Assembly: GCA_020637775.1 (NCBI GenBank)
Contig: JACKJV010000001.1
Coordinates: forward strand, 1 to 64,000
Reading direction: 5' to 3'
Source: Brucellaceae bacterium
GTDB lineage: Bacteria > Pseudomonadota > Alphaproteobacteria > Rhizobiales > Rhizobiaceae
Length of the DNA stretch: 64,000 nt
Below are positions 1 through 64,000 of this stretch, piece after piece; positions within the stretch are counted from its first letter, which is position 1, and every line of letters begins with the position of its first letter. Under the pieces are notes generated by a model. It ran no database searches. It worked only from the letters and a program-made list of their open reading frames with translations, and had not been told where the DNA came from. The translations under genes and the position numbers were made by a program.

Positions 1-289
1 CGCCCATGCCAGGATAGGTCCACTGCGTGCAGACCCAGCCGCCGGCATTACCGGACATACCGGACATGCCGCCCATACCGGACATGCCACCCATGCCACC
101 CATACCGGACATGCCACCCATGCCGGACATGCCGCCCATGCCGGACATGCCGCCCATACCGGACATTCCGCTCATGCCGCCCATACCGGACATTCCGCTC
201 ATGCCGGCACCCATGGCCGGAGCGACCGCCAGCAATGAAGCGCTGCACAGTGCGGCCAGAACGGCCTTCTTGATGTTGCTCGACTTCAT
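1..289 (-). CDS. Secreted Gly/Met tripeptide-repeat protein (partial, runs off left edge)
   Basis: At least 96 residues are present and the C-terminus lies beyond the window. The start is ATG at 289 with AGGAG just upstream. Residues 1-28 form a signal peptide (KK, then a hydrophobic stretch, with likely cleavage near APAMGA). Residues 30-80 are 17 consecutive tripeptides of the form M-[S/G]-G. A non-repetitive tail begins NAGGWVCTQW and is cut by the edge. I do not recognise a characterised family. Met-rich exported proteins can bind copper through thioethers, but that is inference. The next upstream gene on this strand (397-699) is also secreted and may share its transcript. The open frame is clear although it has no stop within the window. 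Confidence 0.8.
   Translation of the reverse strand, partial: MKSSNIKKAVLAALCSASLLAVAPAMGAGMSGMSGMGGMSGMSGMGGMSGMGGMSGMGGMSGMGGMGGMSGMGGMSGMSGNAGGWVCTQWTYPGMG
50..202 (-). repeat. 17 x 9-bp in-frame tandem repeat encoding M-[S/G]-G
   Basis: Seventeen consecutive 9-bp units (ATG, then TCC, AGC or GGN, then a Gly codon) encode residues 30-80 of the secreted protein. Order of variants from the N-terminus: S S G S S G S G S G S G G S G S S. Synonymous variation (TCC/AGC, GGC/GGT) shows that the array is not brand new. Such an array can change copy number by slippage without breaking the frame. Confidence 0.9.
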
Positions 290-396
290 TTCACTCTCCT
301 CTATGTTGAAGACACGGCCGGCATCCCGCCTGGCTCTGTGTGAGTCAGCCGGGTGAACCCGGCTGGAAAAACGAGGTATCCCCCTCCGGCAACCGG

Positions 397-699
397 TCAG
401 TCAGCCTGATGCCAATTGCGGATGTCGTAATGACCAGTCATTCCGGGGTGATTGAACGGCGTGTACCAAGCACCCTGATCGGCCATGAATCCAAGGCCGG
501 ACGGGTGGGGTTCGGCGATGCCGTGCATCACCCGTTCATTCCAGTTCGCCGGCTTTACGAATGCCGTGACATGTGGCGCATCCTCCGGCCGTCGGTCGGG
601 TTGAACCCCGGCAATGAAGACGTCTTGCGCAACCGCACTGTGTGCAAGCGCCAACACCACAACACAAGCAAGCCACGGAACCTTTCCGGTGAATGACAT
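397..699 (-). CDS. Small secreted protein of unknown function
   Basis: 100 residues. The ATG at 699 follows a GGGGGC ribosome-binding site; a longer in-frame extension to 867 exists but lacks one. Residues 1-28 are a classical signal peptide ending SAVAQ. The mature part is about 72 residues, polar and aromatic-rich, with no cysteine, and ends GHYDIRNWHQAD. No family was recognised. It lies 107 bp upstream of the Gly/Met-repeat gene on the same strand, so the two may form an operon of exported proteins. Confidence 0.7.
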   Translation of the reverse strand: MSFTGKVPWLACVVVLALAHSAVAQDVFIAGVQPDRRPEDAPHVTAFVKPANWNERVMHGIAEPHPSGLGFMADQGAWYTPFNHPGMTGHYDIRNWHQAD

Positions 700-1125
700 T
701 TGAAAGCCCCCTTTTCTCCACCAGCATCCGAACCGCCGGTTGCTGGCATGCCAAAGGTCAGCAAGAAGCGCGCCAATTGCAGCCATTGCGCTAACCATCT
801 GGTAACAAATGGCTTTTCTCGGGACCGCCGCCAGCCTCACGAAAAACGGATCGCTTTCGGGTGACACTTTGTCAGCCGGTTCTTGCGGCGCCAGAAAATG
901 CGGCGGAAATTCAATCGGTTAAGACATGCCAAATTGGCAGCGGCAGGCGCCGGACCTGACAGAACCGTCAGGCCGCCCCCCCCCTGCCACAGGCCGGAAA
1001 TACGCTTCCTGCGCGGTATTGCGGGTTGGTTTCCCGGATGCATGGCGGCGCGGAATTGCCTGCTGCCAGCCGCCGCCAAGGCATTGTCCATGCGCAGAGG
1101 CCGGCAACGGCCAAGGTGCGGCCGG
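700..1125. other. 426-bp stretch without a supported gene
   Basis: Open frames here have atypical composition and no ribosome-binding site. The part nearest 699 should hold the promoter for the secreted-protein pair, and the part nearest 1126 the 3' end of the IclR gene. I see no convincing terminator, RNA or repeat. Confidence 0.5.
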
Positions 1126-1812
1126 TCAGCTTGACAATGCCCTGCCGAGCGCCCCGGCACAATCGCATACGGCCGAACGTGCAAGGTCGATGTCCAGCCC
1201 GCCCAGTCCGACAACGCCAATGGCGCAATCCAGCCGCGGTCGGCTGCCGCCCGGAATGCGCACCGGACAGGCCAGCCCCACGGCGCCCTTCTGCAATTGT
1301 CCCCGTGTCAGGCTGTAGCCATCCTTTCGGGCCTGGCGGACAGCCTCATCTTCTCCGGGCTGTTCCGGGCGGCCTGACAGTATGGCGATTCCCGCAGCGC
1401 CCCTTGTCAACGGATGGCGGCTGCCGACACGGTAGGATATGTCGAGAAAGCTGTCGGGGGGCGCGGCGGTGACCACGGCCACGCCTTCCTCGCCATCGGC
1501 GATGGACAGAAAGGCGGCGGCAGCGACCCGGCGGGCGAGCGCTTCGACCAACGGACGCGCCAGCAGACGCAGATTGCCTTCCGCCATCGCACCCAGAGGA
1601 ATGACACCGCTGCCCAGCGCAATGCGCCCGTCCGGCAGCCGGCTTACCATGGCGTGATCCTCGAGTGTCGCCACGATACGATAGGCAATGGCCCGGTGCA
1701 CGCCCAGCGCCTCCGCCAGTTCGGCAATCCTCATGCCTCCAGCGGCATGCGAGACAAGACGCAAGGTCACCAGGCCGCGATCCAGTGTCTGCAATTTCGC
1801 CTTTTCCGCCAT
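1126..1812 (-). CDS. IclR-family transcriptional regulator
   Basis: 228 residues. The N-terminus has a winged helix-turn-helix (TLDRGL...MRIAELAEALGVHRAIAYRIVATL), followed by the IclR effector domain with LTRGAAGIAIL, and a C-terminal GVVGL segment. The start at 1812 is chosen because MAEKAKLQTLDRGL matches normal IclR starts and has GGAG upstream; an in-frame ATG at 1875 has no ribosome-binding site. It is divergent from the P450 gene, with a palindromic operator between them, so it probably controls the P450 and itself. The ligand is unknown and is likely related to the P450 substrate. Confidence 0.85.
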   Translation of the reverse strand: MAEKAKLQTLDRGLVTLRLVSHAAGGMRIAELAEALGVHRAIAYRIVATLEDHAMVSRLPDGRIALGSGVIPLGAMAEGNLRLLARPLVEALARRVAAAAFLSIADGEEGVAVVTAAPPDSFLDISYRVGSRHPLTRGAAGIAILSGRPEQPGEDEAVRQARKDGYSLTRGQLQKGAVGLACPVRIPGGSRPRLDCAIGVVGLGGLDIDLARSAVCDCAGALGRALSS

Positions 1813-1889
1813 TGTCCAGGACGCTCCGTTTGCCGCGGCTTGACGGGCGCTGGCCGCCCTCCCTATGCTTCGCATATAAAGAACATTCC

Positions 1890-1904
1890 GTGCGATTATC
1901 GCAC
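1890..1904. promoter_or_regulatory. Palindromic operator between iclR and P450 genes
   Basis: GTGCGAT-T-ATCGCAC is a perfect 7-bp inverted repeat around one base, in the 113-bp divergent intergenic region, 22 bp before the P450 start. IclR regulators commonly bind palindromes of about 15 bp overlapping the target promoter, so this is the best candidate site. Confidence 0.65.
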
Positions 1905-1925
1905 ATATGTCAAGGGAAAGCGGTC

Positions 1926-4247
1926 ATGAGCGAATTGCGACATCCAAGCGATACGGGATGCCCTGTTTCCCATGGCGGCGCGAACACCTGCCCGGCAGAG
2001 GACATGGCCGCCGCATTCGACTTTTTCGAGGGGCCCTATCTGGCAGACCCCGCGGAAGCGTTGCGCTGGTCGCGCGAGCGCTTGCCGGTCTTCTTCAGCC
2101 CGCAACTGGGCTATTGGGTCGTCACCCGCCATGACGACATCAAGGCGGTTTTCCGGGACAACATCCTGTTTTCGCCCCGCAATGCGCTGGAGAAGATCAC
2201 GCCGGCCAGCCAGGAGGCGATGGATGTGCTGGCCTCCTATGGCTATGCCATGAACCGGACCATGGTGAACGAGGACGAGCCGGCCCACATGGCGCGACGG
2301 CGTGTGCTGATGGACCATTTCCTGCCGGAAAACCTGGAAACCAAGCAGGACATGATCCGCCGGTTGACGCGCGAGAAGATCGACGCCTTCATCGATTCCG
2401 GCCATGTCGATCTGGTGGACGCCATGCTCTACGAGGTGCCACTCACCGTTGCGCTGAATTTCCTCGGCGTTCCGGAGGACGATGTGGCGACGCTGCGCCG
2501 CTTTTCCGTGGCGCACGCGGTGAACACGTGGGGGCGGCCATCGCCGGAGCAGCAGGTTGCGGTTGCCCATTCGGTGGGGAAGTTCTGGCAATATGCCGGC
2601 GACGTGATCGAGCGGATGCGCGGCGAGCCGGACGGTACCGGCTGGATGCATGACACGATCCGCAAGAACGCGCTCATGCCGGAGATCGTGACCGACAGCT
2701 ATGTCCATTCCATGATGATGGCGATCATCGTGGCCGCGCATGAAACCACGGCGCTGGCTTCGGCCAACATGTTCCGGACCCTGCTGACGCATCGCGATGC
2801 GTGGGACGACATTTGCGCCGATCCGTCACTGATCCCCAATGCGGTGGAGGAATGCCTGCGCTTCTGCGGCTCCATCGTGGCCTGGCGGCGCGAAACGACA
2901 GGGCCGGCAACGGTCGGCGGCGTCGACCTGCCGGAGGGCGCCAAGCTGCTGATCGTGATGGCGTCCGGCAACCAGGACGACCGGCATTTCGAGGACGGAG
3001 ACCGGTTCGACATCTATCGCGACAATGCCGTGGAGCATCTGAGTTTCGGCTATGGCAGCCATCAGTGCATGGGAAAGAATATCGGGCGCATGGAAATGCG
3101 CATCTTCCTGGAAGAGATGACGCGGCGCCTGCCGCATCTGCGGCTGGCTGAACAGGACTTCACCTATCTGCCCAACACCTCGTTTCGCGGTCCGGACCAT
3201 GTCCGGGTGGAATGGGACCCGGCCGCCAACCCGGAACGGACCGACCCTTCAATCAGGGAACGGCAACGGCATTTTCCGGTTGGCGCGCCGGAGCGCAAGG
3301 CGATCGCGCGGCGGGTGACCGTCACGTCCGTCCGGCGCGAAGCGGACGGCGTGCTCGGCCTGACGCTGGCCGACGCGAAGGGCAGGGCCTTGCCGGCCTG
3401 GAGCCCGGGCGCGCATGTGGAACTCGTGGTTGACGGTTTCGACCGCAAGTATTCCCTGTGCGGACGGCCCGGGCGCAACGCTTACGAACTGGCCATCCTG
3501 CGCGAAGAAGACGGGCGCGGCGGTTCCCGCCATATCCACGAGGCGGTGTGTGAAGGCATGGAATGCAAGCTGCGCGGCCCGCACAATCTTTTCCGTCTCG
3601 ATGAAAGCGCGCCGCATCACCTTCTGGTTGCCGGAGGGATCGGCATCACGCCCCTCATCGCCATGGCCGACCGGCTGAAGGCACTGGGCAAGGCCTATGC
3701 AATCCACTATTGCGGGCGTTCGCGATCCGGCATGGCCTTCCTCGACCGGCTTGCGGCGGACCACGGAGCGGTGCTCACCCTGCATGTGACGGACGAAGGA
3801 AGCCGGGCCGACCTCGCCGCGCTCGTGGCCGGGCTGCCGACCGGTGCGCATATCATGGCCTGCGGGCCCGATCGCATGATCGCCGCTCTGGAGGGGCTGA
3901 CGGCGGCCTTGCCGGACGGCACCCTGCATTTCGAGCATTTCGGCACTGCGCTGGGAACGCTGGACCCTGAAAAGGAACAGGCATTCGACGTGCATCTGCG
4001 CGATTCCGACCTGACACTCACCGTCGGTGCCGACACAACGCTGCTGGATACGCTGCGCGCGGCAGGCATCGACATTGCCTCGGATTGCTGCGAAGGGCTT
4101 TGCGGCTCGTGCGAGGTGGGTGTGATCGACGGCGCGATCGACCATCGCGACCAGGTGCTGAGCAAGGCGGAACGGACGGACAACACGCGCATGATGGCCT
4201 GCTGCTCGCGCGCCGCCGATGGCGGCAGGATCACGCTGGCATTGTAG
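1926..4247 (+). CDS. Self-sufficient cytochrome P450 fused to FMN/2Fe-2S reductase (CYP116B-like)
   Basis: 773 residues. The cytochrome P450 part (about 20-430) has an I-helix AAHETT (A270-T275), an ExxR motif in EECLR, and a heme loop FGYGSHQCMG with Cys381. A phthalate-dioxygenase-reductase-like part follows: FMN-binding barrel with RKYSLCG, NAD-binding GGIGITPL, and a C-terminal ferredoxin with cysteines 721, 726, 729 and 759. This order is that of P450RhF/CYP116B enzymes, which pass electrons from NAD(P)H through FMN and 2Fe-2S to heme and need no separate partners. The substrate is unknown. The start at 1926 replaces an implausible extension overlapping the operator. A divergent IclR gene suggests induction by substrate. 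Confidence 0.93.
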   Translation: MSELRHPSDTGCPVSHGGANTCPAEDMAAAFDFFEGPYLADPAEALRWSRERLPVFFSPQLGYWVVTRHDDIKAVFRDNILFSPRNALEKITPASQEAMDVLASYGYAMNRTMVNEDEPAHMARRRVLMDHFLPENLETKQDMIRRLTREKIDAFIDSGHVDLVDAMLYEVPLTVALNFLGVPEDDVATLRRFSVAHAVNTWGRPSPEQQVAVAHSVGKFWQYAGDVIERMRGEPDGTGWMHDTIRKNALMPEIVTDSYVHSMMMAIIVAAHETTALASANMFRTLLTHRDAWDDICADPSLIPNAVEECLRFCGSIVAWRRETTGPATVGGVDLPEGAKLLIVMASGNQDDRHFEDGDRFDIYRDNAVEHLSFGYGSHQCMGKNIGRMEMRIFLEEMTRRLPHLRLAEQDFTYLPNTSFRGPDHVRVEWDPAANPERTDPSIRERQRHFPVGAPERKAIARRVTVTSVRREADGVLGLTLADAKGRALPAWSPGAHVELVVDGFDRKYSLCGRPGRNAYELAILREEDGRGGSRHIHEAVCEGMECKLRGPHNLFRLDESAPHHLLVAGGIGITPLIAMADRLKALGKAYAIHYCGRSRSGMAFLDRLAADHGAVLTLHVTDEGSRADLAALVAGLPTGAHIMACGPDRMIAALEGLTAALPDGTLHFEHFGTALGTLDPEKEQAFDVHLRDSDLTLTVGADTTLLDTLRAAGIDIASDCCEGLCGSCEVGVIDGAIDHRDQVLSKAERTDNTRMMACCSRAADGGRITLAL

Positions 4248-4450
4248 GCCTTGTGTCCGGCCGGTCCGGTTTCTTCCCGCGAAGAAATTCCGGCACGCAC
4301 CCGCCTGCCGGGTATCGGTTCTTCCCGCTGACCGCTAAATGATCAGCAACGAATCCGTTCGCGCTCCGTGCGTCGCAGGCCACGCCGGCGACAGGTTCGT
4401 CGCCGAAGCCATCCGACATCGGGCATGTCATTGCCGAGCCAGGGAAATCT

Positions 4451-5032
4451 GTGTTGTTTACCCGCCCGCAAACGCGACCGACGATCGAAACAGACCGGCT
4501 GCTGCTTCAACCGATCGGTCCTTTCGCATTGGCGTGCCGGACCTATCACTGGACGAAACATCCCGAACTGTTCCTCTATATCGGAATGCGGACCTCCGGC
4601 TGGACCTTCAGGCGTTACTACCGGGACCTCCGCGCCCGGGCGCGCCGATCAAAAGGGGAGATGAGAAGCATCATCGAGAAGGCCACGGGGAAACTGGTCG
4701 GCCTGCACCTCATCCATGTGTCATCAGGTACCGCCTCCACCACGATCATCATAGGCAAGGACCATTGGGGCTCGGGTTTCCATCAGGAAATCGGCCCGGT
4801 GATCATGGACCACTGTTTTCACGTTCTCAACGTCGTGAAAATCTCCAATTCGGTTGCGGCCGGGAACACTCGGTCGGCAGCCAACATGGAGCGGTTCGGT
4901 TACCTGCTGGAAGGCCGCCTCCGCCTGGAGTTCCCGCTGCGCGACGGCACCCTGGACGACAAGCTCGTCTACGGTATCACCCGCGCGGACTGGGAAACAC
5001 TACAGCACAAGACCGGCCGCCAGGCTTCCTGA
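4451..5032 (+). CDS. GNAT-family N-acetyltransferase
   Basis: 193 residues, GTG start with AGGGA upstream. The N-terminus (TIETDRLLLQPI) is typical of RimJ/RimL-type GNAT enzymes that use acetyl-CoA. The acetyl-CoA loop is probably GKDHWGSGF, followed by the usual N-x-x-S-x-x-x-M-E-R-F-G-Y segment. The substrate cannot be told. It lies 203 bp downstream of the P450 gene on the same strand and may be a separate unit. Confidence 0.75.
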   Translation: MLFTRPQTRPTIETDRLLLQPIGPFALACRTYHWTKHPELFLYIGMRTSGWTFRRYYRDLRARARRSKGEMRSIIEKATGKLVGLHLIHVSSGTASTTIIIGKDHWGSGFHQEIGPVIMDHCFHVLNVVKISNSVAAGNTRSAANMERFGYLLEGRLRLEFPLRDGTLDDKLVYGITRADWETLQHKTGRQAS

Positions 5033-5120
5033 GCGCGGCACCGGAAGCCGGCCAACCTGCCAGGCGGCATGCATGGCCATCGCGGCCGCAGGCTCTCATT
5101 CAGGAAACATGAAAAGGAAG

Positions 5121-5196
5121 TGGTGCCCAGGGGCGGAATCGAACCACCGACACGCGGATTTTCAATCCGCTGCTCTACCAACTGAGCTACCTGGGC
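5121..5196 (-). tRNA. tRNA-Phe (GAA)
   Basis: 76 nt including an encoded CCA. The acceptor GCCCAGG pairs with CCTGGGC, the anticodon stem GCGGA/TCCGC closes the loop TTGAAAA, and a normal GGTTCGATTCC T-arm is present. It lies downstream of yacG on the same strand, a common alphaproteobacterial arrangement. Confidence 0.97.
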
Positions 5197-5440
5197 ACAT
5201 GGTGCCGGACCTTCCGGTTGCGGCGGCCGGCGGCGTTGGTAACCCGTCGGCGATGGCGGGCGTTATATCACGAGATTTGCCGCTGGCAAGCGCTTGCCTT
5301 GCATTTTTCCAAGCTCATTTGCAGGCGCCGGCACCGGCCGGGGCAAACCGCGGCCATGACATTGTTTTCAAACGCGTTTCAAAGGGCGTCGCAAAGCGGG
5401 TTGTCCGTGCGGATACGCCCTGCGGATCGGTAGCGGCTGC

Positions 5441-5653
5441 TCAGTCGCCGTCTTGCGGATCGGGATCGGTGTTTTCCTCGGCCTCGGTCACCGGAATGGC
5501 ATAGGAGCCGGAGAGCCAGCGGTTGAGATCGATATCCTTGCAGCGCGAAGAACAGAAGGGATAGGTGTCGCGCGCCGAGGGCTTGCCGCATTCCGGACAG
5601 GCGCGTTTCGGGCGCAGTGGCGTCACCTTGTTGTCGGCGCCGGGCACGGTCAC
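5441..5653 (-). CDS. yacG: DNA gyrase inhibitor / zinc-finger protein YacG
   Basis: 70 residues. The zinc motif CPECGKP...[15 protein letters not shown] is the YacG signature: four cysteines that bind zinc, then the RCxxIDLxxW block. In E. coli, YacG binds GyrB and inhibits gyrase. The GTG start overlaps the maf stop (GTGTGA), so translation is coupled; a second GTG lies two codons later. The tail is acidic ([14 protein letters not shown]). Confidence 0.9.
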
Positions 5654-6282
5654 ACCTGCGGGCTGCCGGACAGCCAGTTGAAATGCACCTTGAACCCCTC
5701 CCCCGTCAGAAGGCCGACGGTCTCGTAGAGCGGCAGTCCGACGACATTCGTATAGGAGCCGACCAGCTTGACGACGAAGGTGCCGGCAAGTCCCTGAATG
5801 GCATAGCCGCCCGCCTTGCCGCGCCATTCGCCGGAGGCCAGATAGCTTTCCAGTTCCTCGCGCGACAGGCGCTTGAAGCGCACCCGCGTTTCCACCAGCT
5901 TCGTGCGGATCTTTTCCTGCGGGGTGACAAGGCAGATGCCCGTATAGACCCGGTGCGAGCGGCCTGACAGCAGGCGCAGGCTGTTGGCGGCCTCGTCCAG
6001 CATTTCCGTCTTGGGCAGGATGCGCCGCCCGACGGACACGACCGTGTCTGCGGCCAGCACGTAGGGATGGTCGAATTCAGGTTCCGCCTTCAGCGAAGCC
6101 AGCGCCTTTTCCGCCTTTTCCCGGCAAAGCCGCTTGGCCAGCGAGCGTGGATGCTCGGCACGCTGCGGCTCCTCGTCGATATCGGCCGGCATGAGCCGGT
6201 CCGGTTCAATGCCGGCCTGCTGCAGCAGTTCCACCCGCCGCGGCGAACCGGAGGCCAGGACAAGCTTCTGGAAAACGCTCAT
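5650..6282 (-). CDS. maf: Maf-family nucleotide pyrophosphatase
   Basis: 210 residues. The N-terminal LASGSPRR is the phosphate-binding motif of Maf/YhdE/YceF enzymes; ADTVV and [10 protein letters not shown] are the other conserved blocks. These cytosolic enzymes hydrolyse (d)TTP, UTP, CTP or modified nucleotides to monophosphates and are linked to septum control and nucleotide-pool cleaning. It sits between infA and yacG, the usual alphaproteobacterial order. Confidence 0.93.
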
Positions 6283-6329
6283 GACGGGTTACAATCCTGT
6301 CGGCGGCCGGCGTTTCGTGTCCGGACGCG

Positions 6330-6548
6330 TTACTTGAAGCGGTAGGTGATGCGGCCCTTGGTCAGGTCGTAGGGCGTCATCTCGACAAGCACCTTGTCAC
6401 CGGTCAACACGCGGATGCGGTTCTTGCGCATCCGGCCTGCCGTGTGGGCAATGATCTCGTGATCGTTTTCCAGTTTGACGCGAAACATCGCGTTGGGCAG
6501 CAATTCCGTCACCACCCCGGGAAATTCCAGGACTTCTTCCTTCGCCAT
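6330..6548 (-). CDS. infA: Translation initiation factor IF-1
   Basis: 72 residues, full length. It starts [13 protein letters not shown], contains the S1-like OB fold ([29 protein letters not shown]) and ends ITYRFK. It binds the 30S A site during initiation. Confidence 0.98.
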
Positions 6549-6630
6549 GCGTAACCTTTTCTTGTCGAATTCGTATCGGCGCCAAATTTTCGGCGGAACC
6601 TATATGATTGCCGCCGGATTGTGAACACGC

Positions 6631-7080
6631 TTATTTGCCGCTCCCTCCGGCGGGCGGGAGCGCGAACCGCTGCCTGATCTTGGCTTCCAGGAGGTCGCGC
6701 ACATCCCGGTAGGCGCCGAGGATCCGGTCGCGGGTGCCCCGTGTATCACTGGGATCATGCAGAGGCCAGTATTCCAGGTCGCCGGCATGGGTGCGCATCA
6801 TCTCGACGGCCTTGTGATGGGCTTCCGGCGACAGGGAAATCACAAGATCGAAGTAGTCGTCTTCGAGCTCGTCCAGCGTCTGCGGCAGACGGCTGCCGAG
6901 GTCCAGCCCGCGTTCGGCAAGAACAGCGTCCACGAAGGGGTCGCGCTCGCCCTTGCGCACACCGGCAGAGGCGACATAGGTGCCCTGCGGCAAGATGGAG
7001 CGGGCCAGTTGCTCCGCCATGGGCGAACGAATCGCGTTCAGGGAGCAGAGAAACAGGACCGAGCCGGGACGCGCCGTCAT
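6631..7080 (-). CDS. Low-molecular-weight protein-tyrosine-phosphatase family protein
   Basis: 149 residues. The N-terminal CSLNAIRS is a CX5R phosphatase loop with the adjacent serine, and HDPSDTRG carries the DP acid motif. This alphaproteobacterial subtype sits between UPF0262 and infA, and the substrate is not known. It is distinct from the arsenate reductase of the same fold at 32169-32684. Confidence 0.82.
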   Translation of the reverse strand: MTARPGSVLFLCSLNAIRSPMAEQLARSILPQGTYVASAGVRKGERDPFVDAVLAERGLDLGSRLPQTLDELEDDYFDLVISLSPEAHHKAVEMMRTHAGDLEYWPLHDPSDTRGTRDRILGAYRDVRDLLEAKIRQRFALPPAGGSGK

Positions 7081-7092
7081 CCGCCGCTCCGC

Positions 7093-7574
7093 CTATCCAC
7101 GCCAATGCAGGACGCAAACGAGCGTGAACAGCCGCCGCGCGGTATCGAAATCCACCTCGATCTTGCCGTCCAGGCGATCCATCAGCGTCTGCGATCCTTC
7201 ATTGTGAAGCCCGCGCCGTCCCATGTCGATGGCCTCGATCTGCGCCGGTGAGGCAGAACGGATCGCCTCGTAATAGCTCTCGCAGATCATGTAGTAATCC
7301 TTCACGATCCGCCGGAAAGGCGTCAGCGACAGGATGTGGGTGATGACCGGATCGCCATTCTCGCGGGTGACCTCGAAGACCAGACGCGATTCGACCAGCG
7401 ACAGCTTCAGCTTGTAGGGCCCGTCGCCGGTATCGCTGACCGGCCGGAAGCTGTTTTCCTCGACAAGGTCGAAGATCGCCACCGCGCGCTCGTGCTCTAC
7501 ATCCGGCGTGGAACGGCCGATGGATTCGTCGAGCACCACGTCGACGAGCCGCGCCGTATCGCCGGAGGCCGCCA

Positions 7575-7575
<1 letters not shown>
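7093..7575 (-). CDS. UPF0262 family protein
   Basis: 160 residues of a conserved alphaproteobacterial family of unknown function. Recognisable blocks are [28 protein letters not shown] (given only in outline here), FRRIVKDYY and [10 protein letters not shown]. The ATG overlaps the hisD stop (TGATG), so it is translationally coupled to histidinol dehydrogenase. No transmembrane or signal segment is visible. Confidence 0.88.
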
Positions 7576-8879
<1,304 letters not shown>

Positions 8880-8895
8880 CGCTTCTGCCCGTGTC

Positions 8896-9345
8896 CTAAC
8901 CTTCGCCGCCGTCCCTGTCGTGATCCGGCCGGGCAAGCGTTTCCCATGCCGCGCCGATATCCGTCAACTGGACTTCGATGCATTCCACCTCCAGGCGGAT
9001 TGCCGCACCGCCGGAAAACGTGAGTTCGATCGCGCCGGCAGGCTCCTCGCCACGGTGAAACGAGACCGCAAGCAGGTTGAGCACATCATCGCCCTTCGCA
9101 CGGTCGATGCCGGAGGAGCGCACCGACGTCACGCGCTTGACGGCCAGCACCGAACGCCGGCGTTCGCCGCGACGGTCGAAGAAGCCCTGCTTCTTCTCCC
9201 ATACGTAGCGGTTCATCTCCAGAACGAACGATCCGCTGGCGGGATCATGGGCGAGATCGGCGACGCGCAACACGGCATCCTGCACATAGGCGGACATGAT
9301 GCGCAGGTCTTCCCTGTCGAAGGCGATCAGTTTCAACGGCTTCAT
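8896..9345 (-). CDS. DUF2948 family protein
   Basis: 149 residues. It starts MKPLKLIAFDREDL, has WEKKQGFFDRRGERRRSVLAVKRV in its middle (a basic segment), and ends acidic (DHDRDGGEG). This family is confined mainly to alphaproteobacteria and typically sits between murA and hisD, as here. Function unknown; no signal peptide or membrane span. Confidence 0.85.
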   Translation of the reverse strand: MKPLKLIAFDREDLRIMSAYVQDAVLRVADLAHDPASGSFVLEMNRYVWEKKQGFFDRRGERRRSVLAVKRVTSVRSSGIDRAKGDDVLNLLAVSFHRGEEPAGAIELTFSGGAAIRLEVECIEVQLTDIGAAWETLARPDHDRDGGEG

Positions 9346-9453
9346 GTTCCGGCCAAGGCCCCGCTCGTTTCGCTCCGGCCATTTCCACCAACGGCAATGG
9401 CCCATGACCCTAGTTAGGCCCGGCTGGCGCCGTGCGCAACCGCGAAGAACGTA

Positions 9454-10746
9454 TCAGCCGGAGACGCGCTCGATCTCGGCGCCGCAGCCCGAAAGCTTTT
9501 CCTCCAGCCGCTCGAAGCCGCGGTCGAGGTGGTAGACGCGGTTGACCTCGGTGACGCCCTCGGCGGCAAGACCGGCGATGACAAGGGCCGAGGATGCGCG
9601 CAGATCGGTCGCCATGACAGGCGCGCCCTTGAGGCGGGGAACGCCCTCGACCCGGGCCACCTGCCCCGAAAGCGAGATGCGCGCTCCAAGGCGCGCCAGT
9701 TCCTGCACATGCATGAACCGGTTTTCAAAGATCGTCTCGGTGATGTGCGAGACGCCGCCGGCGCGCGTCATCAGTCCCATGAACTGGGCCTGCAGATCGG
9801 TCGGGAAGCCGGGATAGACCTCTGTCGTGACGTCCACCGGCCGGATGACATCGCCCGCATGGCGGGCAACGCGAATGCCGCCATCGACGGCCTCGACGGT
9901 GGTGCCGGTCGCGCGAATCCTGTCGAGCGCCGTCTCCAGCAGGTCGGTCCGCGCGCCTTCCAGCAGCACGTCGCCGCCGGTCATGGCCACGGCCATGGCA
10001 TAGGTTCCCGTCTCGATCCGGTCCGGAATGACCGCGACATGGGCGCCGGACAGGCGCTCGACGCCGTCAATGCGAATGGTTGGCGTGCCTGCGCCTTCAA
10101 TGCGCGCACCCATCGCGTTCAGGCATTCGGCGAGATTGACGATCTCGGGCTCGCAGGCCGCATTCTCGATCAGCGTTTCTCCGCGGGCCAGGCTGGCGGC
10201 CATGAGCATGACATGGGTGGCGCCCACGGAGACCTTGGGAAAGGCGAAGCGGTTGCCGCGCAGGCCGCCCTTTGCGCGGGCCTGAACATAACCGTTCTCG
10301 ATATTGATCTCGGCACCCAGCGCAGCCAGCCCGTCGATGAACAGGTCGACCGGGCGCGTGCCGATGGCACAGCCGCCGGGCAGCGAGACATTGGCCTCGT
10401 GCATGCGGGCCAGGAGCGGGCCGATGACCCAGAAACTCGCGCGCATCTTGGATACGAGTTCATAGGGCGCGGTGGTATCGACGATGTTGCGGGCGGTAAA
10501 ATGAATGGTGCGGGAATAGCCCTCGCCCTGTCTCTCGCGGCGGCCATTGACCATGTAGTCGACACCGTGATTGCCCAGGATCCGCGTCAACTGCTCCACG
10601 TCGGCCAGATGCGGCACGTTTTCCAGCGTCAGCGTGTCATCGGTCATGAGCGAGGCGATCATCAGCGGCAGGGCCGCGTTCTTGGCACCGGAAACCGGGA
10701 TCACCCCGCTCAGCGCATTTCCGCCTTTGATACGTATCCTGTCCAT
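9454..10746 (-). CDS. murA: UDP-N-acetylglucosamine 1-carboxyvinyltransferase MurA
   Basis: 430 residues, full length. It transfers enolpyruvate from PEP to UDP-GlcNAc, the first committed step of peptidoglycan synthesis. It starts [14 protein letters not shown] with [11 protein letters not shown] next. The catalytic cysteine is in [14 protein letters not shown], so the fosfomycin-sensitive cysteine form is retained. [15 protein letters not shown] lies near the C-terminus. Confidence 0.98.
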
Positions 10747-10888
10747 GGGCTCCCGCCATCGCGATGGGTGGATGCCGGGCTTTCCGGCCGAGCGGATGCT
10801 CTAGACCATCGCCCATGGCGGTTCAAGGAGATGGTGGATGCATTGTTAATGGCCGGATCAATGGTGCGCGACCAGCCGGCGCCGGCCG

Positions 10889-11077
10889 CTACCGGTCTTC
10901 GTCCGGTCCCGGCCCGTCAGCCGCCGGCAGGCCGGACGGACGCGGATCGGTTTCACCGGCACGGCGGGCACGCGACTGCGCCTTGCGCCGCTGCAGATTG
11001 GCACGAAGCTGTGCGGCGAGGCGCTGCCTGCGCTCCTCCGCCGGGGTTTTCCCGTCCTTGTTCCCATCCTGTGCCAT
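10889..11077 (-). CDS. Small basic conserved protein upstream of murA
   Basis: 62 residues. It begins MAQDGNKDGK, is rich in Arg/Gln/Ala in the middle (EERRQRLAAQLRANLQRRK), and is likely helical. Small basic proteins of this type accompany murA in several Rhizobiales genomes, from memory. Function unknown. Good in-frame ATG, but the ribosome-binding site is weak. Confidence 0.6.
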   Translation of the reverse strand: MAQDGNKDGKTPAEERRQRLAAQLRANLQRRKAQSRARRAGETDPRPSGLPAADGPGPDEDR

Positions 11078-11220
11078 CGGTGCCGGTCTTCGCTGATCCA
11101 CCCCGTTGCTGTCTCTTGGACCGGAGCGGTTTTCATGGCAAGGTCGCAGACGAAAAAACTGTGCCGGCAGTGCTTGCGCACCGGCCGTCTCTGTGGCAGA
11201 AGTCCGCCGCATCGAAGAGC

Positions 11221-11295
<75 letters not shown>

Positions 11296-11823
11296 TTAAA
11301 AATCCCTCAAAATCAATTTCTTGCGGCTGCAAACTGGCTGCGGCACGCCTGCTTGCTCTGTTGTCCATTCTGTAAGAAGCGGAACGCTGGACGAACCCGC
11401 AGCCGCCTTCGGGGAGCGGTGGGGGGGGAAGTCGGGGGCGGCTGTTCTCCATCCGCACGCGCATGACGATGCGACGTTTCCAATGCTTGTGCCTGAATTT
11501 CTCAATACCGCCGGACTGGCTGACGGTCCGGCGGCGGTCAGGCCGGTTATCGAAATCGCTTATTCGCTTATAAGTTCAGTTCGCCATATCCGCGTTTTCG
11601 AATTCTGGCGCCGCCGGCCTTTCAGGCGGTCAGCCGCCTGATTCCGGATCAACGGGGCGAGTTTGTCCATTTGCAGCGCATATGAAGGCGGAGCTTCCGC
11701 GGCCCCCTGCCGGTTCCTGACCGTTTGCGCCGCGCCCGCCGGCAGCCGCACGGGCGGCAGAGCTGGTGCGACTGGCCGCGCATACCGGATTCCCGACGCG
11801 TCCCGGCCGGTGTGACGGCCGGC
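11296..11823. other. 528-bp leader region with two strong hairpins, no supported gene
   Basis: This lies between tRNA-Thr and the surface-glycan operon. Open frames here lack ribosome-binding sites and have poor codon usage. Two inverted repeats stand out: 11508-11534 (9-bp stem CCGCCGGAC/GTCCGGCGG) and 11622-11641 (8-bp perfect stem TCAGGCGG/CCGCCTGA with TCAG loop). Neither is followed by a T-run on either strand. Between them is a lower-GC stretch (about 11548-11605) that could hold the operon promoter. Confidence 0.5.
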
Positions 11824-12969
11824 ATGCCCAAGCCGCTCGTCCTGTCCTTCCTGCCTCAAGAAAAGCCGCACGAAATCCTCGTGCAGGCGTCCGCCGGTCG
11901 GCGTGGACTGTTCCTGACCCGGTTTACCTGCCGCTCGGGACACACATTGCGGCCAAGTGGCGATGCACTCGTCTGTCTCGGCCTCTACCCTGCCGCTGAA
12001 ATCGGGGCAGACCTGCATGTGAAGGGTGCGGTTTCGCCGTGCCTGCGCTCGAACGCCCGGGCGATCAATCGCCTCTACAGGCGCTGGTGGCCATCCTGCC
12101 GCAACGTGGCAGTCGTTGCGCCGGAAGGCGTGAGCATGCCGGCGCAGGTGGCGCGGGGAACCGGCCTGTTTTTCTCCGGCGGCGCGGATTCAGCCTTTTC
12201 ACTTGCCGATGCGGCTGCGCGCGTCTCGTCGCTCATCACGCTCATCGGGGTCGACATGCCGCTTTCCGACAGCGCGGAAACCGCGCGGCTGGAGGCTTTG
12301 GCGAGAGAGGTTGCGCAAGCGAAAGGACTGGACTCCATCGTCATCGAAACCGATGTCAGTTCAACCTTCCACGCCTTTGCAAGCTGGATCGAACACCACG
12401 GCGCGGTACTGGCCGCGATCGGCCACATGCTGTCGGACCATCTGGAGCGCGTGTTGATCGCCTCATCGGGCAACGAGACCGCATGGGACGTGCCCTGGGG
12501 CTCGCATCCGGGCCTCGATCCGCTTTTCGGCAGCCAGGCCTTGGCCGTCGAGCATCACGGGCTGGTGTCGCGTTTCGACAAGATCGCCCGCGTTGCAGGT
12601 GACGACGTGCTGCTCAGCCGCCTGCGCGTCTGCAACAAGGCAAGGCGAAATTGCGGCATGTGCAGCAAGTGCACCTTTGCCATGCGCTCGCTCGACATCC
12701 TCGGTGCCAAGGCAAGGGCCAGCAGTTTTCCGCCCTTCGAACCGCGGCGCGGAGCGTTCGGGATCTCCGACGACGCGTCGCTCGACGAGCACGAACGGTT
12801 GCGCGATGCCGCGATGGCGGCGGGACGCGCCGACCTGCTGCCCGAGATCGAAGAAGCGATCGGCGCCTACCGGCATCGCACCCGGCGGCAGCGGTTTGGC
12901 GGCGAAGGCCTGCGTATCCGGGCGCGCGTCATGCGCCACCGGCTGCGCTGGTGGCGGGCATCCCTATGA
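11824..12969 (+). CDS. QueC-like PP-loop ATPase, putative surface-glycan cassette protein
   Basis: 381 residues from ATG 11824; the start is uncertain (GTG at 11812 is also possible, and neither has a strong ribosome-binding site). An N-terminal region of about 110 residues is unrecognised. A PP-loop SGGADS follows at 118-123, the ATP pyrophosphatase signature of QueC, GuaA and asparagine synthetase. Cys270, 277, 280 and 283 (C-x6-C-x2-C-x2-C) resemble the zinc site of QueC. These enzymes adenylate a carboxylate or carbonyl. Nothing for queuosine synthesis is nearby. The stop overlaps the next start (ATGA), so it is coupled to the GT25 gene and probably activates or modifies a sugar or lipid in the same pathway. 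Confidence 0.75.
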   Translation: MPKPLVLSFLPQEKPHEILVQASAGRRGLFLTRFTCRSGHTLRPSGDALVCLGLYPAAEIGADLHVKGAVSPCLRSNARAINRLYRRWWPSCRNVAVVAPEGVSMPAQVARGTGLFFSGGADSAFSLADAAARVSSLITLIGVDMPLSDSAETARLEALAREVAQAKGLDSIVIETDVSSTFHAFASWIEHHGAVLAAIGHMLSDHLERVLIASSGNETAWDVPWGSHPGLDPLFGSQALAVEHHGLVSRFDKIARVAGDDVLLSRLRVCNKARRNCGMCSKCTFAMRSLDILGAKARASSFPPFEPRRGAFGISDDASLDEHERLRDAAMAAGRADLLPEIEEAIGAYRHRTRRQRFGGEGLRIRARVMRHRLRWWRASL

Positions 12970-13694
12970 CATTGCCTGCCTATATCATTCATCTGGAGCG
13001 CGCGAAATCCCGACGCCCGCAGGCCGAAGCGCTGCGGGCTTCGCTCGGCCCGGCGGCGCAAATCCTTCCGGCGGTGGACGGGCAAATCCTCAGCGACAGC
13101 AACATCGCCCATGTCCTCGGCCCGTGCCGGGCCACGCGTTACCCGTTCCCGCTGCGTCCGGCCGAAATCGCGACATTCCTCAGCCATCGCAAGTGCTGGC
13201 AGCGGCTTCTGGAAGACGGGCACGAGGCCGCCCTTATCGTCGAAGACGACATTGCCACCACCGCCACCTTCAGCCCAGCCTGCGCGCTCGCACTCGAACA
13301 GATCGTCCAGGGACAGTTCGTTCGCTTTCCCGGCAAGAAGCGCGAGGCGGGAGAAGTCCTTGCCGCTGCAGATGGCGTAGAACTTTTCAGGCCGCAGAGG
13401 GTCGCCTTGGGCATGCTGGCGCAAATCGTCACGCGCGAAGCCGCGGCGCGGCTGCTCGCCGCCTCCACTGTTTTCGACCGCCCGGTGGACACGTTCCTGC
13501 AATTGCGCTGGGTGCACGGGGCCGACGTCGTGTCGGTCTGGCCATCGGGGATCAGCGAGATCTCGGCCGATCTGGGTGGCAGCACGATCCATGCGAACAT
13601 GCCCTGGCCGACCAAGCTTCGCCGCGAGATCCTGCGGCCGCTCTACCGGTTGTCGATCCGCCTGCAATCCGACCGGCACAACAATGCTTCGTAA
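12966..13694 (+). CDS. Glycosyltransferase family 25 (LPS/glycan type)
   Basis: 242 residues. It starts TLPAYIIHLERAKSRR, the GT25 N-terminus, and has LSHRKCWQRLLE with the metal/nucleotide motif IVEDDI (EDD at 93-95). Bacterial GT25 enzymes add galactose or similar sugars to lipooligosaccharide or other glycans in the cytosol. The start overlaps the PP-loop gene by 4 bp and the end overlaps the pyruvyl transferase gene by 11 bp, showing a tight operon. Confidence 0.88.
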   Translation: MTLPAYIIHLERAKSRRPQAEALRASLGPAAQILPAVDGQILSDSNIAHVLGPCRATRYPFPLRPAEIATFLSHRKCWQRLLEDGHEAALIVEDDIATTATFSPACALALEQIVQGQFVRFPGKKREAGEVLAAADGVELFRPQRVALGMLAQIVTREAAARLLAASTVFDRPVDTFLQLRWVHGADVVSVWPSGISEISADLGGSTIHANMPWPTKLRREILRPLYRLSIRLQSDRHNNAS

Positions 13695-14478
13695 GGCGCG
13701 CAAGATCTCGCGCCATTGGCGGGCCCGGCTGCGTCCGGGCGCCCATGCGCCGCTCTTCTGGCATATCGGAACCCCGAATTTCGGCGACGACATCAATCCC
13801 GCCTTTTTCGAGGCGTTGAGCGGCAAGCGCCTGCGGTTTGCCAACGACCGGCGCGCGCCGCACTTCCTGGGCATGGGCAGCATCCTGAAATCCGCGACCG
13901 AAGCCTCCGTGGTTCTCGGCGCCGGATTGCTTGAACCGGCGGCGGGCAAAATGCCGGGCACGGTCGTTGCCTTGCGGGGGCATCTTTCGCGCAGGGCGCT
14001 CGCCATCGCCGACACCATCCCGCTCGGCGATCCCATGGTCCTTGTCGACCGCCTGATCAGGCCCGAGCGTGGCCACGACATCGGCTTCGTGCCCCATGCG
14101 CGGGCGCTTCCCCGGCTGCGCAAACAGGTGCCGGCGGGCATGCACCTGATCGATGTGAGCCGCGATCCCTGGCTTGTCTTGCGGGACATCGGGCGCTGCA
14201 GGGTCATCCTCAGCCAGTCACTGCATGGCCTCATCGCCGCCGATGCCTTCGGGATTCCGAACATATGGCTTGCCCCGAGCCTGGAAATGGCAGGCGGAGC
14301 TTTCAAGTTCCACGACTATTTCTCGACGCTCGACGAAGGCAAGACCGCGGTCGAGATCACCTCCCGCCTGCTTCGTGAACCGCCATTGCATCTGGCAACG
14401 GTCAGCCGCTACGCGGGCAACAAGGCCGAGTATCACGCGATCCTGCGGGCGGCGGTGCGGGAAGGAACGGCCGGATGA
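13684..14478 (+). CDS. Polysaccharide pyruvyl transferase family protein
   Basis: 264 residues. WHIGTPNFGDDINP at the N-terminus and RVILSQSLHGLIAADAFGIP near the C-terminus are the hallmarks of the CsaB/WcaK/ExoV family, which uses PEP to add ketal pyruvate to sugars; some members act as glycosyltransferases. The ATG lies inside the end of the GT25 gene and the stop overlaps the ligase start (ATGA). Pyruvate would add negative charge to a surface glycan. Confidence 0.88.
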   Translation: MLRKARKISRHWRARLRPGAHAPLFWHIGTPNFGDDINPAFFEALSGKRLRFANDRRAPHFLGMGSILKSATEASVVLGAGLLEPAAGKMPGTVVALRGHLSRRALAIADTIPLGDPMVLVDRLIRPERGHDIGFVPHARALPRLRKQVPAGMHLIDVSRDPWLVLRDIGRCRVILSQSLHGLIAADAFGIPNIWLAPSLEMAGGAFKFHDYFSTLDEGKTAVEITSRLLREPPLHLATVSRYAGNKAEYHAILRAAVREGTAG

Positions 14479-15782
14479 AACCACCGCGCATTGCGGAATG
14501 GGTGTGGTCCCTGCGGCTCAGGCTCGTGCGTCCCTTGCGCATCCGGATGGCCGGGCTGACGCGCGCCAGGGCGCGCGGGCGCTTTGTCGCGGTGACGGGC
14601 AGTTCGGCGAAATCCACGACAACCATGCTCATCGCGGCCATCCTGGACGACGAGGGAAACGTGCTCAACCAGGTGTTCGAAAACACCATCAATCCGCTCA
14701 TCCGCACAATCCGCCGATCGCGCATTGCCGATTTCGTGGTGGTGGAGACCGGCGTGGGCGGCAAGGGCCAGATGAGCACGATGGCCGGGCTGCTGAAACC
14801 GGATGTCAGTGTCGTGACCATGGTCGGCCTGGAGCATTACAGTGCATTTCGCTCAAGGGAGGCGATTGCCACAGAAAAAGGCGCGCTGGTTGCCGCGACC
14901 GCTCCGGACGGCCTTGCCGTGCTGAACGCCGACGATCCGCTGACAATGGGCATGGCAGAACGAACCCCCGCGCGGATCGTCACCTTTGGCCACGGATCGC
15001 AGGCGGATTGCCGCATTCTCCGCGTCACCGGGGATGCACAGGAGGGTGTCACCGTTCATCTCGCCTGGCGCGGACAGGAAATTGCTGTCAAAACGCAGTT
15101 TGCCGGGGCGCATTTCGCCATTCCGGTCGCGGCCGCCGCGGTCACCGGACTTGAACTCGGCGTGCCGCCCGAGCGGATTCGCACGGCGATCGCCGGTTGC
15201 GCGCCCCCGTTCCTGAGGCTCAGCCGCCATCACATTGCCGGCGGACCTGTGTTTCTGGCCGATTGCGCCAAGGCACCGCAAGGGACGCTGCATCTTGCCT
15301 TCGACGCCCTTGGCCGAACCCCGGCACCCCGCCGGCGGATCGTGCTCGGTACGATTTCCGACTATCGCGGCAACAGGCGCCGCGCCTATCGCAACGCCAT
15401 CGAGCAGGCGCTTCTCGTCGCCGACGAAGTGATCCTGCTGTCGGAGTCAGGCTACGGGTTCGACTATCTGCGCGACAGGAGCGCTGAACGCCGGGTGAAG
15501 GTTTTCGCCGAAATACGCGACGCCAGCATCTACATTGCAGGCACAGCAGTGAAAGACGAAGTCATCCTTCTCAAGGGATCACAGAGCAATCATCTGGAGC
15601 GGATCCTTCTGGCGCAGACCGAGGGGGTCAATTGCTGGGAAAGGGCCTGTGGCAAGGGCATCGGCTGCGTCGAATGCGGTCTGTTCGGCCATGATTTCGC
15701 ACGGCATCGTGCCACCGGTCGCCGAAGTCGGTTGCGGCGCCTGACCGGGCGGGCGATGCGAGGCGGCAGAGGCGTGGCCTGA
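14475..15782 (+). CDS. MurF-like Mur-ligase family protein with Cys4 tail
   Basis: 435 residues. ATP loop TGSSAKSTT (41-49, Lys46), central ligase residues around Glu91 and GLEHYSAF (His121), a TEKG lysine (135, the position often carbamylated), NADDP (151-155), and a C-terminal ligase domain with LADCAKAP in place of MurF's D-x-Y-N-A-N-P. After residue 385 there is a tail with Cys387, 392, 398 and 401 and then an Arg-rich end. Mur ligases join an amino acid or peptide to a carboxylate. Being last in a glycan operon, it may attach an amino acid to a sugar or carrier. It is not one of the housekeeping MurC-F set by sequence or context. Confidence 0.85.
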   Translation: MKPPRIAEWVWSLRLRLVRPLRIRMAGLTRARARGRFVAVTGSSAKSTTTMLIAAILDDEGNVLNQVFENTINPLIRTIRRSRIADFVVVETGVGGKGQMSTMAGLLKPDVSVVTMVGLEHYSAFRSREAIATEKGALVAATAPDGLAVLNADDPLTMGMAERTPARIVTFGHGSQADCRILRVTGDAQEGVTVHLAWRGQEIAVKTQFAGAHFAIPVAAAAVTGLELGVPPERIRTAIAGCAPPFLRLSRHHIAGGPVFLADCAKAPQGTLHLAFDALGRTPAPRRRIVLGTISDYRGNRRRAYRNAIEQALLVADEVILLSESGYGFDYLRDRSAERRVKVFAEIRDASIYIAGTAVKDEVILLKGSQSNHLERILLAQTEGVNCWERACGKGIGCVECGLFGHDFARHRATGRRSRLRRLTGRAMRGGRGVA

Positions 15783-15863
15783 AACAAGCACCGTCGCTGT
15801 CGCCTTCGACATGGGCAAACCCTTCTGGCGCGACCTGGCGGTGTTCGGCCGAAGCGAACCGTT

Positions 15864-16928
15864 CTAGGGCCGGGCAGGCTCCGTCTGCGCGGGCTGGGTC
15901 CATTCCTCCGGTTCGGGCGGTTCGATCCCCGGCCCGCTTGCCACGGCGCGGCGGCGGGTCAGCCGCTCTTCCCAGGCCAGGGCGCTGGACACGATGCCTT
16001 CCAGCGATGCATGGCGCGGCTGCCAGCCCAGCAGATCCCGGGCGCGGGCGGCATCGGCCACCACGGCCACCGGATCGCCCGGCCTGCGGCCTTCCTGGCG
16101 AAGCGCGAAATCGCGGCCGGAAACACGGCGCACGCATTCGATCACCTCACGCACGGAGAAGCCGTCGCCATAGCCGAGATTGGCAACCAGGCTGTTGCCG
16201 CCGGCGCGCAGATAGCCCAGCGCCAGCCAATGTGCCTCGACAAGGTCGGCGACATGAATGAAATCCCGGATGCAGGTGCCGTCGCGGGTCGGATAATCGG
16301 TGCCGAAGACGCTCATGGCGGCGCGCTTGCCGACCGCTGTCTCGCAGGCCACCTTGAGCAGATGCGTGGCGCCGGGCGTGGACTGGCCCGTCCGCCCCGC
16401 CGGATCGGCACCGGACACGTTGAAATAACGCAGGGCGGCATAGCGGAAATCATGGGCATCCGCGGCATCGCGCAGCATCATCTCGCTCATCAGCTTGGAG
16501 CGGCCATAGGGACTGGCGGGTTCCAGCGGGGCATCCTCGGCAAGCGGCGTCCCGTCGCTCTGGGCATAGACGGCCGCGGTGGAGGAAAACACCAGGTTGC
16601 GTATGCCCGTGTCGATGGCTGCTTCCAGCAGGCCGCGGGTGGCGCAGGTGTTGTTCTCGTAGTAGCCGAGCGGATCGGCCACCGATTCCGGCACCACGAC
16701 GGATCCGGCAAAATGCAGGATCGCATCGACCTTTTCCTCACGCAGGATGCGGCGTACCATCATCGTGTCGGCGATGTCGCCGACGACGAGACGCGCGGCG
16801 GGCGCAACGGCCCATGCATGACCGGTCGACAGCCGGTCGATGACCACCACCCTCTCGCCCGCGTCCACAAGGCGCCAGACCATGTGACTGCCGATATAAC
16901 CGGCGCCGCCCGTCACCAGAACCGCCAT
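15864..16928 (-). CDS. galE: UDP-glucose 4-epimerase GalE
   Basis: 354 residues. NAD-binding GGAGYIGSH at the start, SSTAAVY and YGRSK (catalytic Tyr/Lys) in the middle, RYFNVSGADP later. It interconverts UDP-glucose and UDP-galactose. Two close ATGs exist; 16928 has GGAGG at the right distance. A Pro/Glu-rich tail of about 25 residues extends past the usual end. It converges on the Mur-ligase gene 81 bp away and can supply UDP-galactose to the GT25 enzyme. Confidence 0.95.
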   Translation of the reverse strand: MAVLVTGGAGYIGSHMVWRLVDAGERVVVIDRLSTGHAWAVAPAARLVVGDIADTMMVRRILREEKVDAILHFAGSVVVPESVADPLGYYENNTCATRGLLEAAIDTGIRNLVFSSTAAVYAQSDGTPLAEDAPLEPASPYGRSKLMSEMMLRDAADAHDFRYAALRYFNVSGADPAGRTGQSTPGATHLLKVACETAVGKRAAMSVFGTDYPTRDGTCIRDFIHVADLVEAHWLALGYLRAGGNSLVANLGYGDGFSVREVIECVRRVSGRDFALRQEGRRPGDPVAVVADAARARDLLGWQPRHASLEGIVSSALAWEERLTRRRAVASGPGIEPPEPEEWTQPAQTEPARP

Positions 16929-17118
16929 TGCCATGCCTCCATCGCGGATGAAGACCTGAGGGCTGCCCCATGCGCCCTGCCCCATCCTTGTTGCAGGCAG
17001 GATAGTGGCGGCGCGTTGAAATCCCGCGATCACGGGCGGCTGCCTTTTAGGCAATCGGGCAAGGATATCTTCACCGTGGTGCCGCCGGCAGGGCAGCCGG
17101 CGGCGGCGATGAAAGCGG

Positions 17119-17547
17119 TCAGCCCTTCCGGTTCACCAGCGCATCGCGAATCTCGGTGAGAAGCAGGATATCTGCCGGCGGCGGCGCGTCCGGGGAGGGT
17201 GTTTCCGGTTCTTCCATGGTGCGGCGGATGTTGTTGACCATGCGGACCATCATGAAGATGATGAAGGCCAGGATGAGGAAATTGAGCGCAACGGTGATGA
17301 AATTGCCATAGGCCAGCACCGCGCCCTGTTCTCGCGCGGCCTCCAGGGTATCGGCGGTCACGCCGGATGCCAGCGGGATGAAGTAGTCGGAAAAATCGAA
17401 ACCGCCGAAAATGGCGCCGACAACCGGCATGATGATGTCGTCGGTTAGCGACTTGACGATGAGGGCGAAGGCGCCGCCAATGATGACGCCGACAGCCAGG
17501 TCCATGACATTGCCCTTGGCAATGAACGCCTTGAATTCCTTCAACAT
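17119..17547 (-). CDS. mscL: Large-conductance mechanosensitive channel MscL
   Basis: 142 residues. It starts [24 protein letters not shown], the MscL N-terminus and pore helix, with a second span ([18 protein letters not shown]). Homopentameric inner-membrane channel opened by hypo-osmotic stress. Confidence 0.97.
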
Positions 17548-17777
17548 GGTTTATCCCTTTTTCATGCTCCAGGCCGGTTGCGGCCATGCTTGTGCTTGAC
17601 ACGTCAAGTCATAGCGCCATGACACGCTCAATAGAACTGCATAATATTTGCCCGAGGATGACGCGATGGCCGCAAGCGTGACGGCATGACCGGGCGGGGC
17701 CGACTCGCGCATCGGCCCGCGATCTTCTATGACTGGCAGACAAGGGGTTGACCGGTGAAGCGGAGGAGCGGGGCCGG

Positions 17778-20700
17778 ATGAACAGCTGGGTGATCATTTT
17801 CACGGCGCTGGCCTATCTGTCGCTGTTGTTCGCCATTGCGAGCTGGGGCGACAAGCGGCGCAAGGTGAGCGCAGGCCAGTACCGGCCAATGGTCTATTCG
17901 CTCAGCCTGGCCGTCTATTGCACCTCCTGGACATTTTTCGGCTCCGTCGGCCTGGCCTCCGAACGCGGGCTTGAATTCCTGACCATCTATATCGGGCCGA
18001 TCCTGGTCTATCTCTTCGGTCACCGCATGCTGCGCCGCATCCTGCGGGTCTCGAAGGCCGAGCGCATCACCTCCATCGCCGACTTCCTGGCGGCCCGCTA
18101 TGGCAAGAGCTTCTCGGTGGCGGCGCTGGCCACCGTGATCGCGACAGTGGGTACCGTTCCCTATATCGCGCTGCAGCTCAAGGCCGTTTCCGGTTCCATC
18201 GAATTGATGATCGCGCATGAAAGCGCCGGCGCCGCGGTGCCGATTCCCGGCGACATGGCGCTGACGGTCGCCGCCCTGCTGGCCCTGTTCGCGATCCTTT
18301 TCGGAACGCGGCATGCCGATGCCACAGAGCACCAGGACGGCATGGTCATGGCCATCGCCGTGGAATCGATCATCAAGCTGGTTGCCTTCCTGGCGATCGG
18401 TGTTGCGGTCACCTTCTTCATGTTCGATACGCCGAAGACGCTTCTGGAGGCGATGCAGGCCAATGAACGGGTGCAGGCGGCGCTGACCTATGAAACGAGC
18501 CTGACGACATGGATCGTCATGACCATGCTCAGCGGCATGGCGATCCTGTTGCTGCCGCGCCAGTTCTACATCTCGGTCGTGGAGAACCGCTCCGAACGGG
18601 AACTGGACACCGCCACCTGGCTGTTTCCGCTCTATCTCGTGGCCATCAACATCTTCGTTCTTCCCATCGCCTTCGCCGGCATCACCACAATCGGCAACCA
18701 GGCCAGCGCCGACCTCTACGTGCTGGCATTGCCGCTGGTGCGCGGCAACGACTTCCTCGCACTGATCTCGCTGATCGGCGGCATGTCGGCTGCCACGGCT
18801 ATGGTCATCGTGGCCAGCGTGGCGCTGTCGATCATGATCTCCAACGACCTCGTGATCCCGGTCCTGCTGAAACGTGCCGCCATCCCCACTGCCGGCGAAA
18901 AGGAGGACTGGTCACGCATCATCCTCAACGTGCGGCGCGCCGCCATCTGCCTCATTCTTGTCGCGGCCCTTTTGTATCATCGCGAGATCGCCGACAACAT
19001 CCGCCTCGCCTCCATCGGGCTTTTGTCCTTTGCCGCGCTGGCGCAGTTCGCGCCCGCCTTCCTCGGCGCCCTGCTGTGGCGCGGCGCCAATGCCCGCGGC
19101 GCGGTGATGGGAATGACCGCCGGCATTCTCGTCTGGGGCTACACGCTGCTGCTGCCGTCCTTCCTGCCGGACAATGCGCATCTTCTCATGGACGGTCCCT
19201 GGGGATTTGCCGCGCTGCGGCCGGAAGCGCTGTTCGGCGTGGAGGCGGAACCGCTGAACCACGGCGTCCTGTGGAGCCTGGCAGCCAATGCGCTGTTCTT
19301 CATCATGGGCTGTTTGTCTCGCGCAGCCACGCCGCGCGAACGCATCCAGGCAGCCATCTTCGTGCCGCGCGAGAGCGCGCAGATCCCCGGCCTGCGCCGG
19401 TTCCGCACGGCGGTGACCAACAACGAACTGAAGGACACGATCTCGCGTTATCTGGGCGCGGAGCGGACCGAGCGCTCGTTCCAGTCGTTCGAACAGAACG
19501 AAGGGCGGAAATACATGGGATCGCAGATCGCCGATGCCGGCACGATCCGCTTCGCGGAGCAATTGCTGGCCAGCGCCGTCGGCTCGTCCTCGGCGCGGCT
19601 GGTGCTTTCGCTTCTGTTCCAGCGCGTCGATGCCAATTCGCGCAATGCCTACCGGCTGCTCGACGACGCCTCGGAAGCCTTGCAGCAGAACCGCGACCTG
19701 TTGCAGATCGCGCTGGACCAGATGGAAGACGGGATTACCGTTTACGATCAGGATTTCGGCCTTTCCTGCTGGAACCGCCAGTTCCGCACGCTGTTCGACC
19801 TGCCCGACGAGCTGGGCCAGGTCGGCACCTCGATCTCCAAGGTGATCGACTACCTGGTGCGGCGCGGCGACATCGCCAAGGATGACGAGGAAACCATCCT
19901 GGAACGGATGACGGTGACGCACACGACCTGGCAGATGGAACTGCTCAGCACGGGACGCATCATCGAGGTCCGCTCCAACCCGATGCCCAATGGCGGCGTC
20001 GTGGCCAGCTATGCCGACATCACCGACCGCGTGAAGGCGGACCTGGCGCTCAAGCGCGCCAATGAAACGCTGGAGCAGCGGGTGGCTGCGCGCACGGCGG
20101 AACTGCTGGAACTGAACGAGGAACTGGCGCAGGCGCAGCGCCTCGCCGAGGAAGCCAATCTCGGCAAGACCCGCTTCCTGGCCGGCGCGGGCCATGACAT
20201 CCTGCAACCGCTCAACGCCGCGCGCCTCTACTGCTCGGCCCTGAAGGAATCCATCTCCGACCAGAACACGCGCTCGGCCCTTTCCAATATCGATTCCTCA
20301 CTCGATTCGGTGGAAACGATCCTTGGCGCGGTGCTCGACATTTCCCGCCTCGACACGGGCGCCATGAAGCCGAAGGAAAGCATTTTCCGGCTCGACGCCA
20401 TGCTTGAGCAATTGCGCAACGATTTCCTGCCGTCAGCGCGCGAAAAGGGGCTGGATCTGAGGATCGTGCCCTCCAGCCTGAATATCGAAACCGACCGGAA
20501 CCTGTTCCGGCGGGTGCTGCAGAACCTGGTTTCCAATGCCATCAAGTACACGCGCAGCGGCAAGGTCGTGGTGGGGGTGCGCCGGCGCGGCCGGCTATGC
20601 GAAATCCAGGTCATCGATACCGGCATCGGCATCCGTGCCGACAAGCTGAACACCGTCTTCCGCGAGTTCACGCGGCTGGACGAGGGCGCGCGCGAAGCCG

Positions 20701-21269
20701 AGGGGCTGGGGCTGGGGCTTTCCATCGTCGACAGGATCGCCCGCGTGCTGCGGCTGGAAATCCGGATCTGGTCGCAACCGGGCCAGGGAACCCGGTTCTC
20801 GGTGCTGATGCCGGTCTCGCAGGCGGACGAGGCGGACGTCCCGGCCCCGTCGACCACGCCGCAGCCATCGCGCGGGTCACTGTCGGGCACCCGTGTCCTT
20901 TGCATCGACAACGACACGCGCATCCTGGACGGGATGCGCATGCTGCTTGAGAACTGGGGCTGTGCGGTCATCGCCCATGCCGGAGCGGACGCGTTCGCGG
21001 CGGCATTCGCCGAAGATGGCCTCTTGCCCGATGTCATCGTGGCCGACTTCCACCTTGACGGGGCCACCGGTTTCGAGGCGATCAACGCGATCCACCGCGT
21101 GCTCGGGCGCACGGTACCGGCCATCATGCTGACCGCCAACCGCTCGGACGAAGTGAAGGCGGCGGCGGAAGAACGGCAGATCCCGCTTCTCTACAAACCG
21201 GTCAAGCCGGCCGCCCTGCGCACAGCGCTGAACCGCAGCCGGAAGATGCTGCCCAAGGCCGCCGAGTGA
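17778..21269 (+). CDS. Hybrid histidine kinase with sodium-symporter-like sensor (CrbS/MxtR type)
   Basis: 1163 residues. Residues 1-530 are a sodium:solute symporter-like membrane domain of about 13 spans. A PAS region (near DQMEDGITVYDQDFGLSCWN) follows, then a coiled coil, a HisKA domain with GHDILQPLN (phospho-His806), an HATPase domain (GIGIRADKL, GLGLGLSI) and a receiver with phospho-acceptor Asp1090. This layout is that of CrbS/MxtR, which in Vibrio and Pseudomonas controls acetyl-CoA synthetase and acetate use with the LuxR-type regulator CrbR/ErdR. The matching regulator is next door and convergent. The start at 17778 is the ATG of MNSWVIIFTALAYL. Confidence 0.9.
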   Translation: MNSWVIIFTALAYLSLLFAIASWGDKRRKVSAGQYRPMVYSLSLAVYCTSWTFFGSVGLASERGLEFLTIYIGPILVYLFGHRMLRRILRVSKAERITSIADFLAARYGKSFSVAALATVIATVGTVPYIALQLKAVSGSIELMIAHESAGAAVPIPGDMALTVAALLALFAILFGTRHADATEHQDGMVMAIAVESIIKLVAFLAIGVAVTFFMFDTPKTLLEAMQANERVQAALTYETSLTTWIVMTMLSGMAILLLPRQFYISVVENRSERELDTATWLFPLYLVAINIFVLPIAFAGITTIGNQASADLYVLALPLVRGNDFLALISLIGGMSAATAMVIVASVALSIMISNDLVIPVLLKRAAIPTAGEKEDWSRIILNVRRAAICLILVAALLYHREIADNIRLASIGLLSFAALAQFAPAFLGALLWRGANARGAVMGMTAGILVWGYTLLLPSFLPDNAHLLMDGPWGFAALRPEALFGVEAEPLNHGVLWSLAANALFFIMGCLSRAATPRERIQAAIFVPRESAQIPGLRRFRTAVTNNELKDTISRYLGAERTERSFQSFEQNEGRKYMGSQIADAGTIRFAEQLLASAVGSSSARLVLSLLFQRVDANSRNAYRLLDDASEALQQNRDLLQIALDQMEDGITVYDQDFGLSCWNRQFRTLFDLPDELGQVGTSISKVIDYLVRRGDIAKDDEETILERMTVTHTTWQMELLSTGRIIEVRSNPMPNGGVVASYADITDRVKADLALKRANETLEQRVAARTAELLELNEELAQAQRLAEEANLGKTRFLAGAGHDILQPLNAARLYCSALKESISDQNTRSALSNIDSSLDSVETILGAVLDISRLDTGAMKPKESIFRLDAMLEQLRNDFLPSAREKGLDLRIVPSSLNIETDRNLFRRVLQNLVSNAIKYTRSGKVVVGVRRRGRLCEIQVIDTGIGIRADKLNTVFREFTRLDEGAREAEGLGLGLSIVDRIARVLRLEIRIWSQPGQGTRFSVLMPVSQADEADVPAPSTTPQPSRGSLSGTRVLCIDNDTRILDGMRMLLENWGCAVIAHAGADAFAAAFAEDGLLPDVIVADFHLDGATGFEAINAIHRVLGRTVPAIMLTANRSDEVKAAAEERQIPLLYKPVKPAALRTALNRSRKMLPKAAE

Positions 21270-21287
21270 ACACCGCAGCGGGACAAA

Positions 21288-21947
21288 TCAGCCATTGACC
21301 GAGAAAGGTTCGGTTCCGATCCGCGAGAGACGGATCACCGCCTGGGTGCGGCTGTCGACGCCGAGTTTCTGGAGCACGGCGGAGACGTGGGCCTTGATGG
21401 TTGCTTCCGAGACATTGAGTTCATAGGCGATCTGCTTGTTCAGCAGGCCTTCGGCGAGCATGGAAAGCACGCGGGTCTGTTGCGGGGTCAATGTCTGGAT
21501 ACGTGCGATCAGGTCGGAAATCTCGGGATCGTGCTCCTCACCCAGGTCGATATTGGCGGGCGTGACGATCTCACCGGCCAGCACCGCATCGACGGCACTG
21601 CGGATGTCTTCCATGCTGGAGGACTTGGAGATGAAACCCGAGGCGCCCAGTTCCAGCGAGCGGCGGATGGTTTCGGGATCGTCGCTTGCCGAGACGACGA
21701 TCACCGGTACCGCCGCCTGCAGTCCGCGCATGCCGACCAGCGCGGAAAGGCCGCTGGCGCCGGGCATCGACAGGTCGAGAAGGATCAGGTCGAGATCGTC
21801 ATGGGACGCGGCGATCGTCTTTGCAGTTTCGAAGTCTCCTGCCTCGACGATTTCGGCATTTGCGCTGCCGCCGCCAATGGCCTGCTTGAGGGCTCCGCGA
21901 AACAACGGGTGATCGTCCGCCACGAGAAATTTCGTTCCAGCCGTCAA
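21288..21947 (-). CDS. LuxR-family response regulator (CrbR/ErdR type)
   Basis: 219 residues from a TTG start that has GGGGAGG 5 bp upstream; an in-frame GTG at 21992 lacks one. Receiver domain with Asp11-12, phospho-acceptor Asp58 (LILLDLSMPG) and the FISKSSS lysine. The C-terminal LuxR helix-turn-helix has LTPQQTRVLSMLAEG and NKQIAYELNVSEATIKAHVS. It is the natural partner of the adjacent convergent hybrid kinase. Confidence 0.9.
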   Translation of the reverse strand: MTAGTKFLVADDHPLFRGALKQAIGGGSANAEIVEAGDFETAKTIAASHDDLDLILLDLSMPGASGLSALVGMRGLQAAVPVIVVSASDDPETIRRSLELGASGFISKSSSMEDIRSAVDAVLAGEIVTPANIDLGEEHDPEISDLIARIQTLTPQQTRVLSMLAEGLLNKQIAYELNVSEATIKAHVSAVLQKLGVDSRTQAVIRLSRIGTEPFSVNG

Positions 21948-22127
21948 ATCACCCTCCCCGATGCGGCACGCACAAATCTGAAAAGAATGCACGATGCTTG
22001 CGTTTGAATTATCCGATGTTACGAGTTGTTTTCAAGGTGAAGTTTTCGCAATCCGCGCATCCGGGGGAGAAACGCGGCATATCAGTCACTTCGCATGGAT
22101 GGGGCAGCCGGCGCGAAGGATCCAGAG

Positions 22128-23984
22128 ATGGCAGGACAAACCACGTTGCACGCCAAGGAAAGCGACATTCCCGCGCCGGTTCTCACCGGCATTCTCGCGG
22201 CAGGTTATGGCGGGGTGCTGGTTGCATGCATGATCCTGGAACGGCTCGGCGTTCCAGGCGGCATCATCCAGTGGTTCGCCATTGGCGGCGCCATGATCCC
22301 GTTTCTGGCGCTGGGGCTCCTTTCAGGCACGATGAATGCCGTTTCCTTCGCCAACGGGACGCAACAAGGCGGCAGCCTTTTTCAGGCCAGCGCCATGGCC
22401 GGCGCCACACTCACGGGCGGGCTGCTCTTCGCTGCATCCTGGCTGGCGGTGAGCGATGTACTGACCGGCCTGGTGCTTGCCTGCGGACTGGCCGCGGGTA
22501 TCGGGCTGCATGCCCTGGCCGGCCTTCCAGGCGCCGGAAAAGCACCGGAAGGGAGCGCTGCCTGGCAACTTTCATACCTGACGGCAAGCCGGCGGGTCCG
22601 CTGGCTCGCGGCCGCCTTCCTCATCCTGACGGCCGGCAGCCTGCTGCTTGCGCAGTTCCAGGCGTTGCGCATCCTGCTCGACATGTTCTTCCCGGCCGCC
22701 GCGCCGGTGTCGTGGCCGGTCCTGGCGGCCCTCGCGCTTGCCGGTGCCTGGACCGGCGGCTTCAAGAGCGCCTTCAGAAGCACGGCCTTCTCGCTTGCCA
22801 TCGTCGCGACCGGCATCGCCGCCCCGATCGCAGTCCTGCTCCGCGCCGCCGGCGACCTGACATGGGGCGAGCTTTTCGGCGGGGCGACAGAGATCGGGCT
22901 GATGCCGGCCGATCCCGCCGACATGCCACTTGTCCTTTCGGCATGGGAATGGGGCGTCACGCCGGTCACCGGGTGGAGCGGCGGCCTGGCGCTGTTTGTC
23001 TGCATGGTGCTTGCCGGTTTTCTTTTTGCCGCCCTGTTGCCCGCCGCCCGCGATGCCCGGCGCGGCAGGCCGCGTCCCCAGGTGCCGCTTCTGGCGGCGC
23101 TGCTGCTGCTTGTCGTGGCCGTTGCAACCGGCATGAACGCGCGGCTGGCCGGCATGATCGCCAGCGGATCGCTGACCGACGTGACCGCCGGCCAGGTTGC
23201 AACCGATGCCGGCTGGCTTTTCCGTGACGGCGTGACGGGCGTTTCCGGCCTCGTGGAGATCTGCGGCATGCCGGCAACGAGTCCGGCCATCGTGCAAGCC
23301 GCCTGCGGCACGGCCGGCCATCTGCTGACGGCCGATGACATCCGCCTCAATCCCGTCAGCGCGTTCCTGTTGCCGGCTGCCGCCTTCGGCATGCCGGCGG
23401 CCGTCTGGCCAGCGGTGCTGCTGGCGGTGACACTTGCGGCGGCGGGTACCGCAACCGCCATGCTGGCGGCGATCGGCAGGCTGCTTGCGGAAGGCGCAGC
23501 GGTGAACCGGTCCGGCCGGGCACCGCGGCCTGCCTCGCGGCGACTGGCCGTCGCGCGGGCCGGCATGCTGGCCATTGCAATCGCGGCCGCCTGGCTGACC
23601 CAAGCCGAAACGTGGCAGCCTTTCGACCTCGCCCTGTGGCCCGCCAGCCTCGCCACAGCCGCGCTGGCGGTGCCGCTGGCCCTTTCGCGCTGGCACGGCC
23701 TGATGCGCGCCAGCCTCGTCTCGACAGGCATGCTTGCCGGCGCAAGCGTGCCGGCGGCGGTGCTTCTGGCAGGCTTCATGACCGGTGGCGCAGACCTTGC
23801 GCCGACAGGCACCGGCTTCGCCGAAAGCATCGCCCGGACACCGATCCCGGTTGCCGTTCTCTATGGCGCCGGCCTAAACCTTGTCATCCTGATGCTGGGC
23901 TTGCTGCCGGGACAGGAAAGACACAAGGACGCAGGGAGGACGCGCGACCATGAGCAGGGACTATCTGGCAGCCCTGGGGCTTGA
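22128..23984 (+). CDS. Polytopic membrane protein, probable diverged sodium:solute symporter
   Basis: 618 residues, very Ala/Leu/Gly-rich, with roughly 13-14 predicted spans. The segment TMNAVSFANGTQQGG...ASAMAGA sits where symporters of the acetate/ActP group have their DGFYVAGR...AADWMSAASF block, but the conserved residues are mostly lost. Context (divergent from a CrbR-type regulator) also fits an acetate-type symporter. Identity is uncertain, and loss of transport is possible. ATG 22128 follows AAGGA. The 3' end overlaps the hydrolase gene by 35 bp. Confidence 0.5.
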   Translation: MAGQTTLHAKESDIPAPVLTGILAAGYGGVLVACMILERLGVPGGIIQWFAIGGAMIPFLALGLLSGTMNAVSFANGTQQGGSLFQASAMAGATLTGGLLFAASWLAVSDVLTGLVLACGLAAGIGLHALAGLPGAGKAPEGSAAWQLSYLTASRRVRWLAAAFLILTAGSLLLAQFQALRILLDMFFPAAAPVSWPVLAALALAGAWTGGFKSAFRSTAFSLAIVATGIAAPIAVLLRAAGDLTWGELFGGATEIGLMPADPADMPLVLSAWEWGVTPVTGWSGGLALFVCMVLAGFLFAALLPAARDARRGRPRPQVPLLAALLLLVVAVATGMNARLAGMIASGSLTDVTAGQVATDAGWLFRDGVTGVSGLVEICGMPATSPAIVQAACGTAGHLLTADDIRLNPVSAFLLPAAAFGMPAAVWPAVLLAVTLAAAGTATAMLAAIGRLLAEGAAVNRSGRAPRPASRRLAVARAGMLAIAIAAAWLTQAETWQPFDLALWPASLATAALAVPLALSRWHGLMRASLVSTGMLAGASVPAAVLLAGFMTGGADLAPTGTGFAESIARTPIPVAVLYGAGLNLVILMLGLLPGQERHKDAGRTRDHEQGLSGSPGA

Positions 23985-24936
23985 GACGGGGCTGCTCGAA
24001 GCAGAGAGGGCACCGGCGGAAACCAGGGCATTGAACGCGCAAATCGTCGACCGGCTGAACGCGACACCGGACATGTGGACATTTCCACCCGCCGTTCTGC
24101 GCCAGTTGCGCCTCGACGGGCGCGGCCCCTTCCCCATCTGCCCGGCGGACTCGTCCGCCGTGGCGATCGCGGTCCCCGGTCCGGCCGGGGACATGCCGGC
24201 GCGGGTCTACCGGCCAGCGGTCGGCGAGGCTCGCGGCAGCTATCTGCATTTCCATGGCGGCGGCTGGGTGCTGGGCAGCGCTCGGGAAAATGACGCGCGC
24301 AACCGCCGCCTTGCGGACGCAACGGGACTGACCGTCATCTCGCTCGACTACCGGCTTGCGCCAGAGCATCCCTTTCCCGCCGGGCCGGACGACTGCGAGG
24401 CCGCAGCGCTATGGCTCGTGAAGGGCCAACACGACCTGCCCACCGGCATGCTGGCCATTGGCGGAGAGAGCGCAGGCGCGCATCTGGCCGTCCTCACATT
24501 GCTTCGCCTGCGCGACCGGCACGGACTTCAACCGTTCCGTGCGGCGAACCTCAATGCCGGCTGCTACGATCTCGCCGGCACGCCAAGCATGCGAAACTGG
24601 GGCGCGGAAAAGCTGATCCTGAACACGCGCGACATCGACGAATTCACCGCGCGCTTCCTGGCCGATGGTGAAGACCGATCGTCACCTGGAATTTCGCCGA
24701 TTCATGCGGACCTGTCCGGGCTGCCGCCGGCGCTGTTCACCTGCGGCACGCGCGACCTGCTGCTGGACGACACGCTGCTCATGGCGGCGCGCTGGCGCGC
24801 GGCGGGCAACCGGGCAAAAGCCTCCATCTGGCCCGGCGGCTGCCATGTCTTCCAGGCATTTGCGACCATGCAGGCGGATGAAAGCCTGAGCGAGATCGAG
24901 ACCTTTCTTTCAGAGATGACCGGAGTTGCCGCGTGA
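23950..24936 (+). CDS. Alpha/beta hydrolase (HSL-type esterase/lipase)
   Basis: 328 residues. HFHGGGW is the oxyanion-hole motif of hormone-sensitive-lipase-type esterases; GESAGAH holds the nucleophile serine; the later Asp (CGTRDLLLDD) and His (GGCHVFQAF) complete the triad. Cytosolic carboxylesterase of unknown substrate. It overlaps the upstream membrane-protein gene and the downstream thioesterase gene (4 bp), so it is part of a three-gene operon. Confidence 0.88.
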   Translation: MSRDYLAALGLETGLLEAERAPAETRALNAQIVDRLNATPDMWTFPPAVLRQLRLDGRGPFPICPADSSAVAIAVPGPAGDMPARVYRPAVGEARGSYLHFHGGGWVLGSARENDARNRRLADATGLTVISLDYRLAPEHPFPAGPDDCEAAALWLVKGQHDLPTGMLAIGGESAGAHLAVLTLLRLRDRHGLQPFRAANLNAGCYDLAGTPSMRNWGAEKLILNTRDIDEFTARFLADGEDRSSPGISPIHADLSGLPPALFTCGTRDLLLDDTLLMAARWRAAGNRAKASIWPGGCHVFQAFATMQADESLSEIETFLSEMTGVAA

Positions 24937-25751
24937 GCCGTCTTGTCGAAACCCATCGCTCCTTCGTCAACACGTGGGAATGCGACGAGAACGCGCATAT
25001 GAACGTGCAGTTCTACTTCAAGCGCTTCGACGAGGCGGCACGGTTCTTCGCACTGGCCCATGGCGGCGATCACCTGGCCGGCCTGCCGCCCGTGCGCCAT
25101 GTCCGCTATCATTCGGAACTGGCGGCGGCGCAGTCAACGGTCATCCGCTCCGGCATCATCGGCACCGGACCGCTGGCGGGATGGGTCATGCACCGCATGG
25201 AGGAGGCGACGACCGGCCGCCTTGCCGCCACCGCGGTCGAGGGGCCTGGCGCGCCGGTTTCGGATGCGCTTGCCGATGAAGCGGAGACCTTGCCAGCCCT
25301 GCCCCGCAGCATCGATCCGAACCTGCGGCCCGGCAAGAACGAAGCCGAGATGCTCGCCGCCGGCGGACTGGTGGCACACCGATGCATCGTGACGCAGGGC
25401 GAGTGCGATGCGAAGGGACGTCTGACCCAACAGTTCCACATCGCCCGTTTCACCGATGGCGCGCCGCATCTGTGGGACCAATCCGGCATCAGTACGAACT
25501 GGTTGATGCAAAACGGGCTGGGGCGCGTGGCCGTGGAAATGCAGATCCGTCATCACAACACGGCCATGGCCGGCGACGCCCTCATTCTGGTTTCCCGCAC
25601 CGAGGCCGGGAAAGGCAAGACGATCCGGCTTCACCACGAGATCATCCGCGCCACGGACAAGGCTCCCATAGCGAGCGGCGAGGTGGTCGGCCTCGTCATG
25701 GACCTGAAGACGCGCAAATCTGTCAGACTTGAACCGGAGCCTGCGGGCTGA
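24933..25751 (+). CDS. Hotdog-fold acyl-CoA thioesterase-like protein
   Basis: 272 residues. ENAHMNVQFYFKRFDEA is the N-terminal active-site region of 4HBT-type thioesterases, and a second half around GISTNWLMQNGLGRVAVEMQIRHHN suggests a double-hotdog protein. Likely hydrolyses acyl-CoA thioesters, substrate unknown. Start coupled by ATGA overlap to the esterase gene, so the two may act in sequence. Confidence 0.75.
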   Translation: MSRLVETHRSFVNTWECDENAHMNVQFYFKRFDEAARFFALAHGGDHLAGLPPVRHVRYHSELAAAQSTVIRSGIIGTGPLAGWVMHRMEEATTGRLAATAVEGPGAPVSDALADEAETLPALPRSIDPNLRPGKNEAEMLAAGGLVAHRCIVTQGECDAKGRLTQQFHIARFTDGAPHLWDQSGISTNWLMQNGLGRVAVEMQIRHHNTAMAGDALILVSRTEAGKGKTIRLHHEIIRATDKAPIASGEVVGLVMDLKTRKSVRLEPEPAG

Positions 25752-25760
25752 AACAGGGCT

Positions 25761-26186
25761 TCAGGTGCGGCCGGGCTCGCCCGGCTGGCGCTCGTCCTCC
25801 ATCTCCTTCACGATGCCCATGAAGCGGCGCATGAATTTCTCCATGAAACCAAGCGTCTTTTCGAATTCCTCGTCACTGGGCAAGCCGGCATCGTCCGACG
25901 GCGCGGGCCTGCCTTCCAGCGCATTCAAGCGGGCCTCAAGGCTTTCGACGCGGGCGCGCAGGTCCGCGACCTTAGCATCCCAGGCCTGCCTGTCATCCGC
26001 GCTCATGCGGCAGACAAGCTCACCGCGCTCTTCCCGGCAAACGGAGATCGCACCGGTCTGGCGGTCAAGGCGGAGCCAACGGTCGCCGTCCCTTTGCATG
26101 TCGAAGCGGAGTTCCGCGGCCGTGGCCGGCATGGTGGCCGCAAGGGCGAGCGCGATAGCGGCGGCGGCTGTTCGTGGAGAAATCAT
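25761..26186 (-). CDS. Small periplasmic coiled-coil protein
   Basis: 141 residues. ATG 26186 has GGAAGG upstream. Signal peptide MISPRTAAAAIALALAAT...TAAE, then a domain with two cysteines (CREERGELVC) that could form a disulfide, then a coiled coil (VADLRARVESLEARLNALE) and a charged C-terminal part. Found in Rhizobiales as a conserved hypothetical; no function is known to me. Confidence 0.75.
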   Translation of the reverse strand: MISPRTAAAAIALALAATMPATAAELRFDMQRDGDRWLRLDRQTGAISVCREERGELVCRMSADDRQAWDAKVADLRARVESLEARLNALEGRPAPSDDAGLPSDEEFEKTLGFMEKFMRRFMGIVKEMEDERQPGEPGRT

Positions 26187-26316
26187 GATCGCTGTCCTTC
26201 CCGTTTGCGCTGAACCCGGACCTTGCACGGCGAAATGGCCGGAATTGGGGAAAGGCCGCGCGATTGATGCAGTGGCGCGCTTTCGCAACGCGCCGTAACC
26301 GACTATAGCGCGTAGC

Positions 26317-26667
26317 ATGGAACGGATCATCTACAAGATCGCGACACGCGAACAATGGCAGGCGGCGGAAGCCCTGGGCCGTTTCGACGGCGCACCGGTG
26401 GATCTCGCCGACGGCTTCATCCATTTCTCGACCGCTGGCCAGGTGAAGGAGACCGCGGCAAAGCATTTTGCCGGACAGGCAGACCTGCTGCTGATATCGG
26501 TGGATACCGCTGCCCTCGGCGATGCGCTGACATACGAGGTTTCGCGCGGCGGGGCGCTGTTCCCCCATCTCTACGCGCCGCTCGACCTGTCGGCCGTCCG
26601 TTCAGTGCGCCCGCTGCCGCTGCTTGCCGATGGCCGGCACGATTTTCCGCCGCTGGAGGCGGACTGA
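26317..26667 (+). CDS. DUF952 family protein
   Basis: 116 residues. IYKIATREQWQ at the N-terminus and DGFIHFSTAGQVKETAAKHF are the DUF952 blocks; LFPHLYAPL follows. Structures of this family resemble ADP-ribosyltransferase/glutathione-transferase-like folds, but the function is unsettled. Located 3 bp upstream of pyrD, probably in one transcript. Confidence 0.9.
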   Translation: MERIIYKIATREQWQAAEALGRFDGAPVDLADGFIHFSTAGQVKETAAKHFAGQADLLLISVDTAALGDALTYEVSRGGALFPHLYAPLDLSAVRSVRPLPLLADGRHDFPPLEAD

Positions 26668-26670
26668 CCC

Positions 26671-27756
26671 ATGTCCTTCGACACGCTCGGTCTGGCCCTG
26701 CTGTTCCGCTTTTCTCCGGAAACCGCGCATGGTCTTTCCATCGCCGCGTTGAAGGCGGGCCTTGGCGGGCGTTTCGACGCCGGATTCGACCCGCGCCTGG
26801 CCAGCACCGTTTGCGGCCTTGCCTTTCCCAACCCGCTTGGCATGGCGGCAGGCTATGACAAGAATGCGGAGGTTCCGGACGCGCTGCTGCGGCTCGGCTT
26901 CGGCTTTGCCGAAGTGGGCACGGTGACGCCGCGCCCGCAGCCGGGCAACCCGAAACCGCGCATTTTCCGCCTGCCGGACGACCGTGGCGTCATCAACCGG
27001 CTGGGCTTCAACAACGAAGGCCATGCGGCATGCCTTGCCCGCCTGAAGGCCCGCGCGTCAAGGGGCGGCATCGTGGGCGTGAATATCGGCGCCAACAAGG
27101 ACAGCGACGACCGGGCGGGCGATTATGTGGAAGGCGTCAGGACCTTCGCGCCGCTGGCATCCTATCTCACCGTGAATGTCTCCTCGCCCAACACGCCGGG
27201 CCTGCGCAACCTGCAAAGCCGGGAGAGCCTGGCCGACCTGCTGGCCCGTGTGATGGCGGCGCGCGACGAAAGCGCGCAAACAGGCGCAAACAGGCCGCCG
27301 GTGTTTCTCAAGGTCGCCCCGGACCTGTCGGAAGCGGAGATGGACGACATTGCCATGGAAGTGCTGGACAAGGGCACGGACGGGCTGATCGTTTCCAATA
27401 CCACCTTGTCGCGCGAGGGGTTGATCGACAGCAGGACAGGCGCGCAGGCCGGGGGATTGTCCGGGCGGCCGGTTTTCCGGCGCTCCACTGCCGTTCTGGC
27501 ACGGCTGCGCCAGCGCGTCGGGCCGGGTCTGCCGATCATCGGAGTCGGCGGCGTGGAGGATGCGCAGACAGCGCTGGAGAAGATCCGGGCGGGCGCCGAT
27601 CTCGTGCAGCTCTATTCCTGCATGGTCTATGGCGGTCCGGGCCTGCCCGCCCACATCCTCAAGGGGCTTTCGGCCATTGCCGACCGCGAGGGGCTTCAGA
27701 CCCTTGGCGAGTTGCGCGATACGGGCGTGGCGCAATGGGCCGCAACGCCGTTGTGA
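26671..27756 (+). CDS. pyrD: Dihydroorotate dehydrogenase (quinone), class 2
   Basis: 361 residues. It oxidises dihydroorotate to orotate in pyrimidine synthesis, passing electrons to quinone. The N-terminal helix region (RFSPETAHGLSIAAL) is the membrane-association part of class 2 enzymes. NPLGMAAGYDKN, GTVTPRPQPGN and NVSSPNTPGLRNLQ (catalytic Ser) are present, as is the FMN-binding IGVGGV and LYSCMVYGGP. Confidence 0.97.
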   Translation: MSFDTLGLALLFRFSPETAHGLSIAALKAGLGGRFDAGFDPRLASTVCGLAFPNPLGMAAGYDKNAEVPDALLRLGFGFAEVGTVTPRPQPGNPKPRIFRLPDDRGVINRLGFNNEGHAACLARLKARASRGGIVGVNIGANKDSDDRAGDYVEGVRTFAPLASYLTVNVSSPNTPGLRNLQSRESLADLLARVMAARDESAQTGANRPPVFLKVAPDLSEAEMDDIAMEVLDKGTDGLIVSNTTLSREGLIDSRTGAQAGGLSGRPVFRRSTAVLARLRQRVGPGLPIIGVGGVEDAQTALEKIRAGADLVQLYSCMVYGGPGLPAHILKGLSAIADREGLQTLGELRDTGVAQWAATPL

Positions 27757-27764
27757 CACGCCAT

Positions 27765-29135
27765 TCACATCGCGAAGGCCTGGCGCCGGCGCAAGGTGAG
27801 AATCGCGCCCAGGCTCAGGCCACGGGCGATCAGGAACACATGCAGCGCGCTCCACAGCCCGGCATTGCCGAAAGCCGGCACCAGAGCCCACAGCGCGGCG
27901 AAATAGAGTGCCAGCGAGACGAGCATCATGTTGCGCATGTCGCGCGACCAGGTGGCGCCGATGAAGATCCCGTCCATCTGGAAGGCGACAACGCCGGTCA
28001 ACGCGCAGAGCGAGGCCAGGACCAGGTGCGCGGAGGCCTCGGCGCGCACGTCCGGCGCGGTGGTCATGAGGCCGATCAGCCAGTCGCCACCGGCCAGGAA
28101 GACCACCATCAGGAAAAGCGCCAGGCCCAGCCCCCACCATAGCGTCAGCGTGACGGCACGGTCGAAGGCGGGACGGAAGCGCGCGCCGATGGCGCGGCCG
28201 ACGAGCTGTTCGGCGGCAGTGGCGAAACCGTCGAGAAAATAGCCCGCGACCATGAAGAAATTCAGCAGGATGGCATTGGCTGCCAAAGTCACCGTGCCCA
28301 GTTGCGCGCCCGCCCGGGTCATCCATGCGAAGGCGGCAAGGAGGGCAAAGGAGCGGATCATGATGTCGCCACTCAGGCCGAACAGCCGCTTGAGCGCCAC
28401 CATGTCTAGGACCGCGGCCCAGGGCACACGCCATTGTTTGGCGAAGCGGCGCGCCAGAAGCAAAAGGCCGGCGGCGAACGTGAGTGTTTCGCCCGCAACC
28501 GTGCCCCAGGCCACACCTTCCAGCCCCCATCCCAGCCACAGGCCGAGCCAGATGGAAAGCGCGATGTTGGTGCCGTTCAGCAGGAATTGCAGGGCAAGGC
28601 CGGTGCGGCCCTCACCCCGCCCCAGCACATAGCCAAGGATGACATAATTGCCGAGGGCCGCAGGCGTGGAGAGAACACGGATGAGAATGTAGAGGACCAT
28701 CGCCTCCGCGGCACGCGGTCCGGGATCGACGAAGGCTTCGCCGGCGGCCGCGATGAGCGGTCCGGCCAGAAGGATGGCAAGGCCCGATGCCAGAGCGACC
28801 AGAAGGGCGCGATAGAGGACCAGGCGTTCCTGCGCCTCGTCACCGCGCCCGCTGGCCTGGGCCACAAGGCCCGTGGTGGCGGCGCGCAGGAAATTGAACG
28901 TGGTGAAGACCACGTCGAAAACGATGGCACCGGCCGCCAGGCCGCCTTGCAGGGCGGGATCGCCGAAGCGTCCGACGACGGCCGTGTCGGTCAGGCCCAA
29001 CAGCGGCGTCGAGAGATAGGCCAGGGTCATCGGCACGGCGATGGAAAGCACCAGCCGGTTGGTCACGGCGAAGGGCCGACTGCCGGCCGCGCCGGAGCTT
29101 TCGGCGGCCACGGGCGTTTCATCTGTCTTTTGCAT
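27765..29135 (-). CDS. MATE-family efflux transporter (DinF-like)
   Basis: 456 residues, about 12 membrane spans. The N-terminal block LVLSIAVPMTLAYLSTPLLGLTDTAVVGRFG is typical of the DinF branch of MATE pumps, which export cationic drugs or metabolites using Na+ or H+. Start at 29135, ATG after CGAGG. It converges on pyrD. Confidence 0.92.
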   Translation of the reverse strand: MQKTDETPVAAESSGAAGSRPFAVTNRLVLSIAVPMTLAYLSTPLLGLTDTAVVGRFGDPALQGGLAAGAIVFDVVFTTFNFLRAATTGLVAQASGRGDEAQERLVLYRALLVALASGLAILLAGPLIAAAGEAFVDPGPRAAEAMVLYILIRVLSTPAALGNYVILGYVLGRGEGRTGLALQFLLNGTNIALSIWLGLWLGWGLEGVAWGTVAGETLTFAAGLLLLARRFAKQWRVPWAAVLDMVALKRLFGLSGDIMIRSFALLAAFAWMTRAGAQLGTVTLAANAILLNFFMVAGYFLDGFATAAEQLVGRAIGARFRPAFDRAVTLTLWWGLGLALFLMVVFLAGGDWLIGLMTTAPDVRAEASAHLVLASLCALTGVVAFQMDGIFIGATWSRDMRNMMLVSLALYFAALWALVPAFGNAGLWSALHVFLIARGLSLGAILTLRRRQAFAM

Positions 29136-29190
29136 GGCCTCGAAACGTCCCGGTCTTTCCGCGCAGCCCCGTCCATCGTAAGAAGCGGGC

Positions 29191-30129
29191 ATGGCGCTCC
29201 ATATCGTTCACCATCCCGATTACGACGCGCGGTTCTCGCCTGTCCATCGCTTTCCGATGAGCAAATATACGCTGCTCATGACGGCATTGCGCGGGCGTGG
29301 CCTTGTGCGCCCCGGCCATCTGCACGAACCGGGCGAGGCGGCGCGAGGCTGGCTGACGCTGGCGCATGATCCGGCCTATGTGGACCAGGTGATCGGCTGC
29401 GCGGTTCCCGCGCGGATCGAGAAGGAGATCGGCTTTCCGGTTGATGCGGCTGTTTCGCGGCGCGCGCGGCTGGCAAGCGCGGGCACGGTGCTCGCCGCGC
29501 GCCTCGCGCTGGAGCATGGCGTGGCCTGCAACGCGGCCGGCGGCAGCCACCATGCCCGGCGCATGCAGGGGGCCGGGTTCTGTACCTTCAACGATGTCGG
29601 GGTGGCCGCCAGCGTGCTGCTGGCCACCGGTGAGGCCGCGCGAATACTGGTTGTGGATTGCGACGTTCACCAGGGTGACGGAACCGCCGACATCTTTCGC
29701 GACGAGCCGCGCGTCTTCACCTTCTCCCTGCATGGCGCGCGCAACTATCCCGTCCGCAAGATTTCCGGCGACCTGGATCTCGACCTGCCGGACGGCACCG
29801 CCGACGAGGCCTATCTGGCAACGCTTGCGGAGGCATTGGGCAGGATCGAGCAGCGCTTCCTGCCGGACCTCGTGTTCTACAATGGCGGCGTGGATCCGCA
29901 TGCGGGCGACCGGCTGGGACGGCTCTCCCTTTCCGACGACGGTCTGCGGGCGCGCGACCGGATGGTCTTCTACCATTTCCGCGAGCGCGGGATCCCGGTC
30001 TGCGGCGTCATTGGCGGCGGCTATGCGCGCGAGATGACAGGCCTTGGCGAGCGGCACGCCATCCTGTTCGAGGTCGCGGCGGAATTTGCCGCCGAACCCC
30101 TGTCGGCCAGACCTCAGCCCTTTCGGTAG
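29191..30129 (+). CDS. Histone-deacetylase-family amidohydrolase
   Basis: 312 residues. The zinc-hydrolase motifs of class I/II deacetylase-like enzymes are all present: GGSHHARR (His pair), DCDVHQGDGTADIF (Asp/His zinc ligands), GGVDPHAGD (Asp) and GGGYAR (active-site Tyr). Bacterial members act on acetylpolyamines or acetylated proteins; the substrate here is unknown. Divergent from the MATE gene with 55 bp between starts. Confidence 0.93.
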   Translation: MALHIVHHPDYDARFSPVHRFPMSKYTLLMTALRGRGLVRPGHLHEPGEAARGWLTLAHDPAYVDQVIGCAVPARIEKEIGFPVDAAVSRRARLASAGTVLAARLALEHGVACNAAGGSHHARRMQGAGFCTFNDVGVAASVLLATGEAARILVVDCDVHQGDGTADIFRDEPRVFTFSLHGARNYPVRKISGDLDLDLPDGTADEAYLATLAEALGRIEQRFLPDLVFYNGGVDPHAGDRLGRLSLSDDGLRARDRMVFYHFRERGIPVCGVIGGGYAREMTGLGERHAILFEVAAEFAAEPLSARPQPFR

Positions 30130-30383
30130 TTGAGCAGGCGCAGGATCAGGAAGGCGGGCACGACAATCACCGCGCCCAGCACGAAATAGCCGAAGAAGCG
30201 CTCGACCGCCTCGAAGCCCATGGCCCAGAGCGCATGGAAGAATTCGCGCACGGCAAAGACCACATCCCACGGCGTCCAGTCCAGCGCTGCCATGACCAGG
30301 CCGACAAGGAAGGATACGACGACGAGCTTCAGCACGACGCGGGCCGGCGTGTCACCCAGAAACCTGACCAGACCGTTGCTCAT
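30114..30383 (-). CDS. DUF6460 small membrane protein
   Basis: 89 residues with two membrane spans (about 17-37 and 62-82) and an amphipathic segment between. GDTPARVVLKLVVVSFLVGL and LNYRKG are the conserved ends of the alphaproteobacterial DUF6460 family. Its 3' end overlaps the convergent deacetylase gene by 16 bp. Function unknown. Confidence 0.82.
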   Translation of the reverse strand: MSNGLVRFLGDTPARVVLKLVVVSFLVGLVMAALDWTPWDVVFAVREFFHALWAMGFEAVERFFGYFVLGAVIVVPAFLILRLLNYRKG

Positions 30384-30456
30384 GCCTTCATCCCGCTGTG
30401 TGATTGACGCCTGTGAGATACGGTCTCATCATGGCAAGTTCAAGGGAAGGTGTGCC

Positions 30457-30966
30457 ATGGCATCAGCCGCGCGACGCGAGTTGTCCCTGACGGCAGCCGG
30501 CGTGATGGCGGTCGGGCTGAGCGCGGCCCTGTTCGCCCTTCTCTGGCTGCTGCGCGAGGATGACCGTGCCCGCGATCCGGTGATGATTGCCGGCGGCGGC
30601 TTCATCGCCAATTACCGGGTCTCGGAAATCTTCGCCGGGTTCACCGCCATCGCGGTCAAACCGGTCGAGACGGGCGCGATCCTGCAAGCCGATTTCGCAG
30701 ACCCCGCAGGCGGGCCGCCGATCCGTGTCAGCGACCGGTTCCGGGTGCGCGCACCGCGCATGATGCTGCGCACGCCCGCCCTGCATGGCGTGGAAAAGGG
30801 AAAGCCCTATGCGGTGACCGTGCGGCTTCTCTCACGGGACGGCAAGCGCGAGATCTGGCGCCACTCGATGACGTTGCGCAGCCAGGTCGGCTCGGCCCTG
30901 ATCGCCGACAAACCGCTGACCATCGGCCCCGGCTACACGCCGAACCCGGCTCTCAAGCGCGAATGA
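30457..30966 (+). CDS. Conserved hypothetical membrane-anchored protein
   Basis: 169 residues. ATG 30457 follows GGAAGG. One span (about 11-33) acts as a signal anchor, followed by a periplasmic domain with GGGFIANYRVSEIF and GPGYTPNP. The family is common next to DUF6460 genes in Rhizobiales, from memory; no function is known. No cysteine. Confidence 0.75.
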   Translation: MASAARRELSLTAAGVMAVGLSAALFALLWLLREDDRARDPVMIAGGGFIANYRVSEIFAGFTAIAVKPVETGAILQADFADPAGGPPIRVSDRFRVRAPRMMLRTPALHGVEKGKPYAVTVRLLSRDGKREIWRHSMTLRSQVGSALIADKPLTIGPGYTPNPALKRE

Positions 30967-31029
30967 CAGGAAACGCCGTCAGCAAGCGGCAGGGTTTCCT
31001 CGGCGGCGTGAGGCTAAGGCGCTTCCCGG

Positions 31030-31758
31030 TCATATCGAGCGCTGGTTCACCCGCCTGGAAAGTTCGGCCGCGCTTTCCACCCGTTCCGAGTAGCGGTCGA
31101 CGAGATATGACGAGCGGCCGCGCACCATCCAGGTGAACTTCACCAGTTCCTCGATCACATCCACGATGCGATTGTAGTAGGCAGACGGCTTCATACGGTC
31201 GTTCGCGTCGAACTCCATGAAGGCCTTGGCGACAGAAGACTGGTTGGGAATGGTCACCATGCGCATCCAGCGCCCCAGAACCCGCATCTGGTTGACGGCG
31301 TTGAAACTCTGCGAGCCGCCGCATACCTGCATGACGGCCAGCGTCTTGCCCTGCGTCGGGCGCACCGCGCCGAGCGCCAGCGGAATCCAGTCGATCTGCG
31401 CCTTCATGATGCCCGTCATGGCACCGTGACGCTCCGGCGAGACCCACACCATGCCTTCCGACCAGGCGGCCAGATCGCGCAGTTCCTTCACCTTCGGATG
31501 GTCCGGTTCCTCGGCATCCGGCAGCGGCAGGCCGCGCGGATCGAAAACGCGGGTTTCACAGCCATGCCACTTCAGCAGCCGTTCCGCTTCCAGCGCGACG
31601 AGGCGGGAAAACGACCGCTTCCGCAGCGAACCGTAGAGCAGCAGGATGCGCGGCGCATGGCCGGGGTCGTCGGCGCTTCCGAAGAAGGCCGGGTCCACCG
31701 GCTGCATCTGCGAGACGTCGACATTGGGCAGATCGTGTTCCAGCAGGCTCTTCGTCAC
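31030..31758 (-). CDS. arsH: Arsenical resistance flavoprotein ArsH
   Basis: 242 residues. NADPH-dependent FMN reductase fold: [13 protein letters not shown] (FMN phosphate loop), [20 protein letters not shown] and [15 protein letters not shown] are the ArsH signature. ArsH oxidises trivalent organoarsenicals to less toxic pentavalent forms. Last gene of the ars operon. Confidence 0.96.
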
Positions 31759-31761
31759 GCC

Positions 31762-32172
31762 TCAGTTCTCCTTAGCCCTGATGATTTCGCCGTCCTCCTT
31801 GGTGAAGTCGCCGATATCCGGGTGGTCGAGAAGTTCAAGCACCGTTTCAGAGGGCCGGCACAGGCGGACACCCTTGCGGGAAACCACGATGGGCCGGTTC
31901 ACGAGGACCGGATGTTCCAGCATTGCATCGAGGATCGTTTCGTCGCTGACATCCGGACCGGTCAGGCCGAGCGCCTCGGCCGGTGACTTGCTGACCCGCA
32001 GGGCAGTGCGCGGCGTAAGCCCCGCCCCGGCGAACAGCGCCAGCAATTGCGGCCGCGTCCAGCCCGTCTTCAGGTATTCGATGACGACGAGTTCCTCGCC
32101 TGACGCTCGGATCATTTCCAGCGTGTTGCGCGACGTTCCACAATCGGGGTTGTGGTGAATGACGACCGTCAT
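31762..32172 (-). CDS. arsC: Arsenate reductase, glutaredoxin-dependent type
   Basis: 136 residues. HHNPDCGTSRNTL holds the active Cys11; later NRPIVVSRKGVRLCRPSE carries the arsenate-binding arginines. This is the E. coli R773 ArsC fold (ArsC/Spx). Its start overlaps the stop of the upstream reductase (ATGA), so it is coupled to a second arsenate reductase of an unrelated fold. Confidence 0.95.
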   Translation of the reverse strand: MTVVIHHNPDCGTSRNTLEMIRASGEELVVIEYLKTGWTRPQLLALFAGAGLTPRTALRVSKSPAEALGLTGPDVSDETILDAMLEHPVLVNRPIVVSRKGVRLCRPSETVLELLDHPDIGDFTKEDGEIIRAKEN

Positions 32173-32684
32173 GCGCTCGCGTCCATTGCCGGGGCCTTGC
32201 CGATCTGGTCCAGCCGCTTTTGCAGCGAAAGTCTGTCGATGCTGGACAGCGGCAGCGAGCAGAAGATCGAGATGCGCTGGCCCAGCATCCGGTAGGTATC
32301 CGCAAAGGCAAGCGCGATTTGCGTGTCCGTGCCCTCGACGGCGGCCGGATCGGGCACGCCCCAATGGGCTGACATGGGTTGTCCCGGCCAGACCGGGCAG
32401 GCCTCCTTCGCCGCATTGTCGCAAACGGTGAAGACGAAATCCATCGCCGGCGCGCCGGGGCCGGCAAACTCCGCCCAGTCCTTCGAGCGGGCGAAGGACG
32501 TGTCGTGGTTCATCTGCCTGAGCAGCCGGATCGCCTGCGGATGAACGGTGCCCTTGGGACGGGAACCGGCGGAGAACGCACGGAACCGGCCAGCACCTTC
32601 ACGGTTGAGAATGGCTTCGGCCAGGATCGACCTTGCCGAATTGCCGGTACACAGGAAAAGCACGTTGAAGGTCTTGCCGGTCAT
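32169..32684 (-). CDS. arsC: Arsenate reductase, LMW-phosphatase/thioredoxin type
   Basis: 171 residues. VLFLCTGNSARS is the CX5R active loop; DFVFTVCDNAAKEACPVWPG carries the relay cysteines used by thioredoxin-coupled arsenate reductases. Start at 32684 (MTGKTFNVLFLC) rather than the in-frame 32711. It reduces arsenate to arsenite. Confidence 0.92.
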   Translation of the reverse strand: MTGKTFNVLFLCTGNSARSILAEAILNREGAGRFRAFSAGSRPKGTVHPQAIRLLRQMNHDTSFARSKDWAEFAGPGAPAMDFVFTVCDNAAKEACPVWPGQPMSAHWGVPDPAAVEGTDTQIALAFADTYRMLGQRISIFCSLPLSSIDRLSLQKRLDQIGKAPAMDASA

Positions 32685-32694
32685 GGTTCTCTCC

Positions 32695-33027
32695 TCAGCA
32701 ATCGCAGGCAATGGCTTCCAGAACAGGTTTGCAGAGTTCGGGCGAACCGCCGCAGCAATCCTCCATCAGGAAGCCAAGAAGCCCCCTGATCCCTTCGTAA
32801 TCCGCGAAATAACGGATGGAGCGGCCTTCACGCATCGTCCGCACCAGCCCGGCGCGAAGCAGGATGTTGAGGTTGGTCGACATGGTGTTCTGGCGCACCC
32901 CGAGCGCGTCGCCGATATCACCTGAACACATGCCCCGGGAACCTGCACGCACAAGCAGCCGGAACACAGCCAGCCGGGTTTCCTGGCTCAAGGCGGAAAA
33001 GGCGAAGAGGGCCTGATTCATATCCAT
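32695..33027 (-). CDS. arsR: ArsR-family arsenite-responsive repressor
   Basis: 110 residues (an alternative ATG is two codons later). Winged helix with MCSGDIGDALGVRQNTMSTNLNILLRAGLV. Cys91, Cys92 and Cys99 near the C-terminus match the C-C-x6-C arsenite site of the Acidithiobacillus ferrooxidans type, rather than the helix-3 site of E. coli ArsR. First gene of the operon, so it is autoregulated; candidate operators lie immediately upstream. Confidence 0.93.
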   Translation of the reverse strand: MDMNQALFAFSALSQETRLAVFRLLVRAGSRGMCSGDIGDALGVRQNTMSTNLNILLRAGLVRTMREGRSIRYFADYEGIRGLLGFLMEDCCGGSPELCKPVLEAIACDC

Positions 33028-33029
33028 AT

Positions 33030-33045
33030 ATCAAGAATACTCGAT
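33030..33045. promoter_or_regulatory. Candidate ArsR operator
   Basis: ATCAA-GAATAC-TCGAT, one mismatch from the ArsR/SmtB form ATCAA-N6-TTGAT. It lies 2 bp before the arsR start. Confidence 0.55.
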
Positions 33046-33051
33046 TCAATG

Positions 33052-33065
33052 GTGATTGCAATCAC
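33052..33065. promoter_or_regulatory. Perfect 14-bp palindrome upstream of arsR
   Basis: GTGATTGCAATCAC is fully self-complementary and sits 25 bp upstream of the arsR start in a low-GC patch. It may be a second operator site or the target of another regulator; no factor can be named. Confidence 0.45.
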
Positions 33066-33236
33066 AATCGACGCGATCACGACGTCGCGGAAAGCCGCCA
33101 CCGGACAGCAGCAGACGTCTTCAACCGGACAAGCCTTCTCCCCGGCGACGGCGCCCGGGAACCACCTGCCTGGCCGGGTTGGCAGAGCGTAGGCCACCGG
33201 AACGACAAGACGTGCGTTGATTACGATCGCACCCGG

Positions 33237-34100
33237 CTATCCGGAGCATCTCCAGAAGCCGCGATAGCCGACCGTAAGGCCCTGTTCCAGGGAGAACACG
33301 AGTTCGGCATTCTGGCGCCAGTCCGCCTCGTCTTCCCTCAGCAGGGCCACGCGAACGGCTGCTCCTTCCGCCTCGAAGCGGCGCTCGTCGTTTTCCTCAC
33401 TGCCACTGCCGTTCAGGCCGATCAGCACGCCGTTGAGTTTCATGGCAGCCATGGCTCCGTCAGCCGATGCCCAGAGGATGGGATCGGTCTCCGGGCTGCG
33501 ATTGAACCGGCAACGCTGGCCTGCCGTTAGAAGCCGGTCTGCCTCGGCCGCCGGCATGGGCGCCGGATCGAGGGAGGAAATCAGGGTGTTGTCCAAGGCA
33601 TCCTGGACGCTTCCGGGTTCGGCGGGCGGGTCCCTGAAAATGGTCTCCGCGACATTTCCGGCCGACACATCCGCAATCAGGTATCGCATTTCCGCGATCT
33701 CGCGGCGCTGCGCCTCGATGATGCCGTCGGCAAGCTTGCGCACGCGCGGATCACGGATTTGCGCGCGCTCGGACGTCATGACCGCAATCGAATGGTGCGG
33801 GATCATTGCCCGCATGTAACTGGGCCCCGAAACGGTCACCTGGCTGCGCACGAGCCAGAGGGACAGTGCGAACACGATCACCGATCCGGCGAAAATCGCG
33901 ATATTGAGCGAGCGGTTCGAATACATGCCAAGCATGTAGGCAAGCATGATGACCGCCATCGTGGCACCCATCACCAGCGCCATGTAGGCACGCGTCTCCG
34001 AGAAGAAGACGTGCTCCCAGGCATAGGTGTTCAGATACATCAGGATGAACATCACGACCGTCGAGGTCAGGATCATCAGGCCGAAACGGACATAGGACAT
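33237..34100 (-). CDS. DUF305-containing membrane protein in the copper island
   Basis: 287 residues. Three to four membrane spans in the first 90 residues (MILTSTVVMFILMYLN, ALVMGATMAVIMLAYMLG, AIFAGSVIVFALSLWL), then the DUF305 core with YMRAMIPHHSIAVM, whose His pair is the family mark, then a C-terminal domain of about 80 residues with no recognised homologue (RFEAEGAAVRVALLRE). DUF305 proteins are often linked to copper resistance. It is transcribed from a CueR-type promoter, giving a 5' UTR of about 40 nt. Confidence 0.85.
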   Translation of the reverse strand: MSYVRFGLMILTSTVVMFILMYLNTYAWEHVFFSETRAYMALVMGATMAVIMLAYMLGMYSNRSLNIAIFAGSVIVFALSLWLVRSQVTVSGPSYMRAMIPHHSIAVMTSERAQIRDPRVRKLADGIIEAQRREIAEMRYLIADVSAGNVAETIFRDPPAEPGSVQDALDNTLISSLDPAPMPAAEADRLLTAGQRCRFNRSPETDPILWASADGAMAAMKLNGVLIGLNGSGSEENDERRFEAEGAAVRVALLREDEADWRQNAELVFSLEQGLTVGYRGFWRCSG

Positions 34101-34146
34101 GGAAGTCTCCTCGGATCGCTGATCAGTGCTTCAGGCATGCTTGGAA

Positions 34147-34177
34147 GTTAAACGTCCTTCCAGCGCTGGAAGGTTCC
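34147..34177 (-). promoter_or_regulatory. CueR-type promoter 1 (drives DUF305 gene)
   Basis: On the minus strand: -35 GGAACC (34172-34177), a 19-bp spacer, -10 TTTAAC (34147-34152). The spacer carries most of a perfect 18-bp palindrome (34156-34173, CCTTCCAG CG CTGGAAGG). A 19-bp spacer with a CCTTCC/GGAAGG dyad is the hallmark of MerR-family promoters such as those of CueR. Confidence 0.75.
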
Positions 34178-34223
34178 GCAGCGAGGCACTCGGTTCCGCA
34201 TCGGTCCCGCGGGATGCTTCGGC

Positions 34224-34254
34224 TTGACCTTCCAGCAGGTGAAAGGCCTAGGCT
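34224..34254 (+). promoter_or_regulatory. CueR-type promoter 2 (drives 34293-34855 genes)
   Basis: -35 TTGACC (34224-34229), 19-bp spacer with CCTTCC and AAAGG half sites, -10 TAGGCT (34249-34254). The first gene starts 38 bp further on. Confidence 0.75.
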
Positions 34255-34292
34255 TGGACGATCAGAGAACCATTGCGAGGCCCCCGCCGACC

Positions 34293-34748
34293 ATGACACG
34301 CCAAATTCCGGAAATCTGGCTGGCCTTCTTTTCTTTCCTTCTGCACTTCGTCTGGGAGATGCTGCAGGCACCGACCTATGCCGGCATGGCCACGATGGCC
34401 CACTGGGATGGGGTGATCCTCTGCCTGGAGGCGACGCTTGGCGATGTGGGCTTTGCGCTGACCGCGTTCGTGCTGGCCAGCCTCGCCGCCCGCTCGCGCG
34501 TCTGGTTTCGCACGTGGCCGCTGTTACCGACTGCCATCTACATGGCAACCGGCCTGCTCCTCACCATCGGGTTTGAATACTACTACACCGAAGTGAGCCT
34601 GCGCTGGACCTATTCGGACCTCATGCCGCGCCTGCCCCCACTCGGAACGGGCCTCAGCCCGATGATGCAGTGGCTCCTGATCCCGCCGCTCGCATTGTGG
34701 CTGACATGCCGGCACCTTGGCACCAGAACGAAGGAGACGATGACATGA
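34293..34748 (+). CDS. Four-span inner-membrane protein in copper regulon
   Basis: 151 residues with about four membrane spans. No family recognised. Motifs such as LHFVWEMLQAPTYAGM near the N-terminus and GFEYYYTEVSLRWTY in the middle may be conserved. The start at 34293 is chosen because the promoter -10 lies upstream of it and an earlier in-frame start overlaps the promoter. Stop and next start overlap (ATGA). Expression should follow copper. Confidence 0.72.
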   Translation: MTRQIPEIWLAFFSFLLHFVWEMLQAPTYAGMATMAHWDGVILCLEATLGDVGFALTAFVLASLAARSRVWFRTWPLLPTAIYMATGLLLTIGFEYYYTEVSLRWTYSDLMPRLPPLGTGLSPMMQWLLIPPLALWLTCRHLGTRTKETMT

Positions 34749-34855
34749 TGGATGGATACGGAATGGGCATGGGGTTCGGCGGTCTCGGCATGCTGCTGAT
34801 CCTCATCCTTCTCGTGCTGGCGATCGCGGCCCTGATCAAATACCTGCGCAGTTGA
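34745..34855 (+). CDS. 36-residue Met-rich membrane peptide
   Basis: Very short gene beginning MMDGYGMGMGFGGLGM and continuing as a single hydrophobic span ending ALIKYLRS. Five methionines lie in the first 16 residues. It overlaps the preceding gene by 4 bp (ATGA), with GGAG upstream, so it is coupled to it. Copper-linked small Met-rich membrane peptides of this type are known in other bacteria, but this one has no assigned function. Confidence 0.7.
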   Translation: MMDGYGMGMGFGGLGMLLILILLVLAIAALIKYLRS

Positions 34856-34916
34856 AGACAGGGCCGACGATTTCGCACGGCCAAAACCCGCCACGCAATT
34901 TCGCCTTGTCTGGCTC

Positions 34917-35339
34917 TCAGTCGATCCCGTTGGCCCGCTGCAACGTCCGCACATAGGCGAGGACCTTCTTCACCTCGTCATCGGTCACCTCCGGAACGGG
35001 CGGCATGTTGCCGAAGCGCCAATGATGGGAGATGACCCCGTTGCGCGCGGCGAGGATGAAGGACGCATCGGCATGGTGGCCGGGACGATAGATCGGATGG
35101 ACCAGCGGCGGCCCCGATCCGTCGCGCCCGGCCGCGTTTTCGCCGTGGCATGCCGCGCAATTGGCGTCGAAGACCGCCTTGCCCTCAAGCGCTGCGCCAG
35201 CGAGCGGCGGCACGGTGACATCGGCCAGGGCAGCACCGGAGCCCGGCGCTTGCCGGGATCCATCATCCAGAAAGAGGCGAAGCCCCAGAAGTGCCAGGGC
35301 AATCGCCGCGATGGCGGCAAGCACGATGCGGTTGTTCAT
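34917..35339 (-). CDS. Membrane-anchored or periplasmic c-type cytochrome
   Basis: 140 residues. A hydrophobic N-terminal segment (about 5-23) is an anchor or signal. The heme motif CAACH is at 61-65 and the likely axial Met112 is in GNMPP. Small monoheme cytochromes of this form accompany copper-oxidase or copper-resistance genes. The start overlaps the cueR stop by 4 bp (ATGA), so it is in the same operon. Confidence 0.9.
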   Translation of the reverse strand: MNNRIVLAAIAAIALALLGLRLFLDDGSRQAPGSGAALADVTVPPLAGAALEGKAVFDANCAACHGENAAGRDGSGPPLVHPIYRPGHHADASFILAARNGVISHHWRFGNMPPVPEVTDDEVKKVLAYVRTLQRANGID

Positions 35340-35731
35340 TGATCGCGCCCTCCGGCAAGACTTTCAATGATCGGGCAATCCGGCCGCTCGTCGCCATGGC
35401 AATGCTCCACCAGCACGGAAAGCGTTTCGCGCAGCGATTTCAGTTCCTTCATCTTGCGCTCGATCTCGGTGATCTTCTGGCGTGCCAGTGCCTTCACGTC
35501 GGCGCTTGCCCGGTGCTTGTCCTCATAGAGCGAGAGCAGCATGCGGCATTCCGCGATGGTGAAGCCGAGGCTGCGGGAACGCTGGAGAAAGCGCAGCCGG
35601 TGGATGTCGGCCTCCGAATAATCGCGATAGCCGTTCTGTGCGCGATCCGGCTTGATGAGCGCGATGTCCTCGTAATAGCGGATGGTCTTTGGCGGGAGAT
35701 TGGCGCGTTGCGCCGCCTGGCCGATATTCAT
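35336..35731 (-). CDS. cueR: CueR copper-responsive MerR-family regulator
   Basis: 131 residues. N-terminal MerR helix-turn-helix (NIGQAAQRANLPPKTIRYYEDIALI). Metal loop Cys111-x7-Cys119 (CHGDERPDC) and Ser76 at the position that in MerR/ZntR is cysteine: together these mark a Cu(I)/Ag(I) sensor. It is expected to act at the four promoters described here. It lies downstream of the exported peptide gene at 35831-36190 with a 99-bp gap, so it may be autoregulated through promoter 3. Confidence 0.93.
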   Translation of the reverse strand: MNIGQAAQRANLPPKTIRYYEDIALIKPDRAQNGYRDYSEADIHRLRFLQRSRSLGFTIAECRMLLSLYEDKHRASADVKALARQKITEIERKMKELKSLRETLSVLVEHCHGDERPDCPIIESLAGGRDQ

Positions 35732-35830
35732 GATCCTGTTCTCCTGTCATGGCGAAGCCGACGACGGGTCGTCGGTCGACGAGTGATCCTGATGGCGCTG
35801 CGCCGCAAAACCGGGCGCAGGCCGGGTGGA

Positions 35831-36190
35831 TCAGACATGCATGGGAGGATGAAGGATGGCGCCGGGGTCGGCTTCCTGCAGGCTTTGCGCGAAAGGCGAG
35901 ACCTGGATGCGGGGACCGCTGGAGACGAGGCCGACCGGATATGCGGCGACGAAACCGCCATCGATGCTGCAATGGCTCGCCTTTCCATGGGTCACGCCGG
36001 CACCAGCCATGCCCGGACAGCAGGGATGTTCTTGCGCAGTCTCGACGGCAGGACCTTCGCGATGGGCATGGTCTTTGGCAATGGTGGCGGCTGCCGTCTC
36101 CGCCTGTCGCGCAAGAGCAGGCCCGCTCGGCACACCCGGATGGGCGAACACGAAGACGAAGGTCAGGCAGATCGCGAGAAACATGCGCAT
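35831..36190 (-). CDS. Exported Cys/His-rich peptide A (CopL/DUF2946-like)
   Basis: 119 residues. Signal peptide (about 1-28), a His-rich linker (KDHAHREG), EHPCCPGM, then SHC and a C-terminus ending in ILHPPMHV. The pattern signal / His linker / PCC / HC / PP-terminus resembles peptide B at 37459-37797, so the two look like paralogues. The ATG is 7 nt beyond the -10, giving a predicted leaderless mRNA. CopL or DUF2946 membership is likely but unproven. Confidence 0.75.
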   Translation of the reverse strand: MRMFLAICLTFVFVFAHPGVPSGPALARQAETAAATIAKDHAHREGPAVETAQEHPCCPGMAGAGVTHGKASHCSIDGGFVAAYPVGLVSSGPRIQVSPFAQSLQEADPGAILHPPMHV

Positions 36191-36196
36191 GGCTTA

Positions 36197-36227
36197 CAAA
36201 TAGACCTTCCCCTTGCCGGAAGGTCAA
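36197..36227 (-). promoter_or_regulatory. CueR-type promoter 3 (drives exported peptide A)
   Basis: On the minus strand: -35 TTGACC (36222-36227), 19-bp spacer, -10 TATTTG (36197-36202). The dyad ACCTTCC/GGAAGGT covers 36204-36224. The -10 ends 7 nt before the ATG. Confidence 0.8.
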
Positions 36228-36343
36228 GCAGCCGCTCCGGGTGGGGCTTTCCGCGAAGGACCAGCGCCACAGGTTGCCGGGCCGACAAATGCCGACCCGG
36301 CCATGATCGCTTCAGGGCATAGGTTTGTGCGGGATCGGGCGTT

Positions 36344-36814
36344 CTAGCGTCCCGCCTCGAAGAACACCGGTGTCGCGTCACCTGCCTGCCCGGAGAAGGA
36401 ATGGACGGTGTAACGCGCGTTCTCGTCATACCCCATGCCGAGCGATCCCTGCGGCATGCCCGGCACGGCTATGCCGCGGACGTCCGGCCGCTCGCTCATC
36501 AGCTTGTCGATGGCTTCCAGCGGCACATGCCCCTCGACCACATATTTGCGGCCATCCACATCCAGCATGGCCGTGTGGCAGGCCACCATGTCGTCGGGCA
36601 CGCCGGCATGGGCCTTCACCGGATCGAGGTTTTCCATGTCACGGATCTCGACGGCGAAGCCGGCCGCCTTCACCGCATCGACCCAGACCTCGCAGCAGCC
36701 GCACCAGGGCGACTTGTAGACGGTCATCGGAGCACCGTTGCCGGCCGCCAGCGCCGGCGCCGTCATGCCGCCGAGCAGAGTAAGGGCAAGAAGTTCGTTC
36801 CTGAACATATTCAT
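36344..36814 (-). CDS. DUF411 CopG-like periplasmic copper protein
   Basis: 156 residues. Signal peptide about 1-24. Metal centre VYKSPWCGCCEVW (Cys38, 40, 41), later ACH (Cys79-His80), and GIAVPGMPQGSLGMGY typical of DUF411. The family includes CopG, a periplasmic Cu-binding oxidoreductase. Transcribed in the same direction as, and 17 bp after, the L,D-transpeptidase gene. Confidence 0.9.
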   Translation of the reverse strand: MNMFRNELLALTLLGGMTAPALAAGNGAPMTVYKSPWCGCCEVWVDAVKAAGFAVEIRDMENLDPVKAHAGVPDDMVACHTAMLDVDGRKYVVEGHVPLEAIDKLMSERPDVRGIAVPGMPQGSLGMGYDENARYTVHSFSGQAGDATPVFFEAGR

Positions 36815-36831
36815 CGGTTCTTTTTCCTGTC

Positions 36832-37395
36832 TCACATCACGACCACACGGGTGCCGACCGGCACGCGCTCGTAAAGGTCCTTGACGTGTTCGTTGATCAT
36901 GCGGATGCAGCCGTTCGACACCGACCGGCCAATGGATGACGGCTCGGTTGTCCCGTGAATGCGGAACATGGTGTCGCGTTGCCCGCGATAGAGATAAAGC
37001 GCACGGGCGCCCAGCGGGTTTCCCGGCCCGCCCGGCACGCCTTTGGCATAGCGGGCATAGCGCCGGGAATTGCGCCGGATCATGTTGTCGGTCGGACGCC
37101 AGGCCGGCCATTTGGCCTTGCGGCCGACAACGGCCGAGCCCTTGAAGGCCAGACCGGCCCTGCCGACACCCACGCCGTAGCGGCGCGCCTCGCCTTCACC
37201 CGTGACCAGGTAAAGGAAGTGGTTGGCGGTATCGATCACGATCGTTCCCGGTTCATGGCCGGAGAAGGCGACCATTCGCGGCTCATATTGCGGATCGAGC
37301 GTGAAGCTTTTGCGCTGCTTGGCCTGGTGCGCCTGCGCAGCGGTTGGCATGGCGAGCGTGGCAGCGAGTCCTGCAAGGAAGTTGCGTCTGTTCAT
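36832..37395 (-). CDS. L,D-transpeptidase (YkuD family), Tat-exported
   Basis: 187 residues from 37395. A twin-arginine signal ([14 protein letters not shown]) precedes the YkuD domain with [20 protein letters not shown], where Cys is the nucleophile. These enzymes make 3-3 cross-links or attach proteins to peptidoglycan. It lies between the peptide B gene and the DUF411 gene, so it probably belongs to the copper-controlled operon from promoter 4. Confidence 0.92.
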
Positions 37396-37458
37396 TCCTG
37401 TCAATTCCGTTTGTCCGGTGCGTAACCAGCGCCCGGGAGGCCGGACGCAACTCAAGGA

Positions 37459-37797
37459 TCAGACGGGGATGGGCGGTTTCAGCAGCGTCTGCGAAACGGG
37501 TGAAAATGGCTCGGGAGGCGTTTCTCCAATAACGGCGGCTCCAGGCGGAAAAGCCATCACGACCAGGACGGGTATCAGTCCAGCACAATCGGCCGGACAA
37601 TGAGCATCGCCCGCCTGGTTGGCAGCCGTGCCCTGGCAACATGGCGCAACGGCCTTCCCGTGTCCGTCAGGTTCTGGCACGTCATGGCCGGTCTGGCCGG
37701 ATTCTGACACCGCATGGTTCATCGTGTTGTCAGCCATGGCGGCCGGGTGGACGGACACCAGGAACAGGGTTGCGAGCAGAAGCAGGACGATGCGCAT
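37459..37797 (-). CDS. Exported Cys/His-rich peptide B (CopL/DUF2946-like)
   Basis: 112 residues. Signal peptide (about 1-22), His-rich linker (SESGQTGHDVPEPDGHGK), APCCQG, AHCPADC, and an end of LLKPPIPV. Layout matches peptide A. The in-frame ATG at 37806 overlaps the promoter -10, so the ATG at 37797, 7 nt beyond it, is chosen; the mRNA would be leaderless. Probably periplasmic copper binding. Confidence 0.75.
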   Translation of the reverse strand: MRIVLLLLATLFLVSVHPAAMADNTMNHAVSESGQTGHDVPEPDGHGKAVAPCCQGTAANQAGDAHCPADCAGLIPVLVVMAFPPGAAVIGETPPEPFSPVSQTLLKPPIPV

Positions 37798-37803
37798 GAC
37801 CAT

Positions 37804-37834
37804 CATGTAAACGTTCAGGTCGCTGGAAGGTCAA
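37804..37834 (-). promoter_or_regulatory. CueR-type promoter 4 (drives peptide B operon)
   Basis: On the minus strand: -35 TTGACC (37829-37834), 19-bp spacer, -10 TACATG (37804-37809). The left half site CCTTCCAG is strong, the right half weak. The -10 ends 7 nt before the ATG. Confidence 0.7.
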
Positions 37835-37952
37835 GTGATCCTGTGCTGCCCATCCAGGTGAATGCATCCGGCCGCGCCACCGGTCGGTTACAGATGCCAG
37901 CCATGGGCTGCGCCGGCTGCGGGATCGCCCCGTCCTGAAGCCTTGAAAGGAC

Positions 37953-38027
37953 TGGAGCGGGCGATGGGGATCGAACCCACGACATCAAGCTTGGGAAGCT
38001 TGCGTTCTACCACTGAACTACACCCGC
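37953..38027 (-). tRNA. tRNA-Gly (CCC)
   Basis: 75 nt with encoded CCA. Acceptor GCGGGTG, anticodon stem CAAGC/GCTTG around loop TTCCCAA, T-arm GGTTCGATCCC. The anticodon CCC reads GGG codons, which are frequent at this GC content. Confidence 0.96.
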
Positions 38028-38259
38028 TCAGGTGATGCCATAGATTGACCGTGGCGGCCGGGAAGTCAAGCGGCAAGGCCGGCAGCATGGCAAGGGATGG
38101 CCCGGGATTTGGCAACGGGCATTGCGAATGCGCATGCGCGCTTGCCGTCAATGACACCGGGTGGCGCTAACCATTCCGGTTAAGTATTTTCGTATTCAAT
38201 TGCCGACTAATTTATTCTTTTGTTGCATGATGCACGACTTCCAGCCGGGAGCGAATGCC

Positions 38260-39951
38260 ATGCCATTGAACAAGATACTGAATATCGTCCTGCACCCGGT
38301 CGCGCTGACGGCGATCAGCCTTTGCGGCATTCTTTTCATAGCGCGAATGGACAACAGTTCGATGACAGTCCTGTACTGTATCGCAACGGTCCTCTTCATC
38401 GCCAGCCTGGCCTATGTCCTTTCGGGCCGCTTGGGGTTCTCGATCCTGCTGGCCTGGTTTCTTGTCGGTTTTCTGACAGTGGTCTCGACGCTCAAATACA
38501 AGATCAAGGGATTTTCGCTGCATTTCTACGACTTCGTGATGGTCGCGGAGGACCGCGAGGTCGCTTCCTTCCTGCTGGATTCCTACCCCATGCTGGCGCT
38601 GCCCGTTCTCGGGCTCGCCATCGCCTGCATTGCGGGGGCCGTGATGCTTTTCCGCTGCGACAAGAGGCAGACCATACGCCTGCCGCACCGTTTCGCCGGC
38701 GCTCTGGCCGCCGCCATGGTGCTGAAGCTGACCTTTCCGGCAGAGGCCTCGGCCGAGCAGCGCTATTTCTACTATCTCCAGGGGCGCCATGTTTCTGCAT
38801 TCTTCGTGTCGCTTCTCGACCTGCAATACATGTTTGCTTCCAATGATTTCGAAAAGCGCATCGCCGGCATGGCGCCGGAGGCGCCTTTCAGCGGCGATGT
38901 GGATTGCGGCAACGGGCAGCGGCCGGACATCATCGTCGTGCTGGAAGAGAGCATGACCGACCCGGCCATCTTTCCCGAGATGCCGCACGGCAAGGCGATC
39001 TCCCGCCGGATGCAGGGCGCGGCAGACACCTTCAAGCCGCTTTTCGTCGAGACCTTCGGCGGCGGAACCTGGATCTCCAATCTTTCGCTGATGACCGGGC
39101 TGTCGGCGACCGATTTCGGGTGGCGCAGCCCCTATCTGACCATGATGCTGGAAGGAAAGGTGCGCGGAGCGCTGCCCGAGATGCTCTCGCAATGCGGATA
39201 CCGGACGGCGGCGATCCTTCCGCTCAACTACACCTTCGTCAACGAAGGTCCCTTTCTTTCATCCATCGGCTTCGAGACGGTTCTCGACCGGTATGACATC
39301 GGAGCATCGTCCTACCACATGCGGGATGCGTTCTATTTCGACGCCGCGAGCCAGTTTGTCGAAGGGCACAGGGAACAGGACGAACGGCCGCTCTTCCTGC
39401 TCGTCCAGACCATGATTGCCCATTCGCCCTATGAAGAGGCCCTGCTGCCGGGCGTGCAACCGGACGCCGCCTCCCTCGATCCGGACCCGCAAACCGCCGA
39501 ATATCTGCGCCGCATGGTGATCGGGCGCCAGGACTTCGAGACGTTCGCCGCGCGCGAGACCGCCCGCAAACAGGACCGCGGCCTCATCGTCATGAGTTTC
39601 GGCGATCATCAGACCTATGTGACGCTTGACCACGCCAAGCGCCTGTCGGGCGAGGATGCGCTGGCCCGGCCGCGCTCCATGGCCTATCGCACCTTCTACA
39701 CGGTTTCTCCGCAGACCGGCGCCACAGCGCCGGCGCCCATCGACATCGCCTATCTGTCCACAGCCCTGCTGGACGCCGCAGGGATACCCGGATCGGATGT
39801 CTTCAAGGATTTGCGGCGGCTTGCGGGCCATTGCGGCGGGCGGTTCCACGACTGCCCCGACCGCGCCGGCGTGGACCGGCATATTGCGCGGCGCATCGCC
39901 GGCGGGCTGCTCGACCTGGGCGGCGATGACGCGGCCGCGCCTGGTTCCTGA
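38260..39951 (+). CDS. LtaS/OpgB-type sulfatase-fold phosphotransferase
   Basis: 563 residues. Five membrane spans in the first 200 residues, then an extracytoplasmic sulfatase-fold domain with VVLEESMTDP (metal-binding Glu), GGTWISNLSLMTGL (Thr nucleophile position), AHSPYE and SFGDHQTY (Asp-His). Family members move phosphoglycerol or phosphoethanolamine to glycans (LtaS, OpgB/MdoB) in the periplasm. Substrate here unknown; rhizobial cyclic glucan modification is plausible. ATG 38260 follows GGGAG; an AT-rich promoter region lies at 38165-38235. Confidence 0.85.
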   Translation: MPLNKILNIVLHPVALTAISLCGILFIARMDNSSMTVLYCIATVLFIASLAYVLSGRLGFSILLAWFLVGFLTVVSTLKYKIKGFSLHFYDFVMVAEDREVASFLLDSYPMLALPVLGLAIACIAGAVMLFRCDKRQTIRLPHRFAGALAAAMVLKLTFPAEASAEQRYFYYLQGRHVSAFFVSLLDLQYMFASNDFEKRIAGMAPEAPFSGDVDCGNGQRPDIIVVLEESMTDPAIFPEMPHGKAISRRMQGAADTFKPLFVETFGGGTWISNLSLMTGLSATDFGWRSPYLTMMLEGKVRGALPEMLSQCGYRTAAILPLNYTFVNEGPFLSSIGFETVLDRYDIGASSYHMRDAFYFDAASQFVEGHREQDERPLFLLVQTMIAHSPYEEALLPGVQPDAASLDPDPQTAEYLRRMVIGRQDFETFAARETARKQDRGLIVMSFGDHQTYVTLDHAKRLSGEDALARPRSMAYRTFYTVSPQTGATAPAPIDIAYLSTALLDAAGIPGSDVFKDLRRLAGHCGGRFHDCPDRAGVDRHIARRIAGGLLDLGGDDAAAPGS

Positions 39952-39973
39952 CCGCGCCCGCCCCTGCCCACTG

Positions 39974-40555
39974 TCACAGTGAGCGACGGTCACCCGCCGC
40001 AACACCGGCGCGGGCCTTGTAGGCTTCAGCGTCGCCGAAATCGGCGAAACCGGCATGGTAGGGATGGATGCCCCTGGCCTGTCTGGCATGCTTGATCGGG
40101 CACCAGCGGGTTTCCGTGCGCGCCGCGATCTCCCGCACATAGGCAAGAAGGCCATTGGCATAGGAACAGTACCAGCAATTGAGCTTTTCCAACCCGTTCA
40201 GATAGGCCAGCCTGTAGCGGTCGAAGACTATGTAATCGGCGCGCCGCACCTTCTCCAGCCCGTATGCGGGGAAGCAGACAGCCTGATAGACGGACGCAAA
40301 GACATCGAGCAGGACGAGCGGAATGAAGACCGAATAGATGACCGGTGCTGTCAGGATCACGGATAGACGGGCACCGGCGACGTATTTCAGCCAATGCGTC
40401 CGCATCTGGCGATGCAGGCGCAGGACTTCGGCCTCGAAGACAACCCGGCCGCGCTCCATGCGGTAGTTGAATGCCGCGCGGCGCTCCGCGATGGCCCTCT
40501 CAAGGTCGTCCTGCAGTTTCTCGAACTTCTCGGCCAGTTCCGGATAAATCGCCAT
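39974..40555 (-). CDS. Conserved hypothetical membrane protein with CxxC
   Basis: 193 residues. An N-terminal coiled coil (YPELAEKFEKLQDDLERAIAE in outline), then one or two membrane spans (VILTAPVIYSVFIPLVLLDVFASVYQ in outline), then a soluble part with CWYCSYANGLLAYV and WCPIKHA. The CxxC and the later Cys could bind a metal or form a redox pair. No characterised family is recognised. ATG 40555 is favoured over 40561 by spacing from GGAAG. Confidence 0.7.
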   Translation of the reverse strand: MAIYPELAEKFEKLQDDLERAIAERRAAFNYRMERGRVVFEAEVLRLHRQMRTHWLKYVAGARLSVILTAPVIYSVFIPLVLLDVFASVYQAVCFPAYGLEKVRRADYIVFDRYRLAYLNGLEKLNCWYCSYANGLLAYVREIAARTETRWCPIKHARQARGIHPYHAGFADFGDAEAYKARAGVAAGDRRSL

Positions 40556-40636
40556 TGCCATCTTCCCGCTGCGGTAGAGCCAAATCCTGGCGGGAAAGGG
40601 AGCCATGCGCCTTGGCTCAGGTCAAGGCAGGTGCCT

Positions 40637-41722
40637 TCAGCGGAAATGCTTCGACAGTTTCAGGCCCTGCGCCTGATAGTTCGATTTCAGGTCCGCACCG
40701 TAGAGGGTGCCGGGGCGCGCCAGCATGTGCTCATAGACGAGACGGCCGACGATCTGCCCGTGTTCGAGAATGAAGGGCACTTCATGGCTGCGCACTTCCA
40801 GCACGGCGCGCGCGCCCTTGCCGCCTGCCGAGGCATGGCCGAAACCGGGGTCGAAGAAACCGGCATAGTGGACCCGGAATTCGCCCACCAGCGGATCGAA
40901 GGGCGTCATTTCGGCGGCAAAATCCGGCGGCACATGAACCGCCTCGCGGCTGACGAGGATGTAGAACTCGTCCGGATCGAGCACCAGTTCGCCCAGGCCC
41001 CTGCCCTGCAACGGCTCCCAGAAATCCAGCACGTCATGGGCGGCGCGGCGGTCCACATCCACCAGGCCGGTATGGTGCTTGCCGCGATAGCCGATCAGGC
41101 CGCCTTCGCCGCCCATCAGGTCGATGGACAAGGCTACCCCGCCACCGGAAATATGCGGTTCGCCCTCGTCCACCAGCGCCTCGGAGCGGTGGAGCAGCAT
41201 CAGCTCGCCTTCCGACAGCAGCGAATGGCCGTTGCGGAAGCGGATCTGGCTCAGCCTGGACCCGGTGCGCACGACGATGGGAAAGGTGCGCGGGCTGACC
41301 TCGATGAAGAGCGGGCCCGAATAGCCACGCGCGATCTTGTCGAATTCGCGGCCGTGGTCCGTCATCACGCGGGTGAAGATGTCGAGCCGGCCGGTGGAGC
41401 TTTTCGGATTGGCCGATGCCGAAACCGTGTCGGGCAGATGCAGGCTTTCCAGCAGCGGGATGATGTAGACGCAGCCTGTTTCAAGAACCGCGCCCTCGGA
41501 CAGGTCGATCTCGTGCAGCTTCAGTCGCTCCAGCTTGCTTTCCACCGTCGCCGACGGACCCGGCAAAAAGGAAGCACGGACGCGATAGGCCGTATGGCCA
41601 AGACGCAAGTCGAGGCTGGCGGGCTGGACCTGGTCATCATCCAGCGGACGGGCGCTGATCAGCCCGCCCGTCTTGTGCAGTTCGGCAATGTCACGGTCCG
41701 GCAGAATGCCTGTCTGGCGCAC
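40637..41722 (-). CDS. 2'-deoxycytidine 5'-triphosphate deaminase (long form)
   Basis: 361 residues from a GTG with GGGAGG 8 bp upstream. Blocks TGGLISARPLDDDQVQPASLDLRLG and SSTGRLDIFTRVMTDHG (outline) are typical of dCTP deaminases, and the protein is about twice the length of E. coli Dcd, with a duplicated dUTPase-like domain as seen in Alphaproteobacteria. It deaminates dCTP to dUTP for thymidylate synthesis. Divergent from the metZ riboswitch. Confidence 0.88.
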   Translation of the reverse strand: MRQTGILPDRDIAELHKTGGLISARPLDDDQVQPASLDLRLGHTAYRVRASFLPGPSATVESKLERLKLHEIDLSEGAVLETGCVYIIPLLESLHLPDTVSASANPKSSTGRLDIFTRVMTDHGREFDKIARGYSGPLFIEVSPRTFPIVVRTGSRLSQIRFRNGHSLLSEGELMLLHRSEALVDEGEPHISGGGVALSIDLMGGEGGLIGYRGKHHTGLVDVDRRAAHDVLDFWEPLQGRGLGELVLDPDEFYILVSREAVHVPPDFAAEMTPFDPLVGEFRVHYAGFFDPGFGHASAGGKGARAVLEVRSHEVPFILEHGQIVGRLVYEHMLARPGTLYGADLKSNYQAQGLKLSKHFR

Positions 41723-41810
41723 GGTGCCGCCCTCCCCTGTCTGGCCGCAGAGCATTAACGCGCAAGCGCGTTGACGCAAGGGATCTGCAAGCCTATAAGC
41801 CCGTTTATCC

Positions 41811-41861
41811 CGTGGTGATTTGGCCGGCCGGCTTGCAGCCACGTTAAACAAGTCGCTAAAA
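41811..41861 (+). ncRNA. SAM-II riboswitch upstream of metZ
   Basis: The core CGTGGTGATTTGG...GGCTTGCAGCCACG, followed by TTAAACAAGTCGCTAAA, matches the SAM-II (metA) aptamer of Alphaproteobacteria, which binds S-adenosylmethionine in a pseudoknot. Stem CGTGG (41811-41815) pairs with CCACG (41839-41843). It sits 64 bp before metZ, the classic target. Confidence 0.92.
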
Positions 41862-41874
41862 AGGGCCGAATGAC

Positions 41875-41906
41875 ACCGGCTTTGCGACTTTCGCGGCCGG
41901 TTTTTT
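41875..41906 (+). terminator. Riboswitch-controlled intrinsic terminator
   Basis: Hairpin ACCGGC/GCCGGT with inner stem GCGA/TCGC and a T6 run at 41901-41906. The segment GCGACTT (41884-41890) is also complementary to AAGTCGC (41850-41856) in the 3' part of the aptamer, so the two pairings exclude each other. Confidence 0.8.
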
Positions 41907-41924
41907 GTTGTGAAGGCTTGACCG

Positions 41925-43112
41925 ATGGCTGAGACAAAACGCCCCCTCCACCCGCAGACAACCCTCGTTCACGGCGGCACGCTGCGCTCGCAGTTCGGCG
42001 AAACATCGGAAGCGATGTATCTGACGCAGGGCTTCGTCTATGACAGCGCGGAGGCTGCGGAAGCCCGTTTCAAGGGCGAGGCGCCCGGCTTCATCTATTC
42101 CCGCTACGCCAATCCGACCGTCGACATGTTCGAAAGGCGGATGGCGGCGCTGGAAGGGGCGGAAGACGCGCGGGCAATGGCGTCCGGCATGGCCGCCGTT
42201 TCGGCCGCCCTGCTCTGCCAGCTCAAGGCGGGCGACCACATCGTCGCGGCCAAGCAGTTGTTCGGCTCCTGCCGGTGGGTGGCGGAAACGCTGTGTCCGA
42301 AATTCGGCATCGAGACCACGATCATCGACGGCACCAGCCCGGAGGCGTGGGAGGCTGCCATCCGGCCGAACACGAAGGTGTTCTTCCTGGAAAGCCCGAC
42401 GAATCCGACACTGGCGGTGATCGACATCGCGGCGGTCACAGCCCTTGCCAATGCCCATGGCATCACGGTCGTTGTCGACAATGTCTTCGCGACGCCGCTT
42501 TACCAGAAGCCGCTGGAACTGGGCGCCCATGTGGTCGTCTATTCGGCCACCAAGCACATTGACGGGCAGGGCCGGTGCCTTGGCGGCATCGTGCTGTCAT
42601 CGAAGGACTGGATCGACGAGAACCTGCACGACTATTTCCGCCATACCGGCCCCAGCCTTTCGCCGTTCAACGCCTGGACGCTGCTGAAGGGGCTGGAAAC
42701 GCTGCCGCTGCGCGTGGCGCAGCAGACGGCGAGCGCGGGCCAGATCGCCGATTTCCTGGCCGGTCACGGCAAAGTGGCGCAGGTCATCTATCCCGGGCGG
42801 GCCGACCATCCGCAGGCCGCCATCATCGCGCGGCAGATGGCCGGCGGCTCCACCATGGTCTGCATGGAACTGAATGGCGGCAAGGACGCTGCCTTCGCCT
42901 TCGAGAACGCCCTGGAGATCTTCGCCATTTCCAACAATCTGGGCGATGCCAAGAGCCTCGTCACCCACCCCAGCACGACCACGCACAAGAACCTGAGCGA
43001 GGAGGCGCGGCTGGAACAGGGCATCCGGCCCGGCACGGTGCGCCTGTCGGTCGGGCTGGAACATGCCGGCGACCTGATCGCCGATCTCGAACAGGCGCTG
43101 GCGCGGGCCTGA
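41925..43112 (+). CDS. metZ: O-succinylhomoserine sulfhydrylase MetZ
   Basis: 395 residues. PLP-dependent Cys/Met metabolism enzyme: YSRYANPTVDMFERRMAALEG, then YSATKHIDGQGR with the PLP lysine, and TTHKNL later. It makes homocysteine from O-succinylhomoserine and sulfide. SAM-II riboswitch and terminator lie upstream, so it is shut off when S-adenosylmethionine is plentiful. Confidence 0.96.
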   Translation: MAETKRPLHPQTTLVHGGTLRSQFGETSEAMYLTQGFVYDSAEAAEARFKGEAPGFIYSRYANPTVDMFERRMAALEGAEDARAMASGMAAVSAALLCQLKAGDHIVAAKQLFGSCRWVAETLCPKFGIETTIIDGTSPEAWEAAIRPNTKVFFLESPTNPTLAVIDIAAVTALANAHGITVVVDNVFATPLYQKPLELGAHVVVYSATKHIDGQGRCLGGIVLSSKDWIDENLHDYFRHTGPSLSPFNAWTLLKGLETLPLRVAQQTASAGQIADFLAGHGKVAQVIYPGRADHPQAAIIARQMAGGSTMVCMELNGGKDAAFAFENALEIFAISNNLGDAKSLVTHPSTTTHKNLSEEARLEQGIRPGTVRLSVGLEHAGDLIADLEQALARA

Positions 43113-43116
43113 CCGG

Positions 43117-43731
43117 TCAGCGGCGCGCGGCGAATGTGCGCCGGGCCAGCAGGATGCGCATGGCCGCCGTGTAGAGGCACACGGCGGCGAAACACCACGC
43201 GATGACGGCGAACCAGGCCGGGAACAGGCACATGGCGACGAAGACGGCAATGGTCTCGGTGGCTTCCGCCAGGCCGGTGGTGAAATAGAGCGACTTTTCG
43301 CCCCGGGCCGTGGTTTCCATGGCATGGCGCTCGGCCAGCACCGCATAGGCCAGAAAACTGGCGCCATTGGCATAGAAGGTGAAGAGAAGCGCCGCGGCCG
43401 CCAATGCATTGGCTTGCGGGTCGAGCATGGCGAAGGCCAGCGGGATGGCGCCGTAGAAAATGAAATCCAGGACGATGTCGAGATAACCGCCATAGCCGGT
43501 CTTGCCGCGGATCGCGGCGACGGCGCCGTCAAGCCCGTCGGCGAGCCGGCTGGCGAGCAGCAGGGCGAGCCCGGTCCATAGCCATCCGCCTGCAATGGCG
43601 CCAGCCGCCGCCATGCCGATCGCCCAGCCGCACCAGGTCACCATGTTTGCACTGACGCCCCAGGCGGCCAGCTTGCGCGCCATGGCCCTGAGGCCCGGAT
43701 CGATGCGCCTGCGCACCCAGCCATCCAGCAT
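43117..43731 (-). CDS. CDP-alcohol phosphatidyltransferase family protein
   Basis: 204 residues from ATG 43731, which has GGGGGAT upstream (an upstream in-frame start at 43788 has none). About five spans. The active motif is LADGLDGAVAAIRGKTGYGGYLDIVLD; the usual D-G-x2-A-R pattern reads DGAVAA, so the arginine is replaced by alanine while all four aspartates remain. Transfers a phosphatidyl group in phospholipid synthesis; the alcohol is unknown. Confidence 0.85.
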   Translation of the reverse strand: MLDGWVRRRIDPGLRAMARKLAAWGVSANMVTWCGWAIGMAAAGAIAGGWLWTGLALLLASRLADGLDGAVAAIRGKTGYGGYLDIVLDFIFYGAIPLAFAMLDPQANALAAAALLFTFYANGASFLAYAVLAERHAMETTARGEKSLYFTTGLAEATETIAVFVAMCLFPAWFAVIAWCFAAVCLYTAAMRILLARRTFAARR

Positions 43732-44089
43732 GCTATCCCCCGTGAAAATGACCGCGCCTTGGCGGTTGCTCATCCTGTCGCGATTCAAGACGGGCGGGCA
43801 AGACCCGGTTTTTCAACAGAACTCCGATCGCACCCGATAGGCCGAAACGCCTCTATTCAGCAATGGTTGAACGGCTTGCTCGTCCGAACTGCGAACGACT
43901 TGACGCCATGGATCAACCTGTGTTTGTTTTCATCGCAAATACAACTATATGTTGTTTTTTCCTGAGCTTCTTTCTGAGGTTGAGGATTTCTCGGTTTCCC
44001 GTTCCGGCACCACCGTTCCTGACTGTCCGGGCCAAGCCCGTTGACGACAGGGCGCGCCATGGGTGTATGATCGCGCATTGGAGCCTGCC
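43732..44089. other. 358-bp intergenic, AT-rich, no supported gene
   Basis: Contains the divergent starts of the CDP-alcohol enzyme and apaG. The middle (about 43915-43985) is far lower in GC than the surroundings and holds an inverted repeat ACAAC-TATAT-GTTGT (43941-43955) followed by six T's on the plus strand, a weak terminator-like hairpin with no plus-strand gene before it. An open frame from 43863 has no ribosome-binding site and looks non-coding. Confidence 0.5.
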
Positions 44090-44482
44090 ATGTATCGAGC
44101 ACGTACCGAAAACATCGAAGTCAGCGTCGAGCCGATCTATCTCGATGACGAATCCGAGCCCGAGGAAAACCGCTTCTTCTGGGCCTACCAGGTTCTGATC
44201 GCCAATGAGGGCGATGTCGCTGTCAAGCTGCTCTTCCGGCACTGGCGCATCACTGACGCCCATGGACGGGTGGAAGAGGTACGCGGGCCGGGCGTGGTGG
44301 GCGAACAGCCGGTGATCGCGCCGGGCAGCCAGTTCGAATACACGTCGGGCTGCCCTCTGCCCACCCCTTCGGGCATCATGCAGGGCAGCTACACGATGAG
44401 CGACGCCCAGGGCCGGCACTTCGATGTCGACATTCCGGCATTCTCGCTGGACATTCCCGGCACCGTTCGCATGGTCAACTGA
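44090..44482 (+). CDS. apaG: ApaG domain protein
   Basis: 130 residues. NRFFWAYQVLIANEG and HWRITDAHGRVEEVRGPGVVGEQP (outline) are the ApaG blocks; the Ig-like fold ends SGIMQGSYTM and FDVDIPAFSL. Often beside metZ or ksgA; physiological role not settled. ATG 44090 gives the normal family N-terminus. Confidence 0.93.
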   Translation: MYRARTENIEVSVEPIYLDDESEPEENRFFWAYQVLIANEGDVAVKLLFRHWRITDAHGRVEEVRGPGVVGEQPVIAPGSQFEYTSGCPLPTPSGIMQGSYTMSDAQGRHFDVDIPAFSLDIPGTVRMVN

Positions 44483-44494
44483 CCTGCCGGCGGT

Positions 44495-45472
44495 TCATTC
44501 CTTCTTCAGGTCCGCCGGATCGAACGTGTAGCTGGTGGAACAGAATTCACAGGTTACCTGGATCCTGCCGTCCTCGATGCTCTCGTCGATCTCCTCGGCG
44601 GTGAAGCCGTCGAGGATCGCGCCGATCTTTTCGCGGGTGCAGGAGCATTTGTCATGGACCGGTGCCGGCTCATAGACCGTCGCGCCATGCTCATGGAACA
44701 GACGGTAGAGCAGGCGCTCGGCGCCGACGGTCGGATCCCAGAGTTCCGTCGGCTCGATGGTAGCAAGAAGCGCCTCCGTTTCGCGCCAGGCATTGTCCAC
44801 CGGGACATGGGCGCTGCCATCGTCGCCGTCGCCGCCATGCAGGTCGGGCATGCGCATGCGCTCCGGCGCATCGGGCAGGAACTGGGCGACGATGCCACCG
44901 GCGCGCCATTGCTGGAGGTTTCCGGGCAGGATTTGCCGGCCGGCCGAAAGGCGTACGGCGGTGGGGATCTGCTCGGACTGGCGGAAGTATTTCTGCGCCA
45001 CCGTTTCGAGGCTGGACCCGTCCAGTTCGACAATTCCCTGATAGCGCTGCATGTGAACGCCCTGGTCGATGGTCAGGGCCAGGATGCCCTTGCCAAGGAG
45101 ATCCTCCGGCGCGGTGCGGCCGGTTTCCACCGCCTCGGCGAGCCGCGCCTCGTCATATCGGGCATAGGCGCGTACGCCGTCCGGCGTGGTGAAGTCGGCC
45201 ACCAGCATGTCCACCGGCCCGTCGGACTGGGTCTGGAAGATGAACTTGCCGTTGAACTTCAGCGATGTGCCGAGCAGGACCGCCAGCGTCGTCGCCTCGG
45301 CCAGAAGCAGGCTGACCTCCGGCGGATAAGCGTGGCGGGAGAGAATGGAATCCAGTTCCGGGCCAAGCTGGACAATGCGGCCGCGCACATCCAGAGGCGA
45401 CACCTGAAACGGCACGACGGCATCGTCGCCGGCGTGTCCGATCTCGCCAAGCTCCTTGTCACTGTCAGTCAC
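44495..45472 (-). CDS. hslO: Hsp33 redox-regulated chaperone
   Basis: 325 residues from GTG 45472, 2 nt after the argF stop. Redox zinc centre: CSC (in DKCSCTREK) and CEFC near the C-terminus. Hsp33 is activated by oxidation and unfolding to hold unfolded proteins. AEATTLAVLLGTSLKFNGKF (outline) is the N-terminal core. Co-transcribed after argD-argF. Confidence 0.94.
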   Translation of the reverse strand: MTDSDKELGEIGHAGDDAVVPFQVSPLDVRGRIVQLGPELDSILSRHAYPPEVSLLLAEATTLAVLLGTSLKFNGKFIFQTQSDGPVDMLVADFTTPDGVRAYARYDEARLAEAVETGRTAPEDLLGKGILALTIDQGVHMQRYQGIVELDGSSLETVAQKYFRQSEQIPTAVRLSAGRQILPGNLQQWRAGGIVAQFLPDAPERMRMPDLHGGDGDDGSAHVPVDNAWRETEALLATIEPTELWDPTVGAERLLYRLFHEHGATVYEPAPVHDKCSCTREKIGAILDGFTAEEIDESIEDGRIQVTCEFCSTSYTFDPADLKKE

Positions 45473-45474
45473 GG

Positions 45475-46398
45475 TCAGCGCCCCGCTGTGAAACACCAGT
45501 TGATGATGGCCTTTTGCGCATGAAGCCGGTTTTCAGCCTCGTCGAAGACCACGGAATGCGGTCCGTCGATGACCTCGTCGGTCACTTCCTCGCCCCGATG
45601 GGCAGGAAGACAATGCATGAACAGGGCGTCGGGTTTCGCATGCGCCATCAGTTCCGCGTTGACCTGGTAGGGCAGAAAGACGTTATGCCCGCGGGCGCGG
45701 TGCTCCTGCCCCATCGAAACCCAGGTGTCGGTGACCACGCAATCGGCGCCGGTCACGGCTTCCACCGGGTCGGGGGTCAGCGTGATGGTGCCGCCATTTG
45801 CGCGGGCCCAGTCGACGAATGCCGGCGAGGGCTCGCTGCCTTCCGGATGCGCGATGGCCAGTTCGAACCGGAAGCGGGCTGACGCCTCCATGAGCGAATG
45901 GAGAACATTGTTGCCATCACCGGTCCAGGCGAAACGCTTTCCGGCAACCGGCCCGCGATGCTCCTCGAAGGTCAGCAGGTCGGCCATGATCTGGCAGGGA
46001 TGCGTGTCATCGGTCAGGCCGTTGATGACGGGAACGGTCGCCGCATCGGCCAGTTCGAGCAGGCGGGCATGCTCTGTGGTGCGGATCATGATCGCATCGA
46101 CATAGCGCGACAGAACCTTCGCGGTGTCCGCGATCGTCTCGGAGCGGCCGAGCTGCATCTCGGTACCGGTGAGCATGATCGTCTCGCCGCCGAGCTGGCG
46201 CATGCCGACATCGAAGGAAACGCGGGTGCGCGTGGACGGCTTCTCGAAGATCATGGCCAGCACCTTGCCCTCCAGCGGACGCGGACCTTGACCGGCCTTG
46301 GTGGCTGCCTTGATCTGGCGGGCGCTGTCGAGCATCCCGCGCAGTTCCGATGGACTGACGGCGGAAAGGTCGAGGAAATGGCGCATGGTGTCGGCCAT
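45475..46398 (-). CDS. argF: Ornithine carbamoyltransferase
   Basis: 307 residues. [11 protein letters not shown] (carbamoyl-phosphate site), HPCQ in [13 protein letters not shown], and [11 protein letters not shown] (ornithine site) are all present. It makes citrulline from ornithine and carbamoyl phosphate. 30 bp after argD. Confidence 0.97.
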
Positions 46399-46428
46399 GG
46401 CTGGGCTCCATCCGTTTCTTGTGATTGG

Positions 46429-47607
46429 CTATGGCGTGGCCAGGCTGGCGGCGGCCTCGCGAACCCGCTCGACCGCGATGCGGATCTCGTCGTCGGAGGC
46501 GGTGAGCGGCGGCAGGAAGCGAAGGACGTTGTCGCCTGCCGGCACGGCCAGAAGCCTGGCGGCCCGCAATGCGGTATTGACCGTCGCATTGGGCATCACG
46601 CATTTCACGCCGAGCATGAGGCCCGACCCGCGCACCTGTGCCAGCACGTCCGGAAATTCGTCGACGACCGAGGCAAGACCCTGCTTGAAGAGCAGCGCCT
46701 TGCGCGACACTTCCTCCAGGAACCCGTCTTCCAGAACCACGTCGAGCACGGCATTGGCCACTGCCATGGCCAGCGGATTGCCGCCAAAGGTGGTGCCGTG
46801 CGTACCGGCAGCCATGCCGCTGGCCGCCTCTTCCGTTGCAAGGCAGGCGCCGACGGGGAACCCGCCGCCAATGCCTTTCGCGATGGCCATGATGTCTGGC
46901 GTCACGCCCGACCATTCATGTGCGAACAGACGGCCGGTGCGCCCGACGCCGCTCTGCACCTCGTCGAGGATGAGCAGCGCGCCGCTCCTGTCGCACAGGT
47001 CGCGCAGGTCGCGCATCGTCTCGCCCGATACCGGCCGGATGCCGCCCTCGCCCTGGATCGGCTCGATGAGAATGGCAGCGGTGGTTTCGCCCATGGCTGC
47101 GAGCAGGGCTTCCCGGTCGCCGAAGGGCACCTGCATGAAGCCCGGCGCCTTCGGGCCGAAGCCCTCAAGGTATTTCGCCTGTCCGCCAGCGGCGATGGTG
47201 GCCAGGGTGCGCCCGTGGAAGGCGCCCTCGAAGGTGATGATGTCGATCCGCTCCGGCTGGCCCTTCTGAAAATGGTAGCGGCGCGCGGTCTTGATCGCGC
47301 ATTCCAGCGCCTCGGCGCCCGAATTGGTGAAGAACACCTTGTCGGCAAAGGTATGCTCGGCAAGCCGCTCGGCGAGCCGGCGCTGGCCGGGAATCTCGAA
47401 AAGGTTGGATGTGTGCCACAGCTTGCCGGCCTGCTCGGTGAGCGCGGCAACGAGATGGGGATGGCAATGGCCAAGCGAGTTGACCGCGATGCCGCCGGAG
47501 AAGTCCAGATAACGGTCGCCGTCGCTCATATGGAGCCATGATCCCTCCCCGCGTTCCGGCGACACCGGAATGCGTGCATAGGTATCAAACAATGCGGACC
47601 CAGACAT
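46429..47607 (-). CDS. argD: Acetylornithine aminotransferase
   Basis: 392 residues. Class-III PLP aminotransferase: [52 protein letters not shown] (PLP lysine). Converts N-acetylglutamate semialdehyde to N-acetylornithine and may also serve lysine synthesis. First gene of argD-argF-hslO; a terminator-like hairpin lies in its 5' leader. Confidence 0.96.
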
Positions 47608-47991
47608 ACCGTCCCATCTCCAGAGAGAGCCCCGGACGGGGCAAGGAAAATCAAAAAAAGCCGCCTCTCCGGGCGGCCGGCGGCACTATTCCCGTTCTAC
47701 GGCATGAAGTCAATCTATGCCGCTCCGGCGGGTATTTCAAACGCCGCAAACGGGCCCCGGCACGATCTGTCGCATTTCGGACTCACCCCGGAAGCAAATT
47801 TGGGGAAAACCGCGAAAAGGTCGGACGGCACGAGGCCGGACTCTTGTCACCGAGTCACCGGGTATTGTAGCTTTCAGCCAATCAAAGACTACATCTCGTG
47901 CGGCGAACCCTACATGTTGCGTATCAGGGCGCCCGGTCATCCGGGCGGACGCCGGGGGATTCAATGAAATGCGGCGACCGGAGCAATGACC
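47608..47991. other. 384-bp divergent region between argD and gcrA
   Basis: No supported gene. It holds a terminator-like hairpin on the minus strand (47653-47677) and four GANTC sites (47780, 47839, 47852, 47957) on the gcrA side. The promoters of argD and gcrA must both lie here. Confidence 0.7.
47653..47677 (-). terminator. Terminator-like hairpin in argD leader
   Basis: On the minus strand, GCCGCC-CGGAGA-GGCGGC is followed by T7 (47653-47659). It points toward argD, 46 bp before its start, so it could attenuate argD-argF-hslO or stop an upstream antisense transcript. Confidence 0.6.
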
Positions 47992-48522
47992 ATGAACTGG
48001 ACCGATGAGCGGGTTGAACTCCTCAAGAAACTATGGGCGGAGGGCCTGAGCGCCAGCCAGATCGCCGCCCAGCTGGGCGGGGTGAGCCGCAACGCGGTGA
48101 TCGGCAAGGTCCACCGGCTCAAGCTCTCCGGGCGCGGCCGCCCGGCTGCCAGCCAGCAGCGGCCCAAGAAAACCGGCCGCCCCGCGGCCGCCACACCGGC
48201 CAAACCGGCACAGCGGACCGGAAATCCAGCGCCGCGGCCGACGCCGATGACCTCGGGGGCGAACGCGCTGAAAGCCGACTTCGATGTCGATGTGATCGCG
48301 GAGGAAGTGCCCGCCCCGCGCAGCCTCGAAGTGGTCGTGCCGATTTCGCGCAAACTGGCGCTTACCGACCTGACCGAACGCACCTGCAAGTGGCCGATCG
48401 GCGATCCGCTGGCCGAGGATTTCCATTTCTGCGGCAACGATTCCGGCGAGAGCGGACCCTATTGCACCTATCATGCGCGCCTGGCCTTCCAGCCTGCTTC
48501 CGAGCGGCGGCGCAACCGCTAA
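47992..48522 (+). CDS. gcrA: GcrA cell-cycle regulator
   Basis: 176 residues from ATG 47992. MNWTDERVELLKKLWAEG and SASQIAAQLGGVSRNAVIGKVHRL (outline) are the GcrA N-terminal DNA-binding helices; a Pro/Ala-rich linker follows; the C-terminal sigma-70-binding part has CKWPIGDP, FHFCGN and YCTYHARLAFQP. GcrA works with sigma-70 at promoters methylated on GANTC by CcrM. An alternative ATG two codons earlier is closer to GGAG and thus less likely. Confidence 0.97.
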   Translation: MNWTDERVELLKKLWAEGLSASQIAAQLGGVSRNAVIGKVHRLKLSGRGRPAASQQRPKKTGRPAAATPAKPAQRTGNPAPRPTPMTSGANALKADFDVDVIAEEVPAPRSLEVVVPISRKLALTDLTERTCKWPIGDPLAEDFHFCGNDSGESGPYCTYHARLAFQPASERRRNR

Positions 48523-48629
48523 ACCGCGCCGGCGGGAACCGTCTCGCCCGACATGGCGGTGAGGCAGTTCGACTTGTTGCCCCGCCGGCAGACAGCCTGA
48601 ATGCATCCACGGCCTTCAAGGCCGCGATT

Positions 48630-49343
48630 TCAGGACTTGAAAGCGACCGTGTGACTGTCATCATCCTTCGGCCGGTCCGCTTCGAGCTGACGGCCGGTGG
48701 CGATGAAATAGACCGTCTCGGCCACATTGGTCGCATGATCGCCGATGCGCTCGATGTTCTTGGCGCAGAAGAGCAGATGGGTGCAGGCAGAGATGTTGCG
48801 CGGATCCTCCATCATGTAGGTCAGCAACTCGCGAAAAAGCGAGGTGTACATGCTGTCGATTTCCTCGTCCCGGTCGCGCATGGCCGGGATGCGGTCGACG
48901 GAGCGCGTGGCATAGGCGTCCAGAACATCCTTGAGCTGGCCAAGCGCCAGTTCCGCCAGCGCCTCCAGTCCCCGGTAGAAGCTGCGCGGCTGCGTGTCGC
49001 GGGTGATGACGGCAACGCGCTTGGCAATGCTCTTGCCGAGATCGCCCACCCGCTCAAGGTCGGCGGCAATGCGCATGGCGCCGACAACCTCGCGCAGGTC
49101 CTGCGCCATCGGCTGGCGGCGCGCGATGATGGCCACGGCCTTGTCGTCTATCTCGCGCTGCAACCGGTCCAGAACCATGTCGCGGTCGCGCACCTCGTCG
49201 CCAAAGCTTTCGTCGGCCCGCACCAGTGCCGAAACCGCGTCGAAGACAATCGATTCCGCCATTCCGCCCATCTGGGCGATCTTGTCGGACAGGGCATGAA
49301 GATCGGCATCGAAGCCGCGTACCGTGTGATTTGATTCCGGCAT
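48630..49343 (-). CDS. phoU: Phosphate regulon protein PhoU
   Basis: 237 residues from 49343. Two repeats of a three-helix bundle with RDMVLDRLQREIDDKAVAIIARRQP and DEEIDSMYTSLFRELLTYMMED (outline) and ERIGDHATNVAE at the end. It damps Pho signalling by linking the Pst transporter to PhoR. Here no pst genes lie between phoR and phoU. Confidence 0.95.
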   Translation of the reverse strand: MPESNHTVRGFDADLHALSDKIAQMGGMAESIVFDAVSALVRADESFGDEVRDRDMVLDRLQREIDDKAVAIIARRQPMAQDLREVVGAMRIAADLERVGDLGKSIAKRVAVITRDTQPRSFYRGLEALAELALGQLKDVLDAYATRSVDRIPAMRDRDEEIDSMYTSLFRELLTYMMEDPRNISACTHLLFCAKNIERIGDHATNVAETVYFIATGRQLEADRPKDDDSHTVAFKS

Positions 49344-49501
49344 TTGAAAACCTGTTTCCTCCCATGGATGCTTTCGTCGCGAAACTCGCTCCATTTGAAT
49401 AACCGGCTAACATGTTTTGCCGGACTTGTCGTGCGATACCTGTTTCCTGCCGCCTGCTATAAAATGCATGCATGGCAAACAGACAGGCCGGCGGCAGGGG
49501 A

Positions 49502-50725
49502 TCAGGCCAGCGGGAGCACTACGGTGAAGGTCGATCCCTGGCCCGGTTCCGATTCAATGCGCAACTGGCCGCTGTGACGGGCCACGATGTGCTTGACGAT
49601 GGCGAGCCCGAGGCCAGTGCCCTTGCGCAGCCGGCTCTCGTCGGCGTCAACGCGGTAGAAGCGCTCGGTGATCCGCGGAAGATGCTCCCTGGCAATTCCC
49701 TTGCCGTAATCGCGGATGGCGACCGCGACGGCGGGCTTTCCGTCCATGCTGGCAGGCGATGCGGTCACATCGACACGGCCGCCGCTGCCGCCATATTTGC
49801 AGGCATTGGCCAGCAGGTTTTCAAAAACCTGAAACAATTCATCCTCCTCGCCGGAGACCATGCGTGGGGCCGCGTCCCACCGGCTGCTGATCTCCACACC
49901 GCTTTCGCCCGCCAGATGCGACAGCGAGCCGATCAGGCGCTCCACGAGGGATGCGAGATCGACCGGTTGCCGACTGCGCAAGACTGGCTTCATTTCAAGA
50001 CGCGACAATGACAGCAAGTCGTCGATCAGGCGTGCCATGCGGTCGGTCTGGCTCTGCATGATGCCAAGGAACCGCTCGCGTGCCTTCGCATCGTCCCTTG
50101 CCGGACCGCGCAACGTCTCGATGAAGCCGGACACCGAGGCAAGGGGCGTGCGCAGCTCATGGCTTGCATTGGCGATGAAATCGGAGCGCATGCGCTCCAT
50201 GCGCCAGACTTCCGTCCGGTCGGAAAAGGTGGCCAGGAAATGGCCGGGCGTGCCGGCAAGCGGGCTTGCGGTGACACGGAAGCGGCGCTCCAGCGGCGAA
50301 CGCTCGGAATAGTCGGTGGCGCGCGGCTTGCCGTCCTTCAAGACATGATCGACAAGATCCATCATCTCAGCGGTGCGGAAGCGCAGCCGGAAGGACGCCC
50401 CGCGCCGGAATTCACCGAAAACCTCACGGGCCGCCTGGTTCGCGAAGACCACTTCGGCATTTCGGCCGAAAACGACAAGCGGATCGGGCATCGCATCGGC
50501 GAAACGGCGCACTTCGTCATCGCCGGCAGGTTCGAGCACCACTGGCGGTGCCTTCGTTTCGCGCCTTTCCGCCGACAACCGCAGGATCTGGTAAATGGCG
50601 ACAAGGATCACGAGCAGCATACCGGCGGCCGCATAGCCCGGGCGCGTGGCACTCAGCCAGAATGAAACAAGGCCGGCAAGAAGCAGAAAGACCGTGGCAC
50701 GCCAGGGATCGGCAAGTCGTCGCAT
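49502..50725 (-). CDS. phoR: Phosphate-sensing histidine kinase PhoR
   Basis: 407 residues from ATG 50725 (GGAAAGGAAATC upstream). Two membrane spans (10-27, 33-50), a PAS domain (about 70-170), HisKA with [15 protein letters not shown] (His189), HATPase with NACKYGG, YGKGI and [11 protein letters not shown]. PhoR phosphorylates PhoB under low phosphate. phoB is not in the window. Confidence 0.93.
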
Positions 50726-50834
50726 GATTTCCTTTCCGGCCGCAGCCAATGGCGCCGCCTGCCCGGCCCCGGTTTCCATCGCGAACCGTTTGGGGCAAAG
50801 ATCAGCTTCCTTGTTTTGTTTGAATGAAGGTTTG

Positions 50835-51755
50835 ATGACAATGGGAAAGCGTCTCAGCCATATTGGCGGCACGGAACTGAAACCGGTTTCAATCGAGGTG
50901 GACGGCCATCAACGCGTGTTCGACATCGGCGACCCGGAGCTGCCGGATTGGGTGAAAGACAATGTGATGACCGCCGGCGGCTATCCCCATGAGGACAAGC
51001 TTGACCGGAAGGTCTACGACAAGACCCTGGAGGCGCTGCAGGAGGAACTGGTCAAGATGCAGGCCTGGCTGCAGACATCGGGCCACCGCGTGATGCTGCT
51101 TTTCGAGGGGCGCGACGCGGCCGGCAAGGGCGGCTCCATCTCGGCCTTCCGCCAGTTTCTCAACCCGCGCCACACACGCAATGTCGCCCTTTCCAAACCC
51201 ACGGAGACCGAACGCCAGCAATGGTATTTCCAGCGCTACGTGGTGCATTTCCCCACGGCGGGCGAGATCGTCACCTTCGACCGGTCCTGGTACAATCGCG
51301 CCGTCGTCGAACCGGTCATGGGTTTTTGCACGACCACGGAGTATCTGAAATTCCTCGATGACGTGCCCGATTTCGAGCGCATGATCTCGGAGGAGGGCAT
51401 TCATCTGTTCAAGTTCTGGCTCAACATCGGCCAGGAGACGCAACTCAAGCGGTTTCACGACCGGGTCCACAGCCGGCTGAAATACTGGAAGTTCTCGCCC
51501 ATCGACATTGCCGGCATCACCAAGTGGGATGCCTATACGCAGCATCGCGACGCCATGCTGGAAAAGACCGATACCGGACATGCCCCTTGGACCGTGGTGC
51601 GGGCGAATGACAAACGGCGCGCCCGGATCGAGATCATACGCCACGTCCTGCGTGCGATCGATTTCCCGGAACGCGACGAAGCGCGGCTCGGTGAACCGGA
51701 CGAGGCGGTCATCATGTCCGGCGCGGCATTCCTCGAAAAACGGGGAAAGGCCTGA
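50835..51755 (+). CDS. ppk2: Polyphosphate kinase 2
   Basis: 306 residues. Walker [11 protein letters not shown] (91-100), [16 protein letters not shown] (Walker B region), ITKWDAY and [12 protein letters not shown] are PPK2 class-I features. It uses polyphosphate to phosphorylate nucleoside diphosphates or the reverse. It is divergent from phoR with 109 bp between, so the two may share phosphate control. The 3' end overlaps the convergent glycosyltransferase gene by 44 bp. Confidence 0.95.
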
Positions 51756-53607
51756 CCGAAGCCGGGCGGTGCGGGGTCTTGGCCCAGTAGTGGGGCGCGC
51801 GAACCAGTTCATGCAATGCGCACCAGGCGGCCCATGACTGCATGAGCCAGTAGAGCGGCAGGCATAGACAGTGCCAGGACAGGCGCTTGCGTTCCGGTGG
51901 CGACATGGCCTTGCACCCCAGGAAGAAATGGACGGCATAGGCCGACAGCATGATTCCCATGTCGAGATACCAAAGCCCGAGGGCCGGGCTTGCCGGCATG
52001 TCGAGGATGCCAGCCAGATGAAGCAGGACCGTGCCATAGATCACCGGATGAACCAGCGCGCAAAACACGATGCCCAGCAGGAAAACCTGCACGATGAGGA
52101 AATCGGCCATGCCGCATTCGCGGGCCAGCCGGAGCGGATGGCGCATGTGGACCAGCCAGCACTGCATCCAGCCCTTCAGCCAGCGGGTGCGCTGGCCGCG
52201 CCAGTCGCCGAGGTTTCCGGGCGCGTCCTCGAGTGTCGGCCGTTCGATCATGGTCGCGCGATAGCCGGAACGCACCAGCCGCACGCCCAGATCCGCATCC
52301 TCGGTCACATTGTAGGGGTCCCAGCCCATGACCTCGTCGAGGACGGACCGGCGGAAGTGGTTTGATGTCCCGCCCAGGGGCAGGAAATGCCCGCGCCGGG
52401 CAAGCCAGGGCAGAAGCCCGCGGAACAAGGCCGCATATTCCAGTGCAAACATGGATGTCAGCCAGTTGGCCGAGCCATTGCGCACGAAGAGGGGCGCCTG
52501 AACACAGGCGACATCCGGCTTCGCCGCCTGGAATGCCTGCCAGGCTTCCAGCAATTGTTCGGGATGCGGCCGGTCTTCTGCATCGTACAGGACGAGAAAT
52601 TCGCCATGGGTCACACCGAGGGCATAGGCCAGGGCGTTGGGCTTCGTTCGCGGGCCGCCGGGCGGCACCACGATCACCTCGACGGTTCCGGCAAGCGGGT
52701 GCGCGTGGATCGCGGCAAGCGTTTCCTCGTCCCCGGCCTCGCATATGATCTTGATATCCAGCTTGGACCGAGGCCAGCGCAACTGGTTCAGATTGACCAG
52801 CAATTCACCGACAACCGCCGCTTCCCGGTAGGCGGCGACGAGAACGCTGTAGGTCGGGAGCAGTGCCGGATCGACAGGCATCAGCGGCGCGGGACGGCGT
52901 GTGCGGGCCGTCCCGATCGCCAGAGCGCGCAGGACGAGGCATGAAAGGAAGAAAAGACTGGAAAGGGCGTGAACGAGGGACAATGTGGCCTGCGGCGCCA
53001 GCAGGAAACCGGCCGGCAATCCGCCGGCGAGCAAGCCTGCCGCAAAGCTTTGCCAGGTGTTGGAGACCAGCCGCGCGGACAGGTCCGGCCGGGCCGCGAA
53101 CAGCCGGCCTGTGCTCCGCCTGCGCAGCGCGCCGGCGTAGCGCTTCAAGAGCGCCTCACGAAGGCGGCCGGGGGCGACCACGGTCAGGGATGAGAACCGC
53201 TCGGCGCCGGCCTGCCTGAGTGCCTGCAGGGTGGGCAGATCGGAGATGTCGGGTGATACCAGGGTCTCGACCGCACCGCCTTCGCCCCTGTAATACGCCG
53301 TGCCTTCATGCGGCGGGCGCGAGAGCGCGGCCGGGCCGCCGGACACGTGGATCAGGCGATCCGGTTCGACATGGTCGGTGAAGGCAAGGCCGAGTTCGCT
53401 GGCCATGGCATGAAAATAGCGCACATCATCGACACTCGGCGAGGCCAGAAATTCACGCTGGATGGTCGTTCCATTGCGCGCCGCGCGATGCATGAGCGCG
53501 ACCGTGTCACGCGGGGCTATGCCCGCACGGCTGAATATGCCGACAAGGCGAACCGACTCCGGATGCAGCCTGGCTGCCTCCCCGGGGCCGGTATCGGCGA
53601 GCCGCAT
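51712..53607 (-). CDS. Family 2 processive glycosyltransferase (XagB-like)
   Basis: 631 residues. An N-terminal region (20-150) weakly resembles the MshEN/GspE-N domain ([16 protein letters not shown]). Two spans near 190-230, then the GT2 domain: [38 protein letters not shown] and QRTRWLKGW, and four C-terminal spans. These D,D,D,QxxRW residues mark a processive membrane synthase of an exopolysaccharide, as in XagB of Xanthomonas. Polymer unknown. Preceded by a small gene and a LuxR regulator on the same strand. Confidence 0.85.
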
Positions 53608-53615
53608 GGCAGCGG

Positions 53616-53852
53616 TCAGATGGAAGGGGAAAGAAAACGCGCCAGCTTGCGCAGGATATCGCGCTTGCGGATGCCGTGTCTGCCGGAAGGTGACGGATCC
53701 TGCACCACGCCTTCCTGCGACCGGCTGAAAGCGCCGTCACGGCCTGGCTCCCGGCCAGACGCTTCTTCGCCGCCGGGCGCCGCCTGTTCAAAGCCGGACT
53801 GCCGCTTGTCGAACCTTGCTTCATTCACCGGATTGTCTCGCAAGCCCACCAC
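53616..53852 (-). CDS. Small hypothetical protein upstream of GT2 gene
   Basis: About 78 residues from GTG 53852; no clear ribosome-binding site, so the start is uncertain. Charged, low-complexity middle (APGGEEASGREPGRDGAFSR) and a basic C-terminus ending RKRDILRKLARFLSPSI. It ends 8 bp before the glycosyltransferase start. No family recognised; may be non-coding. Confidence 0.4.
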   Translation of the reverse strand: MVGLRDNPVNEARFDKRQSGFEQAAPGGEEASGREPGRDGAFSRSQEGVVQDPSPSGRHGIRKRDILRKLARFLSPSI

Positions 53853-53904
53853 CCCATGTTGCGAGCCTAACCTAATGCTCCGCAGAGCTGTCGAAATGGT
53901 GCGA

Positions 53905-54639
53905 TCACGTAATATAGCCTTCACGGATGGCCATGGCGACCGCCTGGGTCCGGTTGACGGCACCGAGCTTCGTCTTCGCACTGAGCAGGTGCTTCTCGGA
54001 TGTATGCTCGGAGATGCCGAGGATGCGTGAGATTTCCCATTCGCTCTTGCCTTCCGCTGCCCAGCGAATGCACTCCGCCTCGCGTTGCGTCAAACGGGCG
54101 AAGCGCCCGACACGACTTCCCTGGGCCAGACGGATCGCCTTTTCCATGGCATAGGTCGAGATCAGCGAAACCATGCTGAATTCCCTTTCGGCCAGTTCCA
54201 TCGCCTCGCCGCCGAGCGAAAGCAGGGCCGGCAAGCCTTGCGAGGTGATCGAAGGGACCGAGATTCCCCTCCGGATGCCGAATTGCGAGATTTCCTCCAT
54301 CACGGCGTTGCCGGGATGGCGCCTGCCGGCGGCTTCGGTTGCCTCGTTCCAGTCGAACGGCCGCATGGTCCGCTTTGCGTAGCGCACGACGAGGCTGATG
54401 CGGGCATAGTCGCGGTTCAGATAGCGCTCGACCCAGGACTCCGGCCATCCGCTTTGCAGGATATCCGCGTTCTCGCTGCGCGCGGTCTCGTTCAGCGCGG
54501 CCTGCGTCCCGACGATCATGCGATCCAGCCCGAAACGCGCCGTAATTCCCAGCAACCGGTCGCAGACTTCCTGAGCATTGCCCGCCTTGTCGATCCAGCC
54601 GATATGGTTCAGCGTATCGTCAAACAGCCTGCTACCCAT
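53905..54639 (-). CDS. LuxR-family transcriptional regulator (solo, autoinducer-domain type)
   Basis: 244 residues from ATG 54639. Autoinducer-binding-like domain (about 10-165) with WPESWVERYLNRDY; the usual Trp/Tyr are present but the family DP reads DY. The C-terminal helix-turn-helix has LTQREAECIRWAAEGKSEWEISRILGISEHT. No luxI-type synthase is in the window. The ligand may be an external homoserine lactone or something else. It is followed on the same strand by the exopolysaccharide synthase gene. Confidence 0.88.
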   Translation of the reverse strand: MGSRLFDDTLNHIGWIDKAGNAQEVCDRLLGITARFGLDRMIVGTQAALNETARSENADILQSGWPESWVERYLNRDYARISLVVRYAKRTMRPFDWNEATEAAGRRHPGNAVMEEISQFGIRRGISVPSITSQGLPALLSLGGEAMELAEREFSMVSLISTYAMEKAIRLAQGSRVGRFARLTQREAECIRWAAEGKSEWEISRILGISEHTSEKHLLSAKTKLGAVNRTQAVAMAIREGYIT

Positions 54640-54841
54640 CCATTTCGCCCCCTGACATTTTATTCGCACAGCACACACAACCATTTAAACAGGGTGCGTC
54701 TTAACTTTCCATAAATCCACGGTTGCGTCACGCGAACGTGTCCGGAAGCGGTCGCCTCACCCGCCGGCGCCTGCTATTGATCCGGGCCAGACGCAAGCCC
54801 TATGCTTGCCAGAAGCATTGCGCGACCGGAGGATTCTTTTC

Positions 54842-55693
54842 TTGCAACAGAAGACATCGCCACGGGCGTGGCAGGCCATCGCGCTGGCACTGGCCCTGTC
54901 ATTGCCTGCACAGACCAGTGCACGCGCGAACGGATTCCCGGCACTCTGGGACAGCCGCGAAAGGCTTCCGGCCGTCACCCTTGGCGAGACCAGCCGCCTC
55001 CGGTTTCTCGTCATGGTTGATTTTCCGCCTTTCAGTTTCCTTGACGGAAACGGCCGGCTGACCGGCTTTCATGTCGATCTCGCACATGCCTTGTGCCGCG
55101 AGATGGACATGCTGGACAAATGCCAGATCCAGGGCCTTCCCTGGGGCGAATTGCCCGGTGCGCTGCGATCCGGCCAGGGCGATGCCGTGCTCAGCGGCCT
55201 GCCCGCCGACGACACGATGGAGGGTATTGCCCTCACACGCGCCTATTTCCCGCTGCCCGCCCGCTTCGCGACCCGGCGCGAGGCCGCGCTGGAAGAACCG
55301 CTGGCCGCCACGCTCGCCGGCAAACGCGTCGGTGTCCTGTCCGGCTCGGCACATGAGCAAATGTTGCGGGCCTGGTTTCCCGACGCGCAACCGGTCGTCT
55401 ATTCGCGCGAGGCCTGGATGACCCAGGACCTCAGGGACGGCAAGACCGACGCGGTGTTTTCCGACGGCATGCGCCTGTCGTTCTGGCTTGGTGGCACCGG
55501 CGCACAGGCATGCTGCATGTTTTCCGGCGGTGCCTATTATGCGCCCGACCTGCTGGGCACGGGTCACCGCATCGCGGTGGATGCGCGTCAGGACAAGCTG
55601 GCGCCCGCGCTGGAGCAAGCCCTGAAACAGCTCTCCGCCAAGGGCGTCCTGAACGAATTGTATCTACGCTATTTCCCTGTCGGCTTTTTCTGA
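54842..55693 (+). CDS. Periplasmic solute-binding protein (SBP family 3)
   Basis: 283 residues from a TTG with GGAGG 9 bp upstream. Signal peptide to about residue 32 (ALALALSLPAQTSARA). The type II periplasmic-binding fold has FLVMVDFPPFSFLDGNGRLTGFHVDLAHAL (outline), GKRVGVLSGSAHEQ and ALKQLSAKGVLNELYLRYF. No permease or ATPase gene accompanies it, so it may act as an orphan binding protein. The 3' end overlaps the next convergent gene by 25 bp. Confidence 0.82.
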   Translation: MQQKTSPRAWQAIALALALSLPAQTSARANGFPALWDSRERLPAVTLGETSRLRFLVMVDFPPFSFLDGNGRLTGFHVDLAHALCREMDMLDKCQIQGLPWGELPGALRSGQGDAVLSGLPADDTMEGIALTRAYFPLPARFATRREAALEEPLAATLAGKRVGVLSGSAHEQMLRAWFPDAQPVVYSREAWMTQDLRDGKTDAVFSDGMRLSFWLGGTGAQACCMFSGGAYYAPDLLGTGHRIAVDARQDKLAPALEQALKQLSAKGVLNELYLRYFPVGFF

Positions 55694-56526
55694 GCCTCGG
55701 GCAGGCCGACGCGATAGCCCGACCGGCGGAACGGCAGCATGAGCGCCCATGGCAGGCTCGCCGTGGCCGGCCCGCGATAGTCGTCAAGGCCGATGGTCAT
55801 CCCGTCATGGCCCGCCCGCGGCTGATCCCGGTAGGTGCCGAACAGACGGTCCCATACCGGCAGGTTGAAACCGTAGTTGGAATCGGTTTCCGGCTGCCAG
55901 GACGAATGATGCACGCGGTGCATGTCCGGCGTGACGAGAAAAAGCCGCATCACACGGTCGAGTTTCAGCGGCAACCGGGCATTGGCATGATTGAACATGG
56001 CCGTGGCATTGAGCACGATCTCGAAGACCAGGACGGCGACGACGGGCGGGCCCAGCAGCACGACGATGGCAGCCTTCCAGACCATGGAAAGCAGGATTTC
56101 CGCCGGATGAAACCGCAGCGCCGTGGTCAGGTCGAAGCCGTTGTCGGCATGGTGCATGCGGTGGATGCGCCAAAGAAGCGGGATCTTGTGGCTTGCCCAA
56201 TGCTCCAGCCAAACGGCGAAATCAAGCATCAGGAAGGCCAGGATGCCGGCGACAAGCGGCGACAGACCGAGGGCGGGAAACAGGCCCCAGCCCTGCGCCT
56301 GCGTCCAGAGCGCGGTGCCGACGGCGGCAGCGGGAAAGACAAGCCGCAGGACCAGGGTGGACAAAACGGCCATGGACAGGTTGGCAAACCAGCGCCGGCC
56401 CTTCCAGGCACCGACCATTTCCGGACGCGCCAGACGCGGCGACCAGAGCTCGAACAGCGCCATGACCGCAAACACGGATGCGAAGGCGCCGAAACGGATG
56501 ACGGGCTCGGGAAGCGACAGAAGCAT
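55669..56526 (-). CDS. Sterol-desaturase/fatty-acid-hydroxylase family protein
   Basis: 285 residues, about five spans. Di-iron histidine boxes EHWASH, HRMHH, FNHAN and HRVHH are all present. Bacterial members hydroxylate or desaturate lipids such as ornithine lipids or hopanoids in the inner membrane; the substrate is not known. Confidence 0.9.
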   Translation of the reverse strand: MLLSLPEPVIRFGAFASVFAVMALFELWSPRLARPEMVGAWKGRRWFANLSMAVLSTLVLRLVFPAAAVGTALWTQAQGWGLFPALGLSPLVAGILAFLMLDFAVWLEHWASHKIPLLWRIHRMHHADNGFDLTTALRFHPAEILLSMVWKAAIVVLLGPPVVAVLVFEIVLNATAMFNHANARLPLKLDRVMRLFLVTPDMHRVHHSSWQPETDSNYGFNLPVWDRLFGTYRDQPRAGHDGMTIGLDDYRGPATASLPWALMLPFRRSGYRVGLPEAQKKPTGK

Positions 56527-56626
56527 GATGTTTCACCCTCGATGTCCGGTGCCTGCTGCTTTGGAAAATCCGGCGCACACGGGCAAGTCACGTTGAGGTG
56601 AATTGGCCGGTGGAACGGCCTTCCGG

Positions 56627-57040
56627 TCACTCCACGGTGCGAAAGCGTGCCTGTGCGCCGCGCTCGATGGCCGCCACGGTCAGCTTGTCGAGACCGAGGC
56701 GGTCGCGCAGCATCTGCAGGAAGCGCAGTTCCTCCTGCTCGACATGCAGGTCGGCGGCGGCCACCTCGACGGCCATGGCATAGGCGGTGTCGCGCAGGCG
56801 GTGCGGCACGGATTCCGAAACGATGTCGAAGATGCGGTCGAGCCCGTCGTCGGACTGCAACAGTTCCCGGCAGACGCGCGTTGCCGAGATAAGCCGGTCT
56901 TCGCCGTAGCCCCGGAACACCGGCAGCGTTTCGATGAGATTGCCGATCCGCTTCATCTCGTCATCCGACATGGAGCGGTCCACCGCCGACATGACCACCA
57001 TGACATAGACCAGTGCATCCTGTGTCGCGAGCAGGCTCAT
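56627..57040 (-). CDS. TerB-like tellurite-resistance-family protein
   Basis: 137 residues from ATG 57040 with AGGAG 6 bp upstream. All-helical, acidic, with ALVYVMVVMSAVDRSMSDDEMKRIG (outline) and AVEVAAADLHVEQEELRFLQML, the metal-binding TerB repeat. No other ter genes are near. Probably a general stress protein. Confidence 0.85.
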   Translation of the reverse strand: MSLLATQDALVYVMVVMSAVDRSMSDDEMKRIGNLIETLPVFRGYGEDRLISATRVCRELLQSDDGLDRIFDIVSESVPHRLRDTAYAMAVEVAAADLHVEQEELRFLQMLRDRLGLDKLTVAAIERGAQARFRTVE

Positions 57041-57203
57041 CTTCAACTCCTGATCAATTCAAATCGCCGCATAGGTAGGATTTGCAAAGGGCAGACGCAA
57101 GCAAATTCCGGAGCCGCCGATTGACCCCTGCCCGCCACTTCAATATCAGGGTCCGCGCATCCTGATATGAAGCAACGCAGCGCAACCGGAGCGCCCCCGT
57201 CCC

Positions 57204-58859
57204 ATGACCGCGTCAACGCCCCTCTCGCCCGGCCTCACCCAGGCCCTCACAACGGCTGCCCAGACAAGCAAGGCCTGGCCCTTCGAGGAAGCGCGCAAGA
57301 TCATCAAACGGTACGAGAAGACGGGCTACCCGGCCGAGGTCCTGTTCGAGACCGGCTATGGCCCCTCCGGCCTGCCGCATATCGGCACATTCGGCGAAGT
57401 GGCGCGCACGACGATGGTGCGCAATGCCTTCCGCGTGCTGACCGGCGACACGGTGTCGACACGCCTGCTATGCTTTTCCGACGACATGGACGGCATGCGC
57501 AAGATCCCGGAAAACGTGCCGGACCGCAAGGCGCTGGAGCCCTATCTGCACATGCCGCTGACCGTGGTTCCCAATCCGTTTGGCGGCGAGCATCCCAGTT
57601 TCGGCCATCACAACAATGCCATGCTGCGGCGCTTTCTCGACACGTTCGGCTTCGACTACGAGTTCGCCAGCGCAACCGACTACTACAAGTCCGGCCGGTT
57701 CGACGACATCCTGCTGCGCGTCGCCGAGCGCTATGACGCCATCATGGACATCATGCTGCCCACGCTTGGCGAGGAACGGCGGGCGACCTATTCGCCCTTC
57801 CTGCCGATCTCGCCCAAGACGGGGCGCGTGCTCTATGTGCCGATGAAGGCGGTGGATGCGGCCAACGGCACCATCACCTATCTCGACGAGGATGGCGAGG
57901 AAATCACCCAGCGCGTCACCGGCGGCCAGGTGAAATTGCAGTGGAAGCCGGATTTCGGCGCGCGATGGGCAGCGCTGGGGGTCGATTTCGAAATGTTCGG
58001 CAAGGACCACGGCCCCAACATGATGGTCTACGATGCCATCTGCAAGGCACTTGGCGGGCGTCCGCCGGAGCATTTCGTCTACGAACTCTTTCTCGACGAC
58101 AAGGGCGAGAAGATTTCCAAGTCGAAAGGCAATGGCCTGACCATCGACGAATGGCTGGCCTATGCGCCCACCGAAAGCCTGGCCCTCTACATGTTCCAGA
58201 AGCCGCGCACGGCAAAGCGGCTCTATTTCGACGTCATTCCGCGCGCGGTCGACGAATATTTCACGTTCCTGTCGGCCTATGAGCGCCAGGACGAGGCCAA
58301 CCGGCTGGCCAATCCCGTCTGGCATATCCATGGCGGCAATCCGCCGGCCGGCGACATGCCGGTCAGCTTCGCCATGCTGCTCAACCTCGTCAGCGCCTCC
58401 AACGCCCATGACAAGGACGTGCTGTGGGGCTTCATCTCGCGCTACGCGCCGGGCGTGACAGCGCAGACGCATCCCAAGCTCGACGAGCTGGTGGGCTATG
58501 CTATCCGCTATTTCGACGATTTCGTGCTGCCGGCGAAGACCTTCCGCTCTCCTGACGCGGTGGAACGCGCCGCGCTGGAGACGCTGGAAGCCTCGCTCGG
58601 AACATTGCCGGCGGACGCCGATGGCGCGGCAATCCAGGATGCGGCGCTGGACGTTGCCCGCGGCATCGAACGCTACCAGGATCACAAGAAGACCAGTCCG
58701 GATGGCGGGCCTGGCGTCTCTGTCGCCTTCTTCCAGATGATCTATGAGGTCCTGCTGGGGCAAGAACGCGGACCGCGCTTCGGCTCGTTCACCGCGCTTT
58801 ACGGCATCGCGGAGATGCGCGCCCTCATTCGCAAGGCGCTCAACGGCGAACTGGCCTGA
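57204..58859 (+). CDS. lysK: Lysyl-tRNA synthetase, class I
   Basis: 551 residues. [10 protein letters not shown] is the HIGH-type motif and KISKSKGNG the KMSKS motif of the class I enzyme found in archaea, spirochaetes and Alphaproteobacteria. It charges tRNA-Lys. A strong lineage marker for this window. Confidence 0.97.
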
Positions 58860-58867
58860 CGGCGGTC

Positions 58868-59176
58868 CTATTCCTTCGTCAGCAGGAGACGGCTCTGCTT
58901 TCCGAGCGTATCGGAGAGCTTGCCGGCCATGCCGGCCAGCAAGGCCGGCAGCATGAGCTGGATCGTCATGTCCGTCTCGGTGACATCGACCGTGCCGGTC
59001 ACCGTCTGGCCAAAGGCGCCGGCGGTGAAATGCAATTGCTCGTCGCGCCATTCCTTGTCGAGACGAACACCCATGCCGATGGCCTCCTCGACCTTGTCGA
59101 AACGGTTGCGCACCCGTTCCAGCGCCTTTTCGCGGCCCAGTTCATGGGAAACGGTAATGGTGACGGGCTTGGCCAT
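58868..59176 (-). CDS. Polyhydroxyalkanoic-acid-system family protein
   Basis: 102 residues from ATG 59176 with GGAG upstream. PVTITVSHELGREKALERV and VDVTETDMTIQLMLP belong to the PHA_gran_rgn/polyhydroxyalkanoic acid system family. Function not established; members occur beyond PHA clusters. Converges on lysK. Confidence 0.85.
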   Translation of the reverse strand: MAKPVTITVSHELGREKALERVRNRFDKVEEAIGMGVRLDKEWRDEQLHFTAGAFGQTVTGTVDVTETDMTIQLMLPALLAGMAGKLSDTLGKQSRLLLTKE

Positions 59177-59226
59177 GGTGGCTCCTGTGCGGGGATGCTT
59201 GCAGTCTCGTGCCACGCATATGGGCC

Positions 59227-59931
59227 TCATCGCGGCTCTTGTGAAGGCGGGGCGGGCGGATTGATCGCGCGATAGGCATAAAGCCCCCTGCCTTCGCGCC
59301 TGGCATCCTGAAGGCTTGCCTCAAGCGCCGGGGCATCCGCCCGCGTCACCCAGCCCTGGCGGGCCAGCCATGCGGCGACATCCTCCCCGCCCAGCGTGCA
59401 GGATGTGGCGATCACTGCGGGATGTGGCTTTTCGGGTGCGCGGCAGGATATGGCCCGGAGGCGGATCCAGCGGCGCAGCGCGGTTCTGGCCATCATGCCG
59501 CAAGGCCGGTCCCGTGCCTCGTCATCGCGGCAGGTGGCATCGAGCGGCAGGGTGGTTATGCCATCGAGGCGCAGGCGCTGGCCATCGGCCTCCAGCAGGT
59601 TGGTTTCAAGCACCACGGGCTTGTGCAGAAGCCGGTCCTTCCAGGCCGACCTGTCGGCGGGATCGGGTGGCGGGGCAGGCGTTGCCGGCGCGGCCAGCGG
59701 GCTCAGCGGCGCGCGCGGCTCGACACGATCGTATCCGGTGGGCGCAACGCCGGTCTTGCCGGAACCCGGAGATGGCGGCAAGATCCTTGGCCGGGCTGAA
59801 CCCAGTGGCGCCCCGTCGTTGCGTGGCGCCAGCTTTTCGACCGGCTCCACCGGGATGCGCGGCCAGAATTCCATTGCCGCGAAGAGGAAAGCCAGCAGCA
59901 TCACCGGCAGGGCCAGGTAACGCAGCCGCAC
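59227..59931 (-). CDS. SNase-like domain protein, likely inactive
   Basis: 234 residues. A signal anchor (about 4-23), a Pro-rich linker (to about 100), then an OB-fold nuclease-like domain: LRLDGITTLPLD in place of the usual L-x-G-I-D-x-P-E, CGMMARTALRRWI, IATSCTLGGEDVAAWLARQGW and ARREGRGLYAY. The catalytic Asp/Glu pattern of active SNases is largely lost, so a binding role is likelier. 7 bp after the S24 regulator, probably one operon. Confidence 0.75.
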   Translation of the reverse strand: MRLRYLALPVMLLAFLFAAMEFWPRIPVEPVEKLAPRNDGAPLGSARPRILPPSPGSGKTGVAPTGYDRVEPRAPLSPLAAPATPAPPPDPADRSAWKDRLLHKPVVLETNLLEADGQRLRLDGITTLPLDATCRDDEARDRPCGMMARTALRRWIRLRAISCRAPEKPHPAVIATSCTLGGEDVAAWLARQGWVTRADAPALEASLQDARREGRGLYAYRAINPPAPPSQEPR

Positions 59932-59938
59932 GGCCGGC

Positions 59939-60574
59939 CTACTGGCTTGCCCAGAGGATGCGGGCCATCCAGTCCACGTCCTTGCGCTCCAGCAGGCGCG
60001 GGGGATGCTCCGGGTTCAGGGAGGCGAGTTCCAGTTCGGTGCGGCCCTGACGGGCCAGCACCTTGGCCATCACCTCTCCGCCCTGCGTGCGCACCACCAC
60101 CCGGTCGCCCTTGCGGCATTGCGCGCCCGGCTGGACGATCAGGCGGTCACCGTCGCGATAGACCGGCAGCATGGAATCGCCCTGCACTTCCAGCGCATAG
60201 ACGCCCTCGCCCGGCTGGACGGGAAAGTCCACGACGTCCAGCCCCTGCCCTACCGGAAAACCGGCATCATCGAAGAAACCGCCTGCACCGGCCTGCGCCA
60301 CGCCCAGCAACGGCACGTGCGCCGGCATGCCGTAATCGCCGTTGCCCGCCCCCAGCAGCTTCAAGAACTCGTCCAGCGAGGTGCCCGTGGCGACCAGGAC
60401 CTTGGACACGGATTCGGTGGAGGGCCAGCGCAAACGGCCGTCGCCGGACTGGCGCTTGGAGCGGTTGAAGGCCGTGGAATCAAGACCGGCCTTGCGCGCA
60501 AGGGCGGAGGCCGACAGACCGTGCCGATCGGCCAGGGCATCAATGGCTGCCCAGACGCCTGCGTGGGATAGCAT
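59939..60574 (-). CDS. S24-family HTH regulator with LexA-like peptidase domain
   Basis: 211 residues. An N-terminal helix-turn-helix (SASALARKAGLDSTAFNRSKR) precedes an S24 domain with Ser in VQGDSMLPVYRDGD and Lys in EVMAKVL, and AQAGAG as a possible self-cleavage site. LexA/CI-type repressors of this group are not limited to phages. No phage genes surround it. Confidence 0.88.
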   Translation of the reverse strand: MLSHAGVWAAIDALADRHGLSASALARKAGLDSTAFNRSKRQSGDGRLRWPSTESVSKVLVATGTSLDEFLKLLGAGNGDYGMPAHVPLLGVAQAGAGGFFDDAGFPVGQGLDVVDFPVQPGEGVYALEVQGDSMLPVYRDGDRLIVQPGAQCRKGDRVVVRTQGGEVMAKVLARQGRTELELASLNPEHPPRLLERKDVDWMARILWASQ

Positions 60575-60644
60575 GGCTCCTGCCTTTTTCGCCTCAAGGA
60601 ATATTTACCTTAGGAGATCGAACAACCCGCTGTCCAGAGCACGA

Positions 60645-61271
60645 TCAGGCCATGTTGGCAAAAAACGGCCCTCGTCCGGTCGCCAGCGCGTGATCGACGT
60701 GCTCCACGCGGTCCTGTCCCCAGAACACCTCGCCATTGAGCACATAGGACGGGCTGCCGAGCGCTCCGGCAGCGATTGCCGCCTCTGTATTGGCGCTGAC
60801 GAGGGCGATGGCCGCCTCACCGCGCGCCTTGGCCAGGATCGCTGAAGCGTCGAACCCGGCCGCGCCCAGCCTGTCCGCGATGACCGCATCGTCGGCCACA
60901 TTCGCTTCGTCCACCCATACGGCGCGATAGAGGCTGTCCAGATAGGCGAAGGCGTCGGCGCCCTCGTCCACCAGCACCGCAACCGTGGCGTCGGCCAGCG
61001 TGGGATCGGTCGGGAAATGCGCCGGCTTCAGGTTGACCGGCAGATCGCGCATGGCGGCGATGCGCTGCAGTTCCAGCATGCGGTAGCGCTGACGCGGCAA
61101 GGGACGCCGGGCTAGCGGCAACGCGCCGGAGGTCTCGAAAACCTCGCCAAGCCGGACCGGGCGCAGGTTCAGCCGGGCGCCGTGACGCCGCGCCACGTCG
61201 CCGATGGCCTGATGACCGAAATAGCTGAAGGGCGAAATGCAGGTGAAATAGTAGTCGATATGCGCCGTCAT
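60645..61271 (-). CDS. 2-hydroxychromene-2-carboxylate isomerase family (DsbA fold)
   Basis: 208 residues. IDYYFTCISPFSYFG is the N-terminal active loop with Ser in place of a DsbA cysteine; GALGSPSYVLNGEVFWGQDRVEHV (outline) is the C-terminal glutathione-site block. Such kappa-class GST-like isomerases act in aromatic catabolism, but no aromatic genes are near. Confidence 0.9.
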   Translation of the reverse strand: MTAHIDYYFTCISPFSYFGHQAIGDVARRHGARLNLRPVRLGEVFETSGALPLARRPLPRQRYRMLELQRIAAMRDLPVNLKPAHFPTDPTLADATVAVLVDEGADAFAYLDSLYRAVWVDEANVADDAVIADRLGAAGFDASAILAKARGEAAIALVSANTEAAIAAGALGSPSYVLNGEVFWGQDRVEHVDHALATGRGPFFANMA

Positions 61272-61352
61272 GGGTTTCCCTCGCTTCGCCGTCGTCCGGC
61301 AGGCTCATGCAGAGATTAGGGCCTGGCCAGAAAAAGGACAGGGCCAGGCGCT

Positions 61353-61901
61353 TTACGGTGCTGCCTGCCTGGCGAAGGTTCGCAGGTTGGCATGGGAGGT
61401 CATGAAGGCGCGCTCGGCTTCCGTCGGGGGCCGCGGCCGGTCCTCGTAACCCAGCGCCTCGATGACCTCGCCGGCGCGGATGAAGTGACGATTGGAAAAA
61501 TCGTAGATGCCGGCCGTCGTCATCACCACGGCAGCGGTGGTGCCATCCTCCAGCAGGAAGCGATGGCGGCCGATGATCTGGCTGTCCTCCCAGGTCTCGA
61601 TGGTGGAGACCACGTCGAAGCGCTTCCAGAGCCTTATCTCGCGCACATAGACGGCTTGCACGCCGCCCATGAGCGGCCCCCAGTTGCGCGCGCGGGTGAG
61701 CCTGAGAAGCCCGGAGCGGAAGAAGATGTCGAGCCGGCCGCAATCGGCCAGCATCATGTAGCGGGCATTGTTGAGATGAAGGTTCGGGTCGATGTCCGTT
61801 GGCAGGCAACGGAAGGTGAGCCGGCTTTCGTCACCGTCCCGGAACGGACCGCGGCGGCGATATGTCGCCGCGATCCGGATCATGCGGGCCCATACATACA
61901 T
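61353..61901 (-). CDS. 4HBT-type thioesterase-like protein
   Basis: 182 residues. LHLNNARYMMLADCGRLDIFF is the thioesterase active-site region (Asn/Asp). The family acts on acyl-CoA; substrate unknown. Next to a FadJ-type gene on the same strand, 21 bp apart, which fits a fatty-acyl-CoA role. Confidence 0.82.
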   Translation of the reverse strand: MYVWARMIRIAATYRRRGPFRDGDESRLTFRCLPTDIDPNLHLNNARYMMLADCGRLDIFFRSGLLRLTRARNWGPLMGGVQAVYVREIRLWKRFDVVSTIETWEDSQIIGRHRFLLEDGTTAAVVMTTAGIYDFSNRHFIRAGEVIEALGYEDRPRPPTEAERAFMTSHANLRTFARQAAP

Positions 61902-61922
61902 GGGAGATGCGCCCTTTCAGCG

Positions 61923-64000
61923 TCAGGCGGCCTGCTTCTCTTCGGCTTTGGCGCCGTAACGCTGGTAGAAGGTCTCGCCCTTTCCGGCCATCTCGACCAG
62001 ACCCTTCGGCGCCTTGAACTGCTTGCCGTATTTCTTCTGCAGTTTCTTCGCCAGGTCGACGAATTCGGCCACGCCCATGCCGTCGATATAGGAGAGCGTA
62101 CCGCCCGTGTAGGGCGCAAAACCGAAGGCCAGGATGGAGCCGACATCGGCCTCGCGCGGGTCGGTGACGATGCCTTCTTCCATGACGCGGGCCGCTTCCA
62201 GCGCGATGGTGACGAGGAAGCGCTGCTTGAGTTCCTCCACATCCACCTTGTCGGGATCCTGCTGCGGATAGAGATCCTTCAGGCCCGGCCAGAGATGCTT
62301 CCTGGCCGGCTTGGCCGGATAATCGTAGAAGCCCTTGCCGTTCTTGCGGCCAAGGCGCCCGTGCTTGTCCACCATGGTGTCGACCAGCTCGACATGGCTC
62401 ATGTCGACGGCCTTCTCGCCCATGTCGCGGATGGTCTGCTTGAGGATCTTCTGCGACAGGTCGATGGCGGTCTCGTCGTTGAGCGCCAGCGGCCCGACCG
62501 GCATGCCGGCCATCTTGGCTGCGTTCTCGATCATGGCCGGCGGCACGCCCTCGATGAGCATGTTGTAGGCTTCCGACATGTAGCGCAGCACGCAGCGGTT
62601 GACGTAGAAGCCGCGCGTGTCATTGACCACGATCGGCGTCTTTTTGATGGCGCGGACATAGTCGATCGCCGTGGCGAGCGCCTTGTCGCCGGTCTTCTTG
62701 CCCATGATGATTTCCACCAGCATCATCTTGTCCACCGGCGAGAAGAAGTGGATGCCGATGAAGTTCTTCGGGCGCGCCGAGTTCTTCGCCAGTCCGGTGA
62801 TCGGAATGGTGGAGGTGTTGGAAGCGAAGATGCCGGTGGACTTGAGAACGGCTTCCGCCTTTTCCGTCACGCCCTTCTTGATTTCCGAATCCTCGAACAC
62901 CGCCTCGATGACGAGGTCGGCGCCGTCGAGTTCGGCATAGTCCGGCGTGGCGGTGATCAGCGAAAGCAGCTTTTCCTTGTCGTCCGCGGTGGCACGGCCC
63001 TTCTTGATGAGACCGTCCATCAGGCTGGCCGAATGGGCCTTGCCCTTGTCCGCGGATTCCTGGTCACGGTCGATCAGGACGACCGGAATGCCGGCCTTCG
63101 CGGTGACATAGGCAATGCCGGCGCCCATGAAGCCCGCGCCCAGAACGCCGACCTTCCTGAACTTCGTCGGCTTGATACCCTCGGGGCGGCGCGCGCCCTT
63201 GTTCAGTTCCTGCAGCGAGACGAAGAGCGAGCGGATCATCATGCCCGCCTCGGTGGTCTGAAGGATCTCGGCGAAATAGCGCTGCTCGATGCGCAATGCC
63301 GTGTCGAAGGGCACGAGCAGGCCCTCATAGATGCACTTCAGGATGGCCGTGGCCGCAGGATAATTGCCATAGGACTGCTTGCGCAGATGAGCGATGGCCG
63401 GCGGAAAGAGATTGGCCCCGGCCGCGGAGTAGACCGGGCCGCCGGGCAGCTTGAAACCCTTCTTGTCCCACGGCTGGACCGGCTCCAAACCGTCCTTGAT
63501 GAGCTTTTTAGCCTCATCCACCAGCTTTTTGCCCGGCACGACGGACGTGACCAGGCCCATCTTGAGCGCCTTGGCAGGCGACAGGGTCTGGCCCGTCGTC
63601 ATCATCTGCATGGCCGACTGCGTGTCGGTCAGGCGTGGCACGCGCTGGGTGCCGCCGGCGCCGGGGAAGATGCCGACCTTGACTTCCGGCAGGGCGATCT
63701 TCACCGCGTCGCTGTCAGCCACCACACGGGCATGGCAGGCCAGCGATAATTCGAACGCGCCGCCCATGCAGGTGCCGTTGATGGCCGACACCCATGGCTT
63801 GCCGCAGGTCTCCAGCTTGCGCCAGAGCCAGTTCATGCGCCCGGCCGCCTCGAAGACGAGTTCGGCGGCCTTTGCCGGATCCTGTGCCCTGGCGTCGCGG
63901 ATGGTATCGAAGATGCCGCGCAGCATGGTCAGATCCGCACCGCCGGAGAAGCTGTCCGTCTTGCCGGAGGTGAAGACGGCACCCTTGACCGCCTCGTCGG
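61923..64000 (-). CDS. fadJ: 3-hydroxyacyl-CoA dehydrogenase / enoyl-CoA hydratase FadJ type (partial)
   Basis: About 690 residues are in view; the N-terminus is beyond the right edge. The frame is open to 64000, and before the first in-window Met it encodes FTSGKTDSFSGGADLTMLRG, the normal crotonase oxyanion region, so the gene continues. Crotonase part: NGTCMGGAFELSLACHARV and VGIFPGAGGTQRVPRL. Dehydrogenase part: VGVLGAGFMGAGIAYVTAKAG (NAD), then FFSPVDKMMLVE. Beta-oxidation of fatty acids. Confidence 0.93.
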   Translation of the reverse strand, partial: DEAVKGAVFTSGKTDSFSGGADLTMLRGIFDTIRDARAQDPAKAAELVFEAAGRMNWLWRKLETCGKPWVSAINGTCMGGAFELSLACHARVVADSDAVKIALPEVKVGIFPGAGGTQRVPRLTDTQSAMQMMTTGQTLSPAKALKMGLVTSVVPGKKLVDEAKKLIKDGLEPVQPWDKKGFKLPGGPVYSAAGANLFPPAIAHLRKQSYGNYPAATAILKCIYEGLLVPFDTALRIEQRYFAEILQTTEAGMMIRSLFVSLQELNKGARRPEGIKPTKFRKVGVLGAGFMGAGIAYVTAKAGIPVVLIDRDQESADKGKAHSASLMDGLIKKGRATADDKEKLLSLITATPDYAELDGADLVIEAVFEDSEIKKGVTEKAEAVLKSTGIFASNTSTIPITGLAKNSARPKNFIGIHFFSPVDKMMLVEIIMGKKTGDKALATAIDYVRAIKKTPIVVNDTRGFYVNRCVLRYMSEAYNMLIEGVPPAMIENAAKMAGMPVGPLALNDETAIDLSQKILKQTIRDMGEKAVDMSHVELVDTMVDKHGRLGRKNGKGFYDYPAKPARKHLWPGLKDLYPQQDPDKVDVEELKQRFLVTIALEAARVMEEGIVTDPREADVGSILAFGFAPYTGGTLSYIDGMGVAEFVDLAKKLQKKYGKQFKAPKGLVEMAGKGETFYQRYGAKAEEKQAA

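What the first reader, a model, noticed from the sequence alone, without database searches (positions are those of the whole stretch)
11824..15782. Four-gene coupled glycan cassette: QueC-like ATPase, GT25, pyruvyl transferase, MurF-like ligase
Every junction overlaps (ATGA at 12966, 11 bp at 13684, ATGA at 14475), so the four proteins are made together. A PP-loop adenylating enzyme and a Mur-type amide ligase, added to a sugar transferase and a PEP-dependent pyruvyl transferase, suggest a surface glycan carrying both pyruvate and an amino-acid or amide group. I do not know a described pathway with this set. galE beside it can supply UDP-galactose.
Basis: partly seen in the sequence, partly recalled or inferred. 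Interest (0 to 1): 0.72.

Follow-up and report, generated by a model that had tools for sequence, protein, structure and literature searches.

The report
Mobile amide-forming surface-glycan gene cassette
Four overlapping bacterial genes that recur together pair sugar-modifying enzymes with two unusual predicted amide-bond makers, one of them folded like a phage-defence enzyme, and probably decorate the cell's outer surface with a chemical group whose identity is still unknown.

Summary

The set is rare and patchy but recurs. Of 27 loci with a close gene-1 relative (window included), 21 have a related Mur gene linked and 16 have all four families; the exact order and strand is seen in three (window, Cereibacter, Gemmobacter). 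In 199 genomes of one family, all 7 carriers of gene 1 are among the 12 carriers of gene 4. Some relatives add a formyltransferase, an acyltransferase, or (five loci) four to five further amide- or peptide-forming enzymes. In Desulfuromonas a Mur/gene-1 pair lies inside the LPS inner-core locus.

Best reading: a transferable module decorating LPS or another surface glycan: GT25 adds a hexose, the PF04230 protein a pyruvate ketal, and the two ATP-dependent enzymes form amides. Substrates are untested. The galE link is not conserved. Eight literature searches found no description. New variant of a known kind.

The parts
11824..12969 (+). Gene 1: PP-loop ATPase of the QueC superfamily, overall fold closest to QatC (381 aa)
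12966..13694 (+). Gene 2: GT25 glycosyltransferase (242 aa)
   Evidence: PF01755 E 4.9e-15; best PDB sequence matches are procollagen galactosyltransferase 1, E 2.9e-7; EDD motif at 93-95 invariant in 9 relatives
13684..14478 (+). Gene 3: short PF04230 protein, probable polysaccharide pyruvyl transferase (264 aa)
   Evidence: PF04230 E 1.4e-8; Q-S-L-H-G invariant in 9 aligned relatives
14475..15782 (+). Gene 4: Mur-type ligase without MurF domain 1, with a C-terminal Cys4 motif (435 aa)
   Evidence: PF08245 E 6.3e-27; K46, E91, H121, K135, C387, C392, C398, C401 invariant in 28 relatives; aligns to housekeeping MurF from that protein's residue 144 onward
11221..11295 (+). tRNA-Thr(GGT) upstream (context only)
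   Evidence: ARAGORN, Rfam tRNA 73.8 bits; no tRNA-derived direct repeat listed within 11150-18000
15864..16985 (-). galE, convergent neighbour (context; not part of the conserved unit)
   Evidence: TIGR01179 425.8 bits (scanned as 15864-16931); no close-cassette locus among its cluster members

Best explanation
A horizontally spread accessory operon that decorates a surface glycan, most likely an LPS core or other oligosaccharide. Step 1 (inferred): GT25 adds a hexose, perhaps galactose. Step 2 (inferred): the PF04230 protein puts a pyruvate ketal on it, creating a carboxylate. Step 3 (inferred): the Mur-type ligase, which has the ATP/Mg machinery but not the UDP-MurNAc-binding domain, activates a carboxylate as an acyl phosphate and joins it to an amine. 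Step 4 (inferred): the QatC/QueC-fold enzyme adenylates a second carboxylate and makes another amide. Shown here: the genes, the catalytic motifs, the fold kinship, the recurrent linkage and the glycan context of relatives. Not shown: any substrate, the order of steps, or that the ketal carboxylate is the amidation site (I give that specific version about 0.2).
For: Linkage: of 27 loci with a close gene-1 relative (at least 390 bits, window included), 21 have Mur, 20 a PF04230 protein, 17 GT25 and 16 all four (recounted in 105). Genome surveys: family of G006, gene 1 in 7 and Mur in 12 of 199, the 7 inside the 12; family of G002, gene 1 in 2 and Mur in 3 of 248, the 2 inside the 3. Of 27 PF04230 genes in 15 carrier genomes, 18 lie within 12 kb of a gene-1 or Mur relative, where under 1% of the sequence lies. 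Overlaps conserved. Glycan context: L065 (Desulfuromonas) has PF04230-GT2-Mur-gene 1 between WaaC, RfaP, HldE and GmhB; L171 has a nucleotide-sugar dehydrogenase, GT4, WecB-type epimerase and heparinase-like gene between formyltransferase-gene 1 and GT25-PF04230. Amide chemistry: relatives add ATP-grasp, asparagine-synthase-type, AMP-ligase and GNAT genes.
Against: No flippase, polymerase or initiating transferase was identified beside the window cassette, and the five glycan-type profiles tried found only one weak match in the whole window. The gene families are not strictly tied: GT25 is absent from L001 and L004, six of 27 loci have no linked Mur, and 10 of 44 Mur sequences in the tree are 'solo' by the families searched. 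In L171 the sugar genes lie on the opposite strand. The window PF04230 match covers only part of the profile. L065 is a distant relative (190 bits), so its LPS context may not transfer. The surveys include G002, G003, G006-G008, already known as carriers, so the co-occurrence odds are inflated.
Confidence: 0.5

Rival explanations
1. The genes make a small glycosylated (lipo)peptide-like metabolite rather than decorate a surface glycan.
For: Extended clusters hold AMP-ligase, an LdmS-related ATP-grasp, GNAT/FemAB-type, Asn-synthase-type and a possible lipid A-type acyltransferase; no polymer machinery was identified beside the window cassette.
Against: The window has none of those extra genes by profile search; relatives sit in LPS-core and nucleotide-sugar loci; the acyltransferase assignment rests on 1 of 6 members at E 1.1e-4.
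Confidence: 0.22
2. The PF04230 protein is not a pyruvyl transferase but a glycosyltransferase-like protein, so the product has amide groups but no pyruvate.
For: The Pfam match is partial (profile 193-278) and no solved relative was found by sequence.
Against: It is over the family cut-off and keeps the invariant SLHG region.
Confidence: 0.15
3. Gene 1 works like QatC or Cap9: it conjugates a 7-deazaguanine-type carboxylate to an amine (protein or glycan), and the operon is a conjugation or defence module.
For: QatC is the best structural match over residues 1-351; 9 of 9 QatC-type frames that passed my filter carry TTHP or TAHP where this family has GSHP.
Against: The QueC motifs YxQxHxxE, VPxRN and YPDC named in PMC13329287 are absent from gene 1; PADLOC QatC matched 2 of 37 relatives at E up to 1, best 0.034; profile comparison aligned only 28 columns; no QatA, QatB or QatD was identified beside the genes (not searched for by profile).
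Confidence: 0.07
4. The genes merely travel together in glycan islands without acting in one pathway.
For: Patchy distribution, solo Mur genes, a split arrangement in L171.
Against: Conserved overlaps and order in L002, L003 and L079; the same families gathered in different arrangements across Rhodobacterales and Hyphomicrobiales.
Confidence: 0.06

Closest known systems
QatC (qatABCD anti-phage defence)
   Different: Cys motif is C-x6-C-x2-C-x2-C, not the C(x)19CGxCxxRR reported for QatC (PMC13329287, section 7); GT and Mur partners instead of Qat genes; sequence barely detectable
[quoted passage not shown]
   Different: About 110 extra N-terminal residues; YPDC, VPxRN and YxQxHxxE motifs absent; below Pfam cut-off
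MurF
   Same: P-loop, Mg and lysine motifs of the central domain aligned
   Different: No domain 1; extra C-terminal Cys4; 165 bits against a 288.6 cut-off
WbpG-type N-sugar amidotransferases (O-antigen)
   Same: PP-loop enzyme in glycan synthesis
   Different: Described with a CxxC(x)6CxC motif (PMC13329287, section 8); not compared by sequence here
XrtA/PEP-CTERM glycan clusters
   Same: The Asn-synthase-type protein of extended relatives matches TIGR03108; other shared types are recalled
   Different: TIGR03108 304 bits against a cut-off of 817; no exosortase looked for; none of this in the window

Membership tests
QueC | Pfam PF06508 above cut-off | tested here: not met
   10.9 bits against 22
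QueC | SGGxDS P-loop and C(x)8CxxCxxC | tested here: inconclusive
   SGGADS present; cysteines spaced C(x)6CxxCxxC
QueC | YxQxHxxE, VPxRN and YPDC motifs | tested here: not met
   Absent from the gene-1 sequence by reading; motifs from PMC13329287
QatC | QatC fold including the N-terminal extension | tested here: met
QatC | PADLOC QatC model | tested here: not met
   No match for the window protein; 2 of 37 relatives, best E 0.034
QatC | C(x)19CGxCxxRR zinc variant | tested here: not met
   C270/C277/C280/C283
MurF | NCBIfam murF cut-off | tested here: not met
   165.3 bits against 288.6
MurF | N-terminal UDP-binding domain | tested here: not met
   Model aligns only from residue 144 of a housekeeping MurF frame; 45 residues precede the P-loop lysine
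Mur ligase superfamily | Mur_ligase_M with P-loop, Glu, His and Lys | tested here: met
GT25 | PF01755 above cut-off | tested here: met
   56.4 bits against 24
Polysaccharide pyruvyl transferase | PF04230 above cut-off | tested here: met
   35.5 bits against 25.3, partial match
Polysaccharide pyruvyl transferase | PEP-dependent ketal formation | not testable with these tools
   needs an assay

The most novel reading that the evidence does not exclude
A glycan counterpart of peptidoglycan stem synthesis: a PEP-derived carboxylate placed on a surface sugar is extended through amide bonds by a stripped-down Mur ligase and a QatC-fold conjugating enzyme, so that an LPS or other oligosaccharide carries a peptide-like side chain. 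The QatC fold would then be an amine-conjugating scaffold used on glycans as well as on proteins.
Probability: 0.18. Interest if true: 0.85.

Novelty: new variant of a known kind. Interest (0 to 1): 0.6.

Why it matters
It puts a QatC-fold enzyme, so far discussed in the papers I saw as a phage-defence protein, into surface-glycan loci, and pairs it with a Mur ligase freed from its UDP-sugar domain. If right, it defines a testable amide-decoration chemistry of bacterial surfaces and gives functional context for two uncharacterised enzyme subfamilies.

Tried and rejected
Tried without result: whole-genome search of the window's own assembly (none held); tRNA-derived repeats marking an island and a composition shift, neither found; promoter scan (0 promoter-like sites; 2 terminator-like against 4.3 expected); Rfam (the tRNA only); profile comparison of gene 1 with QatC-type frames aligned only 28 columns, probability 87; PDB sequence searches of the acyltransferase-like family (none) and of the PF04230 family (none, 83 two weak matches not credible). 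Papers: eight searches; two returned no paper at all and none of the listings I read described the set. PMC13329287: opening part, sections 7 and 8, and passages read; PMC13279940: abstract and passages; PMC6171495: term search with no hit; all others: listings only.

Rejected: gene 1 as a canonical QueC (cut-off and motifs); gene 4 as a second MurF; galE as part of the conserved unit; broad conservation in Alphaproteobacteria (both genes in 1 of 289 genomes, the centre genome itself).

Caveats on counts: the 27 loci were found through gene 1 and 13 re-fetched copies were merged with their originals; L010 and L017 end near contig ends; L009 and L008 were credited with Mur from wider re-fetched stretches (L128, L133). 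'All four' counts either Mur subtype and either PF04230 subtype. In the comparison of 57 distant gene-1 loci with 20 control stretches (33 of 57 against 2 of 20 with a glycan gene), the profiles were built from those loci and the controls come from five other-purpose genomes, so it is only indicative. L064 and L065 are near copies.

Full report
Observation. The four frames and their overlaps are as described. They lie between a tRNA-Thr gene and a convergent galE, with murA, hisD and a Maf gene upstream, so the surroundings read as housekeeping rather than as a glycan locus.

How far it is conserved. One scan of the species genome collection gave 78 loci, and a plasmid of Gemmobacter aquarius was found separately. 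The exact order QueC-like, GT25, PF04230, Mur on one strand is in the window, Cereibacter ovatus (L002) and Gemmobacter (L079, where the PF04230 frame departs at its 3' end); L003 has the Mur gene flipped; L001 and L004 lack GT25. G239 has GT25-PF04230-Mur followed by a divergent gene-1 relative (49 bits; L115). L005, L021 and L124 have formyltransferase, gene 1, a second Mur subtype, then Mur-GT25-PF04230. Over 27 loci: Mur 21, PF04230 20, GT25 17, all four 16, formyltransferase 11, acyltransferase-like 13. The loci without linked Mur are L010, L016, L017, L018, L019 and L171. Nine of the 22 metagenomic gene-1 hits P0006-P0027 share their longest contig length with one of the first 28 rows of the Mur list, which suggests the same contigs.

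Genome surveys. Family of G006: gene 1 in 7, Mur in 12 of 199 genomes, all 7 within the 12 (hypergeometric 3.6e-10, inflated because G006-G008 were known carriers). In six of the seven the two genes are on one contig within about 13 kb; in G450 they are not. Family of G002: 2 and 3 of 248, the two within the three, again including known carriers. Class of G002: 1 and 1 of 289, the centre itself. The set is therefore rare. Of 27 PF04230 genes in 15 carrier genomes, 18 lie within 12 kb of a gene-1 or Mur relative and 9 do not; about 0.94% of the sequence lies that close.

Two Mur subtypes. A tree of 44 Mur sequences splits into two halves of 22 (both branches 100/100, midpoint root): the window type, with the PF04230 partner of the window kind or solo, and a second type that goes with the extended clusters and includes the Verrucomicrobia and Desulfuromonas sequences. 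Three loci hold both. Ten solo rows have none of the families I searched nearby; in Mesorhizobium they seem to lie among sugar-phosphate genes (read by eye, not searched).

Extended clusters. In L013, L014, L020, L127 and L135 gene 1 and Mur are joined by Asn-synthase-type (TIGR01536 over cut-off), ATP-grasp (PF14397), LdmS-related ATP-grasp (171 bits against 475) and GNAT (PF13480; 'FemAB-like' is my recalled label) genes, and in L013, L014 and L127 also by an AMP-ligase. That concentration of carboxylate-activating enzymes supports amide chemistry.

Glycan context. In Desulfuromonas (L065) PF04230, GT2, Mur and a gene-1 relative lie between heptosyltransferase I, RfaP, a further GT9, HldE and GmhB (the further GT9 is under its cut-off, HldE is 3 bits under the full-length cut-off but over both domain cut-offs). 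In L171 a nucleotide-sugar dehydrogenase, GT4, heparinase-like, WecB-type and bi-domain dehydrogenase genes lie, on the opposite strand, between formyltransferase-gene 1 and GT25-PF04230. Of 57 distant gene-1 loci 33 hold a GT or PF04230 gene against 2 of 20 controls (biased as told).

Mechanism. The window operon needs a precursor glycan made elsewhere. I infer hexose addition (GT25), ketal formation (PF04230), acyl-phosphate amide ligation (Mur) and adenylate-based amide formation (gene 1). Whether the ketal carboxylate is the acceptor is a guess suggested by gene order and by the parallel with muramic acid.

Verdict.

Noticed in passing
L013, L014, L020, L127, L135: A ten-gene cluster with up to seven different carboxylate-activating or amide-forming enzymes around gene-1 and Mur relatives; no description came up in the eight paper searches, none of which targeted it by name.
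   Followed up: partly
L115:10679-11863: A divergent gene-1 relative (49 bits) with SCGIDS in place of SGGxDS, overlapping the Mur gene by ATGA; no Pfam match at E 0.01.
   Followed up: partly
L079:21850-22524: The Gemmobacter PF04230 frame departs from its relatives near its 3' end, so it may be frameshifted.
   Followed up: no
L116, L118, L119, L120: Window-type Mur genes alone, apparently among sugar-phosphate metabolism genes in Mesorhizobium-family genomes, suggesting the ligase can act without the other three.
   Followed up: partly
window:2004-4247: A 747-aa frame with a cytochrome P450 N-terminal half (NCBIfam matches below cut-offs) and an unexamined C-terminal half.
   Followed up: no
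L064 and L065: Near-identical Mur/gene-1 loci filed under a Patescibacteria assembly and a Desulfuromonas genome; one may be mis-binned.
   Followed up: no
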